A DNA stretch of 64,000 bases from Natrinema halophilum (GTDB lineage Archaea; Halobacteriota; Halobacteria; Halobacteriales; Natrialbaceae), in NCBI RefSeq assembly GCF_013402815.2, contig NZ_CP058601.1, positions 2,542,001 through 2,606,000 of the forward strand. Reading direction: 5' to 3'. The position numbers were made by a program, and so were the translations under genes. Every line of letters starts with the position of its first letter. Within the stretch, counting starts at the first letter, position 1. The notes beneath the pieces are model-generated. The model did not search any database. It worked only from the letters and a program-made list of their open reading frames with translations, and was not told the origin of the DNA. This document shows positions 1 to 64,000 of this stretch, one piece after another.

Positions 1-559
1 TCTTGCGTTGAGTGCCTTCCAGGAGCCCGTAGTTCCGGAGCGCGGTGAGGTACTTCGTGGCGGCCTCGTTTATGGTCGACTCGGACCGGTCACGCAGGTC
101 AGCGTAGTCATCTTGAATGGATTCGATGAACGTGACGATGTCCGTCGCTTGAACAGCGAGGGTTCCCCGTTCGAATTCCGGGTAGAGGAAATCGAGTGTG
201 ACGAACCGGATGAACGGGTCCTGTGCGAATTCGTAGTAGAGACACCAGTCAGTCACGTCGCTTCGGACGTTGGCTGCCACGATCCGCATCAATGGCGTTT
301 CCCTGTACGTCTCCTTGCTCGGGACGTGTCGACGCGTGACTTCACGGAGAATGTTCGTCCGATACTCCTCCGTATCCTTGTTGAGGATATTATCGTCAAC
401 GATCCGTTTCTCCAGTTCTTCGTACGATTTACACTCCACGTATGTGCGCAGAATCCGCTTTGTCTCGTCGATATACGAACTGTGATGGGCGATTTTGGGA
501 TCAAGACTCACTTGTTCTGAGTCCTCGCTTTCCTCCGATCCGACATATTCATTGCTCAT
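1..559 (-). CDS. brxA: BrxA-like (DUF1819) BREX protein, 3' end cut by window edge
   Basis: The reading frame starts at ATG 559 on the minus strand and stays open to the window edge (186 codons seen). The product is soluble-looking and alpha-helical, with an acidic N-terminus. Its last visible part (around residues 165-185) reads KYLTALRNYGLLEG, which fits the DUF1819/BrxA family of BREX phage-resistance systems; family members are about 190-250 residues long. BrxA is a small DNA-binding-type BREX component. The gene lies 9 bp downstream of the BrxE-like gene and in the same direction, so the two look like the first genes of a BREX operon that continues beyond base 1. The family call is from memory of the pattern, not a profile search. 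Confidence 0.68.
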   Translation of the reverse strand, partial: MSNEYVGSEESEDSEQVSLDPKIAHHSSYIDETKRILRTYVECKSYEELEKRIVDDNILNKDTEEYRTNILREVTRRHVPSKETYRETPLMRIVAANVRSDVTDWCLYYEFAQDPFIRFVTLDFLYPEFERGTLAVQATDIVTFIESIQDDYADLRDRSESTINEAATKYLTALRNYGLLEGTQRK

Positions 560-568
560 ATAGATCCC

Positions 569-1219
569 TCATGCGAGTTCCGAGTCGAACTCTGACTTGA
601 GGGGATAGTATGGGACGACGAGTCGATCAGTGCTGTATCCATACCCGGACAAGAGAGTTACAAGCAACCGCCACTTTTCAGCCTCGATTTCAGACTGCGT
701 GTATCCATCGTCGTCGATGCAAACGGACCCACCTGTATCTGGTTCTGAGAGGGAATGCGAATCAACTGTGACGTTTGAGCCGGTTTGTTCGAGAACATCA
801 TCTGTCCATCCGTTATCGAGCGCCCGAACGGAGAGATTCTCCAGCGCCTCTAAAGAGAGGCTAGCAGGTGCTTCGATTTCTTCGATAGCGGCCGTCAATC
901 GGGATTCAACTTGTGGACCGAGTGAAAACAGAGAAATGACATCTGCTGATAGCCGGTCTGCTTCTGCTTTCTGTCCTACTTTCGCTGCGAGAGTGATACG
1001 GGATTGCAGTTGCGTTTTTGGCGTTACCTCCTCGAGTCGTGCACGCCCGGTTTCGGACAGGATCCGTGAGTCCCACCAGCCCTGGTTATTCGATTCACCC
1101 ACGCGTTCTATTAGCAAGCGCGAAGTGATAAGATCCAGAAAGAACTCATCTTCAACGCCTGCTTCGTGGAGGGTTTGCCTCGTCGAGACAAATGCCTCGA
1201 CGAGATCGGTTGCAGTCAT
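569..1219 (-). CDS. brxE: BrxE family BREX protein
   Basis: A 216-residue protein starting at ATG 1219 (MTATDLVEAF). An in-frame ATG at 1306 would add 29 residues of low-quality sequence and was not used. The part around residues 45-85 shows ERVGESNNQGWWDS followed by LSETGRARLEEVTPKTQL. This matches the BrxE pattern (GE-x-GWWDS, then a helix, G, and PKT/PRT before a basic-alanine helix). BrxE is a small BREX component described in type 6 systems; its biochemical role is not well defined. The gene is followed 9 bp later by the BrxA-like gene. No enzyme motif is visible. Confidence 0.65.
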   Translation of the reverse strand: MTATDLVEAFVSTRQTLHEAGVEDEFFLDLITSRLLIERVGESNNQGWWDSRILSETGRARLEEVTPKTQLQSRITLAAKVGQKAEADRLSADVISLFSLGPQVESRLTAAIEEIEAPASLSLEALENLSVRALDNGWTDDVLEQTGSNVTVDSHSLSEPDTGGSVCIDDDGYTQSEIEAEKWRLLVTLLSGYGYSTDRLVVPYYPLKSEFDSELA

Positions 1220-1499
1220 ATCTACATCCACAGGAGGGGGTGGCTTAGAACCAACGCCTCTCGTTTCTGGAGCGCAGACTGTGCGTTGAGCACATCGCGG
1301 GTTCAATACCGTCCGACGGGTATGAAATGGTTACCCGGTCGTCCGGTATGATTCGTTGAACGACATCGACGATATTCGCTCGGTATAGAAAGCCACAACC
1401 AACATCGGCGATGCCAAAACCGATCGTCGAAACGAACTCCTGATCCCTGTTGCACTAACAGCGTTCTCCCGCCACTACGAGCAAGCCAATTCAGAACTC
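1220..1499. other. Intergenic region upstream of the BREX genes
   Basis: About 280 bp with no convincing gene. It must contain the promoter for the minus-strand BREX genes, but I see no clear TATA box. A plus-strand open frame ending at the stop at 1509 would encode about 40 residues ending in SRHYEQANSELSHRV; it has no start codon and may be a fragment of a lost gene. Confidence 0.4.
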
Positions 1500-2161
1500 T
1501 CACACCGTGTCTGACAACTGGCCGCCGACCGTCTCTGTGAACGTGATGTCGGTCCCAGAGAATTTGATGGCCCACCGGGCAACGACACCTGTTTCGACGG
1601 CGATCCACTCGAGTTGACCGTCCTGAGTAAAGTACCACAGGTCAGGTGATCCGTGAGCTTTCGCTGTACTCTTTAGATCACCAACCGGACCTTGTTCGAC
1701 ACGTGACTCGAGGATGTCGATGTGGTATTTGCGGAACTGAATCTGCAAATTGCCATAGTAGTGCACTCGGAGATCTCAGTCGCCACGCGAGAGCCACTCA
1801 ACGTGCTGGTGTGTGGATCTGTTGGATCGGTTGCCGTCCCGTTCACCGGGATCACTGTACGGACCTGCACCGAAACGTCGGAACCTGGTTCAACCGGGAC
1901 CCCGTCTCGAATCTCGAGGGGTTTGTCGTCGACGGTCCGTGACTGATCGGGTTGCAGGGCCCGAGCCTCGTCGAGCCCTACGCAGGTCGTGTTCGACGAC
2001 CAGGACTCCTCAATGGGCTCGAGGACCTCGCGAATAAAGCGAAGCCGTTCCTTGATCGTCAGCCCCGGCCATCCTGGAATCCTGTCATCGATCAACTCGA
2101 GATCGTAGACGCCGACGTAGACGTTCGTCTCGGCTGTCGCTTGGGCGTGAACCTGGGTCAT
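1500..2161 (-). pseudogene. Virus tail-type protein, interrupted by a frameshift
   Basis: The frame starts at ATG 2161 (MTQVHAQATAETNVYVGVYD) and reads sensibly for about 125 residues. It then turns into low-complexity Ser/Thr sequence near 1790-1760. A second minus frame (1766-1500, from HYYGNLQIQFRKYHIDILES to the end) carries on with normal haloarchaeal protein sequence. One frameshift near 1760-1790 would join the two into a protein of about 220 residues. I recognise no domain. The start overlaps the stop of the preceding remnant (ATGA at 2158-2161), the tight coupling typical of virus structural modules. Position after tail-like genes suggests a tail or tail-fibre protein, which is an inference. 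Confidence 0.45.
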
Positions 2162-2409
2162 GAGTCGAACTCACTCTGATCCCACCCCTTCCCAGGGGTA
2201 TCGTAGGTGAGAACTGGATTGTCAACGGTGGTTTCAGAGACGGAGTCACTGGAAATGGCTGTCTCGGATACCCGCCGAATGAGCGTGCTTTCGATTGTCG
2301 GTTCGCGTTCCTCCTCGAGGCTCTCGAGGCGCTTTTCGTGGCCTCGGGTCCGGACGGTGACGTGCTCGTCGCTGTTTGTTCTGAATGTCTTGGAGTAGTC
2401 CGAGGAACT
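2158..2409 (-). pseudogene. C-terminal remnant of a virus-type gene
   Basis: An open minus-strand frame of 83 codons that has no start codon and begins right after an in-frame stop at 2410-2412. It encodes acidic, helical sequence (FRTNSDEHVTVRTRGHEKRL, then LESLEEEREPTIESTLIRRV) and ends with WDQSEFDS. The stop overlaps the next start codon. The toxin gene above ends at 2428, less than 20 bp away, so the missing N-terminal part may have been lost when the toxin-antitoxin pair entered. No family recognised. Confidence 0.45.
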
Positions 2410-2427
2410 CTAACTCCCGCTGTCTCT

Positions 2428-2862
2428 CTACCCAGGTTGGTATGGGTTAGTCGCGGTGTCCAGACGATAGACGTCAGCAGCTACATCGAAGTCATCGTCG
2501 AACGCGTAGAGGTAGCTGAGATCTTCCGTTTGCATGTACGCAACTATAGCAGCGTCGACCAACGAGAACCGCTCGTACTGCCGGAAGAGCGCTTTCGCCG
2601 TGGCGAACGTGTCCGCAGTCAGGGAATCAATATGGAATCGGGTATTCTCCTCTATCCGATCAAGAAAGTCGACAGCGGCATCGTGCCCTGCATGCGTCGT
2701 CAGACCGTTTAGCGTTTCGGTGAGGACGTAATCGAGAATCACCGCTTCAGGAAAATCGCCGGTGTCGACCCCCATGAGGATAGGAAGGGCGTCATCGTGC
2801 GCACCATCACGGCGGTAGACCGCTGCGAAGAGGACACTCGTATCGACGAGTACGCGCTGCAT
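2428..2862 (-). CDS. vapC: PIN-domain toxin (VapC-like ribonuclease)
   Basis: A 144-residue single-domain PIN protein, about the family's usual length. PIN nucleases of this group cut RNA (often initiator tRNA or rRNA) in a metal-dependent way. The conserved acidic residues are in place: Asp in LVDTSV near residue 7, Glu in DYVLTETLNGL near 50, Asp in FSLVDAAIVAY near 103, and acidic residues in YAFDDDFD near 120. It starts at ATG 2862, directly after the stop codon of the AbrB-like antitoxin gene. The two form a toxin-antitoxin operon lying between two virus gene remnants. Substrate cannot be read from sequence. Confidence 0.85.
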   Translation of the reverse strand: MQRVLVDTSVLFAAVYRRDGAHDDALPILMGVDTGDFPEAVILDYVLTETLNGLTTHAGHDAAVDFLDRIEENTRFHIDSLTADTFATAKALFRQYERFSLVDAAIVAYMQTEDLSYLYAFDDDFDVAADVYRLDTATNPYQPG

Positions 2863-3114
2863 CTATTCGACGTCAACGCCCCACGTGTCGTGCTCGGTCG
2901 TAACCTCTGTCTCTTGGTCGCCGTCGTAACCGTTGAAGTTGCTGAACGTGCCGTTCCGTTGTTGAACGACCTGAACGCGGAGCGTGCCGTCGTCCTCAAT
3001 GTGCCAGCGGAGTTTGTCACCGTCGTCGATATCGAGTTCCTGACGGATACGGGCGGGGATGTTCGCTTGATTTCCCGAAACCTTGCTCTCGGAGTCAACA
3101 CTCTCACTACTCAT
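2863..3114 (-). CDS. AbrB/MazE-type antitoxin
   Basis: An 83-residue protein with an AbrB/SpoVT swapped-hairpin DNA-binding domain at residues 8-50: the pattern KVSGNQANIPARIRQELDID followed by GDKLRW is typical. The acidic tail (residues 55-83) would bind and mask the neighbouring PIN toxin. Such antitoxins usually bind their own promoter and repress the operon. The gene starts at ATG 3114 and ends next to the vapC start, so the two are translated together. The AT-richer stretch at 3115-3160 probably holds the operon's promoter. Confidence 0.85.
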   Translation of the reverse strand: MSSESVDSESKVSGNQANIPARIRQELDIDDGDKLRWHIEDDGTLRVQVVQQRNGTFSNFNGYDGDQETEVTTEHDTWGVDVE

Positions 3115-3193
3115 ACATGGGACTAGAGGGCCCTGCCTCTATAAACCCTAGTGTGGGCGCACACTAACACGAGGAACTCGAGAGCCTGGTGGC

Positions 3194-4719
3194 TCAAATC
3201 GTGGCTAAATCCTGAATCGTCAGCTCCGTATGTAACCCATTCCGTCCGGCGTCGTCGGTCCCGGTGCGTTCGATGACAATGTGCTCGCCCTCGACGAGGA
3301 TTTCAGGGAACGAGACGTCGACGACGTCGCCCGGCGTAAACTGATGTGCTCGCAGCGATCGAGCACGACAGGAGACCGTCTCGTCGGAGTACGCTGAGTG
3401 ACGACGGTTCGCTTCCGCGACGTCTCGTGCAGCGTCGAAACTCGAGAGGATCGTCTTTTTCTCACGTGCTTGCCGGAGTCGATACCTCTCGATCGACTCA
3501 GATTCGTCGACGCGAACGTTGATCGGATAGGGATAGTGGGTCCGAAAGATCGGATTCCCGTCGACGTCGACGCCGATCTCCTGACCTGACTGCCCGCCCG
3601 ATGTGATCACCAGCCACGGATCATGGGGGAGCGGTTCGTGCGTGGACCGGAAACGATCCCGCCACCCGCCAGCAGCGAGGAATTCTGCGCTGGTTCGATC
3701 TGAGACGATGTGCTTGGTCGTATCCGTCGGGTCTCGAGGTCCAGTACCTTCCAGGTTCGGAGCCTGAACACCGACAGTAAGGTCCTCACCTGACCCTGTG
3801 CTCCGTATCCAAAGATCGGCTCGAGTGAGACGATTTCGATCGGTATCCAGCTGGTAGGTGAGCAGACTATCCTCGGTTACGGTCACGTAGCTCTCGAGAT
3901 TCGTCTCGTCGTTGATCTGGTCATCCTCGATTCCCGTTCCACCGTCGATCCGCCAGTCGTTGACGATCTCGGTATCATCAGGTTCGACAGACGCCTCGCC
4001 ATAGACGTCGTCCCAGCCAAGCGTGTGCTTGACCGGAATATCCTCGTATGGGCGATAGACCAGACTCGTCCCCTTCGACGCCATCAACGCGTTGGCAGTC
4101 TCCGCGAGATCCGCGCAGATCTCCGTGAGGTCGCGACCATTGAATTCTCGATCGGTCCGTGTGCCGACGTCATCAATCATCGATCGGTCGGTCTCTGGTG
4201 CATGATTCCGAAGGAGTTGATTGACGATCGCATCCGGAGTGCCGGAGATCAGTGTATTCTCGAACGCGTCTGTTGCGATCCGATTCGACAGCGTCTCGAA
4301 TACAAAGTCGGTCGCATCGAACGATATCGTGACGCGTCCGCTACCGTGACTCGAACGGGCGGGTGAGTGCGCCCACCCAGTCCAGCGGCGTCCGGTGTGG
4401 ATATCCGGTCCATCGTCGACGCTGGAACCATCTCTATCCTCGAGGCGTAAGGCACCCAGAATTCGATCCGGTCACCGGACGTGATTTCCCCGACGTAACT
4501 CTCCGACGTCCCGACTGCCGTGTCTTTGATCGCGACCGACGCCTTGTCTTTCCACTCCTGGATCCGTCGGGTGATCTCGATTGCCGAGTCCTCGACGGTG
4601 GTCAGATCCTCGCCGGGGATGATTAGATCCGCATTATCACGATTGGTACTGCTGTTTCCGACCGTGAACACTCGGAGCTCGGTCGGAAACTCGTCGGTAT
4701 GGATCAGTGTGAGATTCAT
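3194..4719 (-). pseudogene. Virus tail/baseplate-hub-like gene, split by a frameshift
   Basis: The first frame (ATG 4719) gives about 120 good residues (MNLTLIHTDEFPTELRVFTV and on), then becomes arginine-rich nonsense. A second frame, open from near 4380, carries on with normal sequence (GSGRVTISFDATDFVFETLS) and runs through to the stop at 3194, so the second half is longer than the 328 residues that follow its first ATG at 4180. A single frameshift near 4340-4380 would restore a protein of about 505 residues. The parts DAIVNQLLRNHAPETDRS and a beta-rich C-terminus with FTPGDVVDVSFPE resemble tail hub (gpD-like) proteins of tailed viruses. The order tape-measure remnant, then this gene, fits a tail module. 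It could also be a sequencing error. No exact family match claimed. Confidence 0.5.
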
Positions 4720-4868
4720 TACAACGACTCAGTTGAAACCCTCAACGGCTGACAGAACACGGGTGCTGAATACAGAGGCTTCAAAAGACGGAGTTCTGTA
4801 GGCGTACCCCGTTAAGGTGGAAACGCTGGGAGATTGGCCACGAATGCAGAGGGAAGTCAGGTCGTCAA
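4720..4868. other. Short unexplained region, possibly a mobile-element end
   Basis: About 150 bp between the tail-type gene and the protease gene. It contains CAGAAC at 4751 and GTTCTG at 4793 as a weak inverted repeat around a short loop. It looks unlike the flanking coding sequence in both directions. It may be the end of a transposable element, but I see no transposase and no clear target duplication. Confidence 0.25.
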
Positions 4869-5624
4869 TTACCCATAGAATTGGCCAAGGGTCGCAAAAA
4901 CCCACACGAGAACGTGTGCACCGACAACGGGCACAAGCGTCCTTCGACGGAGATAGACAACAGTCAGAACGGCAGCAACGAGAGCGGTTTGAATAAGGGT
5001 CCCAATTGGCCAATTCATAGCGTGTGCCGCCGTGAACACCACCCACGTGACTCCACCGGCAACGAGTGGGCTTTCAGTGTACGCAAGCAGTCGTTCGATA
5101 GGATATCCTCGGTACAAAATTTCCTCAACGATCCCGGTTGTTACCGAACGAGCGAGCGCTACGCCGATTCCAGCTCCTGCACCCATCGCGCCAGCCCCCT
5201 CACTCACCGGGAGTCCGACGGACTCGATGAGTGGTCCCGTCCCAATGTATATGAGCAGAATAGCGATGGACGTGACGAGAATGTATCCGAGATCGACGAG
5301 GGCAGGTTGCCGGAAGCCAAGGTCGGCTAGTGATAGGCCCTCACCCCTCACCGCAATCCCGAGAACGATGAGTGCCAGTGCCCAGTAGACAACGGTAGCA
5401 GTGATCGGAGAAACATCAGTATTGGTCATATTCAAGATGATGATGAATATGGGTAATCCGAGAAGGGCGAGCGCCATATTCACGAGAGTAAGTGGAGGAA
5501 GGCGGGCGATAGCGGACACTGGGCTGGATATCTCTCTTCCCACATATTTATCCCGTGGTTTTATATTATTAAAATTAACCATATCTGTTCTAAGCGCTCT
5601 GAATGAGTGCGTCTGCACCACCAA
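4869..5624 (-). CDS. CPBP-family intramembrane metalloprotease (Abi type)
   Basis: A 251-residue membrane protein with about seven hydrophobic segments. The three CPBP/Abi motifs are present: EEILYRGYPIERL near residue 168, the His motif VVFTAAHAMNW near residue 198, and a last helix VVGAHVLVWVFA near residue 235. The family (related to CAAX prenyl proteases) cuts within membranes; in bacteria members give bacteriocin immunity or phage abortive infection. The first in-frame ATG (5624) adds 14 poor residues, so ATG 5582 (MVNFNNIKPRD) may be the true start. It sits alone among broken virus genes, so it may have been carried in as a cargo or defence gene. The upstream region is AT-rich. Confidence 0.75.
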   Translation of the reverse strand: MVVQTHSFRALRTDMVNFNNIKPRDKYVGREISSPVSAIARLPPLTLVNMALALLGLPIFIIILNMTNTDVSPITATVVYWALALIVLGIAVRGEGLSLADLGFRQPALVDLGYILVTSIAILLIYIGTGPLIESVGLPVSEGAGAMGAGAGIGVALARSVTTGIVEEILYRGYPIERLLAYTESPLVAGGVTWVVFTAAHAMNWPIGTLIQTALVAAVLTVVYLRRRTLVPVVGAHVLVWVFATLGQFYG

Positions 5625-5681
5625 CTTGTGACCGATTCGTGCTGTCTCTTCAACGCGCCAAGTGAGACCGTTTCACTTCTT

Positions 5682-5985
5682 AATTATTACAACAAGGCCA
5701 CCACAACCCAGACAACACCTCGTCTTTCAGCCCTCGCATAGCCTCGCAGCCTTCGCGGGACGAACTGGCCTCGATCCTATCAACGTGAATCGTCGTCCCG
5801 TCCCCGAGTTCCTCGAGACGCTTCGTCTCGGCAGGATTCAGTGCTCGCTCGCCGGCGTGGGCCTGGGCGAGACCGCCGGACTCGATGTATCCTCCAGTGT
5901 CCAGTTGGAAGCGAGAATGAGCCGGCGCAGATTCGTTTGCCGGCGATCTTCGTCCTCGGAATCGTGATCGATGACGGGATCACCG
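5682..5985 (-). pseudogene. Remnant of a virus tail tape-measure gene (C-terminus)
   Basis: Two minus-strand frames together read like the end of a tail tape-measure protein. The upstream frame (5983 downward) gives IPSSITIPRTKIAGKRICAG; the downstream frame gives DTGGYIESGGLAQAHAGERA followed by LNPAETKRLEELGDG and ends at the stop at 5682. The GG-x-ESGGLAQ-x-HAGER pattern is common near the C-terminus of tape-measure proteins. There is no start codon and the rest of the gene is missing, so this is a broken relic. It marks a former virus tail module whose next genes lie at 4719 and below. Confidence 0.5.
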
Positions 5986-6111
5986 GGTTGAAGGATGCGC
6001 TTGAGACTGCCCCTGTCCGGTTCTCTGTGAACCGAATTGTGACGCGGATGATAGCGATCGCTATTGAGGATGGGTTGTTGACCGCAGTGGAAGCACGCGA
6101 GCCGTTCGATG

Positions 6112-6333
6112 CTAGTCGATTTTCGGTCTTGAAGCGACGTTGTCACTCCACTGGACGAGATCGCGGAGATGGTTCTGGTAGTCGAGTTGCTCCTTCTCAT
6201 TCAGTTCTACGGCAGAAGGCTTCGGCACCGCTGCGATTGATTGGACTGTCCCTTCGTCATCTTGCGATTTTCTGGTCACGGTGACGGTCTGTTGTACTTC
6301 GACGGCCTTCAGTCGATGATCTACAACCGCTAC
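6112..6333 (-). pseudogene. Gene fragment next to tRNA-Cys
   Basis: An open minus-strand frame of 73 codons without a proper start codon (it follows an in-frame stop at 6334-6336). It encodes normal haloarchaeal-looking sequence (RLKAVEVQQTVTVTRKSQDD, later LNEKEQLDYQNHLRDLVQW) and stops at 6112. The region 5990-6111 between this fragment and the tape-measure relic holds a further frame with a CFHCGQQP motif, but no complete gene. I take the whole stretch as decayed virus genes. No family is recognised for the fragment. Confidence 0.4.
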
Positions 6334-6368
6334 TCAAGCCCTGAAATCTGCCGCGAGAAACGCTGTAG

Positions 6369-6444
6369 AGCCAAGGGCCGGATTTGAACCGGCGATGGGC
6401 GGCTCTGCAGGCCGCTGCGTTCGGCCGGACTCTGCCACCTTGGC
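6369..6444 (-). tRNA. tRNA-Cys (GCA)
   Basis: The minus strand reads GCCAAGG...CCTTGGC as acceptor stem, followed by a U discriminator, which is typical for tRNA-Cys. The anticodon loop is CTGCAGA (anticodon GCA), and the T arm contains GGTTCAAATCC. Length is 76 nt. It is the distal tRNA of the rRNA operon, as usual in haloarchaea, and its 3' end borders the accessory island. Confidence 0.95.
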
Positions 6445-6542
6445 GCACTGGATGCTTGTTTCTGCGTTCGTTTAAGCATAGCGGTACGACGTAATCAGGA
6501 CGTGCATTGCCGTCTCCGCCCGCCGGACTGCAATAGAGAAAA

Positions 6543-6581
6543 CCCCCACGGCGACTGCCCGATGCAGTCGCTCCGTGGGGG
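6543..6581 (-). terminator. Hairpin plus T-run after 5S rRNA
   Basis: The arms at 6543-6557 and 6566-6581 form a strong GC-rich stem (CCCCCACGG pairs with CCGTGGGGG, continued by GACTGC/GCAGTC) with a short loop. On the minus strand the stem is followed at once by TTTTCTCT. This looks like an intrinsic-type terminator or processing hairpin between 5S rRNA and tRNA-Cys. Confidence 0.65.
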
Positions 6582-6602
6582 TAATGGGTGGAGTATGAAT
6601 GG

Positions 6603-6723
6603 TCGGCGGCGAAACGGGGTTCCCAGAGGGTCGCCCACTCCAGTACTGACCGTAACGCAGGCGAGCTTATCTTCCGTGTTCGGGATGGGTACGGGAGGTA
6701 CCTCGCCGCTGTGGCCGCCGTAA
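6603..6723 (-). rRNA. 5S ribosomal RNA
   Basis: About 121 nt. The minus strand starts near TTACGGCGGCC, contains CCCGTACCCATCCCGAACAC and GTACTGGAGTGGGCGACC, and ends with GTTTCGCCGCC. These are conserved haloarchaeal 5S sequences, and the two ends pair to form helix I. Ends are approximate by a few bases. Confidence 0.95.
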
Positions 6724-6790
6724 TGCCGATCAACGGATTCGAACCGTCGTAATACCAGTATCGGTCGTGGCGTCGTTGCCTATGGCGTCT

Positions 6791-6842
6791 GACCGTTGTG
6801 TACGTGTAGTCCAGTTTGCGTCCGGACCCGTTCTCGCGTCAC
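6791..6842 (-). other. 3' arm of the pre-23S processing stem
   Basis: This segment is complementary to 9821-9872 on the other side of 23S rRNA over about 45 of 52 positions. In the folded RNA a three-base bulge (AAA) here and another (ACU) on the partner strand are separated by a short helix (GCGUCC paired with GGACGC). That is the bulge-helix-bulge cut by the archaeal splicing endonuclease. Confidence 0.8.
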
Positions 6843-6859
6843 GGATCCAATGCGTTATG

Positions 6860-9783
<2,924 letters not shown>

Positions 9784-9820
9784 GTTCATCGGATCGGCGT
9801 TGCGACAAAGTCGCAACATC

Positions 9821-9872
9821 GTGACCCGGGAACGGGTCCAGTGGACGCCTGGACTACACGTACACACGGTCT
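9821..9872 (-). other. 5' arm of the pre-23S processing stem
   Basis: Complementary to 6791-6842. On the minus strand the helix GUGUACGUGUAGUCCAG is followed by GCGUCC, the bulge ACU and the helix GGACCCGUUC. This forms one half of the bulge-helix-bulge motif that frees pre-23S rRNA. Confidence 0.8.
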
Positions 9873-10012
9873 CATCTGCACGCCAGTAGACAGCTGGCCT
9901 GCATTAACCCTTCCCACCCGCACTTGCGCGGGGTGGTGCATCGGTTCGTTCGGATTCAATCGTCGGGCCGTCCCCCACTTAAGGGACACGATCCGAGATT
10001 TCCTCCGAGACA

Positions 10013-10084
10013 TGGACCCACAGGGATTCGAACCCTGGGCATCCTCCTTGCAAAGGAGGCACTCTACCACTGAGCTATGGGCCC
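10013..10084 (-). tRNA. tRNA-Ala (TGC) in the 16S-23S spacer
   Basis: 72 nt on the minus strand. The acceptor stem GGGCCCA pairs with TGGGTCC and is followed by discriminator A. The anticodon loop is TTTGCAA (anticodon TGC), and the T arm has GGTTCGAATCC. A spacer tRNA-Ala is standard in euryarchaeal rRNA operons. Confidence 0.96.
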
Positions 10085-10118
10085 ACGCCCGCCTCAGGAG
10101 AGGCGGGCAGGGAGTTGG

Positions 10119-10157
10119 GTGTTAGCCTCGGTAGTTCTAGGGTGCCCGATCGGCCAG
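10119..10157 (-). other. 3' arm of the pre-16S processing stem with half of the BHB site
   Basis: Pairs with 11823-11858 upstream of 16S. On the RNA, GAACUACCGAGGCUAACA pairs with UGUUAGCCUUGGUAGUUC. A three-base bulge (CUA, read 5' to 3'), a four-base-pair helix (CACC with GGUG) and a three-base bulge (ACG) on the other strand then follow. This is the canonical 3-4-3 bulge-helix-bulge geometry. Confidence 0.85.
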
Positions 10158-10245
10158 TCGAGTGACTGTCTCGATCGAACGTGGGGTGCGGTTCGAAAAC
10201 CGCGATCCGCAGTGAGCCAGGCGCGACGGCCTGGTCTCGGTCTGT

Positions 10246-11718
<1,473 letters not shown>

Positions 11719-12030
11719 GAATGCTATAAGTTTCCCCGGCAAAGCCGGGGAGATTGGCGGTGAATGTTGGTACACACTCACACATAAATGGTCCACGTTC
11801 GCTGACGACAGCCGGTCGCGACGACCGGTCGGGCGTCACCGAACTACCAAGGCTAACATCAGATCCCATCTGTACGGCGGACCGCAGGGGTAGGATCCTC
11901 ATTTCCTTCGGACGTATTCGTAAGCCGTCAGGGATACATAACCCCTTCGAACTCGCGGCGTCCGAGATGACGGACCGGATTGAACGGCCCGTCGATCACG
12001 CGTTTGTTGCGTTCATATCCAACTGCCCTC
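11719..12030 (-). other. rRNA operon leader
   Basis: About 310 bases of transcribed leader between 16S and the nearest promoter. It contains the 5' arm of the pre-16S stem (11823-11858). No coding region is supported. Confidence 0.75.
11823..11858 (-). other. 5' arm of the pre-16S processing stem
   Basis: Complementary to 10119-10157, with a 3-nt bulge, a 4-bp helix and a 3-nt bulge, as described at that entry. Cutting here by the splicing endonuclease would release pre-16S RNA. Confidence 0.85.
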
Positions 12031-12052
12031 GTACATATAAGGGCGTCGGATC
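12031..12052 (-). promoter_or_regulatory. rRNA promoter 1 (closest to 16S)
   Basis: The minus strand reads TCCGACGCCCTTATATGTAC: a TATA-like box preceded by a TCCGACG element. The same block occurs four times upstream of 16S. It matches the known layout of haloarchaeal rRNA promoters, where a TTCGACG-type box carries transcription starts. Confidence 0.8.
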
Positions 12053-12110
12053 GATCCCACGCCGAAAACCGCATCCGGCGAGGGCGTGTGCGATCCAAAC
12101 TGAATACCCG

Positions 12111-12133
12111 GTTACGTATAAGGGCGTCGGATC
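12111..12133 (-). promoter_or_regulatory. rRNA promoter 2
   Basis: Second copy of the block: TCCGACGCCCTTATACGTAA on the minus strand, about 80 bp upstream of promoter 1. Confidence 0.8.
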
Positions 12134-12182
12134 ACCGCGACCATAGTCGCCGGCCGCGAGCACGTCTTTTCCAGAACGCCCG

Positions 12183-12204
12183 TGTACGGATAAGGCCGTC
12201 GGAT
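12183..12204 (-). promoter_or_regulatory. rRNA promoter 3
   Basis: Third copy: TCCGACGGCCTTATCCGTAC on the minus strand, about 70 bp upstream of promoter 2. Confidence 0.75.
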
Positions 12205-12317
12205 CGAACCGACGGCCGGACCGAGGGAGGGATATGAACCTACCTCCGCGCCGGGTTTCGGCCGGAGGGAACGTGGCGGCGTGCGCCACGTCGTTCGCAT
12301 TAGTTTCGAAGACGGGG

Positions 12318-12340
12318 TTAATATATAAGGCCGTCGGACC
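12318..12340 (-). promoter_or_regulatory. rRNA promoter 4 (most distal)
   Basis: Fourth copy: TCCGACGGCCTTATATATTA on the minus strand, with the best TATA-like core of the set, about 135 bp above promoter 3. From here to the regulator gene at 12628 (about 290 bp) I see no gene. Confidence 0.75.
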
Positions 12341-12627
12341 GGAGCCGCATCGAAATCCGATACCATGGGACGGTTTTCCACGAGACAATCGTCGAGATGA
12401 TACTAATAAAGATTCCCGTCGCTCGAGGGGTTCACGTCGGTCGCTCGGAGGATGTTACGCGGGCGGAGGTCGGCCGGTCATCCCACCCTCGAAGGTACGG
12501 TCGGGCCGGATGATACCCGCGTGGTCGAACTCGAGCACACACGCGCAAGAAGGTGTCGTGTAGGGTCGGCGACCGGGAGGAGACGCATCGATGCCGATAA
12601 ACCACGTGCGTTGTAAGAGAGACACGA

Positions 12628-13005
12628 ATGGTCCGGGACCCGTTCGCTTCGGAGACGTCGCCATCCGCGGAGGAAATCTGCTCCGCGCTGGACGATCCCG
12701 ATTGCCGCGAAATAATTCGGAAGCTCGAGGAACCTATGACGGCGTCTGAGCTAACGAAACAATGTGAGATCCCACAATCGACGTTGTACCGGAAACTCGA
12801 ATTGTTGACCGAGTCCACGCTGCTCGAGGAGACAACGGAGATTCGACAGGACGGACACCACGCGAGCAAGTATTTGGTCGCATTCGACGAAATCACGCTC
12901 GGCCTGGACGAGGATCGATCGCTGTCGGTGCAGATCGAGCGACCGGCCCGGACGGCAGACGAACGACTCGCGGAACTGTGGTCGGAGGTGCGAAAGGAAA
13001 CATGA
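12628..13005 (+). CDS. Winged-helix transcriptional regulator (ArsR-like)
   Basis: A 125-residue protein with one winged helix-turn-helix domain at residues 15-95. EEICSALDDPDCREIIRKLE is the lead helix; PMTASELTKQCEIPQSTLYR is the helix-turn-helix with its recognition helix; a wing with HHASKYLVAFDEI follows. The final 30 residues are an acidic helix. It overlaps the next gene by ATGA, so both are translated together. Such regulator and small-membrane-protein pairs are common in haloarchaea; the target is probably this operon, but no effector is known. Confidence 0.85.
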   Translation: MVRDPFASETSPSAEEICSALDDPDCREIIRKLEEPMTASELTKQCEIPQSTLYRKLELLTESTLLEETTEIRQDGHHASKYLVAFDEITLGLDEDRSLSVQIERPARTADERLAELWSEVRKET

Positions 13006-13298
13006 ATCCGTTCCCAACGGGGCCGACCGAGACGATGCTCGCACTGGCCATCGTCAAGACGCTCGTTCTCGTGGTCGGGGGCGTCATCACGTATTTCGCG
13101 TTCAAAGCGTACCGCCGGACCCGGCAGCGAGCGCTCGGCTATCTCGCGGGCGGGTTCGGCCTCGTGACGCTCGGTCTGGTACTTGCCGGAATGTTATACG
13201 AGGTACTCGGTGTCGAACTCGCGACGGGAATCCTGCTCGAAAGTTGCCTGGTACTCGTCGGCTTTCTGGTGATCGCGTACTCGATGTACGTACAATAA
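13002..13298 (+). CDS. Small membrane protein (DUF7521-like) coupled to the regulator
   Basis: 98 residues from the ATG at 13002 (MNPFPTGPTETMLAL), which overlaps the stop of the regulator gene. An upstream in-frame GTG/ATG inside the regulator gene is unlikely. There are three hydrophobic segments, at about residues 12-32, 47-67 and 73-95, separated by short basic turns (KAYRRTRQRA). This pattern fits the haloarchaeal DUF7521 membrane proteins found next to winged-helix regulators. It may sense membrane state or act with the regulator; no function is known. Confidence 0.75.
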   Translation: MNPFPTGPTETMLALAIVKTLVLVVGGVITYFAFKAYRRTRQRALGYLAGGFGLVTLGLVLAGMLYEVLGVELATGILLESCLVLVGFLVIAYSMYVQ

Positions 13299-13444
13299 CG
13301 ATCGCTGGCGGGGAGTTGCCGTGGGGCATCGAGGACTGGCAGGTGAGACTCGAACGATCCACCGGCAACGAACCGTATTCGAGCCGCGTGGACGGAATGA
13401 CGACCGAATCGCGACCGAACACGGGACGACGCACGCTGACAGCG

Positions 13445-14956
13445 TCACCGATTCAGCGTGTGAATCGCATGGCCGAGTGCGTTTTCGGTAGCTTCCATCA
13501 CCGACTCGGAGAGCGTCGGATGGGCGTGGACCGTCGTGGCGACGTCCTCGAGCGTCGCGCCCAATTCGATTGCGAGCCCGAGTTCGGCCACCAGTTCGGA
13601 CGCTTCGGAGCCGACGATCGACGCACCGAGGAGGAACCCGTCTCCATCGTCCGCGACGACCTTGACGAAGCCATCGGTACGTCCGGTCGTCAGGGCCCGT
13701 CCACTGGCTCGAAACGGGAACTGACCGGTGGTGGTATCGAAGCCCGCCTCCTGTGCCTCGGACTCGGTCATACCGACGGTGGCGATCTCGGGATCGGTAA
13801 AGACGACGGCCGGCATCGCCTGATAGTCGATCGCCGCGGGCTCGCCGGCGATCACCTCCGCAGCGATTTTCCCCTCCATACTGCCTTTGTGTGCGAGCAT
13901 CGGTTCACAGGCGACGTCTCCCACGGCGAAGATGTGATCGCTGTTCGTACGCGCGCGCGTATCGGTTACGATAAAGCCTCCATCATCGGTCTCGACCCCC
14001 GCCGCCGACAACTCGAGCGTATCCGAAACCGGTTCCCGCCCGACGGCGACGAGCACGTTCTCGACGTCGAACTCGAGGCGTTCGTCCGGAGCCGTTTTCG
14101 TACCGTCTGCGGTTTCATCCGTCGACTGCGTGGCGCGGCGCGCCTCGCTCCCTCCGTCTGCGGCGGCCTGCTCGGCCGGGTCGGCGACGACGCGGATTCC
14201 GCCCCCGTCGCGGTCGTGCCAGTTCGATGCGGTGTAGCCGAACTCGAAGTCGATCCCGAGTTCGGTCGCTCGCTGCTTTACGGGCCGTTTGAGGTCGTCG
14301 TCGTATCCGGGAAGGATCGAGTCGAGCATCTCGATGACGGTCACTTCCGTCCCCAGTTTGGCGAAGACGCTCGCGAGTTCCATCCCGATGTAGCCGGCGC
14401 CGACGACGACCAGCGAGTCGGGGACGGACTCGAGGGCCAGCGCTTGCCTCGAGTCGAGTACGGGCTCGTCGTCGAACTCGAAGTTCGGGATCTCGAGGGG
14501 ACGAGAGCCGGTTGCGACGATCGCGTGTTCGAACTCGAGGCTCTCCGAACCCTGCCCGTCGCCACTGTGCGAGATGCGGACGGTGTTCTCGTCTGCAAAG
14601 CGGGCGGTTCCTTCTAACAGGGAGACCCCGTTCGCTTTACAGAGTTTCTCGACGCCGCCGGTAAGCTGGTCGACGACGCCGTCTTTCCAGTCCATCATCC
14701 CGGCGAGATCGATCGCGGGATCGGCGTGGATACCCATTTCCTCGGCGGTGGCAGCTTCGTGAGCGACGTTCGTGGCAGTAATCAACGCCTTCGACGGAAT
14801 GCAGCCGTAGTTGAGGCAGGTCCCACCGTAGGCGTCTTTCTCGACGAGCGTAACGTCCAGGTCGAGTTGGCCGGCGCGGATCGCGGCCACGTAGCCTGCG
14901 GGGCCCGCACCGACGACGAGCACCTCCGTTCCGGTGGTGACGTCTCCGACGACCAT
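13445..14956 (-). CDS. lpdA: Dihydrolipoyl dehydrogenase (E3)
   Basis: A 503-residue FAD/NAD-dependent disulfide oxidoreductase that reoxidises dihydrolipoamide on the E2 subunit and makes NADH. The FAD site VVGAGPAGYVAAI starts near residue 14. The redox pair is in GGTCLNYGCIPSKAL near residue 45. The NAD site VVGAGYIGMELAS is near residue 183, and the catalytic HAHPTLSE is near residue 475. An acidic insertion of about 40 residues (near 265-300: DGGSEARRATQST...) makes it longer than most E3 proteins. It is the last gene of the E1 alpha-E1 beta-E2-E3 run, 62 bp after E2, and very likely serves that complex. Confidence 0.96.
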   Translation of the reverse strand: MVVGDVTTGTEVLVVGAGPAGYVAAIRAGQLDLDVTLVEKDAYGGTCLNYGCIPSKALITATNVAHEAATAEEMGIHADPAIDLAGMMDWKDGVVDQLTGGVEKLCKANGVSLLEGTARFADENTVRISHSGDGQGSESLEFEHAIVATGSRPLEIPNFEFDDEPVLDSRQALALESVPDSLVVVGAGYIGMELASVFAKLGTEVTVIEMLDSILPGYDDDLKRPVKQRATELGIDFEFGYTASNWHDRDGGGIRVVADPAEQAAADGGSEARRATQSTDETADGTKTAPDERLEFDVENVLVAVGREPVSDTLELSAAGVETDDGGFIVTDTRARTNSDHIFAVGDVACEPMLAHKGSMEGKIAAEVIAGEPAAIDYQAMPAVVFTDPEIATVGMTESEAQEAGFDTTTGQFPFRASGRALTTGRTDGFVKVVADDGDGFLLGASIVGSEASELVAELGLAIELGATLEDVATTVHAHPTLSESVMEATENALGHAIHTLNR

Positions 14957-15018
14957 CAGTTATTGTCCTCCATCGTGCGTGCAAATAGTGTGATCATGTT
15001 CGATAGCACCATCGTCGA

Positions 15019-16683
15019 TCAGTCGAGCAAGAGGAGACTCGGGTTCTCCAGATACTCCATAACGGTGTTCATAAATCGAGCACCAACGGCTCCATCGATA
15101 AGTCTGTGGTCGAACGACAGCGACAGCGTCATCACCGAGCGGGGCTCGATCGATTCGGCGCCGTTCCCGTCGGTCACCACGCGCGGCTTGCGCTTGATCT
15201 CACCGATCGCGAGGATTCCCGCTTCGGGGTAGTTGATGATCGGCGTGGCGTACTCGCCGCCGATGCCGCCGACGTTGGTGATCGTAAACGTCGAACCGCG
15301 CAGTTCGCCGGGGCTGATCGTGCGGTCGCGGGCCTTCTGGACGACCTCGTTCATCTCCGAGGAGAGCTGTAGCAGCCCCTTGTGGTCGGCGTCTTCGACG
15401 ACAGGAACCATCAGTCCGACGTCGGTCGCGGTCGCGACCCCGATGTTGTAGTAATCGCGGTAGACGATTTCCTCGGCTTCCTCGTCGATGACCGCGTTCA
15501 TCTCGGGGTATTCTTTCAGCGCTGCCACGACGGCTTTCATGATAAACGGCATGTAGGTCAGCCGGATTCCGCGGTCCTCAGCGTGGGACTCGAGTTCCTC
15601 GCGAGCGGCGACGAGTTCGGTCACGTCGACCTCGTCGTGATGAGTGACGTGGGGTGCGCTGTACTTCGACTCGACCATCGCATCGGCGATAGTCTTTCGC
15701 ACCCCGCGGAACGGTTCGCGGCGTTCGCGCTCGCCCTCGGCGAATTCGGTCCCTTTCGCCCCGACCTGCTCGCCGGCCTCGAGGGCCTCCCTGTCCGCCT
15801 CTTGAGCCTGTCGCTGCGCCTCGGCGTACTCTCGAACTGCTTCCGGCGTGACGAACGCGCCCCCGTCCCGCTTTTCGACTGCGGGAACGGCGTCGATATC
15901 GACGCCCTCTTCGTCGGCGATCCGCCGCGTCGCGGGGGCGGCGAGCGTCCCGTCGCGGTCCGCTGACTCGACCTGCGCCGGCGGTTCGGTCCTCCGGGAA
16001 CTCGAAGCTGTCGTCCCGGCCTCGGTACCCGGTTTCGGAGCTTCGCCGGCGGCTTCGGGTGCACCGCTCGAGTCTTCCAGTCCAGATTCTGTCTCGTCGG
16101 CCGGCTGTCCGCCCGTCTGTGGCCGGGATCGGTCCCGTTGCTCGCCCGACTCGCCGTCGTTCGCCGCCCGCACGTCGGCCGCGGTAATGCGACCGCCGGG
16201 TCCGCTGCCCGGCACATGAGAGAGGTCGATCCCCTGCTCGCGGGCCATGCGACGCACTCGCGGCGGTGCGAAGATCCGATCGTCAGGCGGTGCAGCCGCC
16301 TCGGTGTCTGCCCCAGTAGCACCGGAACTACCAGCGGATGCGTCGCCTTCGACCCCCGACTCGCCGGATTCGACGCGGTCCGCGGGTTCACCCGTCCGCT
16401 CACCCTCTGAATCGGTCCCCGCGTCGACCGCTTCGTCCGTCTCGCCCGCAACGTCGAACGAGATGATCACCGTTCCAACGGGGACGACTTCGCCTGCTTC
16501 GACGTGTAGCTCGCGAACCGTTCCGTCGACCGGTGCGGGTACTTCCACGAGCGCCTTGTCGGTCTCGACCTCTGCGACAGGCTGATCTTCCGTGACCGGA
16601 TCGCCTTCCTCGACTAGCCACGTGATCAGTTCACCCTCAGCAACGCCCTCGCCGACGTCCGGTAATTCGAACTCCCTGACCAT
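15019..16683 (-). CDS. pdhC: Dihydrolipoamide acyltransferase (E2) with two subunit-binding domains
   Basis: 554 residues from ATG 16683 (MVREFELPDVGEG). The E2 core carries acyl groups from E1 to CoA. The lipoyl domain occupies residues 1-80 with the modified lysine K43 in EVETDKALVEV. An acidic linker follows. A peripheral subunit-binding domain (FAPPRVRRMAREQGIDLSHV) is near residue 140, and a second similar domain (APATRRIADEEGVDIDAVPA) is near 245. The catalytic domain at about 325-554 ends with SLSFDHRLIDGAVGARF, which holds the active-site His and Asp. The start lies 1 bp from the stop of E1 beta, so the genes form one operon. Confidence 0.95.
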   Translation of the reverse strand: MVREFELPDVGEGVAEGELITWLVEEGDPVTEDQPVAEVETDKALVEVPAPVDGTVRELHVEAGEVVPVGTVIISFDVAGETDEAVDAGTDSEGERTGEPADRVESGESGVEGDASAGSSGATGADTEAAAPPDDRIFAPPRVRRMAREQGIDLSHVPGSGPGGRITAADVRAANDGESGEQRDRSRPQTGGQPADETESGLEDSSGAPEAAGEAPKPGTEAGTTASSSRRTEPPAQVESADRDGTLAAPATRRIADEEGVDIDAVPAVEKRDGGAFVTPEAVREYAEAQRQAQEADREALEAGEQVGAKGTEFAEGERERREPFRGVRKTIADAMVESKYSAPHVTHHDEVDVTELVAAREELESHAEDRGIRLTYMPFIMKAVVAALKEYPEMNAVIDEEAEEIVYRDYYNIGVATATDVGLMVPVVEDADHKGLLQLSSEMNEVVQKARDRTISPGELRGSTFTITNVGGIGGEYATPIINYPEAGILAIGEIKRKPRVVTDGNGAESIEPRSVMTLSLSFDHRLIDGAVGARFMNTVMEYLENPSLLLLD

Positions 16684-16684
16684 G

Positions 16685-17677
16685 TTAGAACCCCACCGCA
16701 TCCCGTATCCCGTCCTCGATTCGAGCCGCTTCCGGCAGGTAGTAATCCTCGAGCGCGTACAACGGAAACGGCGTGTCGAAGCCCGTGATGCGTTCGACCG
16801 GCGCTTCCTGGTACAGGAGGGCCTCCTCCTGCAGAGTCGCGGTGATTTCGGCGCCGAGACCGCCCGTCTTCGGTGCTTCGTGGACGACCGCGGCGCGACC
16901 GGTTTTCTTGAAGGAGTCGACGATCGTCTCTTCGTCCAGCGGTGACACCGTCCGCAAGTCGACCACCTCGACGTCGATTTCGCCCGCGAGGTTTTCGGCA
17001 GCCTCGAGGGTCGGCCGGGTCATCGCGCCCCAGGTGTAGACCGAGATGTCAGAGCCCTCGCGACGGACGGCTGCCTCGCCGATCGGCACCTCGTAGGATT
17101 CGTCGGGCACCTCCTCGCGGAACGCCCGATAGATCAGCTTCGGCTCGAGGAAGATAACCGGGTCGGGGCTTCGAATGGCACTCGTTAGCAGTCCCTTGGT
17201 GTCGTAGGGGGTCGAGGGGATGACGACCTTCAGGCCGGGCTGGTGGACGAACATCGCCTCCGTCGATTCGGAGTGGTGTTCCGGCGCGCGGATGCCGCCG
17301 CCGTATGGGGCTCGAACGACCAGCGGACAGGTGAACCGTCCCCTCGAGCGCGTGCGCAATCGCGCGGCGTGGGAAACGATCTGATCGAACGCGGGATAGA
17401 TGAATCCCATGAACTGGATCTCGGGGACCGGCCGCATCCCGTAGGCGGCCATCCCGATCGCCGTCCCGACGATTCCCGACTCCGCAAGCGGGGTGTCGAT
17501 CACCCGGTTCTCGCCGAACTCGTCGTACAGGCCCTCGGTGGCGCGGAAAACGCCGCCGTTCTGCCCGACGTCTTCGCCCATGACGACGACGTCGTCGTCG
17601 CGTTCCATCTCGGTTTGGAGGCCGTCCTGTACCGCCTGCACTAGCGTGAGGTTCTCCGACTGTGATTGTGCTGCCAT
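16685..17677 (-). CDS. pdhB: 2-oxoacid dehydrogenase E1 beta subunit
   Basis: 330 residues from ATG 17677 (MAAQSQSENLTLVQAVQDGL). The longer upstream frame overlaps E1 alpha and is arginine-rich, so it was not used. It contains the transketolase pyrimidine-binding fold (MGEDVGQNGGVFRAT, DTPLAESGIVGTAIGMA, APYGGGIRAPEHHSES) and the C-terminal fold with ALEDYYLPEAARI. With E1 alpha it forms the thiamine-diphosphate enzyme that decarboxylates a 2-oxoacid and acylates lipoyl-E2. The start is 2 bp after the E1 alpha stop. The substrate (pyruvate or branched-chain acids) cannot be decided here; haloarchaeal complexes of this type have been hard to assign. Confidence 0.95.
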   Translation of the reverse strand: MAAQSQSENLTLVQAVQDGLQTEMERDDDVVVMGEDVGQNGGVFRATEGLYDEFGENRVIDTPLAESGIVGTAIGMAAYGMRPVPEIQFMGFIYPAFDQIVSHAARLRTRSRGRFTCPLVVRAPYGGGIRAPEHHSESTEAMFVHQPGLKVVIPSTPYDTKGLLTSAIRSPDPVIFLEPKLIYRAFREEVPDESYEVPIGEAAVRREGSDISVYTWGAMTRPTLEAAENLAGEIDVEVVDLRTVSPLDEETIVDSFKKTGRAAVVHEAPKTGGLGAEITATLQEEALLYQEAPVERITGFDTPFPLYALEDYYLPEAARIEDGIRDAVGF

Positions 17678-17679
17678 AG

Positions 17680-18789
17680 TTATCCCTCCAGAAGCGCGTC
17701 GTCGCCGTGGTCTTCGCGGATCGATTCGAAGTACTCGAGTTGGTCCCGTAATCGCCGCGGCATCCCCTCGTAGACGTGTGCGAATATCTCCTCGGGGTCG
17801 GGACGTTCGGCCGACTCGGCCGCGTCGATGGCGTCGGTGACGGCGTCCTCGATTCGGGATTCGATCGCGTCGACCCGCTCGTCGTCCAGTACGCCGTTCG
17901 ATCGCAGGTACGTTTCGAGTCGGGGGATCGGGTCCTTTTGTTTCCAGCGTTCGACCTCCTCGTCGGACCGATAGACGGAGGGATCGTCGGCCGTCGTATG
18001 AGCCCCGAACCGGTACTGGACCGCTTCGATCAGCGTCGGCCGCAGTTCGTCCGCATCGGGGTCTTTCGCCTTTTCGACGGCTTCGCGGGTGACCTTGTAG
18101 ACGGCGAGCGGGTCCATTCCGTCGACCTGTACGCCCTCGAAGCCGTAGGCGCTCGCCTTCTGGGCGAGGGTATCGCTCGCCGTCTGGCGCTCGCGCGGGA
18201 CGGAGATGGCCCACTGGTTGTTGTTGCAAAAGAAGACGGTCGGCGTATCGAAGACGCCAGCGAAGTTGAGCCCCTCGTGAAAGTCGCCCTCCGAGGTCGC
18301 GCCGTCGCCGAAGTAACAGACGAAGACCTTCTCTTCGTCGCGTAGTGTCGAGGCCCAGGCCGCACCCGTTGCGTGGGGGATCTGGGTCGCGATCGGGACG
18401 GCGACCGAGAATATGTTGACGTCTTCGGGCACGTAATTGCCGCGTTCATGGCCCATCCAGTAGAGCAAGGTGCGCTCGAGGGACAGTCCGCGAACCAGTC
18501 CCACGCCGTGTTCGCGATAGCTGGGGAAAACCCAGTCGTCGGCGTCCAGGGCGTGGGCGCTGCCGACCTGTGCGCCCTCCTGGCCAGACAGAGGCGGATA
18601 GGTACCCATCCGTCCCTGGCGCTGAAGGCTGACGGCGCGTTCGTCGAAGCGCCGTACGAGTCGCATCTGCTCGTACATCTCGACGAGCCGATCCTCGGAG
18701 AGGTCCGGGACGGTGGCTCCCTCCCTGACCCTGCCCGCTTCGTCGAGGACCTGTACTCGTTCACGGGGATCGCGCTGTATCGTGCTCAC
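17680..18789 (-). CDS. pdhA: 2-oxoacid dehydrogenase E1 alpha subunit
   Basis: 369 residues when started at GTG 18789 ([20 protein letters not shown]). An ATG at 18864 would add 25 residues not typical of the family and would run through the likely promoter. The thiamine-diphosphate motif is clear: [20 protein letters not shown] ending in NNNQWAIS near residues 150-180. The phosphorylation-loop-type region [15 protein letters not shown] is near 265. It is the first gene of the E1 alpha-E1 beta-E2-E3 operon. Its upstream region (18790-19056) separates it from lipA in the same direction, so lipA is not in the same tight unit but serves the same pathway by making lipoyl groups. Confidence 0.94.
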
Positions 18790-19056
18790 GGGAAGACCCA
18801 CCTGCACATACCCCAGTGAACTATCGCTCAGGGTAAAGGATTTTCCCAAGTAGTTTACTATCAATGAGATTCTTGCCAGGCATCCGCAGAACCACCGTGC
18901 AACGGGCGACTGTAGTGGACGTAGGTGGACGGATGTGGTTATTTTTTAGCATTCGTCGAATTTAATGTCCGGGGCAGGGAGAAGACTGGACGAACTCGGA
19001 GTTACTCGACAGACGTATCGGCGGGGACGGGCTGGGCAGATGAGTCGACGTACCGC

Positions 19057-20040
19057 TCAGGATTCGGACTGTCGTGGCGGTATCCGGCGCGCATCGGCTC
19101 TCGCGTCCGCGACGCTTTTTCCCTCGCGCAAAACGGCATCGACGAACAGTTCGCCGGCCTTGTACGACGAACGCACCATCGGGCCGCTGGCACAGTATAG
19201 AAATCCTAACTCCTCTTCGGCGACGCGACGCCACGTTTCGTACTTGTCCGGGTGATCGTAGCGACGAACCTCGAGATGATCGCGCGACGGCCGGAGATAC
19301 TGTCCGAGCGTGACGATCTCGACGCCGCGCTCGCGTACATCCGTCAGCGTCTGGTAGACCTCGTGGTCGTACTCGCCGTGGCCGAGCATGATCGAGGTCT
19401 TCGTGTAGATGTCCGATTCGCGCTCGACGCACTCGAGGACCGAGAGGCTCTGTTCGTAGCCCGCGCGGCGATCGCGGACGGGATATTGCAGGCGCTCGAC
19501 CGTTTCGACGTTGTGGGCGATCACGTCGGGTTCGGCGTCGATTATCTTCCGAACGAGGCGCTGCTCGCCCTGAAAGTCGGGAATCAAAACTTCGACGAGG
19601 ATACCGGGGTGGCGGGCCTTGATCTCGCGGATCGTCTCGGCGAAGTGGCCGGCACCCTGATCGGGGAGATCGTCGCGGTCGACGCTCGTGAGGACGACGT
19701 AGTCGAGGCCGATTTCCGCGACGGCGCTCGCGACGTTTTCGGGCTCGTCGGGATCGAGCGGCTCCATCCCGCCCGTTTTCACGTCACAGAAGTTGCAGGC
19801 TCGAGAACAGCGATCGCCCATCAGCATGAACGTCGCCGTCCCGCCACTATCGCCGTCTCCCGGTCCATCGTTTTCGGCGGGGTCGGTGCGTCCTGACCAG
19901 CATTCGCCCAGGTTGGGACAGTTCGCTTCCTCGCAAACGGTGTGTAGATCGTGTTCGCGAAGCGTCTCCCGAATGCCGGCGAATTCCCGGCCCGATGGAG
20001 GTCGACTCTTTAGCCAGTCGGGCTTTTGCGCACGGCTCAT
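19057..20040 (-). CDS. lipA: Lipoyl synthase (radical SAM)
   Basis: A 327-residue radical-SAM enzyme that inserts two sulfurs into octanoyl groups bound to E2 (and GcvH). The auxiliary [4Fe-4S] site is CEEANCPNLGEC near residue 36. The radical-SAM cluster is CSRACNFCDV near residue 82. The C-terminal SSYKAGE motif with its conserved serine is near residue 290. A Gly/Asp-rich insert (ENDGPGDGDSGGTATF) between the two clusters is a halophilic extension. It lies upstream of and in line with the E1-E3 operon, which needs its product. The start at ATG 20040 (MSRAQKPDWLKSRPPSGREF) fits homologues. Confidence 0.96.
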   Translation of the reverse strand: MSRAQKPDWLKSRPPSGREFAGIRETLREHDLHTVCEEANCPNLGECWSGRTDPAENDGPGDGDSGGTATFMLMGDRCSRACNFCDVKTGGMEPLDPDEPENVASAVAEIGLDYVVLTSVDRDDLPDQGAGHFAETIREIKARHPGILVEVLIPDFQGEQRLVRKIIDAEPDVIAHNVETVERLQYPVRDRRAGYEQSLSVLECVERESDIYTKTSIMLGHGEYDHEVYQTLTDVRERGVEIVTLGQYLRPSRDHLEVRRYDHPDKYETWRRVAEEELGFLYCASGPMVRSSYKAGELFVDAVLREGKSVADARADARRIPPRQSES

Positions 20041-20205
20041 GGTTCTTCATTAGGTCGGACAGTGAAAAACCGTGGCAATCCTGCTATCATCTCCGCAGAG
20101 ACGCGGTCGAACGAACCGTCAAATCACCTGAATCACCCCAACACTGCCGGTAAGCAGTCCATTACCCCGATAGCTTTACGAACGGGTACGGAATAGGCGG
20201 GGGCG

Positions 20206-20721
20206 ATGCCCCTTGGCTCGACGCGCGACTGGTTCCACGCGAGCGACGACGAGAGCATCGTCTGGGAAAGCCGTCCGCATCCGATCACGATGGGGGCTGG
20301 GCTACCGGTCGGAGTCGCGCTCGCACTTGCCGGATTTCTTATCGCCGGCTGGAGCGGGACCGACGGCATCGGTCTCCTGACGGTCTTCGGCGTTTTCATT
20401 GCAGTCGTCGGCGCGGTCGTCGCGCTCACCCGCTACCTCGTCTGGACGACTACCCGCTACGTCATCACCTCCTCTGAACTGTACAAGAAACGCGGCGTCG
20501 TTTCGAGAAACGTTACCCAGTTCCGTCTCGATCGAGTCCAGAACACCAGCCTACGCCAGTCAGGGATCGGTCGCCTATTGGGGTACGGCGACCTGACTGT
20601 CTCTACCGCCGGTTCCGGTGACCCGGAGATGACCCTCGAGCGCGTGCCGCGGCCAGATCGGGCCAGCAGCCGGATACGCGACCAGCTCGAGAGCATCGCA
20701 ACGGACAGGTCGACAATATAA
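20206..20721 (+). CDS. PH-domain membrane protein (bPH2/DUF304 type)
   Basis: 171 residues. A short N-terminal part with ESRPHP is followed by two membrane helices at about residues 28-50 and 58-80. A bacterial-type pleckstrin-homology domain then begins with YVITSSELYKKRGVVSR and holds FRLDRVQNTSLRQSGIGRLL and GYGDLTVSTAG, the hallmark of the DUF304/YdbT family. The role is unknown; bacterial relatives act at the membrane. It stands alone, in the opposite direction to lipA. Confidence 0.85.
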   Translation: MPLGSTRDWFHASDDESIVWESRPHPITMGAGLPVGVALALAGFLIAGWSGTDGIGLLTVFGVFIAVVGAVVALTRYLVWTTTRYVITSSELYKKRGVVSRNVTQFRLDRVQNTSLRQSGIGRLLGYGDLTVSTAGSGDPEMTLERVPRPDRASSRIRDQLESIATDRSTI

Positions 20722-20778
20722 CTGTTTTCGGTTCGGGTCGTAAGAACATTATATCAACGGTTGTTTGTGTGTGACGAA

Positions 20779-21390
20779 ATGGTGTCACAGCCGGCAGCAC
20801 TCGAGACCACCGCCGGATCGCGTCGTTCGACCGTCGCGGCGAGTGCTGGGTCCGGGGTGTTCGCCGCCGTGATCGGGTATCTCGTGACGTACGCGCTGAT
20901 CAGTGGCGAGATTCGCGAGAATACCCCCGATATCGTCGCCGAAAACCTCCCCGAATGGAAGGGGGTCGCCTGGTACTTCTATAACGCCCACATGATCGAC
21001 ATCGAGACCACCGGCAGTATCGGATCGTGGGGAAGGACGGATACCGTGAACTTCATCGCCGAGTCGAGCAGTTCGAACGCCGATCTGTTGTACGTCGTGC
21101 CGCCGCTCGTGTTGCTCGCAGTCGGGGTGTTTCTCGCCGTGCGATGGAACGGTAGCGATTTCGGCGAAGCCGTCGTCGTCGGGGCACCTGTCGCAATCGG
21201 TTACGCCGTAGTATTGGGCATCGGTGCGGTCGTGTCCGAGTACAGCGCCGAAGGCACCGCGTTCGGAATCGAGGCGAGCAGTTCGTTTGCACCCGCGCTC
21301 GTGCCCGCCGTCTTGCTCGGTGGAATTATCTACCCGCTCGTGTTTGCCACCGTCGGAGCGGCGCTGCCCGTCGCCGTCCGCAAGCGGTAA
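20779..21390 (+). CDS. Haloarchaeal membrane protein of unknown function (DUF7978-like)
   Basis: 203 residues from ATG 20779 (MVSQPAALETTAGSRRSTVA); the upstream ATG at 20761 is also possible. Four hydrophobic segments lie at about residues 25-45, 105-125, 135-155 and 175-197. Between the first and second is an outside loop with EWKGVAWYFYNAHMIDIET, which looks conserved. It resembles a haloarchaeal family often annotated as transporter-like, but I see no transport motif. It is about 60 bp after the PH-domain gene and may share its transcription. Confidence 0.65.
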   Translation: MVSQPAALETTAGSRRSTVAASAGSGVFAAVIGYLVTYALISGEIRENTPDIVAENLPEWKGVAWYFYNAHMIDIETTGSIGSWGRTDTVNFIAESSSSNADLLYVVPPLVLLAVGVFLAVRWNGSDFGEAVVVGAPVAIGYAVVLGIGAVVSEYSAEGTAFGIEASSSFAPALVPAVLLGGIIYPLVFATVGAALPVAVRKR

Positions 21391-21580
21391 CCGAGCTTCA
21401 CACCCCGTTTCGAGAACAGGTCCGATCACGGCTGCGACCGAAGCGATCGAGCGGATCGCACCGACAGGCGGGGCGGCAGGCAGCCCGTAAGCGGGTAGGG
21501 CGAAGCGGCGTCGGACCGGTCCCCGGTCGCCCGGGCCGGGACAGAAACGCCTTTCACCCGGCACTCCTCGTTTCCGTGTG

Positions 21581-23935
21581 ATGGAGGTCGCCGAGGTTCT
21601 GCCCGAATTTGCCGACGCCTTTGCCTTCGATGAGTTCAACCGGATGCAACGTGAGGCGCTGCCCGCACTGCTCGAGCGAGACGAAAACGTCGTCGCGAGC
21701 GCGCCGACGGCCTCGGGGAAGACCGCGCTCGCGGAGCTGGCGATCTGTAAAGCCCTTTCCGACGGCGGCACGGCGCTGTTTATTGCGCCGCTTCGAGCCC
21801 TTACGAACGAAAAGGAAGACGACTGGGACCGCTTCGAGTCGCTCGACTACTCGGTCTACGTCGTCACCGGCGAGCGCGATCTGAATCCTCGCCGCGCGCG
21901 CCGAGCGGATATCCTCGTGATGACCCCCGAAAAACTCGACTCGGCGACCCGGAAACACGATTCGCGACGCTACGACTTCGTCACCGACATCGACGTCTGC
22001 GTCATCGACGAGGTGCACCTGCTCGACGCCGACCGCCGCGGGTCAGTACTGGAGGTGACGATCTCTCGCCTGCGCCGGCTCTGTGACCCCCGCATCGTCG
22101 CGTTGTCGGCGACGATGCCGAACGTCTCCGACGTAGCGGCGTGGCTCAACGCCCCGGCGGAGACGACCTTCGAGTTCGGCGAGGAGTACCGGCCGGTCGA
22201 ACTCAACGCCGGCGTCAAGACCTATACCCACGGCGATAACTCCTTTGCGGACAAGTACCGCCGCCTGTACCGGGCGCTGGATCTCGCGGAACCCCACCTC
22301 CGGGAGGACGGCCAGACGCTCGTCTTCGTCTCCTCCCGACAGGACACCGTCCAGGCCGCCAAGAAGGCTCGGGACGAGATCGCCGAGCGAGACGTCCCGA
22401 TCGGCGCTCGCGGCGACTACGATTTCCACACCGAATCGAAAGACGAGATCGACGACGCCACGCTCCGCAAGTCGGTGCTCGACGGCGTGGCCTTCCACCA
22501 CGCCGGGCTCTCGAAGAACGACCGCGACCTCGTCGAGGAGTGGTTCAAGGAGGGCCACATCGAACTGCTCTTCTCGACCTCGACGCTGGCCTGGGGCGTC
22601 AACCTGCCGGCCCGCTGTGTCGTGATCCGGGACACGAAACACCACGATCCCCTCGAAGGCGAAGTCGACATGAGCCCGCTCGACGTCTTGCAGATGCTCG
22701 GCCGCGCCGGCCGACCGGGGTACGACGACGTCGGCTACGGCTGGGTCGTCTGCGACGCCGCCGAGGCGGACAAGTACCGCCGACTGCTCCGCGACGGAAA
22801 GGAGATCGAGTCGCGCCTCGCAGAGAGCCTCGAGACCCACCTGAACGCCGAGATAGCGATGGGGACGATCACCGATCTAGAGGACGTCATGGACTGGCTC
22901 GAGACGACGTTCTACTACGTCCGCGGCCAGTCACGACCCGACGACTACGACTTCCCGAACCTGCGCCAGCGGGTTCGAGACTGCCTCGAGGGGCTGGTCG
23001 ATCGGGGGTTCGTCGAGACCGGGGAGGACCTCTCCATCGAGGCGACGCCGCTCGGGGTACTCACCTCGAAGTACTACCTCCGGCTTGACACGGCGGCACA
23101 CTTCGCCGACCTCTGCGATCGCGCGACATCCGGCAGGCTCGAGGCCGAGGACATCCTCGAGACGGTTGCGACCGCAGAGGAATTCGATTCGGTTTCGGCC
23201 CGTCAGGACGAACGCGACGCGGTCAACGCAGTGCTCGTGGGCGCGGATACGGACGACCTCGACGCGGGCCAGCAGAAGGTGCTCGCGATCCTCCGCGGGG
23301 CGGCCAGCGGAAGCACGCCTGCGGAACTTCGCAGCGACGCCTGGGTCATTCGGCGCAACGCCACGCGGCTCATCTCGGCGCTCGGTGCCTTCCTTGATCG
23401 GTTCGTCGGCCCCCACGCGGCGAACCTCGCGCGTCGAGTCGAGGCCCGTATCGAGAACGGCGTGGCTGAAGATGCGGTGGGGCTGACCGCGATCGACGGC
23501 GTCGGCCCGGGCCGGGCGAGCAAGCTCGCGACGGAGGGCGTGTCGACCCCCGGCGACGTCGTCGAGACGGGCGTCGAGGGGCTAGTCAACGCCGGGCTCT
23601 CGGACGGCGTCGCAGAGCGCGTCTACGAGGGCGCACAGTCGCTTCCCTCGATCGAACTCGAGTGGGGGCAGTTCCCCGACGTGATCGCGGCGGGCGAAAA
23701 CGAAGTCTGCGAGGTCACGGTGCGAAACGTTGGCGAACCGGCGCGCGCCGGTATCCGGGTCACCGTCAACGGGGTCGAAATGACGAGTGCGAACACGTAC
23801 CTACGCGACTCGGAGACCGTCCCTGTCGGCGTTTTCGGTGCCGACGCCGAGAGCCTCGAGTTTACCGTCAGCGTCGCCTTCCCCGAGACGCCGCTGTTAC
23901 CGATCGAGGCAAGTCGGACGGTCGACGTGCGGTAG
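21581..23935 (+). CDS. Ski2-like ATP-dependent DNA helicase (Hel308 relative) with a C-terminal beta domain
   Basis: 784 residues from ATG 21581. All SF2 helicase motifs are visible: SAPTASGKTALAELA (Walker A) near residue 40, DEVHLLDADRRGSVLEV (DEVH box) near 145, LSATMPN near 180 and QMLGRAGRPGYDDVGYG near 370. A helix-hairpin-helix part (LTAIDGVGPGRASKLATEGV) lies near 635, as in Hel308. The last 90 residues (QFPDVIAAGENEVCEVTVRN and on) are beta-rich and look like an adhesion-type or CARDB fold, which Hel308 lacks. It probably remodels DNA at stalled forks or in recombination. It differs from canonical Hel308 at the N-terminus, so it is probably a paralogue. Transcribed alone. Confidence 0.88.
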   Translation: MEVAEVLPEFADAFAFDEFNRMQREALPALLERDENVVASAPTASGKTALAELAICKALSDGGTALFIAPLRALTNEKEDDWDRFESLDYSVYVVTGERDLNPRRARRADILVMTPEKLDSATRKHDSRRYDFVTDIDVCVIDEVHLLDADRRGSVLEVTISRLRRLCDPRIVALSATMPNVSDVAAWLNAPAETTFEFGEEYRPVELNAGVKTYTHGDNSFADKYRRLYRALDLAEPHLREDGQTLVFVSSRQDTVQAAKKARDEIAERDVPIGARGDYDFHTESKDEIDDATLRKSVLDGVAFHHAGLSKNDRDLVEEWFKEGHIELLFSTSTLAWGVNLPARCVVIRDTKHHDPLEGEVDMSPLDVLQMLGRAGRPGYDDVGYGWVVCDAAEADKYRRLLRDGKEIESRLAESLETHLNAEIAMGTITDLEDVMDWLETTFYYVRGQSRPDDYDFPNLRQRVRDCLEGLVDRGFVETGEDLSIEATPLGVLTSKYYLRLDTAAHFADLCDRATSGRLEAEDILETVATAEEFDSVSARQDERDAVNAVLVGADTDDLDAGQQKVLAILRGAASGSTPAELRSDAWVIRRNATRLISALGAFLDRFVGPHAANLARRVEARIENGVAEDAVGLTAIDGVGPGRASKLATEGVSTPGDVVETGVEGLVNAGLSDGVAERVYEGAQSLPSIELEWGQFPDVIAAGENEVCEVTVRNVGEPARAGIRVTVNGVEMTSANTYLRDSETVPVGVFGADAESLEFTVSVAFPETPLLPIEASRTVDVR

Positions 23936-23940
23936 CGCCG

Positions 23941-24597
23941 CTATTCCTCCGCCGTCAACTCGAGCACACATTCCCGAAGCGCCGCGGGCGAGTCCACGAT
24001 CTCGTCGGCGGGCGAGCGGTCGATGTCGCCGTGGGCCTCGATCCGGTAGGCGACGACGACGGTTCCGGCTCGAGCGGCCGCCTCGATCCCGTTTTCCGAG
24101 TCTTCGACGACTACGCACTCTGCGGCAGGAACGCCGATCTCGTCGGCCGCGTACGCGAAAACGTCCGGGGCTGGCTTGCTCGCGCCGTCGATGTCGTCGG
24201 CGCTGATGACGCGATCGAACGACCCCTCGAGGTCGAAGCGCTCCGTGACCATGCCGATCCAATCGTGGGGTGACGAGGAGACGAGCGCGGTGGGGACGCC
24301 GCGGTCGTCCAGTTCGGCGAGGAGGTCGTGGAGGCCGTCCAGCACCTCGGCGCGTTCGGTGTAAATCTCCTCGGCGGCTTCGTCGAACCGCTGGATGAAT
24401 TCCTCGCGAGAGATGGCCGTCCCGTACTCCTCGTCGAGATAATCGTAGATCTCTCGGAAGTTCATCCCGCTCGTTTCGGCGAGATCGACGTCGGCGTCAG
24501 GGACGGCTGCGGGGAAAATCTCCTCGCGCTCGATATCGACCCAGTAGTCCTCACTATCGACCAACACGCCATCCATATCGAACAACACAGCAGACAT
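23941..24597 (-). CDS. HAD-superfamily phosphatase (beta-phosphoglucomutase-like)
   Basis: 218 residues from ATG 24597 (MSAVLFDMDGVLVDSEDYWV); the ATG at 24639 adds 14 residues upstream of the usual family start. HAD motifs: DMDGVLVDSE (nucleophile Asp and acid Asp), VSSSPHDWIG (motif II Ser), SKPAPD (motif III Lys), and VVVEDSENGIEAAARAG (motif IV acidic residues). A four-helix cap between residues 20 and 90 puts it in the phosphoglycolate-phosphatase/beta-phosphoglucomutase subgroup. Substrate unknown. It converges with the helicase gene, with 5 bp between the stop codons. Confidence 0.88.
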   Translation of the reverse strand: MSAVLFDMDGVLVDSEDYWVDIEREEIFPAAVPDADVDLAETSGMNFREIYDYLDEEYGTAISREEFIQRFDEAAEEIYTERAEVLDGLHDLLAELDDRGVPTALVSSSPHDWIGMVTERFDLEGSFDRVISADDIDGASKPAPDVFAYAADEIGVPAAECVVVEDSENGIEAAARAGTVVVAYRIEAHGDIDRSPADEIVDSPAALRECVLELTAEE

Positions 24598-24639
24598 GTA
24601 CACCAGGGTAGTTGGTCGTCTCGTATAGCCATTTGGCAC

Positions 24640-24946
24640 GCCGTCGTCGGCGATACGTCGAGGCTGCCCGGAATCGCTGTTAGCCGAAGAGCTCGCTGCA
24701 GCGTTCGGACCCCATTCGCCTGTGACCTCAGCCGCCGCGACCTCGCCGAGATCGCACTCGAGACCTCACAGCGCCAGATCGATCTCCGGGTGAACGCCGT
24801 CGCGGTGAGAATATCGCCGTCGACGAACGCATCGTCGACCACGTCACAGCGGCGGCCTCGTCGCGGTTCGACGACGCGGCTGACTCTCAGTCGGTACGCT
24901 ACTATCGTGGCCACATTTACCATGTTACAGCCCAACACACCATACG
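24640..24946. other. Intergenic region before the molybdoenzyme gene
   Basis: About 300 bp between divergent genes. A plus-strand frame that could read about 45 codons (DERIVDHVTAAASSRFDDAA) up to the stop just before 24947 has no good start. I do not call it a gene. The promoter for the gene at 24947 should lie in the AT-richer part at 24898-24940. Confidence 0.4.
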
Positions 24947-26476
24947 ATGACTACCACGCTATCTCGTGTGACGAACGAAGTCGTCACACTGCGCGTACTC
25001 GAGGCGACCTTCGCGGCCGTCGCCGCGACAGCCGGTTCGTTCGCCTACGCTGGACTCAGTCCGGCGTTCGTCGGCGAACCTGCGGCCAGGGTCGTCACGA
25101 GAGCTATGCCGGCCGTGATCGTCAACGCGGCCCTCGACGCGCTCGGTCCGCTCGCACAGCCCACGAGTTTCGCACTCGCGCTGGCACTCGTCGTCGCCGT
25201 CCTGACCGTCCTCGTCTTCGCGACTCTTCAACTCGAGGCCGCAGTCGACATCCAGTACCTCGCGGTGGCGCTTACGGGCGGCGTCGTCTGGGTGCTCGCC
25301 GTCGTCGCCACCGGTGCGCCGGTGGCCGCAGTCGCTGCCAGCGCACCCGCTGCGGGGGTCGTCGGGATCGTCGAAGTCCTCGCAGCGAACGACCCGCTAT
25401 CCGTCCGCAGGGATCGGACCGTCGACCGATCCAGACGAGCCACGCTTCAGGCCGGCCTGGCGACTCTCTCGTTTGCCGGCCTCGGTTACGTCGTCGGCCG
25501 ACGTCGCACGCCCGATTCGAGCGTTCAATACCTCGATGGAGGAACAGGACCGCCGACCGCCGAACAGAAACTGTTGACTCGGGCGCGAAACGGCGCATTC
25601 GACCTCCCCGACGCACCGGGTCTGATCAGCGAAATCGGCGGCTTCTACACGGTCGACATCAACTCGATCGATCCGGTCGTGGATCGAGACGACTGGTCGC
25701 TGTCGATCACCGGCGCGGTCAGCTCCGAGACGGAACTCGAGTACAAAGACCTCCGTGATCGCGACGCGACCCGGTTCTATAGCACGCTTCGCTGCGTCGG
25801 TGAGTACCTGAACGACCGCGAGATGGACACCGCCGTCTGGACCGGGGTACCCGTCGCCGACCTGCTCGACGAGGCCGACGCCGACGACGCGGCGGAATAC
25901 GCCGTGGTCCGGGCCGTCGACGACTACTGGAACACGGTCACCCGTGAAGCCCTCGAGCGATCGTACATCGTTTACGGGATGAACGGCCGCGTTCTGCCAC
26001 GCGAACACGGCCACCCGGTTCGCATGCTCGTCCCGGGCAACTGGGGTGAAGTGAACGTCAAGTGGATCAGCGAGATCGAACTCACCGACGAGGATCGAAG
26101 CGGCTACTGGGAGGAACGCGGCTGGGACGGAACGGGCGAGGTCGAGACCGTCGCAAAGATCTGGTCGGTCGATCGCACTGAAGACGGTACGATCACCGTC
26201 GGTGGTCACGCCTACGCGGGGCTTCAGGGCGTCCGGGCGGTCGAGGTTTCGACTGACGGCGGAACCACCTGGACCGACGCCGAACTCTCCGCACCGCTCG
26301 AGGGGGAACCTCACGACGTCTGGCGACAGTGGCGCCATACGTTCGAGCCGACCGGCGACAGTCACGACGTCGTCGCCCGGGCGATCGACGGGACCGGAAC
26401 GGTTCAGACCGAATCCCCGTCGGGACCGAAACCCGACGGACCGACCGGGTGGGCCTCGGTGACGGTCGAACGATAA
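24947..26476 (+). CDS. Membrane-anchored molybdopterin oxidoreductase (sulfite-oxidase family)
   Basis: 509 residues. The first 170 residues hold four or five hydrophobic helices; a Tat-like RR (SRRATLQAGLATLSFAGLGY) then leads into the soluble part. The sulfite-oxidase/YedY-type Moco domain runs from about residue 225 to 390. Its cysteine ligand is in STLRCVGEYLNDREMDTAVW, and GRVLPREHGHPVRMLVPG with KWISEIEL are family hallmarks. A C-terminal beta-sandwich (VEVSTDGGTTW...WRQWRHTFEP) matches the Mo-co dimerisation domain. It probably acts at the outer face on a small oxo-anion or sulfoxide substrate, taking electrons through the membrane part. No partner subunit is next to it. Confidence 0.9.
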   Translation: MTTTLSRVTNEVVTLRVLEATFAAVAATAGSFAYAGLSPAFVGEPAARVVTRAMPAVIVNAALDALGPLAQPTSFALALALVVAVLTVLVFATLQLEAAVDIQYLAVALTGGVVWVLAVVATGAPVAAVAASAPAAGVVGIVEVLAANDPLSVRRDRTVDRSRRATLQAGLATLSFAGLGYVVGRRRTPDSSVQYLDGGTGPPTAEQKLLTRARNGAFDLPDAPGLISEIGGFYTVDINSIDPVVDRDDWSLSITGAVSSETELEYKDLRDRDATRFYSTLRCVGEYLNDREMDTAVWTGVPVADLLDEADADDAAEYAVVRAVDDYWNTVTREALERSYIVYGMNGRVLPREHGHPVRMLVPGNWGEVNVKWISEIELTDEDRSGYWEERGWDGTGEVETVAKIWSVDRTEDGTITVGGHAYAGLQGVRAVEVSTDGGTTWTDAELSAPLEGEPHDVWRQWRHTFEPTGDSHDVVARAIDGTGTVQTESPSGPKPDGPTGWASVTVER

Positions 26477-26895
26477 GCCGCCAGCAACGGGAGGGGCAAG
26501 CGAAACGAGCGCCGTCACCCTCGGTCGCGAGGCAACGAGGTACCACAACGCTTTCTGGATCGGTTCGTCCCGCGATTCTCGAGACCGGACGGAAAGAATG
26601 GGTATTCGGGCGGGGTACGAAGCAACGCATCCCGGAGAGAAGCGTCGACAACGCTTGGCGGACGATCCTGTGAGACCACACTCGCTCGACAGTGGTCGCG
26701 CACCGCGCCCGTTCGCTTCCCTCGCTCGATACATCATCGGCTCACCGGACGTTGTCGACCCGCCCTCCATCGATCGGCGTTGAACGGGCCACAAACCGGG
26801 GAAAACGTCCATCAAATGGCCGCAACTGCTCGAAAATCGGGTTCACGGCATCCCCCCTTGAAGTTCATCCGAGCGTCGAGAGTCAGTTGCGAGCT
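26477..26895. other. Intergenic region, no gene seen
   Basis: About 420 bp after the molybdoenzyme gene. Open frames here lack haloarchaeal protein character. The last 40 bp before ATG 26896 should hold the promoter of the secreted-protein gene. Confidence 0.4.
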
Positions 26896-27453
26896 ATGAA
26901 ACGAACGACCATCATCGCAGCCCTGTGCGGAGTACTGATCATGGCAACCGGGTTCGCTGCAGCAGCGCCCGGAAATGCACCCGCGCCCGTAGATACGGGC
27001 GCGGACGATGCCGACGAACCAACCGCTGCTCCCGACGGCCAGCCACACGCCAACGGATACGAGAACCGAAACGACAACGAATCCGCGTCCGCCACTCCCG
27101 CTGACGAACGCAACGGACAGGGGCCGGCCGTTGGCCTCCCAGATCAAGTCCCCGATCACGTCACAGCGATCCACGACCGAATTTCATCGTACTTGAGCGG
27201 TGATCTCGAGGGATCCCTCGGCGACGCCATCAGCGAAGTGACGCCGGGTAACGGTGACGACGAGGCCGACGAAGACGATGAAACGGATAGCGGCGACGGC
27301 GCCGGTGAAACCGAGTCCGAACAGGATGAGAGCGACGGCGAAGTCAGCGACGATACCACCGAGAAGTCGCAGTCGAACGAAGACGAACAGTCCGTCGACG
27401 AACAGAACGACTCGGAGGAGAGCGGAAACGAGTCCGACAGCAGCGACGAATAG
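26896..27453 (+). CDS. Secreted, extremely acidic haloarchaeal protein of unknown function
   Basis: 185 residues from ATG 26896 (MKRTTIIAALCGVLIMATGF). A Sec-type signal peptide spans residues 1-25 with AAA-APG near the cleavage site. The only folded-looking part is about residues 78-115 (LPDQVPDHVTAIHDRISSYL), a short amphipathic region. The last 70 residues are almost all Asp, Glu, Ser, Gly and Asn, with no hydrophobic core. This suggests a disordered, strongly charged surface or cell-wall-associated protein. It lies 21 bp before the next small membrane protein and probably shares its transcript. Confidence 0.65.
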   Translation: MKRTTIIAALCGVLIMATGFAAAAPGNAPAPVDTGADDADEPTAAPDGQPHANGYENRNDNESASATPADERNGQGPAVGLPDQVPDHVTAIHDRISSYLSGDLEGSLGDAISEVTPGNGDDEADEDDETDSGDGAGETESEQDESDGEVSDDTTEKSQSNEDEQSVDEQNDSEESGNESDSSDE

Positions 27454-27474
27454 ATCATCGCGTACAAACTCACC

Positions 27475-27849
27475 ATGCCACCATTCGCTCAGCCTGCGCC
27501 GATCGGCCTCGAGGACAGGGTGCTCTCGTTCGCCGTGAGCCTGCTGGTCGGCGGTGGCGCGCTGTACGCCGGCACCCACGTCGTCTCGGAAACCGGTGAA
27601 TACGCTCACGCAGTGTTGACTGCACTGTTCGGCGCACTTGCATGGACCGTCCTCGCGGCGATCCCGCTGCTCGGGTGGCTGCTGGCGACTGTCGCGTGGG
27701 TCGGCGTCGTCAAATGGCGATTCCGACTCGGCTGGCTACGGGCCGCTGCAGTCGGCATCGTCGCCTGGGCGGCCGCAGTCGTCGTCCTCGCAGCCCTCGA
27801 GTTGATCGGCGTCGGTTCGGTCTCGGCACTCGGCGTCCCGGGTGCCTAA
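27475..27849 (+). CDS. Small membrane protein, unknown function
   Basis: 124 residues with four hydrophobic segments at about residues 14-33, 43-62, 62-80 and 87-112. Short charged turns (VVKWRFRLGWLRA) lie between them. I recognise no family motif. It starts at ATG 27475, just after the secreted acidic protein gene, and ends 184 bp before the next gene. It could be a haloarchaeal orphan membrane protein. Confidence 0.6.
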   Translation: MPPFAQPAPIGLEDRVLSFAVSLLVGGGALYAGTHVVSETGEYAHAVLTALFGALAWTVLAAIPLLGWLLATVAWVGVVKWRFRLGWLRAAAVGIVAWAAAVVVLAALELIGVGSVSALGVPGA

Positions 27850-28033
27850 ATCAATCCCGCTGACGGTTCGGAGCGCTTCGGAATCGCTACTGACCCTCCT
27901 TCTTTCGCTCCCCGCTGACGCTGCGGCCCTCCGCGCTTTCGAGTGTCCGTTGCATTGCGAATTGGACACCGCAAGCCTCCGTTCGCTGGTTCGTTCGCTG
28001 ACGCGAAAGGTCGACTTTCGTGTGGTTTAAGCG

Positions 28034-29287
28034 ATGGCACGCGCATCGAGCGGTATGAACGGTCGCGTCGGGGTAACGGTCGTGATCGTCGCGATACTTC
28101 TTACAGGGACTGTACCGTTCGTTACCGGGGTAGGGGCGACGGAGGTGAGTCAGTCGCAGTCGAACCCGTTTACGCTCCAAGAGGATCGAATCGACGCGGA
28201 CGAGGTTCGCATGGACGTTCGGCTTCGAGCTAACGGGACCGCCGAGTGGACGCTCGAGTTCTGGGTCCGGCTGGATGACAACGAGAGCACGACGGCGTTC
28301 GAGTCGCTGCGGGACGACATTCGAGAGGATCCCGAAAATCACACGCGGACGTTCGCCGAACGGATGACCGAGACGGTCGACGTGGCGAGCAATGCGACGG
28401 GGCGGGAAATGACCGCCGACGAGTTCGACGTAAGCACCGAGCGTCAGTCGTTCGCGCGCTCGTACGGGGTCGTCAGGTACACGTTCGACTGGCACGGGTT
28501 CGCCGCCGTCGAGGGCGACGAACTGCGCGCTGGCGACGCGATCGAAGGGATATACCTCGACGACGGAACGCGACTATTGATCGAGTGGCCGAACGAATAC
28601 GAGCGAGCGTCGGTCACGCCAGATCCGGACGAGGAACGCGACGAAGCCGTGATCTGGCGCGGGGGCGAAACGGACTTTATCTCCGGGGAGCCGCGGGTCG
28701 TCGTCACCGCCGCGGGTGCCGGCCCGAGCACCGCGATCATCGCGGGAATTGCGGTCGGAGTGCTCGGATTCGGCGCCGCCCTGGCGTGGTGGTACCGTAC
28801 CCGCACGCGGACTGCGGATCAGCCCATCGGCGGTACCGGAGATTCGGTACCTGAGTCCGATTCCGGTCCTGCGTCCGGTTCCGGCACCGATTCCGGTCCT
28901 GCGTCCGGTTCCGGCACCGATTCCGGTCCTGCATCCGGTTCCGGCACCGATTCCGGTCCTGCGTCCGGTTCGGACGTCGCCACGGCAACCGCGACGGCCG
29001 ACGACTCGAGGACGAGCGGGTCACCGGATATGGAACTTCTTAGCAACGAAGAGCAGGTCCTTCGTCTCCTCAGAAACCACGATGGCCGGATGAAACAGCA
29101 GGCCGTCGTCGAGGAACTCGGCTGGACCGACGCGAAAACGAGCAAGGTCGTCAGCGGACTGCGGGAAGAGGAGAAACTCGAGTCGTTCCGCCTCGGTCGC
29201 GAGAACGTACTCTCGCTACCCGAGAGAGACGAGGCGGGACCGAAGACGAAGGCAGCGACCGACAACGACGGTGACGAAACGGAATGA
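28034..29287 (+). CDS. Membrane-bound one-component regulator (extracytoplasmic domain, TM, HTH)
   Basis: 417 residues (ATG 28034; ATG 28055 also possible). A signal peptide or first helix covers residues 10-35. An outside beta-rich domain of about 180 residues follows (DVRLRANGTAEWTLEFWVRL, TFAERMTETVDVAS). A transmembrane helix at about 232-255 (PSTAIIAGIAVGVLGFGAAL) comes next, then a linker of Gly/Ser/Asp repeats encoded by a 30-bp tandem repeat, and a C-terminal winged helix at about 338-395 (EEQVLRLLRNHDGRMKQQAV, then EELGWTDAKTSKVVSGLRE). This is the DUF7345/DUF7343-type layout of haloarchaea, thought to pass an outside signal directly to DNA. Target and signal are unknown. Confidence 0.82.
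   Translation: MARASSGMNGRVGVTVVIVAILLTGTVPFVTGVGATEVSQSQSNPFTLQEDRIDADEVRMDVRLRANGTAEWTLEFWVRLDDNESTTAFESLRDDIREDPENHTRTFAERMTETVDVASNATGREMTADEFDVSTERQSFARSYGVVRYTFDWHGFAAVEGDELRAGDAIEGIYLDDGTRLLIEWPNEYERASVTPDPDEERDEAVIWRGGETDFISGEPRVVVTAAGAGPSTAIIAGIAVGVLGFGAALAWWYRTRTRTADQPIGGTGDSVPESDSGPASGSGTDSGPASGSGTDSGPASGSGTDSGPASGSDVATATATADDSRTSGSPDMELLSNEEQVLRLLRNHDGRMKQQAVVEELGWTDAKTSKVVSGLREEEKLESFRLGRENVLSLPERDEAGPKTKAATDNDGDETE
28859..28973 (+). repeat. 30-bp tandem repeat, about 3.8 copies, in frame
   Basis: The unit begins GATTCCGGTCCTGCGTCCGG and is copied at 28859, 28889, 28919 and 28949 (the last is partial); the third copy differs by one base (GCATCC). It codes for DSGPASGSGT, giving a flexible linker between the membrane helix and the HTH of the regulator. 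As 30 is a multiple of 3, copy number can change without a frameshift. Confidence 0.95.
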
Positions 29288-29459
29288 GACGACCATATGC
29301 AGACGGCAGGATGGATCGGACGGCGAAGGCAGATCAGGCAGAATCGGCGAAATCGATGGACGGAACCGGATCGAAAGTGGCGTTGAATCGCGTTAACTGA
29401 CGTTGAATTCGAGTCAACGTCTCGAGAGTATATCACCAATCGAAGACACCGACATACCA

Positions 29460-30161
29460 ATGAATCGAACTACGTCGATCACGCTGGTCGCAGTACTCGT
29501 CGTCACGGCAGTCGCGGTTCCCCTCGCTGCGGCGGGCGTCGTGTCGAACGATGTATCGCAAGCAGATACCGACCCCAAAGCAGGGAACGAATCGGTCAAA
29601 CCGGGTGAACGGTTCGTTGCCGCAGTCGGCGTCCAGAACGCCGAAATCGAGGGCGACGTCTCGGAGCGAGCCTACCGGGTCAGGATCGCGAACGCCGAGA
29701 CGAACGAGACGAAAGCCGCCATCGTCGCCGCCCAAATCGAGGAGACCGAAACGCGCCTCGACGAACTCGAGGCCAGACTCGAGACGTTGAACGAATCTCG
29801 AGCAGCCGGCGAACGCAGCGAGGGGCGCTATCGTGCTGAAGTCGCGAAAACCGTTGCCGAGTTGCGAACGGTCGAGAGACAGGTGACAGCGGCAGAGACG
29901 ACGGCAGCCCGATTGCCCAAATCGGTGCTCGCGGAACGCGGGGTCGACGTCGAGTCGATCCGAACGTTGCGAGACCGTGCCGGCGAACTCGGCGGACCGG
30001 ACACGACCGCGATCGCACGGTCGGTCGCCGGTGACGAGGTCGGACGGTCGATGGGCGACGACCGCGCTACCCGCAGACCGAACGCCGGCGATGACAGCTC
30101 TGCCGACGAAACACGAGTAGACGGCGGAAACGGGACCATTAGAAGTCCGAACGAGAATTGA
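29460..30161 (+). CDS. Exported coiled-coil protein (DUF7096-like)
   Basis: 233 residues from ATG 29460 (MNRTTSITLVAVLVVTAVAV); the longer frame from 29403 lacks sense before it. A signal peptide spans residues 1-25. A coiled coil runs from about residue 75 to 155, with heptads such as IEETETRLDELEARLETLNE and AELRTVERQVTAAETTAARL. The C-terminal 50 residues are polar and disordered. The arrangement (signal peptide, GERFVAAVGVQNAEIEGDVS, coiled coil) resembles a haloarchaeal family found near membrane-bound HTH regulators like the one just upstream, so it may be its sensing partner. That is inference. Confidence 0.6.
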   Translation: MNRTTSITLVAVLVVTAVAVPLAAAGVVSNDVSQADTDPKAGNESVKPGERFVAAVGVQNAEIEGDVSERAYRVRIANAETNETKAAIVAAQIEETETRLDELEARLETLNESRAAGERSEGRYRAEVAKTVAELRTVERQVTAAETTAARLPKSVLAERGVDVESIRTLRDRAGELGGPDTTAIARSVAGDEVGRSMGDDRATRRPNAGDDSSADETRVDGGNGTIRSPNEN

Positions 30162-30216
30162 GGGGCGATTACGGGGCACTTTCGTTTTTTGATCCGTGGG
30201 ATCGTAGGTCAGCGAA

Positions 30217-30447
30217 ATGGTCTACGCATACGTACTGATCGACACTGCAGCAGGTACCTCCGGGGAGGTCTGCCAGACTCTCCGCGACACCGCGAACGTC
30301 GTCGAGGCGCACGTCATCGCGGGCGATTTCGACGTCATCGTCGAACTCACCGGGGACGAGCCCCACGACGTACTCGGGACAGTCACGACTACGATTCGGT
30401 CGCTCGAGGGCGTCGGGACGACGCGAACGTACGTCTGCATCGACTGA
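30217..30447 (+). CDS. Stand-alone Lrp/AsnC ligand-binding (RAM) domain protein
   Basis: 76 residues with the alpha-beta RAM fold: YAYVLIDTAAGTSGEVCQTL, then VVEAHVIAGDFDVIVELTGD and TTIRSLEGVGTTRTYVC. No DNA-binding helix-turn-helix is present. Such small proteins bind amino acids and can form mixed oligomers with full Lrp regulators. Monocistronic, with an upstream spacing of 55 bp from the previous gene. Strong family match; the ligand is unknown. Confidence 0.9.
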   Translation: MVYAYVLIDTAAGTSGEVCQTLRDTANVVEAHVIAGDFDVIVELTGDEPHDVLGTVTTTIRSLEGVGTTRTYVCID

Positions 30448-30634
30448 TCGGCTGCCCGTCCGTGGCCGGTCGTCCGATTCCTCGTCACCGCCCGCGATCG
30501 ATGCCTACTCGGCTGCGGCGTGGAGAATGGCTCCCGGACAGGTCCGGGAAACTGGACGTGTCTCCGGATCCTCCGGCAAAACCGCAATATACGGTTAAGC
30601 CGCTGGTGAGCCTACTCGTATCTGAGGGAGGACG

Positions 30635-31261
30635 ATGACACCAGACGAGCAACGGCAACCCCCAGCGGAACGAACCGGTGAGATCGAACACGGCGTCGAC
30701 GCCGGTGAACACCTCGAGTTCATCGAGTGGGTCGAAGCCAATCCCGACGAAGCCAAACTCGAATTTCGCGCATCGGGCGTCACCGAAGACGTCGCAAATC
30801 GGACTGCCGCCACGATCGGCGAATGGGCTCTCGGGGGCGAGGAGATGGGAATGGATCGCGAACACACTCTCGAGTTCGGCCTGCCGCCGGAACTCGAAGA
30901 CGCGATGGGATATCAGGAACCGACAGACCGCTACGAAGCGGTCGAAGGCACATTGGCCGGACTCACGGCGTGTATCAACGGGACCGTCGTCTTCAACGCG
31001 ATTCGGGACGGGATCGAAATAGACGACGTGACGACGACCGTGCGCGCCCCGATCGATCTCCGGATGCTCTTTGGCATCCACGACGTCGACAGGGCCCACG
31101 AGATGTACGGTGAACTCGAGATCGACGTCGAGGTTGCGGGCGATCTCACAGAGGCGGAGAAAGGGGCGGTTCGCGAGTACTACAATCGCTCCCCCGTTTA
31201 CAATCTCGTGACGATGGAACACCCCAACAGACCGAAGGTCGATTTCAGCACACCCGCCTGA
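30635..31261 (+). CDS. OsmC family protein
   Basis: 208 residues. The OsmC fold is seen from about residue 45 to 200. The conserved Cys-bearing helix is GTLAGLTACINGTVVFNAIR near residue 110, and ALGGEEMGMDREHTLEFGLP precedes it. OsmC proteins are thiol peroxidases that use the pair of cysteines; here only one Cys (the helix one) is obvious, and the first Cys of the usual pair seems to be lacking. So it may not act as a peroxidase. The gene is monocistronic. Confidence 0.8.
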   Translation: MTPDEQRQPPAERTGEIEHGVDAGEHLEFIEWVEANPDEAKLEFRASGVTEDVANRTAATIGEWALGGEEMGMDREHTLEFGLPPELEDAMGYQEPTDRYEAVEGTLAGLTACINGTVVFNAIRDGIEIDDVTTTVRAPIDLRMLFGIHDVDRAHEMYGELEIDVEVAGDLTEAEKGAVREYYNRSPVYNLVTMEHPNRPKVDFSTPA

Positions 31262-31492
31262 ACGGCGCAGCGAGAGACGTTCGGCTCCGGGCAGTTTTTC
31301 GTTTTGAACCGGCACCGAGTACCAGCGAGCGACGGGGTGTCGGGGAATTCATCGAAACGAACGACTTCAAGACGCCGTTAGCGTTCGGGCTCATCGATTT
31401 CGTGTCTGAGAGCGGAGAACACACGAAGACGTGCACACGTCGGTCGACGATGTATCTTCGCCGGCCGAGTTCGGGGAAGCACCTGGCAAATA
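31262..31492. other. Intergenic region upstream of the MITE-like element
   Basis: About 230 bp with no gene visible. Together with the MITE-like element it separates the OsmC gene from the zinc-ribbon gene. Confidence 0.4.
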
Positions 31493-31600
31493 TAGTAGTC
31501 GTTGAAGCGATTTCCCCGCTGCTCGCACTGCTGCGGCCAGCGAGCGCTCGCTGGCCGCGAATTCGCGAGCGGGATGTGCAATGACGTTCAACGACTACTA
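31493..31600. mobile_element. 108-bp MITE-like element with 14-bp terminal inverted repeats
   Basis: The ends are perfect inverted repeats, TAGTAGTCGTTGAA at 31493-31506 and TTCAACGACTACTA at 31587-31600. The middle has a perfect 22-bp palindrome at 31535-31556 (two GGCCAGCGAG-type arms). There is no open frame and no transposase. No obvious direct duplication flanks it. The size, terminal repeats and lack of genes fit a miniature inverted-repeat transposable element; it would move with an IS that has the same ends. Confidence 0.7.
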
Positions 31601-31707
31601 GACGAAAAATCGGTGTGACGGTTCGATTTCCGGCCTCGGACGATGCTCGACGCAGTTTCGAAACCGCTGACCTCGAGTTTAAGTACGAAACCGCGGCCAA
31701 CGGCCCT

Positions 31708-32484
31708 ATGATCGACGACGCAATCCGCATCCTCGCGGGTGACTGTACCGTCATCACCGAGAATACCGACCGTGAGGAGTACCGCGGCCGAGTAACGACG
31801 CTCGTCAAGCCGGACAACACCGTGCTGGTCCACGATATCGACGGCTACCAGCCGGTCGCGTGGATCACCCGTGCGGACAGCGTCTCGAGCGATCGCACGG
31901 GAGACTTCACACTCGTTGCGAAGAAAGACACCCAGACGCTGCGAATCGCAGCCCACGAGCAGGACGGGTTCGCACACTACCCGGCTTCCGCGGCCGGGAC
32001 GCCCGTCGGGGTGTGTCCCGACTGCGACGGAGCGCTCGTCCGCTCGAGCGGCGTCAACTGCGTCGGTTGCGGCGACTGCTATGGCGTGCCGACGGATGCC
32101 ACAATCCGAGACGAGCAGTGCGATTGCGATTGCGGTCTTCCTCGAATGCGCGTCGAACGAGGACTAGCGTTCGACGTCTGTCTCGACCGCGCCTGCGAGT
32201 CGCTCGACGCTGCGGTCAGCCAGGCCTTCGACCGCGAGTGGCAGTGCCCCGAATCGGATTGTGATGGCGATCTCCGGATTCTCCGGCGAGGGGGCCTCAT
32301 CGCCGGGTGCGAACGCTACCCAGACTGCGACACTGGCTTTGCGGTTCCCACTGGCGTCGTCGGCGGGAAGTGCGGGTGCGGGCTACCGACGTTCGAGACC
32401 GCAAGCGGCACCCGGTGTCTCGACAGGACCTGCAATCGAGCGCTGGACGGAGTACTCGAGGCCGAATCCGAGACGGACGACTGA
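31708..32484 (+). CDS. NucS-N-domain protein with C-terminal zinc ribbons
   Basis: 258 residues from ATG 31708 (MIDDAIRILAGDCTVITENT). Residues 1-95 match the N-terminal beta domain of the mismatch endonuclease NucS/EndoMS (GRVTTLVKPDNTVLVHDIDG, YQPVAWITRADSV). The nuclease domain is absent. Instead there are three or four zinc-ribbon-like parts: CPDCDGAL...CVGCGDC near 105-125, CDCDCGLPR...CLDRAC near 140-165, CPESDCDGDL...CERYPDC near 185-210, and CGCGLPTFE...CLDRTC near 225-245. Such C4 ribbons resemble topoisomerase I C-terminal fingers. It probably binds DNA or clamps to PCNA without cutting; that is inference. Confidence 0.75.
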   Translation: MIDDAIRILAGDCTVITENTDREEYRGRVTTLVKPDNTVLVHDIDGYQPVAWITRADSVSSDRTGDFTLVAKKDTQTLRIAAHEQDGFAHYPASAAGTPVGVCPDCDGALVRSSGVNCVGCGDCYGVPTDATIRDEQCDCDCGLPRMRVERGLAFDVCLDRACESLDAAVSQAFDREWQCPESDCDGDLRILRRGGLIAGCERYPDCDTGFAVPTGVVGGKCGCGLPTFETASGTRCLDRTCNRALDGVLEAESETDD

Positions 32485-32738
32485 GCAACCCGCAGAATTA
32501 CCGTGCGCTAGCCCCCGATCAGCCGCCGCTGGGGTAGCGGGAACAAAAGGGGCTGGCGCGGTCGACGAACCCCGATGACCGAGGGCTCGAAGGAGGAGCG
32601 CAACGAGGACCGCAGCGAATTCCGGGAGTCGACCGTGCCAGGGCTTTCGAGACAGTTTCATCCGATGAAGGGACGCAACCGTAGCGACGGACGGCAACCG
32701 ATCCGCAGCCACTTAGTCCCGGCCAGCCAACACCCGAT

Positions 32739-33809
32739 ATGGCACTCGAGGGGCGGTTCGACGACGGCGTCGTCCGCGTCGGAGGCGACGCACGCCAGCG
32801 GTATCACGACTCGCGGGGCTACGGCTATCCGCTCGACGGGAACGAAATCGCTCTCGCGCCCGTCGAGGCGGCTCACCTGTTGTATCGAGGGGATCTCGAG
32901 GCAGTCGTCGACGTCGAGAGCGGCGAGCGACTCGAATTTCGGGAGTTCGTGGCTCGCGAACCCGGGCTCGACTTCGGCGTTCGGTTCCTCGTCTACGCAG
33001 ATCTGCGGTCGCGGGGATTCTACCTCTCACCGGCCGCGGAGCCGTGGATTCCGAATCCACCCGGCAGTGAGGCGGACTTCGCCGTGTTCCCTCGGGGGAA
33101 AGGGCCGAGAGACGGCGACATTGCGTACGCGTTACGAATCATTGGCGAGCGAACCGATATTCCAGCCAGCGAACTCCGAGAGGGCGTCCTGGCGGTCGTC
33201 GACGAGGAGAGCGAAATCACCTACTTCAAGATCGACCGCCGAAATCCGACCGGAACGTCGGACACCGGCGGCGAGATGCCGGCGAACTGCGAGGCGGACC
33301 TCCTCGCCGATCGAGTGGTCATCTGGGACCCCCCACTCGAACTCTACGAAAGAGCGTTCTACGGCCAGCCCCTAGAGGGACGGGAATACGACCGGCCGAC
33401 GCTACAGTGTTCCCTGCTCGAGGCGACGTACCTCGCCGAACGAGGTGCACTTTCCCTCGAGCCCGAGACGGTCCGCAAACGAGGGCGGGAGGTCGAAGGA
33501 GAGCGGTTCGATCGGCGACTGACGGTCTACAGTGTGCTGCGGGAACGGGGAGTCGTCCCCAAAACGGGATACAAGTTCGGCGCGGATTTTCGGACGTACG
33601 CCGATGTCGAATCCGTAGAAAACCTCGGTCACTCCGAGTTGCTCGTCCGCGTCCATCCGGCGGCGTACGTCTTCGAACCGCGCGATCTGGCGCTCGACGT
33701 CCGGCTCGCACACGGCGTTCGAAAGACGATGGTATTCGCGCTCGTGAGTGGTGAGTCCGACGAAGACGGGGGAATCGAGTGGTGGTCACTCGAACGGCTC
33801 ACGCCGTGA
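32739..33809 (+). CDS. endA: tRNA-intron (splicing) endonuclease
   Basis: 356 residues, the fused two-repeat form of the archaeal enzyme, which works as a homodimer and cuts bulge-helix-bulge sites in pre-tRNA and pre-rRNA. The N-terminal repeat spans about 1-165 and the C-terminal catalytic repeat 180-356. The triad is visible: Tyr in TGYKFGADFRTY near residue 273, His in LVRVHPAAYVF near 306, and Lys in GVRKTMVFALVSG near 330. The start at ATG 32739 (MALEGRFDDGVVRVGGD) fits homologues. Substrates in this window include the two rRNA processing stems. Confidence 0.94.
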   Translation: MALEGRFDDGVVRVGGDARQRYHDSRGYGYPLDGNEIALAPVEAAHLLYRGDLEAVVDVESGERLEFREFVAREPGLDFGVRFLVYADLRSRGFYLSPAAEPWIPNPPGSEADFAVFPRGKGPRDGDIAYALRIIGERTDIPASELREGVLAVVDEESEITYFKIDRRNPTGTSDTGGEMPANCEADLLADRVVIWDPPLELYERAFYGQPLEGREYDRPTLQCSLLEATYLAERGALSLEPETVRKRGREVEGERFDRRLTVYSVLRERGVVPKTGYKFGADFRTYADVESVENLGHSELLVRVHPAAYVFEPRDLALDVRLAHGVRKTMVFALVSGESDEDGGIEWWSLERLTP

Positions 33810-33817
33810 GCACCGAC

Positions 33818-34747
33818 CTACGAGAATCGCTCAAGAAACGCCGCCCCCAGAACGACCTCCGTCCCGGCCAACCCGACCGAGCAGAAGAGCGTGATCGCGT
33901 CCTCACGCCGGCGACCGAGTTCGGGTTCGGCGAGGACGTCCGCGAGTTCGACCATCCGCTCGCGATTCGCGCCCGAAGCGATGTACGGCCTATCGAACGC
34001 GTCGACCTGTATCACCGAATCGGTCGCGATGACGTCGGCGCGGTCGACGACGTCGAGCGGAAGTTCATGGGCATCCGTAAAGCGCGGGCCGATCGTCGTG
34101 ACGTGGGTACCGGATGCGAGCCAGTCGGGGTCGAAAACGGGTTCGTCGCTGTCGGTCGCACAGACGAGGGTGTCGGCCTCGCGGACGACTGATTCGGGAT
34201 CATCGACTGCGCAGACAGGTGGCGAGACCTCACCGTCCGCCGTTTCGGCGAATGCCTCGCGGCTCTCGGCCGTCGGACTGTAGACCAGTACCGCTTCGAA
34301 GTCGCGGGCCGCACACGCCGCGCCGACCTGCGCTCGAGCCTGGAACCCCGATCCGAGCACGCCAAGCGTCGTGCCGTCCTCGCGAGCGAGGCAATCGATG
34401 GCGACGCCGCCGATGCCGCCCGTTCTGAGCCCGCCGACCGCGTGGCCCACGATCAGCCCCTCGAACGCGCCGGTCGTCGCGTCGAAGACGGCCACCAGTT
34501 CCGTATGATCGTCGCCGGACTCGGGATGGGTTTCGTAAACCCGAAACCCGGCCGCGTTGGTCGGTCCGGTAGCGGCTCCCGCGGTGAACACCAGCTCCCC
34601 CTCGCCCGCATCGACGTGCCAGCGCGGCGGGGCCTCGAGGGCCCCTGCTGCTCGCTGCGCGAGCGCATCGCGCATGGCGTCGACGACCTGTTCGTACTCG
34701 AACTGGGAGTAGACGTCGCCGTCCGTCAGAACGGGAAACCCGGTCAT
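33818..34747 (-). CDS. Ornithine cyclodeaminase / alanine dehydrogenase family enzyme
   Basis: 309 residues (ATG 34747). An N-terminal dimerisation part is followed by a Rossmann fold with GVLGSGFQARAQVGA near residue 130. EGLIVGHAVGGLRTGGIGGV before it and GTHVTTIGPRFTDAHELPLD after it match the mu-crystallin/OCD family. Members use NAD(P)H to cyclise ornithine, deaminate alanine or reduce imines; motifs do not decide which. It converges with endA (8 bp between stops). A second homologue is at 59087. Confidence 0.88.
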   Translation of the reverse strand: MTGFPVLTDGDVYSQFEYEQVVDAMRDALAQRAAGALEAPPRWHVDAGEGELVFTAGAATGPTNAAGFRVYETHPESGDDHTELVAVFDATTGAFEGLIVGHAVGGLRTGGIGGVAIDCLAREDGTTLGVLGSGFQARAQVGAACAARDFEAVLVYSPTAESREAFAETADGEVSPPVCAVDDPESVVREADTLVCATDSDEPVFDPDWLASGTHVTTIGPRFTDAHELPLDVVDRADVIATDSVIQVDAFDRPYIASGANRERMVELADVLAEPELGRRREDAITLFCSVGLAGTEVVLGAAFLERFS

Positions 34748-34800
34748 GCCCGATCCGTTGGGTGGACGGAGTATAAACGTGCGCGACGGGTCGACGATCG

Positions 34801-35196
34801 CTACGACTCGTCCGGAATCGCCGCACCTTCGTGCTCGAGCAACTGCCGTTTGAGGTCCAGTCCACCCGTGTAGCCGACGAGCGAGTCCACGCCCACGATT
34901 CGGTGACAGGGGACGATCACGGGAATCGGGTTGCGACCGCAGGCCTGCCCGACCGCGATCGGTGCGGTCTCGAGTTTCGACGCAACCGCCCCGTACGTTC
35001 GCGTTTCGCCGGCTGGGATCTCCGTCATCGTTCGCATGACGGAGCCGGTGAAGTCATCGGGGAACTCGATTTCGAGGTCGAACGCGTCACGCTCACCGGC
35101 CTCGTATTCCTGCACCTGCTCACGGATCGTTGTCGGCGTCGCGTCGATCCGCGACCCGTCGATCTCCCGCTCGTGCCCGAATACCCGAATGCGCAT
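34801..35196 (-). CDS. ogt: O6-methylguanine-DNA methyltransferase
   Basis: 131 residues with the alkyltransferase active site IPVIVPCHRIVG near residue 93, where the Cys takes the methyl group, after GETRTYGAVASKLETAPIAV and GQACGRNP (helix-turn-helix and Asn hinge). The N-terminal domain is very short compared with Ogt/Ada (about 40 residues before the DNA-binding part), as in other haloarchaeal forms. It repairs O6-alkylguanine by a one-time transfer. It is divergent from trpS, with about 100 bp between them. Confidence 0.9.
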   Translation of the reverse strand: MRIRVFGHEREIDGSRIDATPTTIREQVQEYEAGERDAFDLEIEFPDDFTGSVMRTMTEIPAGETRTYGAVASKLETAPIAVGQACGRNPIPVIVPCHRIVGVDSLVGYTGGLDLKRQLLEHEGAAIPDES

Positions 35197-35300
35197 CGGA
35201 TCGACGTTCGGCCCGCACCCACTTTACTCTCGAGTGTCGGAAATTCGACCGAGAGCGAAGCCGAAGGCTTTTGCGCGCTGGCGCGCCAAAACGCACACTA

Positions 35301-36896
35301 ATGACCGGAGACGATCCACTCGAGGAGTCCGAGTCAGGGGAACCGACGACCGGGGAACCGCTCGCGGATGGTGGCGCTGCTGGAGCCGACGACGTCGCGC
35401 TGGACCCCTGGGGATCCTCGAGCGTCTCCGATTACCGGAAGCTGTTCGAGGAATTCGGCATCGAGGAGTTCGACGAGGTCCTCGAAGAGGTCCCGAATCC
35501 CCACTACCTGATGCGCCGAGGGGTCATCTTCGGGCACAGGGACTATCGCCCGGTCGCGCAGGCGTTGCAAAACGACGAGCCCGCAGCGGTCCTCTCCGGG
35601 TTCATGCCGACCGGCGACCCTCACATCGGTCACAAGCTGGTCTTCGACGAGATCATTTGGCACCAGCAACAGGGTGCCGACGCCTACGGGCTGATCGCCG
35701 ATCTCGAAGCCAACTCGGCTCGCGGCATGAGCTGGAAGGAGATCGACGAACACGCGCGTGACTACTTGCTCTCGTTGCTCGCGCTCGGCTTCGACCTCGA
35801 AGACGGAACGCTCTACCGTCAGTCGACGAACCGCGAACTACAGGATCTGGCCTTCGAACTCGGCGCAGAAGCGAACTTCTCCGAGCTGCAGGCGATCTAC
35901 GGCTTCGACGGCGAAACTGACGTCTCACACATGCAGTCGGTCGTCACCCAGATGGCCGACATTCTTTACCCGCAACTCGAGGAGCCAAAGCCGACCGTGA
36001 TCCCCGTCGGACCGGACCAGGACCCCCACGTCCGGCTGGCCCGTGATCTCGCCGAACGGATGCGGTTCTTCAAGGTGTCTGAAGCCTACGCCAGCTTCGA
36101 ACTCGATCTCGACGAGCGCGACCTGGTCGCGGAGTTCTACGAAGAGCTCGATTCCGCCGACTTCGACGACGATAGCCTTCGGTGCGTCCACGTCGCGGAG
36201 GCGCTCGAAGGGACCCCCCTCTCGGAACTCGACGCCGACGCCGAGACGCTACGTTCAGTCCTGGCGAAATTAAACGAAGCCGGCATGGAACCGGTCCGAC
36301 CGCGCATCCGATTCTTCGATCGGCGGGCGACCGACGAGGCGTTCGAGGCGCTGATCGACGCCATCGAGGGCGAAAAGCGGGTTTACGAGGGACACGTCGA
36401 CGCGTTCGAGATCAACCGCGACGAAGCCGAGGAACTCGCCCGCGAGATCGAAGTCGACACCGGCGGCTACGGTTTTCAGCCGCCGTCTTCGATCTATCAC
36501 CGATTCATGACCGGGCTCACCGGCGGCAAGATGTCCTCCTCGATCCCGGCCAGTCACATCTCGCTACTGGACGACCCCGAGGACGGCTACGACAAGGTAA
36601 AGGCAGCGACGACCGGCGGCCGCGAGACCGCAGAAGAACAGCGCGAGAAGGGGGGCCGAGCCGACGAGTGTCCAGTCTACGAACTCTACGCCTACCTGCT
36701 GGCCGGTGACGACGACGAATTCGCCAAACGCGTCTACGACGAATGCGTCGGCGGCGAGCGCCTGTGTGGTGACTGCAAGGAGCAGGCTGCCCAGCTCATG
36801 CGGGAGTTCCTGGCGGAGCACCAGGAAAAACGCGACGAAGTCGAAGACCTGCTCGAGGCTGCCGACATCGAACTCGAATCGCCGCGGCGTCGTTGA
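35301..36896 (+). CDS. trpS: Tryptophan-tRNA ligase
   Basis: 531 residues from ATG 35301 (MTGDDPLEESESGEPTTGEP); upstream in-frame codons lie in the MGMT promoter and coding area. A 40-residue acidic N-terminal tail precedes the class I core. The HIGH signature is PTGDPHIGHKLVFDE near residue 97, and the KMSKS signature is TGGKMSSSIPASH near 410. Asp/Gln residues in VGPDQDPHVRLARDLAERM bind tryptophan in the archaeal/eukaryal type. C-terminal Cys residues in CVGGERLCGDCKEQAAQLMR end the anticodon-binding part. It charges tRNA-Trp. Confidence 0.95.
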   Translation: MTGDDPLEESESGEPTTGEPLADGGAAGADDVALDPWGSSSVSDYRKLFEEFGIEEFDEVLEEVPNPHYLMRRGVIFGHRDYRPVAQALQNDEPAAVLSGFMPTGDPHIGHKLVFDEIIWHQQQGADAYGLIADLEANSARGMSWKEIDEHARDYLLSLLALGFDLEDGTLYRQSTNRELQDLAFELGAEANFSELQAIYGFDGETDVSHMQSVVTQMADILYPQLEEPKPTVIPVGPDQDPHVRLARDLAERMRFFKVSEAYASFELDLDERDLVAEFYEELDSADFDDDSLRCVHVAEALEGTPLSELDADAETLRSVLAKLNEAGMEPVRPRIRFFDRRATDEAFEALIDAIEGEKRVYEGHVDAFEINRDEAEELAREIEVDTGGYGFQPPSSIYHRFMTGLTGGKMSSSIPASHISLLDDPEDGYDKVKAATTGGRETAEEQREKGGRADECPVYELYAYLLAGDDDEFAKRVYDECVGGERLCGDCKEQAAQLMREFLAEHQEKRDEVEDLLEAADIELESPRRR

Positions 36897-37041
36897 GCGC
36901 GACGCGAAATCGGTGCGCGACGCACGATCGATGCGACGTACACACGGAACGCGCTCTCGGGTTCGCGCGGCGACTATCCGGCACGCAGACTGAGAGGGAA
37001 TTTCGGACGACCTCTGAGTTGGGTTTTGGCGTCTGACGAAG

Positions 37042-37049
37042 ATATATAG
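37042..37049 (+). promoter_or_regulatory. TATA box of the gene at 37077
   Basis: TATATAGG about 28-35 bp before ATG 37077. At this distance transcription would start close to or at the ATG, so the mRNA is probably leaderless, as is common in haloarchaea. Confidence 0.6.
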
Positions 37050-37076
37050 GTCCGGTTGTGGAACCCGCAGATATCG

Positions 37077-38378
37077 ATGGCTCCGCATCCCCGAGATTCG
37101 AACGACGACCTGCTGGTCTCTGCCGACGTCCTCGGTGCATTCGGCGTCACGGCGACTGACATCGAGCGGAAATCGACAGGTGAGAGTACACTCGAGGGGG
37201 TGTTGACCGACGCACTCGGACACGGGATCGATCGGACGGCGGTTCTCCGACGGCTGATCGCTCAGAGCGACCGTGGGATCGCCTGTGCAGCCCGATACTC
37301 GCAGACCGACCTCGCGAGCGAACTCGAAGCCGTTTTCGAGGCGATCGGCTGGACGCTCGCGGTCACGCCGTCACCCCACGGGGCGGAAATCGTCGCCGCC
37401 GATCCACGCGGTCGGCATCGCGAGACGACGATCACCTACCCGGAGACGCCGCTTGGAACCAACAACCTGCCCGCCGTTCTCCGGGACATCAGCGAGTCGC
37501 TGCTCGCGGGGACCGACGCCCGGTTCATCCTCCTTTCGGCCGGTATCGATCGCTGGCGAGGTGCGCTGATCGAAGTCGGCGAACTGGAGCGACTCCGCGA
37601 TCGGTACGGCCCACGAATCGACGCGTTCGATCGGCCACTGTTGCCCGAGTACGGACTCGAGGCGTACGTCCCGGTCGAACAACCGGAAGGGGTATCCAGG
37701 CCGACCGGCGGGTCTATAAGCGCCGACGCTGACGGCCCGTGGCCGTCGTGGGCGCTCGAACGAGGTGTGCGACACCAGAACGAACCATCGGTGAACGTCG
37801 GGTCGCTGATCGACGAAGCGGAAGGACGTCCGCAAGCCGAGCAAGATTCGGAGTCGAACGCGGTCGAGGGATACGAGATGCGGGGCGGGTCGCCATCGGT
37901 CACGGTTTCACAGCGAGGGACCGACGATGCTGCATCGACCGACGGAAGCGAATCCGGTGCGAGCGAATCCGAGCGAGACGTGTCGCCGGAGAGGTCGAGC
38001 GAGCGATCTCGAAACCGGTCGACGAAGGACCGCACAACGGGCACGGACGATTTCAGCACGCTCTCGGGCACCAGCCCGACCGCGCGCATCTCGAACGATG
38101 CGTTTGGAACCGGCGTCAGTTGTCGGTCCGACGACGACCGCTACCGCGCGCTCGGGGCCGCGCTCGATGCGGGCGGGAACGTCTCGGCGCGTGGACTCCT
38201 CGAGAGCGACGATTTTCTCCCGGAGCTACCGGCCGCAGGGCCCGTCGAGATCCGCATCGAGTTCGCCGATAGGATCGATCCCGCGGCGATACCCGATGCG
38301 AACCCGACCGCGGATCGATCTGGCTTCGAATGGCTCGACGCCAGCTCGCTCGAGCCGGCTCGAGCTTCGAACAATTAG
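37077..38378 (+). CDS. Haloarchaeal protein of unknown function with disordered middle
   Basis: 433 residues from ATG 37077 (MAPHPRDSNDDLLVSADVLG). Residues 1-210 look folded: helices (VLTDALGHGIDRTAVLRRLI) and strands (HRETTITYPETPLGTNNLPA). Residues 250-335 are rich in Ser, Glu, Arg and Asp and look disordered. The C-terminal part (YRALGAALDAGGNVSARGLL, EIRIEFADRIDPAAI) is folded again. No membrane helix and no known motif. It may be a transcription-linked or stress protein; I do not recognise the family. No operon partner. Confidence 0.6.
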   Translation: MAPHPRDSNDDLLVSADVLGAFGVTATDIERKSTGESTLEGVLTDALGHGIDRTAVLRRLIAQSDRGIACAARYSQTDLASELEAVFEAIGWTLAVTPSPHGAEIVAADPRGRHRETTITYPETPLGTNNLPAVLRDISESLLAGTDARFILLSAGIDRWRGALIEVGELERLRDRYGPRIDAFDRPLLPEYGLEAYVPVEQPEGVSRPTGGSISADADGPWPSWALERGVRHQNEPSVNVGSLIDEAEGRPQAEQDSESNAVEGYEMRGGSPSVTVSQRGTDDAASTDGSESGASESERDVSPERSSERSRNRSTKDRTTGTDDFSTLSGTSPTARISNDAFGTGVSCRSDDDRYRALGAALDAGGNVSARGLLESDDFLPELPAAGPVEIRIEFADRIDPAAIPDANPTADRSGFEWLDASSLEPARASNN

Positions 38379-38483
38379 ACGGTCGAATCGGTGGGGCGAC
38401 TGAGCCGGCACGGAGACGACCGGGACTGGATCGGCTCGCCGAGACGCATCGCCGTGCCGTCGTTCGCGTCGAAGACGCAGCCG

Positions 38484-39476
38484 TCAACCGTTCGTCCGGG
38501 GCGAAGAGAGAGCACCACCGATCGCACCGCCGACGGCCGACAGTACGACGAAATAGGCGGCGAGAAGGGCGGCGAGCCACGGAAGATAATCAACGAACAC
38601 ACCTGCGAACACGAAGAAGACGGCGACCGCGAGAAGCACGAGTACGGCGAGAACGAGCGGCGTCGCGACGAGCCCGGAGACGGCACCGAGAACCGCGCCG
38701 CGTCGCCACCCAGCTTGCTCGAGGTATCCCGTGGCCACACCCCCGATGAACGGCGATCCCGGGACGAAGAAAATCACGGTCGAAAGCGCGCTTCCGACCA
38801 TGACGTTCGTGATCGGCCGCCGGTCGTCGGCCGTACGATCGTCGGCGTCTCGATCGGAACTCCCGACCGTACGATCGTCGGCGTCTCGATCGGAACTCCC
38901 GACCGTACGATCGTCGGCGTCTCGATCGGAACTCCCGACCGTCGGTCGCTCGGCTTCCGGTCGAGAATCGACCGTCACGTCGGCCGATCCGCTGTCGCCG
39001 AACCGGCCGGAATCGGCGGTGTCCTCGCGCTCCTCGACCGCCCCCGTTCGGGGCGCTCGGTCGAGTTCGCTGCGGAGCGTCGCGCCGAGCAGGCCCCCGA
39101 GCCCACCGAACAGGATCGCCAGAAGACCGACGACGACGACGATGAGAAACAGCGCGGCGATTCCGAGACCGGCACCGCCGGTCATCGGCGGCGCGTTTGC
39201 GAGCCAGTAGCCGAATAGCGCGAACGAACTGATCATGACCGTCAGACCGAGCAACATCCCGAGGACGGTACCGAGCCGACGTCGACCGCGCGCGAAGAAC
39301 CCCGAGACAGCGCCCCCGACCGCCGGCGACAGGACGGCCGCCAGTACGAACCGCGACGAATCGATAGCCGCGATAGCCACCACGCCGATCGCGACGAGTC
39401 CGGCGAGAAACGATCCCGCGATGCGTCGGACGGACGATCCCGACGAACTGTCGCCCGAACGAGTCCCCATAGTCAT
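38484..39476 (-). CDS. DUF5518-like membrane protein with a repeat linker
   Basis: 330 residues from ATG 39476 (MTMGTRSGDSSSGSSVRRIA). The first half has three or four membrane helices (IAGSFLAGLVAIGVVAIAAI, LAAVLSPAVGGAVSGFFARG, VLGMLLGLTVMISSFALFGY). A charged linker of about 70 residues contains three TVGSSDRDADDR repeats. The second half has four more helices (VMVGSALSTVIFFVPGSPFI, then GGVATGYLEQAGWRRGAVLG). Gly-rich helices and the GGV-x-TGYL-x-x-GWRRGA pattern fit DUF5518. Function unknown. Confidence 0.7.
   Translation of the reverse strand: MTMGTRSGDSSSGSSVRRIAGSFLAGLVAIGVVAIAAIDSSRFVLAAVLSPAVGGAVSGFFARGRRRLGTVLGMLLGLTVMISSFALFGYWLANAPPMTGGAGLGIAALFLIVVVVGLLAILFGGLGGLLGATLRSELDRAPRTGAVEEREDTADSGRFGDSGSADVTVDSRPEAERPTVGSSDRDADDRTVGSSDRDADDRTVGSSDRDADDRTADDRRPITNVMVGSALSTVIFFVPGSPFIGGVATGYLEQAGWRRGAVLGAVSGLVATPLVLAVLVLLAVAVFFVFAGVFVDYLPWLAALLAAYFVVLSAVGGAIGGALSSPRTNG
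38831..38940 (-). repeat. 36-bp tandem repeat, three copies, in frame
   Basis: The plus-strand unit begins CCGTACGATCGTCGGCGTCT and is repeated at 38831, 38867 and 38903 with no visible change. It codes for TVGSSDRDADDR in the linker of the DUF5518-like protein. The identity between copies points to recent duplication. Confidence 0.95.
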
Positions 39477-39533
39477 TACATCACTGAACGAACGTATCAA
39501 TCTAGGTGAGAGACGTTCGTCACCGGGCGGCAA

Positions 39534-39936
39534 AGCGACCGATGCAGAGGCTCGAGGCTATTGCGAGAGGGGTTCTCTATCGGGATCGAGATGAGGAACC
39601 GATCCCCGTGGGATCGACCCGCAATGTTTTTGGTCCGAACGGGATATCACCCCGTATGGCGCTCGAATCCCACGCGTGTGCCGGCGTCTCGATGAGGAGA
39701 CCGAAACGAGACGCGGGTCACGAACGAAGCGAACGTGCCGGTGTCGGCGATCGGTCACAGCGATTGCAGACGGGATTCGGCTTCTTTTTCGCCCGGTGAA
39801 TTGGGGCCGGTGGAACCGCACGCGCTCACACAGGGCGTTCGCGGCGAAACCGACCGTTCGAGGTGGCCGCCGGGGCGCCGTCCCGGTCGGTATCGGAACC
39901 GCTAACTGACCGACACGCAGCCATACGAACAAGCGA
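39534..39936. other. Intergenic region upstream of pheS
   Basis: About 400 bp between divergent genes. I see no gene and no clear RNA structure. A promoter for pheST must lie in the last 60 bp. Confidence 0.4.
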
Positions 39937-41463
39937 ATGCAACTCCCAGCACAACAGGTCGCGGTCCTAGAGACCGCGAGTGCGGACGAGGCAACGTCCG
40001 TCGACGCCCTCGCCGCGGCGACCGACCTTCCCCCGGAGACCGTCACCGGCGCGGTCTTCGAACTCGAGGACGAGGGACTGGTTGCCGTCAGCGAGCGCGT
40101 CGACGAAACGGTCGCGCCGACCGACGAGGGGCGCGAGTACGTCGAAAACGGACTTCCCGAGGTTAGACTCTACGAGGCCGCTCTCGAAGCCGGTGCCGAC
40201 GCCGATTCCGTCTCGATGGGACGTGTCATCGGCGCGTCGGGCCTCGGGGGCGACGCGGTCGACATCGCGCTCTCGAACTACGCGCGCAAGGGGTACGGCA
40301 GCATCGACAGTGGCGAGATCACCGCCGACCCCGACGCGAACCCCAAGGCGGATTCCGAGGCGAACGCGCTCGAGGAACTCGCCGACGCGGACGACGCGCC
40401 GCTCGACGGCGTCGACGTCGACGTCGAGACCGTCGAGCAACTCGAGCGCCGCGGGCTGGTCGAACGCCGGGAGTCGACGGTCCGCGAGGTGACCCTGACC
40501 GAACGCGCCGTCACGGAGCTGATGGCCGGAATCGAGACCGCCGAGACGGTCGGCCAGGTCACACCGGAACTGCTGACCGGCGGCGAGTGGGAGGACGTCG
40601 AGTTCACCGAGTACAACGTCGAGGCCGACGCCGAACGGTTCGACGGCGGCAACGTCCACATCCTGCGCCAGACGGCCGAGCGGGTCAAGGACGTCCTCGT
40701 CGGGATGGGCTTTCAGGAGATGGAGGGGCCACACGTCGACGCGGACTTCTGGATCAACGACTGTCTGTTCATGCCACAGGACCACCCGGCGCGGACCCAC
40801 TGGGATCGGTTCGCCCTGGAGCAGCCGACGCACATCGATGAACTTCCGGCGGACCTCGTCGAGCGCGTCGAGCGCGCTCACAGGGAAGGCGTCGGCGAAG
40901 ACGGCGAGGGGTACCACTCGCCGTGGGACGAAGACTTCGCGCGTGCGCTCGCGCTGCGCGGGCATACCACCTCGCTGTCGACCAGATACCTCTCTGGCGA
41001 GGAGATCGGACGACTGGAACCGCCACAGCGGTACTTCAGCGTCGAGAAGGTGTACCGAAACGATACGCTCGACCCGACGCACCTGCTCGAGTTCTTCCAG
41101 ATCGAAGGGTGGGTGATGGCCGAGGAACTCTCGGTCCGAGACCTGATGGGCACCTTCGAGGAATTCTACTCTCAGTTCGGCATCACCGACATCGAGTTCA
41201 AGCCCCACTACAACCCCTACACGGAGCCGAGCTTCGAACTCTTCGGCACCCACCCGACGACCGGCGAACTCGTCGAAATCGGCAACTCGGGCATCTTCCG
41301 CGAGGAGATGCTCGAACCCCTCGGCGTCGAGTGCGACGTGATGGCCTGGGGACTCGCGCTCGAACGGTTGCTCATGTTGATGTACGGCTTCGAAGATATC
41401 CGGGACATCCACGGGACGCTGTGTGACCTGGAACTGTTGCGCGAGACGGAGGTGACCTACTGA
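39937..41463 (+). CDS. pheS: Phenylalanine-tRNA ligase alpha subunit
   Basis: 508 residues. The N-terminal 200 residues form the archaeal/eukaryal type winged-helix repeats (LPAQQVAVLETASADEATSV, then LAAATDLPPETVTGAVFELE). The class II catalytic core follows: motif 1-like MGFQEMEGPHVDADFWINDC, motif 2 RYFSVEKVYRNDTLDPTHLL, and motif 3 GLALERLLMLMYG near the end. It binds Phe and ATP and pairs with the beta subunit to form an (alpha-beta)2 enzyme. The stop codon overlaps the pheT start (TGATG at 41461-41465). Confidence 0.96.
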   Translation: MQLPAQQVAVLETASADEATSVDALAAATDLPPETVTGAVFELEDEGLVAVSERVDETVAPTDEGREYVENGLPEVRLYEAALEAGADADSVSMGRVIGASGLGGDAVDIALSNYARKGYGSIDSGEITADPDANPKADSEANALEELADADDAPLDGVDVDVETVEQLERRGLVERRESTVREVTLTERAVTELMAGIETAETVGQVTPELLTGGEWEDVEFTEYNVEADAERFDGGNVHILRQTAERVKDVLVGMGFQEMEGPHVDADFWINDCLFMPQDHPARTHWDRFALEQPTHIDELPADLVERVERAHREGVGEDGEGYHSPWDEDFARALALRGHTTSLSTRYLSGEEIGRLEPPQRYFSVEKVYRNDTLDPTHLLEFFQIEGWVMAEELSVRDLMGTFEEFYSQFGITDIEFKPHYNPYTEPSFELFGTHPTTGELVEIGNSGIFREEMLEPLGVECDVMAWGLALERLLMLMYGFEDIRDIHGTLCDLELLRETEVTY

Positions 41464-43175
41464 TGCCCACGGTCGACATCGACCCCGACGAACTGCGAGA
41501 CCTGACCGGTCACGAGGAGAAAGGCGACGACGAACTGATCGACGACCTCTTCGGACTCGGCCTCGAGTTCGAGGGACGGACGGAAGACGGCACGTTCGAG
41601 CTCGAGTTCGCGCCCGACCGTCTCGATCGGCTCTCCGTCGAGGGCGTCGCCCGCTCGATGCGCTATCAGTACGGTGACGCGAGGGGGATTCACCTCCCGT
41701 CACCGAACAGCGCCGAGTGGACCATCGAGGTCGACGAGTCGGTCCCCGACGAACGGCCGTACGTCACCGGAGCGGTGATCCGCGACGTCGATCTGGACGA
41801 CGACGGGCTGGACTCGCTCATCCAGCTTCAGGAAAAGCTTCACGCGACGATGGGACGCAAGCGTGCGAAGGGCGCGATCGGGATCCACGACCTGACGATG
41901 CTGAAAGGGACCGCCGCGACCGAAGGCAACCCGACCATCCAATACGTCGGCGTCGAGCCCGACGGAGACCGATTCGTCCCGCTCGATTCCGATCAGGAGA
42001 TGACGCCCGCCGACGTACTCGAGGAGCACCAGACCGGCCAGACCTACGCTGATCTCGTCAGCGAGTACGAACGCTACCCCGCAATCTACGACAGCATCGG
42101 ATTGTTCTCGTTCCCGCCGGTGATAAACGGCCGACGAACCGAGGTCACGACCGACTCACGGGACCTCTTCGTCGAGATGACCGGTACCGACCAGTGGACG
42201 ATCGACAAGATGCTGAACATCGTCTGCTACGCGCTCGCGGCGCGTGGAGCCACGATCGAGGAAGTCAAAATCGAGTATCCGGATCACGGACTAGTTCGTC
42301 CGGATTTCTCGACGAAGACGAAGACGGTCGCCCACGACCGCATCGAGACCATCCTCGGGATCGGATTCGATCCGGATGAAGTGATCGATCTCGCCGAGCG
42401 CTCGGGGCTCGAAGCCGAAACGCGCGAAGACGACGAGGGCGCCCTCGTCTACGAAGTGACGATCCCCCCGTACCGCGTCGACGTCCTCCACCCGCTCGAC
42501 GTCATCGACGACCTCGGACGCGCCTACGGCTTCAATGACCTCGAGCCGCGCTATCCGGACGTCGGGACCGTCGGCGGCCGTCACGAGCGCTCCCGGCTCG
42601 AGAACGCAGCCCGGACCCAACTGGTCGGCCTGGGATTCGAGGACCTGCTTAACTTCCATATGATAAGCGAATCGGAGAACTACGACCGACTCGATATCTC
42701 ACCGGGCGAGGACGTCTACGGGGCTGGCGAGCCCGCGACCATCAAAGAGCCCTACAGCGAGGACTTTACGATGCTGCGAACGTGGGTCCTTCCCTCGCTG
42801 TTGATGGTCCTCGAGCGGAACACGCACCGCGCGTACCCGCAGAATCTGGCCGAAATCGGCTTCACCGCCGAGGTCGACGACGGCGAGAATACCGGCGTCG
42901 CGGAGAGCCGTCGCGTCGGAGCCGTTCTCGCGAACCACGACGTCGGCTACGAAGACGCCAAGGCCCGCCTCCAGGCGCTGACTCGCAACTTCGATGTCGA
43001 CCTCGAGACGCCGGCGACCGACCATCCGACCTTCATTTCCGGTCGAACTGCAGCCGTCGTCATCGACGGGACCGAAGTCGGTGTTATCGGCGAAGTCCAC
43101 CCGAAGGTCCTCGTCGAACACGACCTCGAGATGCCGGTCTCTGCATTCGAGTTCGACCTCGAGGCGCTGCGGTAG
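41463..43175 (+). CDS. pheT: Phenylalanine-tRNA ligase beta subunit
   Basis: 570 residues, the archaeal/eukaryal short form without the bacterial EMAP-like and anticodon-binding domains. Editing domain B3/B4 lies near residues 90-260 (AVIRDVDLDDDGLDSLIQLQ, YPAIYDSIGLFSFPPVINGR, EMTGTDQWTIDKMLNIVCYA). The B5 domain is near 270-350 (LVRPDFSTKTKTVAHDRIET, VTIPPYRVDVLHPLDVIDDL). The catalytic-like fold follows (RTQLVGLGFEDLLNFHMISE, GEVHPKVLVEHDLEMPVSAF). It removes mischarged tyrosine and supports the alpha subunit. It is coupled to pheS by overlap and ends 26 bp from the convergent peptidase gene. Confidence 0.95.
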   Translation: MPTVDIDPDELRDLTGHEEKGDDELIDDLFGLGLEFEGRTEDGTFELEFAPDRLDRLSVEGVARSMRYQYGDARGIHLPSPNSAEWTIEVDESVPDERPYVTGAVIRDVDLDDDGLDSLIQLQEKLHATMGRKRAKGAIGIHDLTMLKGTAATEGNPTIQYVGVEPDGDRFVPLDSDQEMTPADVLEEHQTGQTYADLVSEYERYPAIYDSIGLFSFPPVINGRRTEVTTDSRDLFVEMTGTDQWTIDKMLNIVCYALAARGATIEEVKIEYPDHGLVRPDFSTKTKTVAHDRIETILGIGFDPDEVIDLAERSGLEAETREDDEGALVYEVTIPPYRVDVLHPLDVIDDLGRAYGFNDLEPRYPDVGTVGGRHERSRLENAARTQLVGLGFEDLLNFHMISESENYDRLDISPGEDVYGAGEPATIKEPYSEDFTMLRTWVLPSLLMVLERNTHRAYPQNLAEIGFTAEVDDGENTGVAESRRVGAVLANHDVGYEDAKARLQALTRNFDVDLETPATDHPTFISGRTAAVVIDGTEVGVIGEVHPKVLVEHDLEMPVSAFEFDLEALR

Positions 43176-43200
43176 GTCCTCGAACGGGGTGGCCCACCGG

Positions 43201-46089
43201 CTACCGGATCTCGCCGTACGTTCGAACGAGTTCGCCGTCGGCGTCGTAGCGTCGCTGTTCGAAGCCGAGCGCGTTACAGACAAGGGTATGTCCCAGGAAC
43301 GAGAGGGCGTAGTCCGCCATTCCGAAGGGGTGGAGTTCGGTCTGCTGGGCGGGTGGGAGCACCGATCCCAGCACGGTGATCTCGGAGTCGCCCGCCGAAA
43401 GCGTTCCGGCGCCGACACCGGAATCGGCGGGGCCGGGATCGCCGTCGCGCTCCGAACCGGAAAGGGAGCCGGCGACGGAGCCACCGGCTGCCGTGAATGC
43501 GTCGCGGTCGACGATCGTCGCTGGTTGGTCGCGTTCCGTCGTGTAGCCGAGTTGCGGTCCCGTCCAAATTTCTCGCTGTCGAGGCCTGATTCCTGCGAGC
43601 AAAGGGTGATCGAGGGCCCTGTCCTCGAGGACGGCAAACAGCATCTCGACGTCACGGACGTCCGTGGGTTCGATCGACGCGGCGGCGCCCACGTCGAGTT
43701 CGCCGAGAAGGGCCACACCCGCGTCCGTAAGCACCAGATCGCCGCCGCGATCGACGAAGGTCTCGATCGCTTCGATATACGACGGCTGGTCGATCCCCGC
43801 ATCAGACGAGACGACGAGGGTGTCGTACCGACACGTCGTCCCATCGTCCCGGACCAGTTGGCCGGCGGTGACCTGAGAGACACCTACTCCATCCATGGCG
43901 CCGTCCTCGAGGTAGGGTTCGAGATCGGCGAAAAACTGCATCGGGTTGACGGCGTACTCGCGCTGTTCGTATCCGAGTACGGCTTCCGGATCGGGTATCT
44001 CGCCGTCGACGTCGATCACGGTCGTGTCGACGTGTACGTCAGCGTCGCAGTTGACGTCGATGTCCCACCGACCCGCCCGCGGCCGGCGGACGAACGCGTC
44101 CTCGAAATCGTGTTTTCGCGCCGTCGGGTCGGTCGGGTCCTCCTTCGCAGTGAGATCGATCTCCCGAACGATGGTACCGTCCGGATCGGTGACTCGAATC
44201 GACCCCTCGGTGGCGTGTCGGACGCCGTCGAAGCGGATGAATAGGGAATGTGACGAGTCGTTCGCGTCCGCCGCAACGCTCGAGCGGCCAGTAGAGGTCG
44301 GATGCACGACTTCGCTGCTTCGTCGCACCTCGGTTGGACAGCCGTCGCGACGGTCGGGGTTGCGAACGGAGGGGGTGTCGGTGTGTGGAAGATCGGCCGA
44401 CGAGCGCGTGAGTGCGTCGGTGGTGACGTACGCGGTGTCCTGCCCGCCGGTCGCGACGGTTGCACTCGGTTCGCGCACTATCGTTTCCGCACACTCACGC
44501 ATCGAAGTTCGATACGCGGTGACGTAGTGGCGCGACCAGTACGGTTTCCACTCCTTCTGTGCCGCAACTCGGTGATTGGAGAGAATCACCTCCGGCGACA
44601 TCGCGGTCGCCCCGAGGCCGCCGAACGCTTCGGGTTGTCCCGCCCAGCCGAACAGACTGCCCGTGACCTGGTAGCCGATCGAATCGTAAATCGTCCCCCA
44701 GTCGAACAACCCGTCGTAGCTCTCACCGTCCGGGACCGCTTTGGCCCCGTCATCTACCCACTGATACATCTCCTCGATTGCGGTCGCGATATCGTCTTCG
44801 ATCGGTCCGACGTCGCCCCAGTGAGCCCGCATCCCCTTGCCGTTTCGAACGCAGATCTCGTCGAATTCGTGCGTCTCTCCGTAGTCGAACGACGCGTTCG
44901 ACTCGAGGCCGAATACCACGTGATCCGCGGTGTACATCCCGTGGTAGTCACAGAAGAAGGCGACATTGTCGTAGCCGCGAAAATGGTCGACGATCGAAAG
45001 GGAGTCGGGGACGATATCATCGAATTCGTCGGGAGCACCGTTCGGTTCGGCCGGACGGAAGCTTGGATTCGTCCATCCGATCGTCGGGTACTGACGGTTG
45101 GTATCGACCGGCTGTCTGTCGAAGACGCTCGCGTTGCCCCGCTGAAAGTTCGTGTCGTGGGCCTCGACCCACGGGATCTCGGTCTGGGGGGTCCGTGCGA
45201 CCCACCCATCGGGATTGGGAAACAAAAATAGGATGACGACGTCGTCGAGCAGGGGCTCGAAGTCGTCCGCCCGTCCTGCTGCGATGTCCTCGATCAGACG
45301 GCACCCGCTCTCGGCTCCGGCTCGTTCGTCACCGTGAATCGAGAGGGAGTAAACTACTTTCTCCTTTGCAGCGAACGACTCCTCGTCCCGGACATTTGCC
45401 GTCACTTCGGCGACGTGGATGGGTTTCGGATCGGGGTTCTCACCGGTGAACCGATTCGACCAGCCCGGAGACTCACCGATCGCTTCGACACGTACGCGGT
45501 CGGGATGAGCGGATTCGAGATGATCGAGTCCGGAGAGGAGTTCGTCGTACGAGACGTAGTTACGTGCCTCCTCGACCGGCGGGAAGACGCCGTCGGCGTA
45601 GGGCGACTCGAGCGTCCACCACGGATTCGCACCCGGGGAGAAGTCGAGTCGCTCGATGCCGTCTTGCCCGAGGACGGAAGCGACCTCGTCAGCGGTGAGG
45701 TGTGCGTGTGCCGCGAGCGTCGGCGAGTCGCGGATGACCGCTTTCGGTGCCCGAGGCAGGTCGGGATCGGGTGCCGTCGCGTACTCGTCTGCGAACGTCT
45801 CGAGTGCGTTCTGGTCGGCAAACTCGATACCGATTGGCGTCTCGTACTCGGCCGGAGTGTGATTGACCACGAATGCGCACTCGTCGGTCATCGGTTCGCC
45901 GCGCACGTCCGCGGTGGCAGATCCCGGAAGGGCGAGCGCTGCACCCGTCGTTGCCGAGAGACTGAGGAAGGTTCGTCGATCGATGATGCTCTCTGTGAAC
46001 GTGTCGTTCGGAGTAGGGCTGCCGGCGTCAGAGTCGAGACGACGGTCGCTGACCATCGACCGCCCGTCGTAGCTATCGTTGTTAGCCAT
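43201..46089 (-). CDS. Secreted M14-family zinc carboxypeptidase
   Basis: 962 residues (ATG 46089). A Tat signal (DRRTFLSLSATTGAALALPG) starts near residue 37, after an unusually long 35-residue head. The M14 domain spans about 170-560. Zinc ligands are in SLSIHGDERAGAESG (His, Glu) and FFCDYHGMYTADH (His); substrate-binding parts include FLFPNPDGWVART and NFQRGNASVFDRQPVDTNRQ. A domain of about 100 residues at 610-700 (HSLFIRFDGVRHATEGSIRV) looks like a beta-sandwich, and the C-terminal 240 residues hold a GATase-like fold (YIEAIETFVDRGGDLVLTDA). It should be exported folded and trim peptides outside the cell. Confidence 0.88.
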   Translation of the reverse strand: MANNDSYDGRSMVSDRRLDSDAGSPTPNDTFTESIIDRRTFLSLSATTGAALALPGSATADVRGEPMTDECAFVVNHTPAEYETPIGIEFADQNALETFADEYATAPDPDLPRAPKAVIRDSPTLAAHAHLTADEVASVLGQDGIERLDFSPGANPWWTLESPYADGVFPPVEEARNYVSYDELLSGLDHLESAHPDRVRVEAIGESPGWSNRFTGENPDPKPIHVAEVTANVRDEESFAAKEKVVYSLSIHGDERAGAESGCRLIEDIAAGRADDFEPLLDDVVILFLFPNPDGWVARTPQTEIPWVEAHDTNFQRGNASVFDRQPVDTNRQYPTIGWTNPSFRPAEPNGAPDEFDDIVPDSLSIVDHFRGYDNVAFFCDYHGMYTADHVVFGLESNASFDYGETHEFDEICVRNGKGMRAHWGDVGPIEDDIATAIEEMYQWVDDGAKAVPDGESYDGLFDWGTIYDSIGYQVTGSLFGWAGQPEAFGGLGATAMSPEVILSNHRVAAQKEWKPYWSRHYVTAYRTSMRECAETIVREPSATVATGGQDTAYVTTDALTRSSADLPHTDTPSVRNPDRRDGCPTEVRRSSEVVHPTSTGRSSVAADANDSSHSLFIRFDGVRHATEGSIRVTDPDGTIVREIDLTAKEDPTDPTARKHDFEDAFVRRPRAGRWDIDVNCDADVHVDTTVIDVDGEIPDPEAVLGYEQREYAVNPMQFFADLEPYLEDGAMDGVGVSQVTAGQLVRDDGTTCRYDTLVVSSDAGIDQPSYIEAIETFVDRGGDLVLTDAGVALLGELDVGAAASIEPTDVRDVEMLFAVLEDRALDHPLLAGIRPRQREIWTGPQLGYTTERDQPATIVDRDAFTAAGGSVAGSLSGSERDGDPGPADSGVGAGTLSAGDSEITVLGSVLPPAQQTELHPFGMADYALSFLGHTLVCNALGFEQRRYDADGELVRTYGEIR

Positions 46090-46414
46090 TAGTATTGGTT
46101 ATCCTCATCTGAGACCAATAATGATTTTAAATAAATAAAACAAGGAATGAGACAATATCGCTGAGAACCGAATGTTTACGTAGGAGAAACAGTCGGTTCT
46201 AGCCTGTTCGACGACGAAGGTTCGTCTCACGAGAGCACAGACAAAAAAGACACGGAGAAAAGGAGCGAAGAGCGCAAGATCGGGCAGAATCGTTCGAGTA
46301 GACAGAACCGTTCAGTCGGATACCACCGGTAAAGCAGAGAACAAACGATGTCCAGGTGATGGCGTTGCAACTACGGAATCTACGGGCCCGATCAACGAAA
46401 CCGACGGTAGTTGC
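46090..46414. other. AT-rich intergenic region
   Basis: About 325 bp, much more AT-rich than its surroundings. TTTAAATAA at 46128-46136 (read TTATTTAAA on the minus strand) is a fair TATA box for the peptidase gene. No gene is seen. Confidence 0.5.
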
Positions 46415-46612
46415 CTAAAATTCGTGTTCGACTTCTTCTTTGTCTGCTTTCTGGATGATGATTTTCCCGTCCCGAACTCGGACGAAAACCTCGTCGCCGA
46501 TATCCATGCCCGCGACTGCGAGTTCATCCTCGTGAAGATTGAGGTGGACGTTGTGGTAGTTACCGTCTTCGTCTTTCGCACCGCTTGGACTCAGCTTCTT
46601 TTTCCGTACCAT
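46415..46612 (-). CDS. Small AbrB-like haloarchaeal protein
   Basis: 65 residues. The second half (ELAVAGMDIGDEVFVRVRDG, then KIIIQKAD) is an AbrB/MazE-type beta-hairpin. The N-terminus is strongly basic (MVRKKKLSPSGAK), and the middle NYHNVHLNLHEDEL forms the first strand. It may bind nucleic acid. A TATA-like CTTAAGTATAT on the minus strand (46645-46655) stands about 35 bp upstream of the start. No toxin gene is next to it, so it is likely a stand-alone regulator rather than an antitoxin. Confidence 0.75.
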   Translation of the reverse strand: MVRKKKLSPSGAKDEDGNYHNVHLNLHEDELAVAGMDIGDEVFVRVRDGKIIIQKADKEEVEHEF

Positions 46613-46837
46613 CGCGGGATTCTATCCCGAACTTCGCCGTAGGATATACTTAAGTGTTTTCGACGCCCTAGCAGTGAACCTCGGTACACGAACGGGTAAA
46701 CGATAGTCACCGCTCTCGAACAAAACGGAAGGTTGGATAGTGTGGAAATGTAGTGTGCGCAATTGACTTAAAGATACCGGCGCAGTCGGTCGATTTTCGG
46801 GGATATCTTTATGTCGGACCATGCGTTGAATTGACAC

Positions 46838-46842
46838 GGAGG
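46838..46842 (+). promoter_or_regulatory. Shine-Dalgarno site of the MC1 gene
   Basis: GGAGG 8 bases before ATG 46851, a strong ribosome-binding site in an organism where most genes here lack one. It supports both this start codon and a leadered, highly translated mRNA. Confidence 0.65.
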
Positions 46843-46850
46843 CGAAAATC

Positions 46851-47159
46851 ATGGTACGCGAAGACGGTAAACGAAACTTTGCGCTGCGCGAATCGGGCGG
46901 TGACGAGTCGAGCGTCTTCTCGGGCAACACGCCCCGACAAGCAGCGCTCAAAGCGGCACGACGGCTCGAGCCGGGCTCGAGCGAGGAGTCGGCGGAACGC
47001 GTCGAGCTCAAATTGCGAGAGAAGGGGACAGACAAGGTCCACATTTACGATGGCTGGGCCTGGGAAGAGACTGCACCGAGTGACAAGCCGGACTGGATGC
47101 CCGACGAGATCACGGAAGCAAACGTATCGAAGAAGGGGATCGAACACCTAGACGAGTAA
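46851..47159 (+). CDS. Non-histone chromosomal protein MC1
   Basis: 102 residues. The MC1 fold matches throughout: KRNFALRESGGDESSVFSGN, TPRQAALKAARRLEPGSS, VELKLREKGTDKVHIYDGWA and WMPDEITEANVSKKGIEHL. MC1 is a small monomeric protein that binds and sharply bends DNA, found in methanogens and haloarchaea as a chromosome architecture protein. Acidic residues are more frequent than in methanogen MC1, as expected in high salt. It has its own promoter and a clear ribosome-binding site; the gene is probably highly expressed. Confidence 0.95.
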   Translation: MVREDGKRNFALRESGGDESSVFSGNTPRQAALKAARRLEPGSSEESAERVELKLREKGTDKVHIYDGWAWEETAPSDKPDWMPDEITEANVSKKGIEHLDE

Positions 47160-47463
47160 CCCGCTCGGGTGAGTTGCTCTCTCTGGTACGAGCCGGCCGT
47201 GAGCAGCGTCGTTCGACCGCCACAGGTCGCGTACGCGTACCGATGATGAGCCAGCGGGTCCGTCGGGACGAGCCGAGCGGTCGCTGAAAGCCCGATTTTT
47301 ACGCAGAGACTTCGCGTTCCCCAGCACCTGGAGACGGATGGCCATCGTCGGGACGGTGTAGAGTGGTCGGCCACGCTGAAAGCGACGGAACCGGGTGAGA
47401 TTCGACTGGCAGGTCTCGCGAAACCCGACGGTCTTTTGACCCGTAGCCGACTACGAGCGTGTA
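47160..47463. other. Intergenic region, no gene seen
   Basis: About 300 bp between the MC1 gene and pheA. No gene is supported on either strand; the pheA promoter must be near 47430. Confidence 0.4.
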
Positions 47464-48276
47464 ATGGCTGCAGTTACGCTCGGTCCCGAAGGAACCTATT
47501 CTCACAGAGCGACGAGTTCGATCGCCGACGACGACGAGATCGACTTCCGACAATCGGTCACGGCGATCGTCGATGCCGTCGCGAGCGACGAGTACGATCG
47601 AGGCGTCATCCCGATCGAAAACAGTATCGAAGGCAGCGTCACAGAGAGCCTCGACGCGCTCGCGGACTACGACGTCGCCGTCGTCCGCGAAATCGTGACG
47701 CCGATCAGGCACGCGCTGTTCGCACAGGGGCCGGATTTCGACACCGTCGCCAGTCACTCCCAGGCGCTTGCGCAGTGTCGGACGTACCTCGAGCGGGAGT
47801 ACCCCGACGCGACCCTCGAGGCCGTCGCGAGTACGGCCAAGGGCGTCGAGTTCGCTCGCGAAGACCCCGCAGTCGCCGGTATCGGCCATCCAGCCCTCGG
47901 CGGCGACGACCTCGAGATGCTCGCCGAAGACATCCAGGATCAGGACTCGAACGCGACGCGCTTCTTCGCGCTCGCCCCGGCCGAGGAACGATCCAAAGGG
48001 GGTGGGAAAACCTCGCTGGTCGTGTATCCGAACGCAAACTATCCCGGGCTCTTGCTCGAGTTGCTCGAGCCCTTCGCAGACCGTGACATTAACCTGACCC
48101 GCGTCGAGTCGCGACCGAGCGGGCAACGGCTGGGCGATTACGTCTTCCACGTCGACTTCGAGGCAGGGCTCTACGAGTCTCGAACGATGGAGGCGATCGA
48201 AGACCTCGAGGAACTCGCAGAAAACGGCTGGGTTCGGCGTCTGGGGTCGTACGATACCGAACACGTCGTCGAATAG
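47464..48276 (+). CDS. pheA: Prephenate dehydratase
   Basis: 270 residues. The dehydratase domain (residues 1-175) has VTLGPEGTYSHRA, PIENSIEGSVTESLDAL and the catalytic-Thr motif SNATRFFALAP near 162. The ACT domain (185-262) has TSLVVYPNANYPGLLLELLE and the ESRP phenylalanine-binding motif (TRVESRPSGQ). It turns prephenate into phenylpyruvate in phenylalanine synthesis and should be feedback-inhibited by phenylalanine through the ACT domain. Monofunctional, without chorismate mutase, as usual in archaea. Confidence 0.95.
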   Translation: MAAVTLGPEGTYSHRATSSIADDDEIDFRQSVTAIVDAVASDEYDRGVIPIENSIEGSVTESLDALADYDVAVVREIVTPIRHALFAQGPDFDTVASHSQALAQCRTYLEREYPDATLEAVASTAKGVEFAREDPAVAGIGHPALGGDDLEMLAEDIQDQDSNATRFFALAPAEERSKGGGKTSLVVYPNANYPGLLLELLEPFADRDINLTRVESRPSGQRLGDYVFHVDFEAGLYESRTMEAIEDLEELAENGWVRRLGSYDTEHVVE

Positions 48277-48316
48277 CGCGCGCGAGGGCTCGAGGAGTCG
48301 GAGATGTGCAATCGAT

Positions 48317-48365
48317 CGGTCGTCGTGATTAGTCGGTCGTCGTGATTAGTCGGTCGTCGTCGTGG
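48317..48365. repeat. 17-bp direct repeat, about 2.8 copies
   Basis: The unit CGGTCGTCGTGATTAGT occurs at 48317 and 48334, followed by a partial copy at 48351. It overlaps the 3' end of the small membrane protein gene, whose tail TTTTTD is coded by the repeat. This is a possible slippage site. Confidence 0.85.
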
Positions 48366-48504
48366 TCTCGAAACCGAGCCACGCTCGAATGCGATCCGCG
48401 TATGCGGCTACCCCGAGGCCAACGACGAACGTGAGAAGCGACGGAACGAGTATCCACAGGAGATCGGGATGGGACGCGCCTGTATGAAGAACTGGATCGA
48501 CCAT
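48346..48504 (-). CDS. Small single-pass membrane protein
   Basis: 52 residues from ATG 48504 (MVDPVLHTGASHPDLLWILV). One membrane helix lies at about residues 16-36 (LWILVPSLLTFVVGLGVAAY), followed by YADRIRAWLGFE and a run of threonines that ends the protein inside the 17-bp repeat. A longer frame from 48615 adds 37 residues of poor quality. Similar tiny proteins are widespread in haloarchaea with no known role. Convergent with pheA. Confidence 0.5.
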   Translation of the reverse strand: MVDPVLHTGASHPDLLWILVPSLLTFVVGLGVAAYADRIRAWLGFETTTTTD

Positions 48505-48714
48505 ACGAGATAGTAGTTGGAGTGACCTGCATAAGTCGACCGACGCGGGCAGAAATGACCGCGATCGGATCGATTCGGTGTTACAGCGAACGTGACGGTT
48601 GGCCTTGATCGGCAAACAACTATCCGTGGATCGGGATCAGCCGGCGTGCAACGAGTGACGGGGACACTGTCTCCGTACCATAAACGGTTTTCCCCGTCCC
48701 GCGGTACCACCGGT

Positions 48715-49170
48715 ATGCCACTCGAGACAGGAGACAACGCCCCGAGCGTGACTGCGCCGAATCAGGATGGCGAACCGGTCAGCCTCACGTTCGAGGAGCC
48801 GACGGTCCTGTACTTCTATCCGAAAGACGATACCCCGGGCTGTACGGTCGAGGCGAACCAGTTCCAGCGCGAGCGCGAAACCTATCGGGATGCTGGCGTC
48901 GACGTCTACGGCGTTTCGACGGACGACGTCGACTCTCACAGATCGTTCTGCGACGCAGAGGGACTCGAATTCGACCTGCTTGCGGATCCCGACGCGGAAA
49001 TCGCAGAGACCTTCGGCGTCCAGTTACGGGACGGCAAGACGGCGCGGACGACGTTCCTCCTGGCCGACGGCGAGGTGAAGGCCGTTTACGAAGGCGTCGA
49101 TGCCGACGGCCACGCTCGTAGCGTTCTACTCGACGCACTCGACGACGGGCTCGTTACGCTCCCCGAATAG
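48715..49170 (+). CDS. bcp: Peroxiredoxin, Bcp/PrxQ type
   Basis: 151 residues from ATG 48715 (MPLETGDNAPSVTAPNQDGE); the longer frame upstream is not family-like. The peroxidatic Cys is in YPKDDTPGCTVEANQFQRE near residue 44. The usual partner Cys five residues later is replaced by Asn, so resolution must use another thiol (perhaps Cys in HRSFCDAEG near 80, or an outside partner). The enzyme reduces H2O2 and organic peroxides with electrons from a thioredoxin-like donor. It has its own promoter. Confidence 0.93.
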   Translation: MPLETGDNAPSVTAPNQDGEPVSLTFEEPTVLYFYPKDDTPGCTVEANQFQRERETYRDAGVDVYGVSTDDVDSHRSFCDAEGLEFDLLADPDAEIAETFGVQLRDGKTARTTFLLADGEVKAVYEGVDADGHARSVLLDALDDGLVTLPE

Positions 49171-49234
49171 TGGCTTCCCTTCTGTCGTGACACTGCAGGC
49201 AGAATTTATCCCGGTCGGAACCGTAGACTTCGGT

Positions 49235-49654
49235 ATGCGACCCAACCCGTTCGACGATATCGAGGAGTTGCTCGACCGACTCAGTCGCCAGGTCGAGGAG
49301 GGAATGACCGCCGGCGGCCTACAGGTCCCGGGATCGGTCCCGATCAACGTCGCCGACACGAGCGACGAGTACGTCGTCACGGCGGATCTGCCGGGATACG
49401 AAACGGACGATATCGACCTGACGCTCTCGGAGGGAACGCTCCGCCTCGAGGCGAACCGGACGGGCGACAAAGCCCACGAGGAAGGGCAGTATCTTCGTCG
49501 CGAGCGAACCAAAACGTCGGCGAGTCGGCGAATCCGCCTGCCCGAACCCGTCGACGAAGAAGCGGTGGTCGCCGGCTTCGAAAACGGCGTGCTGACGGTC
49601 CGGCTACCGAAAGTCTCGGGCGGCGAGGAATCGCGACAGATCGACATCGAGTAG
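49235..49654 (+). CDS. hsp20: Hsp20/alpha-crystallin small heat-shock protein
   Basis: 139 residues from ATG 49235 (MRPNPFDDIEELLDRLSRQV). The alpha-crystallin domain covers about 35-130: VPINVADTSDEYVVTADLPG, GTLRLEANRTGD, RRERTKTSASRRIRLPEPVD, and the typical AGFENGVLTVRLPK near 115. It holds unfolding proteins as oligomers without ATP. It lies 65 bp after bcp, in the same direction; both are stress genes and may be co-transcribed. Confidence 0.92.
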   Translation: MRPNPFDDIEELLDRLSRQVEEGMTAGGLQVPGSVPINVADTSDEYVVTADLPGYETDDIDLTLSEGTLRLEANRTGDKAHEEGQYLRRERTKTSASRRIRLPEPVDEEAVVAGFENGVLTVRLPKVSGGEESRQIDIE

Positions 49655-49886
49655 CCGTCGACCGCGGGCCGCTCGAGTCGGACACGATGTACAGCGTCAG
49701 TTGGTCGAATCCGGACCGAGTGTAGCCACGCGGCGTGGACCGTCGGATCGGCCGGACGAGACTCGATTCGCCGACCGAACGGGGAGAATCGGCAGCCGCT
49801 GACGTTCGCGCAGTTGCGCCACCGGTTCGCCGTCCCGATCGGCTTCTTTCGTGCGTATATTATACCTCGATGATTGCGTTTCGCCC

Positions 49887-50705
49887 ATGGCCCAATTGAT
49901 CGCACTCGTTGTCGCAGGGGTCTTCGTTCTTTTCGGTGGGGTCGTTCTGTCACGGGCGAGTGAAGTCTACGAGCGGTATACGACGATCGAGGAGCTCGAG
50001 ACGGAGAGTGACAACCGAATCGAACCGGGGCGCGAGACGACGATCCGGGGCCCAGTGTACGTCTCCGAGCCAGCGGTGCCGGATCGGAATCCACTCGATC
50101 TGAACGGGGGCGGCTCGCCCGCACTCTGGGCATGGCGGGTCCGCCAGAAGGAGGGAACGGGCGGACAGGGAGGCGGTTCACGATGGCGAACTGTCGACGG
50201 GGAGCTGGCCGTCGGCGAGTTCGCCATCGACCACAGTTGGGACCGCGTTCGCGTGGACGCCGCTACGCTCCCAATCCGGCGGGACGACGGCCCGACCGAC
50301 CCCTTCGACTCGTCGCAGTGCTATCTCGGTGACCCGGCGGAAGACGTCTATCTCGGCGAACTCGATCCCGTCAATCGACTCCTCGAGCGGACCGGATTGG
50401 CCAGCGAGGACGGCGTCCTGAGCGACGTGGAGTTCACGATCAGCGTCGGCGGGACGACCAGCATGCCAGACAAGTATCAGGCCACCGTCGTCCGGTCCGG
50501 CGACGAACTGCTGGTTCGCGGCGAACTGACCGAGACGGTCGACGGATACGTCCTCCGAGGGACCGAAGCGACGCCGCTGGTGATCGCGGCTGGGGATCTC
50601 GAGGCGCAGCGAGACCGGGGACGCTCGGAGGTCCACATGCGCAGGGTGGTCGGCGGTGCACTCATCGTTCTCGGCGCGTTCGTCGCCATACTCGGAGTCC
50701 TGTGA
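49887..50705 (+). CDS. GIDE/MULAN-like membrane protein without a RING domain
   Basis: 272 residues from ATG 49887 (MAQLIALVVAGVFVLFGGVV). Two membrane helices lie at about residues 3-22 and 248-270, with a soluble part between them. The soluble part has GRETTIRGPVYVSEPAVPDR, LWAWRVRQKEG and QATVVRSGDELLVRGELTET. This layout is like the GIDE domain of the eukaryotic E3 ligase MULAN and of short prokaryotic homologues. A TATA-like GTATATTATAC at 49854-49864 sits 22-32 bp before the ATG, so the mRNA is likely leaderless. Function unknown. Confidence 0.65.
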   Translation: MAQLIALVVAGVFVLFGGVVLSRASEVYERYTTIEELETESDNRIEPGRETTIRGPVYVSEPAVPDRNPLDLNGGGSPALWAWRVRQKEGTGGQGGGSRWRTVDGELAVGEFAIDHSWDRVRVDAATLPIRRDDGPTDPFDSSQCYLGDPAEDVYLGELDPVNRLLERTGLASEDGVLSDVEFTISVGGTTSMPDKYQATVVRSGDELLVRGELTETVDGYVLRGTEATPLVIAAGDLEAQRDRGRSEVHMRRVVGGALIVLGAFVAILGVL

Positions 50706-50732
50706 ATTCGTCTCTCGGTTCGGGCGTCGGCG

Positions 50733-51503
50733 CTAGTACCACGCACCGCCCGACGAGACGTTGATGTCCTGGCCCGTGATGTGACGCGAGTCGGCGCTGG
50801 CGAGGTGGACGCACAGTTCGGCGACTTCCTCGGGCGGGACCAGTTCGTCGACCATGAGGCTCTCGCGGACCTCGCCCTCGATGGCCTCGACGGGAACGCC
50901 GTTCTCCTCGGCCTGCCGTTCGAAGACGTTCCGGATCCGTTCGCCCTCGACCGGACCGGGGCAGATCGTGTTGACGGTTACGTCGTCGTCGCCGAACTCG
51001 GCCGCCAACGCGCGGGAAAGCCCGATCAGACCCATCTTCGATGCGGCGTAGGGCGTTCGGTTCGCGTAGGGCCGCTTGCCGCCGATCGAGGAGATGTTGA
51101 CGATGCTCCCCTGATCCGACTCGCGGATGTGCGGGGCGGCCCGTCTGGTCACGCGAGCGACGCCGACGACGTTGACGTCCAGCGTCTCGAGCCACTCGTC
51201 GTCGGTCGTCTCCTCGACCGGCGCGGTGGGACCGGCGATCCCCGCGTTGTTCACGAGGCAATCGAGGCCACCGAAGGTCTCGACCGTTTCGTCGATCGCG
51301 TCGGCGACCGATTCGGGATCGGTCACGTCGGTCTCAAGTGCAAGCGTTCGGTCAGGCGCATCGATCAGCTCCTCGGTCTCGTAGATACCGTCGCTTCGGG
51401 CCGCGAGGACGACGTTGGCGCCCCGATCAGCGAACGTGACGGCGATTTCGCGGCCCAATCCCTGGCTGGCGCCCGTAACGAAGACGGTAGAATTTGCGAC
51501 CAT
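50733..51503 (-). CDS. Short-chain dehydrogenase/reductase
   Basis: 256 residues. The NAD(P) site VTGASQGLGREIAV is near residue 10. NNAGIAG is near 86, the catalytic Ser is in IVNISSIGGK near 137, and the Tyr-x-x-x-Lys pair is in YAASKMGLIGLSRALA near 151. The C-terminus GQDINVSSGGAWY is typical of FabG-like enzymes. The substrate (sugar, 3-oxoacyl or other) cannot be told. It is divergent from leuS, with about 175 bp in between. Confidence 0.92.
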   Translation of the reverse strand: MVANSTVFVTGASQGLGREIAVTFADRGANVVLAARSDGIYETEELIDAPDRTLALETDVTDPESVADAIDETVETFGGLDCLVNNAGIAGPTAPVEETTDDEWLETLDVNVVGVARVTRRAAPHIRESDQGSIVNISSIGGKRPYANRTPYAASKMGLIGLSRALAAEFGDDDVTVNTICPGPVEGERIRNVFERQAEENGVPVEAIEGEVRESLMVDELVPPEEVAELCVHLASADSRHITGQDINVSSGGAWY

Positions 51504-51679
51504 ACAGCGTGATCAGACGAGACGAGAATAAAAGTTCCCACCACTGGGCCGGTCGCACGGACTCGTCTCGACCCGCTGGATCGGCGGAATCGGGGCACGC
51601 GAACCGCCGAACCGACTCATCGCCCGACAGAGGTATGGAAAGGTATAGGATGGCGTCACCACCATACGTATATAAGCAA

Positions 51680-54328
<2,649 letters not shown>

Positions 54329-54680
54329 CGTCTCACCGCCGGCCAGACGAACCTGAGCGGCGACCTGACGACGTCTGATCGACGGCCGCATTCGGTCCAA
54401 CCGGGTCTGCCCACTGCCGTTTGCTGACTCGAGGGAGACGTGATTGACAGACCGTTCTCGACTCGCCGCCGATTAGTAGTATATTTGCTTATGTTTTTTC
54501 TGATGACCGCTGTGAGCCACAGACTGGTCGAATACTGTATTGAACTGGTGTTCCTGTAAGAGATAGCGAATGAGTAGCATTCAGCATAATAAATTCAATC
54601 GATACATTCAATGTACATGGAATAGCAATAAGTGGGAAGGCATTGGACAATTTCGCGCCCTATGAACCATTCATGTTACT
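54329..54680. other. AT-rich promoter region of the transducer-opsin operon
   Basis: About 350 bp, with the part at 54470-54680 strongly AT-rich. It has no gene. It carries an inverted repeat at 54603-54615 and AT-rich stretches such as CATAATAAATTC at 54585-54596 that could be TATA elements. Confidence 0.55.
54603..54618. promoter_or_regulatory. Candidate operator, nested palindromes
   Basis: TACATT-C-AATGTA (54603-54615) is a perfect 6-bp-arm inverted repeat; it overlaps ATGTACAT (54611-54618), itself a palindrome. It lies about 65 bp before the htr start codon, in the promoter area, where a regulator could bind. No function is proven. Confidence 0.4.
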
Positions 54681-56939
54681 ATGGCAATAGATGACCGCCT
54701 CCCAGATCGACTCAGAGAAACGTATAGCGTAAAAATAGGAGTCCTGTTCGTGGTGGTCGCCGTGACGACGCTTCTCGTTGCTGCGCTCTTTTTCGGCTAC
54801 GTCTCCAGTACCGTCGGCCCGGCGGCGGAAGCCCACTTCAGCGATCAGACCGACGACCGAAGTGACGTCGCTGCGGCCTGGTTGACGACGAACGCGGAAA
54901 CGGCAACCGGACTCGCCACTGACGGGACTCTCCAGGACGGAAGCACCGCAGAGGTAGAAGAGCGGCTCGCGGCCGTACAATCCGCTCGGTCAGATCGGAT
55001 CGCAGCGATCCACTATCTCGACGGTGACGGGACCGTTCTCGCGAGCAGCGATGACGGGGCAACCGAACAGGAGTTCTTCGAAGCAGCCGGCATCGAAGGC
55101 ACAACAGATGGACCGGGCCCTGTCCATCAGGGGCTCTCGACCGACGACTCGGTCTTGTCGTTCGTTACAGGCGTCGAGCGCGGGGACGGCAGCCAACGGT
55201 ACGTGGTCGTCTCCGTTCCCATCGACGGGTTCACGACAGCGCTACAAACTGACGAATCCAGTCGGACGGTCGTCACAAACGCCGACAGCGAATCGATCGC
55301 CGCGGTCGGCGAAGAAGCACCCGTCGGCGACGAAGCTGTTCTAGCTGCAACCTCTCCGGACTCGGACAGCGTCGCTACGGGCGTCCCCGATGGGACCGAC
55401 ACGGAATACGCGGCGACGGCGGCGACGATCGACGTCGGCGACAGTTCGCTGACGGTCTCGACCTACGATACCGCGTCGACCGTATACGGTCCACAAAAGG
55501 CTGCTTCATCGGCGTTAGTTGCCTTGCTGTTGATCTTCACCCTTCATCTCGGGCTCGTCGGGATCGTCCTCGGGGGCAACATGTCCCTGAACCTCCGTCG
55601 GCTCGCGAGCAAGGCCGAGCGGATGGGCGAGGGCGACCTTACGGTCGAACTCGAGACCGACCGGATCGACGAGGTCGGAATCCTGTACAATTCGTTCGCC
55701 TCGATGCGGGACTCGCTCAGACAGACGCTCGACGACCTCGAAGAGCAGCGCCAGCGCGCCCGCGACGCCCAGCAACGAACCGAACAGCGAAATCGCGAAC
55801 TCGTCGCCGAAGCCGAACGGTACAGCGAGGTCATGTCCGCGTGTGCCGACGGCGACCTCGAGCGCCGACTCGAACCCGAAACCGACCACGATGCATTGGT
55901 GTCGATCGCCACCGCGTTCAACGAGATGATCGACGACCTCGAGGACGCCGTCACGAAGGTCAAGGCGATTTCGGCCGACGTCGCCCGCACGAGCACCGAA
56001 GTCCAGACCAGTTCCGACGAAATTCGGCGGGCGAGTGCGGAAGTCACCACGTCGATCCAGGAGATCTCGAACGGATCAGCAAAGCAGGCGGACGACCTGG
56101 CCGTTGCGACGACGGAGGTCAAGGAAATGTCCGCGACCGTCGAGGAGGTCGCGGCGGCAACGAGTAACATCGCCGACCAGTCGAGTCAGGTCGACGAACT
56201 GGCCACGGACGGCCGGCGGGCGGCCGAGGAGACGAGGACGGAAATGCACACCGCCAGCGAACAGACGGAATCCGTCGCCGAGACGATCCGAGCGCTCGAC
56301 GAGGAGGCAGATCAGATCCAGGAAATCGTCGAGTTAATCGACGAAATCGCCGGCCAGACCAACATGCTCGCGTTGAACGCGGCCATCGAATCCTCCCGAT
56401 CCCAGAGTGCCTCCAACGAAAGCGGCGGCTTCCAGGCCGTCGCCGACGAGGTCAAAGAACTCGCAAACCAAACTCAAGAGGCGGTCGGAGACGTCGAAAC
56501 CATGATCGAATCGATACAACGGCGGGCGACGAAAAGCGCAGCGCAAATCGAGGAAACCGAGACGATGATCGGGTCGGCAACCGACGGGGTCGACGACCTC
56601 TCGCGAAAACTCGACCGGATCGCAGCGGAAATCGAACAGGTAGCCGCCGGCGTCGAAGAGATCGACCAGGCGACCGACGAGCAAGCCGAATCCGCGGAGG
56701 AACTCGCGACGATCGTCCAGGACGTCGCGAGCGTCGCCGACGAGACGACATCGCAAGCCCAGCAGGTCGCCGCGGCCGCCGAGGAGACGACGGCGACGAT
56801 CAGCGACGTCTCGACCGAAGCGACGCGACTCGACGAACGGGCGACGGTGCTCGCCGATGCCGTCGACGAGTTTACCGTCTCGGCGCCGCCGGCCGATCCG
56901 TCTGCTACTGCACCGGTATGGGACGGTGATTCGCAATGA
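54681..56939 (+). CDS. htr: Halobacterial-type transducer (methyl-accepting) paired with an opsin homologue
   Basis: 752 residues. TM1 lies at about 18-42, and an outside domain of about 230 residues follows (43-272; two alpha-beta parts, DRIAAIHYLDGDGTVLASSD and QRYVVVSVPIDGFTTAL, like a Cache fold). TM2 is at 274-298, HAMP domains near 299-352 and about 385-435, and a long coiled-coil signalling rod extends to residue 735. The hairpin tip IDEIAGQTNMLALNAAIES is conserved, but the next turn (SRSQSASNESGGFQ) is about three residues longer than usual. The layout equals HtrII. The stop codon overlaps the opsin gene start (ATGA at 56936-56939), so the two proteins are made together. It should drive CheA/CheW and the flagellar motor. 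Confidence 0.9.
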   Translation: MAIDDRLPDRLRETYSVKIGVLFVVVAVTTLLVAALFFGYVSSTVGPAAEAHFSDQTDDRSDVAAAWLTTNAETATGLATDGTLQDGSTAEVEERLAAVQSARSDRIAAIHYLDGDGTVLASSDDGATEQEFFEAAGIEGTTDGPGPVHQGLSTDDSVLSFVTGVERGDGSQRYVVVSVPIDGFTTALQTDESSRTVVTNADSESIAAVGEEAPVGDEAVLAATSPDSDSVATGVPDGTDTEYAATAATIDVGDSSLTVSTYDTASTVYGPQKAASSALVALLLIFTLHLGLVGIVLGGNMSLNLRRLASKAERMGEGDLTVELETDRIDEVGILYNSFASMRDSLRQTLDDLEEQRQRARDAQQRTEQRNRELVAEAERYSEVMSACADGDLERRLEPETDHDALVSIATAFNEMIDDLEDAVTKVKAISADVARTSTEVQTSSDEIRRASAEVTTSIQEISNGSAKQADDLAVATTEVKEMSATVEEVAAATSNIADQSSQVDELATDGRRAAEETRTEMHTASEQTESVAETIRALDEEADQIQEIVELIDEIAGQTNMLALNAAIESSRSQSASNESGGFQAVADEVKELANQTQEAVGDVETMIESIQRRATKSAAQIEETETMIGSATDGVDDLSRKLDRIAAEIEQVAAGVEEIDQATDEQAESAEELATIVQDVASVADETTSQAQQVAAAAEETTATISDVSTEATRLDERATVLADAVDEFTVSAPPADPSATAPVWDGDSQ

Positions 56940-57700
56940 TACCCGCGGAGACGCTCTATCGGATCATGTTCTACGTGATGGCAGCGGCGACCGGACTCTT
57001 CCTGTTGTGGGTCGCCCAGTTTCCCGAGGGCAAGCGCCGGTACTATCTCCCGGTTCCGATCATATGCGGAATACTCTCGCTGGCGTACTTCGGAATGTCG
57101 ACACAGCAGTTTTTCGTGACGACTCCGACCGGGCAACCGGTTCAGGTGAGCCGGTACATCGAATACTTCACCGTGGGACCGATGATGGTGACCATCACGG
57201 GTATGGTCGCCGGTGCATCGCGCAAACAGCTGATCACACTCAATGCCCTCCAGATCTCCTGGACGAGTGCCACGGTCGCCGGATACTTCCTGACGGAACC
57301 AACCGTCTACGTCGCTAACATCGCGAATTTCGTTCTCCTGGGTCTGTTGGCTTACTGGCTGATCTGGCCGATCACACGGCAATCTGGCAATCAAAGTGGC
57401 GAGCGCGTCCTGCTCTATGGCAAACTGCGGAACCTGCTGTTGTTGCTCTTCGGAGCCTACCTCGTCGTCGGCCTCCTGTCGCGGCAGGGCTTCGGGCTAC
57501 TCAACGCCTTCAGCGGGATCTTCGTCGGGAGTTATATCGACGCACTCACTCGAATCGGGTTCGGCGTGCTGGTACTCCGGGCGACCGGCGCAACCGGCCA
57601 ACTCATCGAGGAGTTGGAGTCCGGGGACATGGGCGACGACGGGTCGGACGGCGTCACCCTCGAGTCATCCGAAGAATCGTCGGTCGAACTGGCTGACTGA
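56936..57700 (+). CDS. Sensory-rhodopsin-like protein lacking the retinal-binding lysine
   Basis: 254 residues, seven helices, clearly a microbial opsin close to sensory rhodopsin II: RRYYLPV after helix A, RYIEYFTVGP in helix C, TLNA in helix D, LRNLLLLLFGAY in helix F, and SYIDALTRIGFG in helix G. In SRII helix G reads YLDLVTKVGFG; here the Schiff-base Lys is Arg (R206, codon CGA at 57551-57553), so no covalent retinal bond can form in the usual way. The counter-ion Asp of helix C is Glu (E76). Pocket Trp residues are Tyr (Y77), Phe (F172) and Gly (G179). Helix G Tyr, Asp and Thr (Y200, D202, T205) and helix F Tyr (Y175) are kept. It likely works with the overlapping transducer as a non-photic sensor part. 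Confidence 0.85.
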   Translation: MIPAETLYRIMFYVMAAATGLFLLWVAQFPEGKRRYYLPVPIICGILSLAYFGMSTQQFFVTTPTGQPVQVSRYIEYFTVGPMMVTITGMVAGASRKQLITLNALQISWTSATVAGYFLTEPTVYVANIANFVLLGLLAYWLIWPITRQSGNQSGERVLLYGKLRNLLLLLFGAYLVVGLLSRQGFGLLNAFSGIFVGSYIDALTRIGFGVLVLRATGATGQLIEELESGDMGDDGSDGVTLESSEESSVELAD

Positions 57701-57780
57701 CGACCACGGTCGCTCTCCTGCTGTCGGGACGACGCCGCTATGCGATAGAATCACCACCGGATCTGACAGCTAACTATCCA

Positions 57781-57804
57781 TTTTATACGCTCGTACGTCG
57801 TACG
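57781..57804 (+). promoter_or_regulatory. TATA box with overlapping CGTACG repeats
   Basis: TTTTATAC at 57781-57788 is followed by CGTACG-T-CGTACG (57792-57804), two palindromic hexamers that lie between the TATA box and the likely transcription start of the DUF2071 gene (ATG 57834). A repressor bound there would block initiation. Confidence 0.45.
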
Positions 57805-57833
57805 GTTTACTACAGTATTTGTTGATTCAGAGG

Positions 57834-58610
57834 ATGAACGAACAACGCACGGATTCGTCTCGATGGACGTTCACAGGTGGGTCGGAATTGAAAGTACCAC
57901 ACGTCGCTTCGATGACCTGGCGTGATGGGTTATTTGCACACTGGCCGGTCGATCCAGACGAACTTCGACCGCACATCCCGGGGCAAATGCACCTCGAGAC
58001 GCGGGACGGCCACGCCTGGGTGAGTATCCTCCCGTTCGTACTCACGAACGTCGGGTTTCGGGGAACGCCGTCGATACTGCGGTTCGCGTTCGCCGAACTC
58101 GCCGTCAGGACCCGCGTTCGGTATCGGGGCGAACCCGGCCTCTACTTCTTCAGCATCGATATCGGAAACTCGCTGATCGCCACGACCATCGGTCAGGCCG
58201 CTCGGTTTCCCGTTTCCCGTGCCCGGACGCGAGTCAGCGCGACCGAACGCAACCACATTAGATTCTCGAGCGAGCGGACGGGTCGAGACGGTGGCATTCC
58301 AGCCACGTTCGCTGCGGCCTACCGCCCTGACGGCGAACCGTTCACTGCCGAACCGAATACGCTCGCTTACTGGCTCACCGCACGTCGACGATTCTACGCG
58401 TCGACCGATCGCGGCGTTATCGCAGTCGAGATCGCACACGAACCGTGGCCGCTCCAGCCCGCTACCGCGAGTATCGAGGAGAATACACTGTTCGATTCCA
58501 ACGGGCTGCCGACGCCGACCGACGATCCGATTTTCTACTATGCAGACAAACTGTCGATGACCGTCTCGATGCCACGTCGGCCCGGTACGCCGGATTCCTC
58601 TCACGGCTAA
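57834..58610 (+). CDS. DUF2071 (YqjF-like) protein
   Basis: 258 residues from ATG 57834 (MNEQRTDSSRWTFTGGSELK); an in-frame TTG 15 bp upstream is less likely. The DUF2071 pattern is seen throughout: MTWRDGLFAHWPVDPDELRP, GHAWVSILPFVLTNVGFRGT, ELAVRTRVRYRGEPGLYFFS and HEPWPLQPATASIEENTLFD. The family is found in bacteria and haloarchaea and has no known activity; an acetoacetate-decarboxylase-like fold has been proposed. It follows the opsin gene by 133 bp, with its own promoter. Confidence 0.88.
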   Translation: MNEQRTDSSRWTFTGGSELKVPHVASMTWRDGLFAHWPVDPDELRPHIPGQMHLETRDGHAWVSILPFVLTNVGFRGTPSILRFAFAELAVRTRVRYRGEPGLYFFSIDIGNSLIATTIGQAARFPVSRARTRVSATERNHIRFSSERTGRDGGIPATFAAAYRPDGEPFTAEPNTLAYWLTARRRFYASTDRGVIAVEIAHEPWPLQPATASIEENTLFDSNGLPTPTDDPIFYYADKLSMTVSMPRRPGTPDSSHG

Positions 58611-59086
58611 CGCTGTCCAGTTGCGCCTTCGTCTCGTGTGGCCGAATTCCGGGAAGTTCGTTCGTGTGTTTTTCCTCGCGGAAACGTCGGACAGGCACTG
58701 GTCCGGCAGAACGATGCTTTGTGAGGCACCGAATCGGCAGCCGATACAGCCAGCTGACTGCACCGCGCCGTGACGCTGTCGTCGAATCTGAGAAACGCAT
58801 TCATACCGCAGTTTGCCGTCGCTGAACTCGAGTTTCGTGTGGCCGATTCGGTCCGCTGATCGGCTGGGCTCGATCTCGGACTCTCGCCGTTGTGAACGAT
58901 CATCGGTCGAACCATCGTTCTACCCGTCTCCCTTTCTCCCGAATCGGCGTCGATGATACCGAAGGAACTCGCGGCATGTAATCGAGCGAGCCGCGGGGAC
59001 GAAGCGGCAAATAGTCAGCTGGATACGCTGTAGCGGGCCTGCGTTCACGAGGCGGCGTTTACCAACTGACTGTACGCGTTCACCCG
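58611..59086. other. Intergenic region between convergent genes
   Basis: About 475 bp. Open frames here are arginine-rich and have no family likeness. I see no RNA gene or repeat. Confidence 0.4.
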
Positions 59087-60079
59087 CTATCGGCCGGAAT
59101 CGATCATTTCGAAATCGTACCCGGCCTCGTTCTCTCGAGCGGCTTCGTATACGACGTGTGCGGCCGCGACGTCCTGTATCGCGAGCCCGGTCGAGTCGAA
59201 AACAGTGATGCCGAGGTCGTCGGTCCGCCCCTCCTTCGTCCCCACGACCAGTTCGCCGATCTCCCCGTGAATGTCCGCATCCGTCAGCGTTCCCGCACTG
59301 TAGGGGACGTTGATCTCGCCAGAGTGGGTACACTGCTCGTGATCGTCGATGACGATCCGCGCCGCTGCGAGTACTTCGTCAGCCAGTTCGTGCTTGTCCT
59401 CCGCATCGGCACCGATGGCGTTGACGTGGGTGTGGTCGCCGACGTCCTCAAGGCCCACGATCGGATCCTCGACCGGCGTCACCGTCGAGAGTACGTCGCA
59501 GTGACCCGCTTCAGAAATGGAGCCGCCGCGGATATCGAATCGATCCTCGAAGGCCGCAACGAACCGCTCGACCCGCTCTTCGTCGGGATCCGAGACGACG
59601 ACGGTCTCGATCGGGCGAACCTCGCTGATCGCCTCGAGTTGGGTGTAGGACTGAACGCCGGCCCCGACGAGACCGAGGCTCGACGCGTTCGCCACGGCGA
59701 GATAATCCGTGGCCACGGCGGCCGCAGCGCCGGTTCGTTTCATCGTGAGGGACGTGCCGTCCATGATCGCCAGCGGGAACGCGGTTTCGGGGTCGGAGTA
59801 GATCATCGTTCCCAGGACGGTTGGCAGGTCGTGGTCAGCGGGGTTGTCCGGGTGGACGTTGACCCACTTCAGCCCGGCGGCGTCCCACTCTCCCGTATCG
59901 AGATAGGCGGGCATCGACCGGAAGTCACCGTTGTACTGTGGAAGGTCGATATACGATTTCGCGGGCATCTGCGTCGTTCCGCGTTCGAAGGCCGCAAACG
60001 CCTCTTCGACGGCATCGATGACGGCGTCGAGTCGTGCGTATTCGTCGACGTCGTCGCTGTCCAGAAGTAGCGAGTTCAT
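59087..60079 (-). CDS. Ornithine cyclodeaminase / alanine dehydrogenase family enzyme (second copy)
   Basis: 330 residues (ATG 60079). The N-terminal part has KSYIDLPQYNGDFRSMPAYL, typical of alanine dehydrogenase (AlaDH)/OCD enzymes where Lys binds the substrate carboxylate. Then come LAIMDGTSLTMKRTGAAAAV, the Rossmann site SLGLVGAGVQSYTQLEAIS near residue 133, HTHVNAIGADAEDKHELADE near 220, and LGITVFDSTGLAIQDVAAAH near 292. This copy keeps more of the canonical residues than the 33818 homologue and is closer to archaeal alanine dehydrogenase. It reversibly makes pyruvate and ammonia from alanine, or a related reaction. Confidence 0.9.
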   Translation of the reverse strand: MNSLLLDSDDVDEYARLDAVIDAVEEAFAAFERGTTQMPAKSYIDLPQYNGDFRSMPAYLDTGEWDAAGLKWVNVHPDNPADHDLPTVLGTMIYSDPETAFPLAIMDGTSLTMKRTGAAAAVATDYLAVANASSLGLVGAGVQSYTQLEAISEVRPIETVVVSDPDEERVERFVAAFEDRFDIRGGSISEAGHCDVLSTVTPVEDPIVGLEDVGDHTHVNAIGADAEDKHELADEVLAAARIVIDDHEQCTHSGEINVPYSAGTLTDADIHGEIGELVVGTKEGRTDDLGITVFDSTGLAIQDVAAAHVVYEAARENEAGYDFEMIDSGR

Positions 60080-60245
60080 AGTGGCGAATATTGCGGGCGG
60101 CTACTTAGTTCGTCGTACATCGGCAGTGGAGGCGATTCCGGGATTGAACGGGACGACCGGAGTCGGTCCGGAACGAGCGCTGAACGGAAGCGCCGGGTGA
60201 CCCACAATAGCCGTTCGAGCGGGTCCCACCGGCGGAGCGACCGCT

Positions 60246-63200
60246 TCAGTGATCGGCGGGCGATACCGAGTAACTGTAGGTAGCCGTCGTGTCCGCCGCC
60301 CCGCTTGCTTCGTAGGTGAAGAAGTAGCGAACGCGATCGCCGACGCTGAGACCGTCCACAGTGTACGTGTGGGAACCACCCTGGTCGAACATCCGCACGT
60401 TCTGCTGGACCCGATCGGTGACTGTGTAGTGGAGGTCGACCCAGCTCGAGCCGGCATCGTGATCGAATTCGACTCGGAGCTCGGTAGCGCTCGTCTCGGA
60501 GAGCGTCGCCGACCAACCGTCGCCGGACACCTCGTCGTCACCGGGGTCAGCGGATGCTTCCGTAGTGACGGTGATCGGTCCCGCGTTGCCGGACTCGTTG
60601 CCCGCATCGTCGACCGCCGAAACGGCGAACTCGGAGGTAATTCCGGCCGAGAGCTCCCCCACGGTCGTGTCCGTCGTCCCGGCAGCGACCTCGTGGTCGA
60701 CGGTGCCATCGACGAAGACGACGTAGTGTGCGACGTCCGTCGCAGAACTGGCGTCCCAGTCGAGGGTGACCGTCGTCGCAGTCGTACCGGGAGCGGACAG
60801 GTTCGTCGGTGCCGGTGGCGACTGATCGTCGGAGCCACCGGGCTGTGTCGAGCCCCTGGTGTTGCCGGGTTGTGTCGGGTCCTCGGAGTCGACGTCCCGC
60901 AATCCGTACGTTACGTCACCGGTGGACGTCTTCAGCGCGTTCGCGGGAACGTCCAGTTCGTAGCCGTCGGAGAACGCCACGGTCGTGTCCGTCGGACCGG
61001 CGTTGTACGCCACGTACGTCCGATCGCCGCTCGAGTCTTCGAAGACGGCCGCCTGTGGCACGTCGGCGACGACGGCCTGTGTGGGCGTCCCCATCGCGTT
61101 CAGGTTGTGTACCCAGTGGTAGATGTAAGCGGACTTTCGCCCGATCGGCAGTTCGGTGTCTGCGATGTCAACGGCATCGCCGGGATCGGAAAGCGCCCGG
61201 TAGCCGATCGCGGGGGTATGCCATCCCTCGAGGAAGTCGGTGTCGCCGCCGCGGGCCTCGACCATCCGATTCCAGTTGGCGTCGGCGTACGTTTCGTCCC
61301 AGTTTAGGTAGAACGAGTGGCCGTCGATCGGGAGCCAGTTGATGCCCCAGATCTCCTCCATGGTGGTCTGGCCCCAGAAGGTCTGGCGGTGGTAGCCGTC
61401 ACCCCAGATGATGGAGGCGTATTCGTAGGCGTCGTAGCGCAGTCCGTCGGGCGCACCCGTCGCCCCCGCGGTCTCGTCCTCGGCGAGATTCGCTCCCCAG
61501 TCGTCCGGGTGGGAGTCGTCGTCGGTATCGAACCAGTACTCCCAGATCGCGTGCATCTCCTCGGTGTAGAGCACGATGGCGGTGTCGCGCATCTCCCGGT
61601 AGGTCGCCCGTTCGTCGTCTCCGTCGGCTGTCGCCATCCTGTGTTCGGCCCACATGATAACCGACGCGTGGGCGACCATCGACTCCGACGAGGACTCCTG
61701 GTTCGCCCCGTCGCCGAGCGGGAAGCCCGACGCCCACGAGTGCCCTTCGTACGCGTCGAAGGTCCGGAGATGGGGGAACGCGTCTGCAGGTGACTCCCGC
61801 GGCGTCGTCACGTCGATGCTGTCGCTGGTCGGGCGCTCCCAGTTGGCGTACTCCCGGACGAGCAGGTCGACCATCTCGCCGTACTCGTCGACGAAATCAC
61901 CGTCGTGGCGGGCCAGTTCGGCGGCGACCTTCACGAAGTAGCCGTAGTGCAGGTGGTGGTCGTTGAGGAAATCCGACGAGTAGAACTCGGCCGGATAGCC
62001 GATCAGGGAGCCGAATTCGTCCCAGTAAGTAAACGCCTCCTCCTCTTCGGTCGTCCCGTAGCTTGTATCCTGGACGGTCAACCACCCCTCGAGACGGGTT
62101 CGAAGCGCGTCCAGCGATCGGTCACGCACCGGCGTGTCTCCGACGTGCTGTGCGATCGGGATCGTCCGGAGGTGGTGATCGAAGTCCTTGCCGATCCAGT
62201 AGGTGCTGCACTCGCTGCCGACGCCCTGTTCCCAGAGATCGGCACGCTCCTCCACGTCGACGTAGGACCGGAGCGTCGATCTGTCGTAGGTTCCCTCGTC
62301 GGGCATGTGCGGGAGAATCCCCGGATAGGTCTTCGTCGTCTCGAATGTCGTCCCGGCGTGGACCTTCAGCGTCCCGCGCGGTGACCAGTACTCGAGGTCG
62401 GTCAGTTCGGCGTCGGTGTGCTTCCACTGGTGGGGAAGCAATCCGGCGAGCGAGCCGGTCGCCCGGCTCTCTGGTTTGTTGTCGGTGACGAACTCGAACG
62501 TCGAACGGACCTCGGACACGACGTCGCCGTTCGCGTCGGTGGGGGCGTACTCGTACGAGACCCGGGTGTCGCGAACGACGTTGTACGCGTAGTCCTCGAG
62601 GCGATCGAGCGTCTCGATCGAGCGGTTCGGCAACGGTGCAACAGAGAGGTAGTCGCCGGAGCCCAGGCTGCTCGAGAGGTCGCCGGTACCGACCCCGTCC
62701 CACGTCGCGTCGTCGGGTGCGAAGATGCCAAAGTGGCGCACGTAGTCGTAGTTCGTGTCGTTCCCGGTGACTGAGACGCCGAGGACGTTCCCGCGGTCTG
62801 CCCAGACCTCGACGTTCTCGGGCCGCGCGACACCGCCCGAGAGATCCGCGAAACGGATCTCGGCGTCGCCACCACCGTACTCGGCGAAAATAAACGGCGA
62901 CCCCTTGACGAGGGTGACGTCCATGCGCGCACTCGAGTCCGAACCCCAGGCGAGACGGGCGTGGAAATCGCCCCAGTCGTCGACGCGAGAGTCGCCGAAT
63001 CCGCCGGCAGAGTGGCCGAGTTCGATCCGGGGGGTGTAACGATGGTCGAGTTTGACGAAGCCTCTCTCCGCCACCGACTCGCCGGGATCGGTGAGCCAGT
63101 CGTCGGCGTAAATCGCCGTCAGCCCGTCGACCGTAGTTTCGACGTACCACGGGAGCGCCACGGTCGGGTTCGGCCCGCCGTGTTCGTGCCCGGAACCGGT

Positions 63201-63518
63201 AAACCAGTTGTGACTCCACCACGTGTTCGACGGCGGCGTCGGTGGTGCATCGTCCGTCAGGTAGGTTCCGTGGACGACCGGCGACGGCGAGACGTACTTG
63301 TACCGCTGGTCGTCCTCCGTAAACTCCGAACTGTCGGGCTGGGGCCGTCGCGCTGCGTAGCTACCCGCTCCCACGCGGACGACCTCCGGGTCGCTAAACG
63401 CGGCCGCCGCGGCGTCCGCCGCGAGGCCGATCGCCGCCGCGAGGCCGATTCCTTTCACACAGTCCCGGCGTGATAGTTCGATACTCCGCTCGTTGCCGTC
63501 TGATCGCTCTTCTGTCAT
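60246..63518 (-). CDS. Secreted GH81 endo-beta-1,3-glucanase with FN3 and CBM56-like domains
   Basis: 1090 residues (ATG 63518). A Tat signal (LSRRDCVKGIGLAAAIGLAA) starts near residue 19. The GH81 domain runs from about 75 to 810. Conserved blocks include FYSSDFLNDHHLHYGYFVKV (catalytic Asp region) near 520, SWASGFPLGDGANQESSSES (Glu residues) near 600, and ASIIWGDGYHRQTFWG near 715. An FN3 domain (PPAPTNLSAPGTTATTVTLD) spans about 885-975. The C-terminal 90 residues (WVDLHYTVTDRVQQNVRMFD) look like CBM56, a beta-1,3-glucan-binding module. It should degrade laminarin- or curdlan-type glucans outside the cell. It has a very short spacer to its divergent neighbours and an AT-rich promoter at 63520-63720. 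Confidence 0.92.
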   Translation of the reverse strand: MTEERSDGNERSIELSRRDCVKGIGLAAAIGLAADAAAAAFSDPEVVRVGAGSYAARRPQPDSSEFTEDDQRYKYVSPSPVVHGTYLTDDAPPTPPSNTWWSHNWFTGSGHEHGGPNPTVALPWYVETTVDGLTAIYADDWLTDPGESVAERGFVKLDHRYTPRIELGHSAGGFGDSRVDDWGDFHARLAWGSDSSARMDVTLVKGSPFIFAEYGGGDAEIRFADLSGGVARPENVEVWADRGNVLGVSVTGNDTNYDYVRHFGIFAPDDATWDGVGTGDLSSSLGSGDYLSVAPLPNRSIETLDRLEDYAYNVVRDTRVSYEYAPTDANGDVVSEVRSTFEFVTDNKPESRATGSLAGLLPHQWKHTDAELTDLEYWSPRGTLKVHAGTTFETTKTYPGILPHMPDEGTYDRSTLRSYVDVEERADLWEQGVGSECSTYWIGKDFDHHLRTIPIAQHVGDTPVRDRSLDALRTRLEGWLTVQDTSYGTTEEEEAFTYWDEFGSLIGYPAEFYSSDFLNDHHLHYGYFVKVAAELARHDGDFVDEYGEMVDLLVREYANWERPTSDSIDVTTPRESPADAFPHLRTFDAYEGHSWASGFPLGDGANQESSSESMVAHASVIMWAEHRMATADGDDERATYREMRDTAIVLYTEEMHAIWEYWFDTDDDSHPDDWGANLAEDETAGATGAPDGLRYDAYEYASIIWGDGYHRQTFWGQTTMEEIWGINWLPIDGHSFYLNWDETYADANWNRMVEARGGDTDFLEGWHTPAIGYRALSDPGDAVDIADTELPIGRKSAYIYHWVHNLNAMGTPTQAVVADVPQAAVFEDSSGDRTYVAYNAGPTDTTVAFSDGYELDVPANALKTSTGDVTYGLRDVDSEDPTQPGNTRGSTQPGGSDDQSPPAPTNLSAPGTTATTVTLDWDASSATDVAHYVVFVDGTVDHEVAAGTTDTTVGELSAGITSEFAVSAVDDAGNESGNAGPITVTTEASADPGDDEVSGDGWSATLSETSATELRVEFDHDAGSSWVDLHYTVTDRVQQNVRMFDQGGSHTYTVDGLSVGDRVRYFFTYEASGAADTTATYSYSVSPADH

Positions 63519-63959
63519 TTGTTGTCACTCTGAAGGTCCACGCCTTCCCCGCCTCGTAACATCCCACTTCCCAGTTGTCCACGGAGCCATCTCCGGACTC
63601 CATCTTCGGCGCTTCGTCGTGTCGATCAATACAGTATGTGTGTGTTTCCCTTGCTAATTGTTATCCAATGTAACCACACAATATACAATGATGGATACTA
63701 AAATTTTGTCCGGTGGAGGAATATACATGAGCGGCACGTTCCGGCGATCTGGGGATGCACAGGGCGAGTACCCCGAATCGTTCGGGACGGCCGCGGTCCG
63801 TCGAGCGCCAGTCAAATGAACGCTCGAATCAGCACCAGCGGAGTGCGGTACGAAGGAAGCCGAACCGAAACCACAGCCACTCCGGAGAGACCGGAAAATG
63901 CGGAGTGCAGACTCCACCAACGGGTTCGAGAGCGACGACGAAAACGGCGAAATAAGAGT
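63519..63959. other. AT-rich intergenic region upstream of the glucanase gene
   Basis: About 440 bp. The part 63640-63730 is strongly AT-rich and should hold the promoter of the glucanase. Short open frames on both strands look random. No gene is called. Confidence 0.4.
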
Positions 63960-64000
63960 ATGGACCGACTTCGAGCGGTGGCCTCCGTCGTCACCGCAAG
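63960..64000 (+). CDS. Possible start of a gene cut by the window edge
   Basis: ATG 63960 opens a plus-strand frame (MDRLRAVASVVTA) that runs off the window. The N-terminus is basic and then hydrophobic, so it could be a signal peptide or the start of a soluble enzyme. Too short to identify. Confidence 0.3.
   Translation, partial: MDRLRAVASVVTA

Follow-up and report, generated by a model that had tools for sequence, protein, structure and literature searches.

A lysine-less, sensory rhodopsin II-derived protein and its HtrII-like transducer in Natrinema halophilum and related haloarchaea: a candidate retinal-free input to taxis

What might an opsin sense once the lysine that binds retinal is gone and the transducer gene beside it is kept? 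This question is raised by a gene pair of Natrinema halophilum that lies in the window, by which we mean the whole 64,000-nucleotide stretch of contig NZ_CP058601.1 that was analyzed. The features of the pair are as follows.

54681..56939, + strand: HtrII-like methyl-accepting transducer gene, 752 aa (ORF; Pfam HAMP and MCPsignal; PDB; 23 of 23 orthologous operons)
56936..57700, + strand: opsin-related protein (ORP) gene, 254 aa, derived from sensory rhodopsin II (SRII), without the Schiff-base lysine (ORF, Pfam, PDB, tree)
56936..56939, + strand: ATGA stop/start overlap between the transducer gene and the ORP gene (the same in all 23 orthologous operons)
57161..57163, + strand: Glu76 codon, at the counterion position, which is Asp75 in SRII (always Asp or Glu, 23 of 23)
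57458..57460, + strand: Tyr175 codon, equivalent to SRII Tyr174, the relay partner of Thr204 (23 of 23)
57551..57553, + strand: Arg206 codon, CGA, at the SRII Lys205 Schiff-base position (alignment, codon check)

Clade comparisons below use SRII numbering, in which Arg206, Glu76, and Tyr175 of this ORP are residues 205, 75, and 174.

Haloarchaeal opsins of this kind are known. Becker et al. (2016) described 48 lysine-less opsins and named them opsin-related proteins (PMC4915679). In their group A, the Schiff-base site holds Arg and 15 of 16 genes stand beside a gene for a HAMP/MCP transducer; in group B, the site holds Leu or another hydrophobic residue and 17 of 32 have such a neighbor (PMC4915679). 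Transcription was detected for eight of the nine ORPs tested, and a role in non-light taxis was proposed (PMC4915679). The core of the finding is therefore already known, and the preliminary description of this locus erred in calling a transducer-coupled lysine-less opsin undescribed. The literature searched yielded no subsequent study of what haloarchaeal ORPs do. What is new here is the proposed pairing of the Arg with an acidic residue, a relay that is intact, a partner with a double Cache domain, and the distribution among genomes apparently lacking retinal synthesis.

An intact gene pair under purifying selection

The ORP scores 69.8 bits against Pfam Bac_rhodopsin (cut-off, 24.6), and its best PDB relatives are chains of N. 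pharaonis SRII (NpSRII), in an alignment that spans seven helices. An NCBIfam search assigned it to no family, and a scan of viral contigs found no relatives. Among 125 genomes of the same family (Natrialbaceae), 22 further genomes carry close copies (E < 1e-79; alignment identity, 52 to 83%), beyond which identity falls sharply to 39% or less. The resulting 23 orthologues come from three genera, namely, Natrinema, Haloterrigena, and one more, and their carriers include Natrinema salsiterrestre, N. gelatinilyticum, N. ejinorense, and Haloterrigena salina.

This genome search, which the preliminary description had called for, recovered the same operon throughout: the Arg, the 4-bp ATGA junction, and the adjoining transducer are found in 23 of 23, as is the gene order leuS-transducer-ORP-DUF2071-OCD (ornithine-cyclodeaminase family). 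The 4-bp overlap and the replacement of the Schiff-base Lys by Arg that were given in that description are confirmed. A read error at the Arg codon was considered and is ruled out, because the Arg of the 23 orthologues is encoded by three different codons (CGG in 15, CGA in 6, and CGC in 2) and all of them share the overlap and have stop-free frames. A chance ORF and a pseudogene were rejected as well. Among Natrinema genomes without the ORP, 11 of 14 (L206 to L216) have a clean junction with leuS directly before the DUF2071 gene and both operon genes missing, indicating that transducer and ORP come and go together.

The suggested test for purifying selection gave dN/dS ratios (NG86) well below 1 for both genes; the median is 0.31 in the ORP gene and 0.275 in the transducer gene, and values are mostly ~0.2 to 0.4. 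For bacteriorhodopsin (BR), in the seven genomes that also carry it, the ratio is mostly 0.09 to 0.14 at dS near 0.7. The ORP ratio is about twice that of BR, which indicates purifying selection that is looser than on the pump. Since about one-fifth of alignment columns are invariant, the invariance of the Arg is by itself modest evidence. That the pair is a decaying former phototaxis receptor, functionless and under relaxed selection, would fit the dN/dS above that of BR and the fact that some Natrinema have lost the operon or never had it. However, 23 intact, stop-free copies persist in three genera at these dN/dS ratios, the Arg, Y199, Y174, and the overlap are invariant, and no Lys-bearing relative was found within the clade of 23 orthologues. 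The decay reading is thus largely refuted and seems to us extremely improbable, and the operon is very likely functional.

Two minor observations concern the same genomes. Among five Natrinema genomes, dS is 0.10 to 0.32 for BR (BR genes L194 to L199 and L202, from seven genomes), 0.44 to 0.83 for the ORP (one near-identical pair excepted), and 0.48 to 0.68 for the transducer; the low BR values relative to those of the operon suggest that BR genes were recently exchanged within Natrinema. A fragment at G012:C1:485371-485628 matches no more than the second half of the ORP, at 40% identity, and is a possible remnant.

A rebuilt retinal pocket and a retained relay

The pair resembles the SRII-HtrII systems of Natronomonas pharaonis and Halobacterium salinarum in gene pairing, in its seven-helix fold as judged by sequence, in transducer-contact and relay residues, and in the similarity of TM1, TM2, and HAMP to those of N. 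pharaonis HtrII (NpHtrII). It differs from SRII in the loss of the Schiff-base Lys and in an altered retinal pocket, and photoactivity is not expected. All of the pocket substitutions named in the preliminary description (D75E, W76Y, W171F, P175L, and W178G) were confirmed. W76Y, V108W, P175L, and W178G each occur in 23 of 23 orthologues, and position 171 varies within the clade (W in 15, F in 8). The pocket residues by themselves suggest that ORPs of this clade would not bind retinal.

Signaling in SRII starts at retinal and travels, by way of the hydrogen bond between Y174 and T204 and of Y199, to Asn74 in TM2 of HtrII (PMC3274258). The ORP keeps Y174, Y199, D201, and T204, as had been claimed, so that the residues coupling SRII to its transducer are present in a protein that lacks the lysine. 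Across the clade, Y199 and Y174 are found in 23 of 23 orthologues and T204 in 20 of 23; an acid (Asp or Glu) occupies position 75 in all 23, and R72 and D201 are also kept. An AlphaFold model of the ORP, built with five input sequences, has a pLDDT of 46 and is usable for helix order and the B-C hairpin only, and neither the salt bridge discussed below nor the pocket was therefore read from it.

A distinct branch among the opsin-related proteins

All 23 orthologues lack the lysine, having Arg instead, and they fall on the ORP side of the opsin tree: in a quick tree of 94 rows, in which long branches are present, a branch with SH-aLRT support of 100 divides all 74 non-Lys opsins from the 20 Lys opsins. 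For comparison, we recovered group B sequences as well as sequences (L153 and L154 among them) that match the group A signature exactly. The present clade (support, 99) is separate from the group A type (support, 100), and the types with a hydrophobic residue or His also lie apart from it. A joint Arg clade of the present clade and group A, and with it a single K-to-R origin of the two, is not rejected (AU test, P = 0.33).

In its residues, the clade combines features of the two published groups. It shares with group A the Arg at position 205, an adjoining HAMP/MCP transducer, Y199, and an acid at 75/76. Group A-type sequences differ, however, in having W76D (S or G in four), Y174L, mostly A or S in place of W178, and M or Q at position 108, in having lost R72 and Y51, and in transducer frames of ~510 to 540 aa that have no Cache domain outside. 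In the present clade, R72 and Y174 are retained and the transducer has a double Cache domain, and the group A signature (W76D, Y174L, W178A, M108) is replaced by Y76, Y174, G178, and W108 in 23 of 23. With group B, it shares R72, mostly Y51, an aromatic residue at 76, mostly Gly at 178, Y199 and D201, and, where a transducer adjoins, an HtrII-like TM2-HAMP region. Group B differs in having Leu, Phe, or Val at position 205, where the present clade has Arg in 23 of 23, in lacking the acid at 75/76, in having mostly lost Y174 and T204, and in transducers that are mostly short. The clade therefore reads as a residue mosaic, with the Arg of group A and the R72, aromatic 76, and G178 of group B, and it retains Y174 and T204, unlike groups A and B. 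It is a distinct and well-preserved ORP branch, and it looks the least altered among ORPs. Its Haloterrigena members may already be included in the 2016 tree, since Fig. 2B of that paper lists Haloterrigena (PMC4915679).

Other ORPs recovered here include a Halorubrum-type group A gene (G347:C1:2929385-2930178) that is split into two abutting frames and is probably a broken copy. Five ORPs (L062, L063, L068, L070, and L076) have His at the Schiff-base position, with Asp75 kept in three; they may bridge the Arg type and the hydrophobic type.

Carriers that apparently do not make retinal

The N. halophilum genome encodes BR and halorhodopsin (HR), both with the lysine, and has a nearby gene of the Brp/Blh type (255 bits); six other carriers likewise have BR/HR and Brp/Blh. 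In the remaining 16 of the 23 carriers, whose genomes are near complete, a profile search detected neither Brp/Blh nor any other opsin; as a positive control, 19 genomes of the genus, including that of N. halophilum, gave a match to the same Brp/Blh profile. Of these 16 ORP-only carriers, eight are Natrinema, six are of the Haloterrigena type, and two are others. The operon is thus maintained in genomes that apparently do not support retinal synthesis, and Becker et al. made a similar observation for ORPs of eight species (PMC4915679). Carriers without Brp/Blh may take up retinal from neighbors. In one carrier (G060), a canonical lysine opsin (L200:3955-4839, - strand) adjoins its own transducer (525-aa frame) in addition to the ORP, showing that both types can coexist.

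These data bear on whether the ORP is still a photoreceptor that binds retinal or another carotenoid noncovalently, or uses another chromophore. The seven carriers with BR/HR and Brp/Blh are compatible with such a role, as is the retention of D75/E75, D201, R72, and, in 15 of 23, W171. Against it stand the 16 carriers without Brp/Blh or any lysine opsin, the replacement of W76, P175, and W178 in 23 of 23 together with a Trp at position 108, and the absence of a retinal band in two other ORPs that were purified (PMC4915679). We consider a photoreceptor very unlikely, and on its residues, the ORP very likely does not sense light by the usual route. The earlier suggestion that coupling was kept and light capture dropped in favor of a non-photic input is accordingly supported by the fixed Arg, the rebuilt pocket, the kept relay and contact residues, purifying selection, and the 16 carriers without Brp/Blh or any other opsin.

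Proposed pairing of the arginine with an acidic residue

An acid at position 75/76 accompanies Arg at position 205 in 52 of 52 sequences and Lys in 56 of 57, compared with three of five for His and 0 of 31 for hydrophobic residues or Thr. The association of the acid with Arg205 (phi = 0.93) is the best among all columns tested; other columns reach phi values of up to 0.89 from clade structure alone, and on the tree, the Arg-acid link involves only one or two independent changes, too few events for a formal pair test. The conserved buried charges are balanced in the present clade (R72 and R205 with D75 and D201), as in Lys opsins, and also in group B (R72 with D201).

The dark form of SRII is held by a salt bridge that links the protonated Schiff base to the Asp of helix C. 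Disruption of this bridge in H. salinarum SRII (HsSRII) leads to constitutive signaling, as stated in the title of Spudich 1997 (cited in PMC5292967). It is moderately likely that the Arg guanidinium, at the site of the former protonated Schiff base, pairs with Asp/Glu75, which would create a permanent version of the dark-state interhelical salt bridge between helices C and G. Because the relay residues and the counterion of SRII-HtrII are kept, the biophysics of that complex is directly applicable, and single substitutions can test the dark-state copy.

The transducer and its outside domain

The best PDB match of the transducer is NpHtrII, over TM1 and TM2-HAMP. Its parts are as follows.

54723..54815, + strand: TM1, aa 15 to 45 (aligns with the NpHtrII N terminus LPSRVRHSYTGKMG; helix in the model)
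54816..55490, + strand: predicted extracellular double Cache (dCache_1-like) sensor domain, aa 46 to 270 (AF2, Foldseek, VIA, sub-cut-off Pfam)
55491..55580, + strand: TM2, LHLGLVGIVLGG, matching NpHtrII INLGLVAATLGG (alignment)
55578..55724, + strand: HAMP domain, aa 300 to 348 (Pfam PF00672, 59.5 bits)
56199..56735, + strand: MCP signaling domain, aa 507 to 685 (Pfam PF00015, 112 bits)

The TM2 site corresponding to Asn74 of NpHtrII is His here and Asn in the Haloterrigena-type orthologues. In the AF2 model, aa 46 to 270 form a block with pLDDT mostly above 80, in which a long helix is followed by two Cache-like folds. This block matches the sensor domains of KinD, DctB, PctA, CtaA, and Tlp3 (Foldseek E values down to 5.5e-8; VIA Z scores of 15.4 to 17.2 over ~210 residues at a root mean square deviation [rmsd] of 2.8), and the Pfam dCache_1 match is 25.9 bits, under the gathering cut-off of 45. 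By its modeled fold, the large outside domain to which the preliminary description had pointed is thus of the double Cache sensor type, and it may act as a sensor together with the opsin.

Like the dCache_1 chemoreceptors PctA, CtaA, and Tlp3, the transducer joins a double Cache domain to HAMP and MCP signaling parts, and to our knowledge those receptors have neither an opsin partner nor an HtrII-like TM2. Their ligands are not transferable to the domain described here, given identities of 7 to 15%. Transducers of group A and most of group B have frames of ~500 to 600 aa in which no match to the domain was detected, and those of some relatives with Thr or His at position 205 give weaker matches.

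A candidate two-input receptor for taxis

The presence of a Cache domain and an ORP in one complex provides two candidate inputs, for which there is precedent: H. salinarum HtrII doubles as a serine chemoreceptor, combining rhodopsin input with serine sensing (PMC3274258). We propose, with a probability of roughly 60%, that the retinal-free, SRII-derived ORP and the HtrII-like chemoreceptor signal jointly to the CheA/CheY taxis system. At roughly even odds, the pair would be a two-input receptor: the Cache domain would bind a small solute outside the cell, and the ORP would report or tune membrane state, through either a small hydrophobic ligand in the remodeled pocket or the effect of pH or voltage on the Arg-acid pair, with the signal passing from helices F and G to TM2. 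A more specific version is put forward tentatively, as possible rather than probable: a third ORP lineage in which Arg and Asp/Glu permanently mimic the protonated Schiff base with its counterion. The former photoreceptor switch would have become a salt bridge, either fixed or sensitive to ligand, pH, or voltage, that feeds through the unchanged SRII relay into a double Cache chemoreceptor as a retinal-free two-input sensor.

The ORP might instead have no signal of its own and be a structural subunit that sets the stability or basal set-point of the transducer, with the double Cache domain doing all of the sensing. The complete chemoreceptor layout of the transducer, with its Cache ligand domain, is consistent with this, as are the faster evolution of the ORP than of BR and an Arg-acid pair that would mimic a fixed dark state. 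However, ORPs are kept in clades A and B beside transducers that are mostly of 500 to 600 aa and give no detectable match to the outside domain described here, making the ORP the likelier input, at least there. Y174 and T204, moreover, are kept together mainly in the present clade and are needed for signal transfer, less obviously for support. We therefore find a purely structural role rather doubtful and favor joint signaling by the ORP and the transducer. The Natrinema and Haloterrigena genomes that have the operon as their sole opsin offer clean strains for the question of the stimulus. If a non-light input is confirmed, the microbial rhodopsin fold would be a general receptor module, as is the animal opsin fold among GPCRs.

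The output of the joint receptor would likely be taxis. The N. halophilum genome has CheW-domain genes, one of them in a 1,255-aa frame that is probably CheA, and six MCP genes that score above the cut-off.
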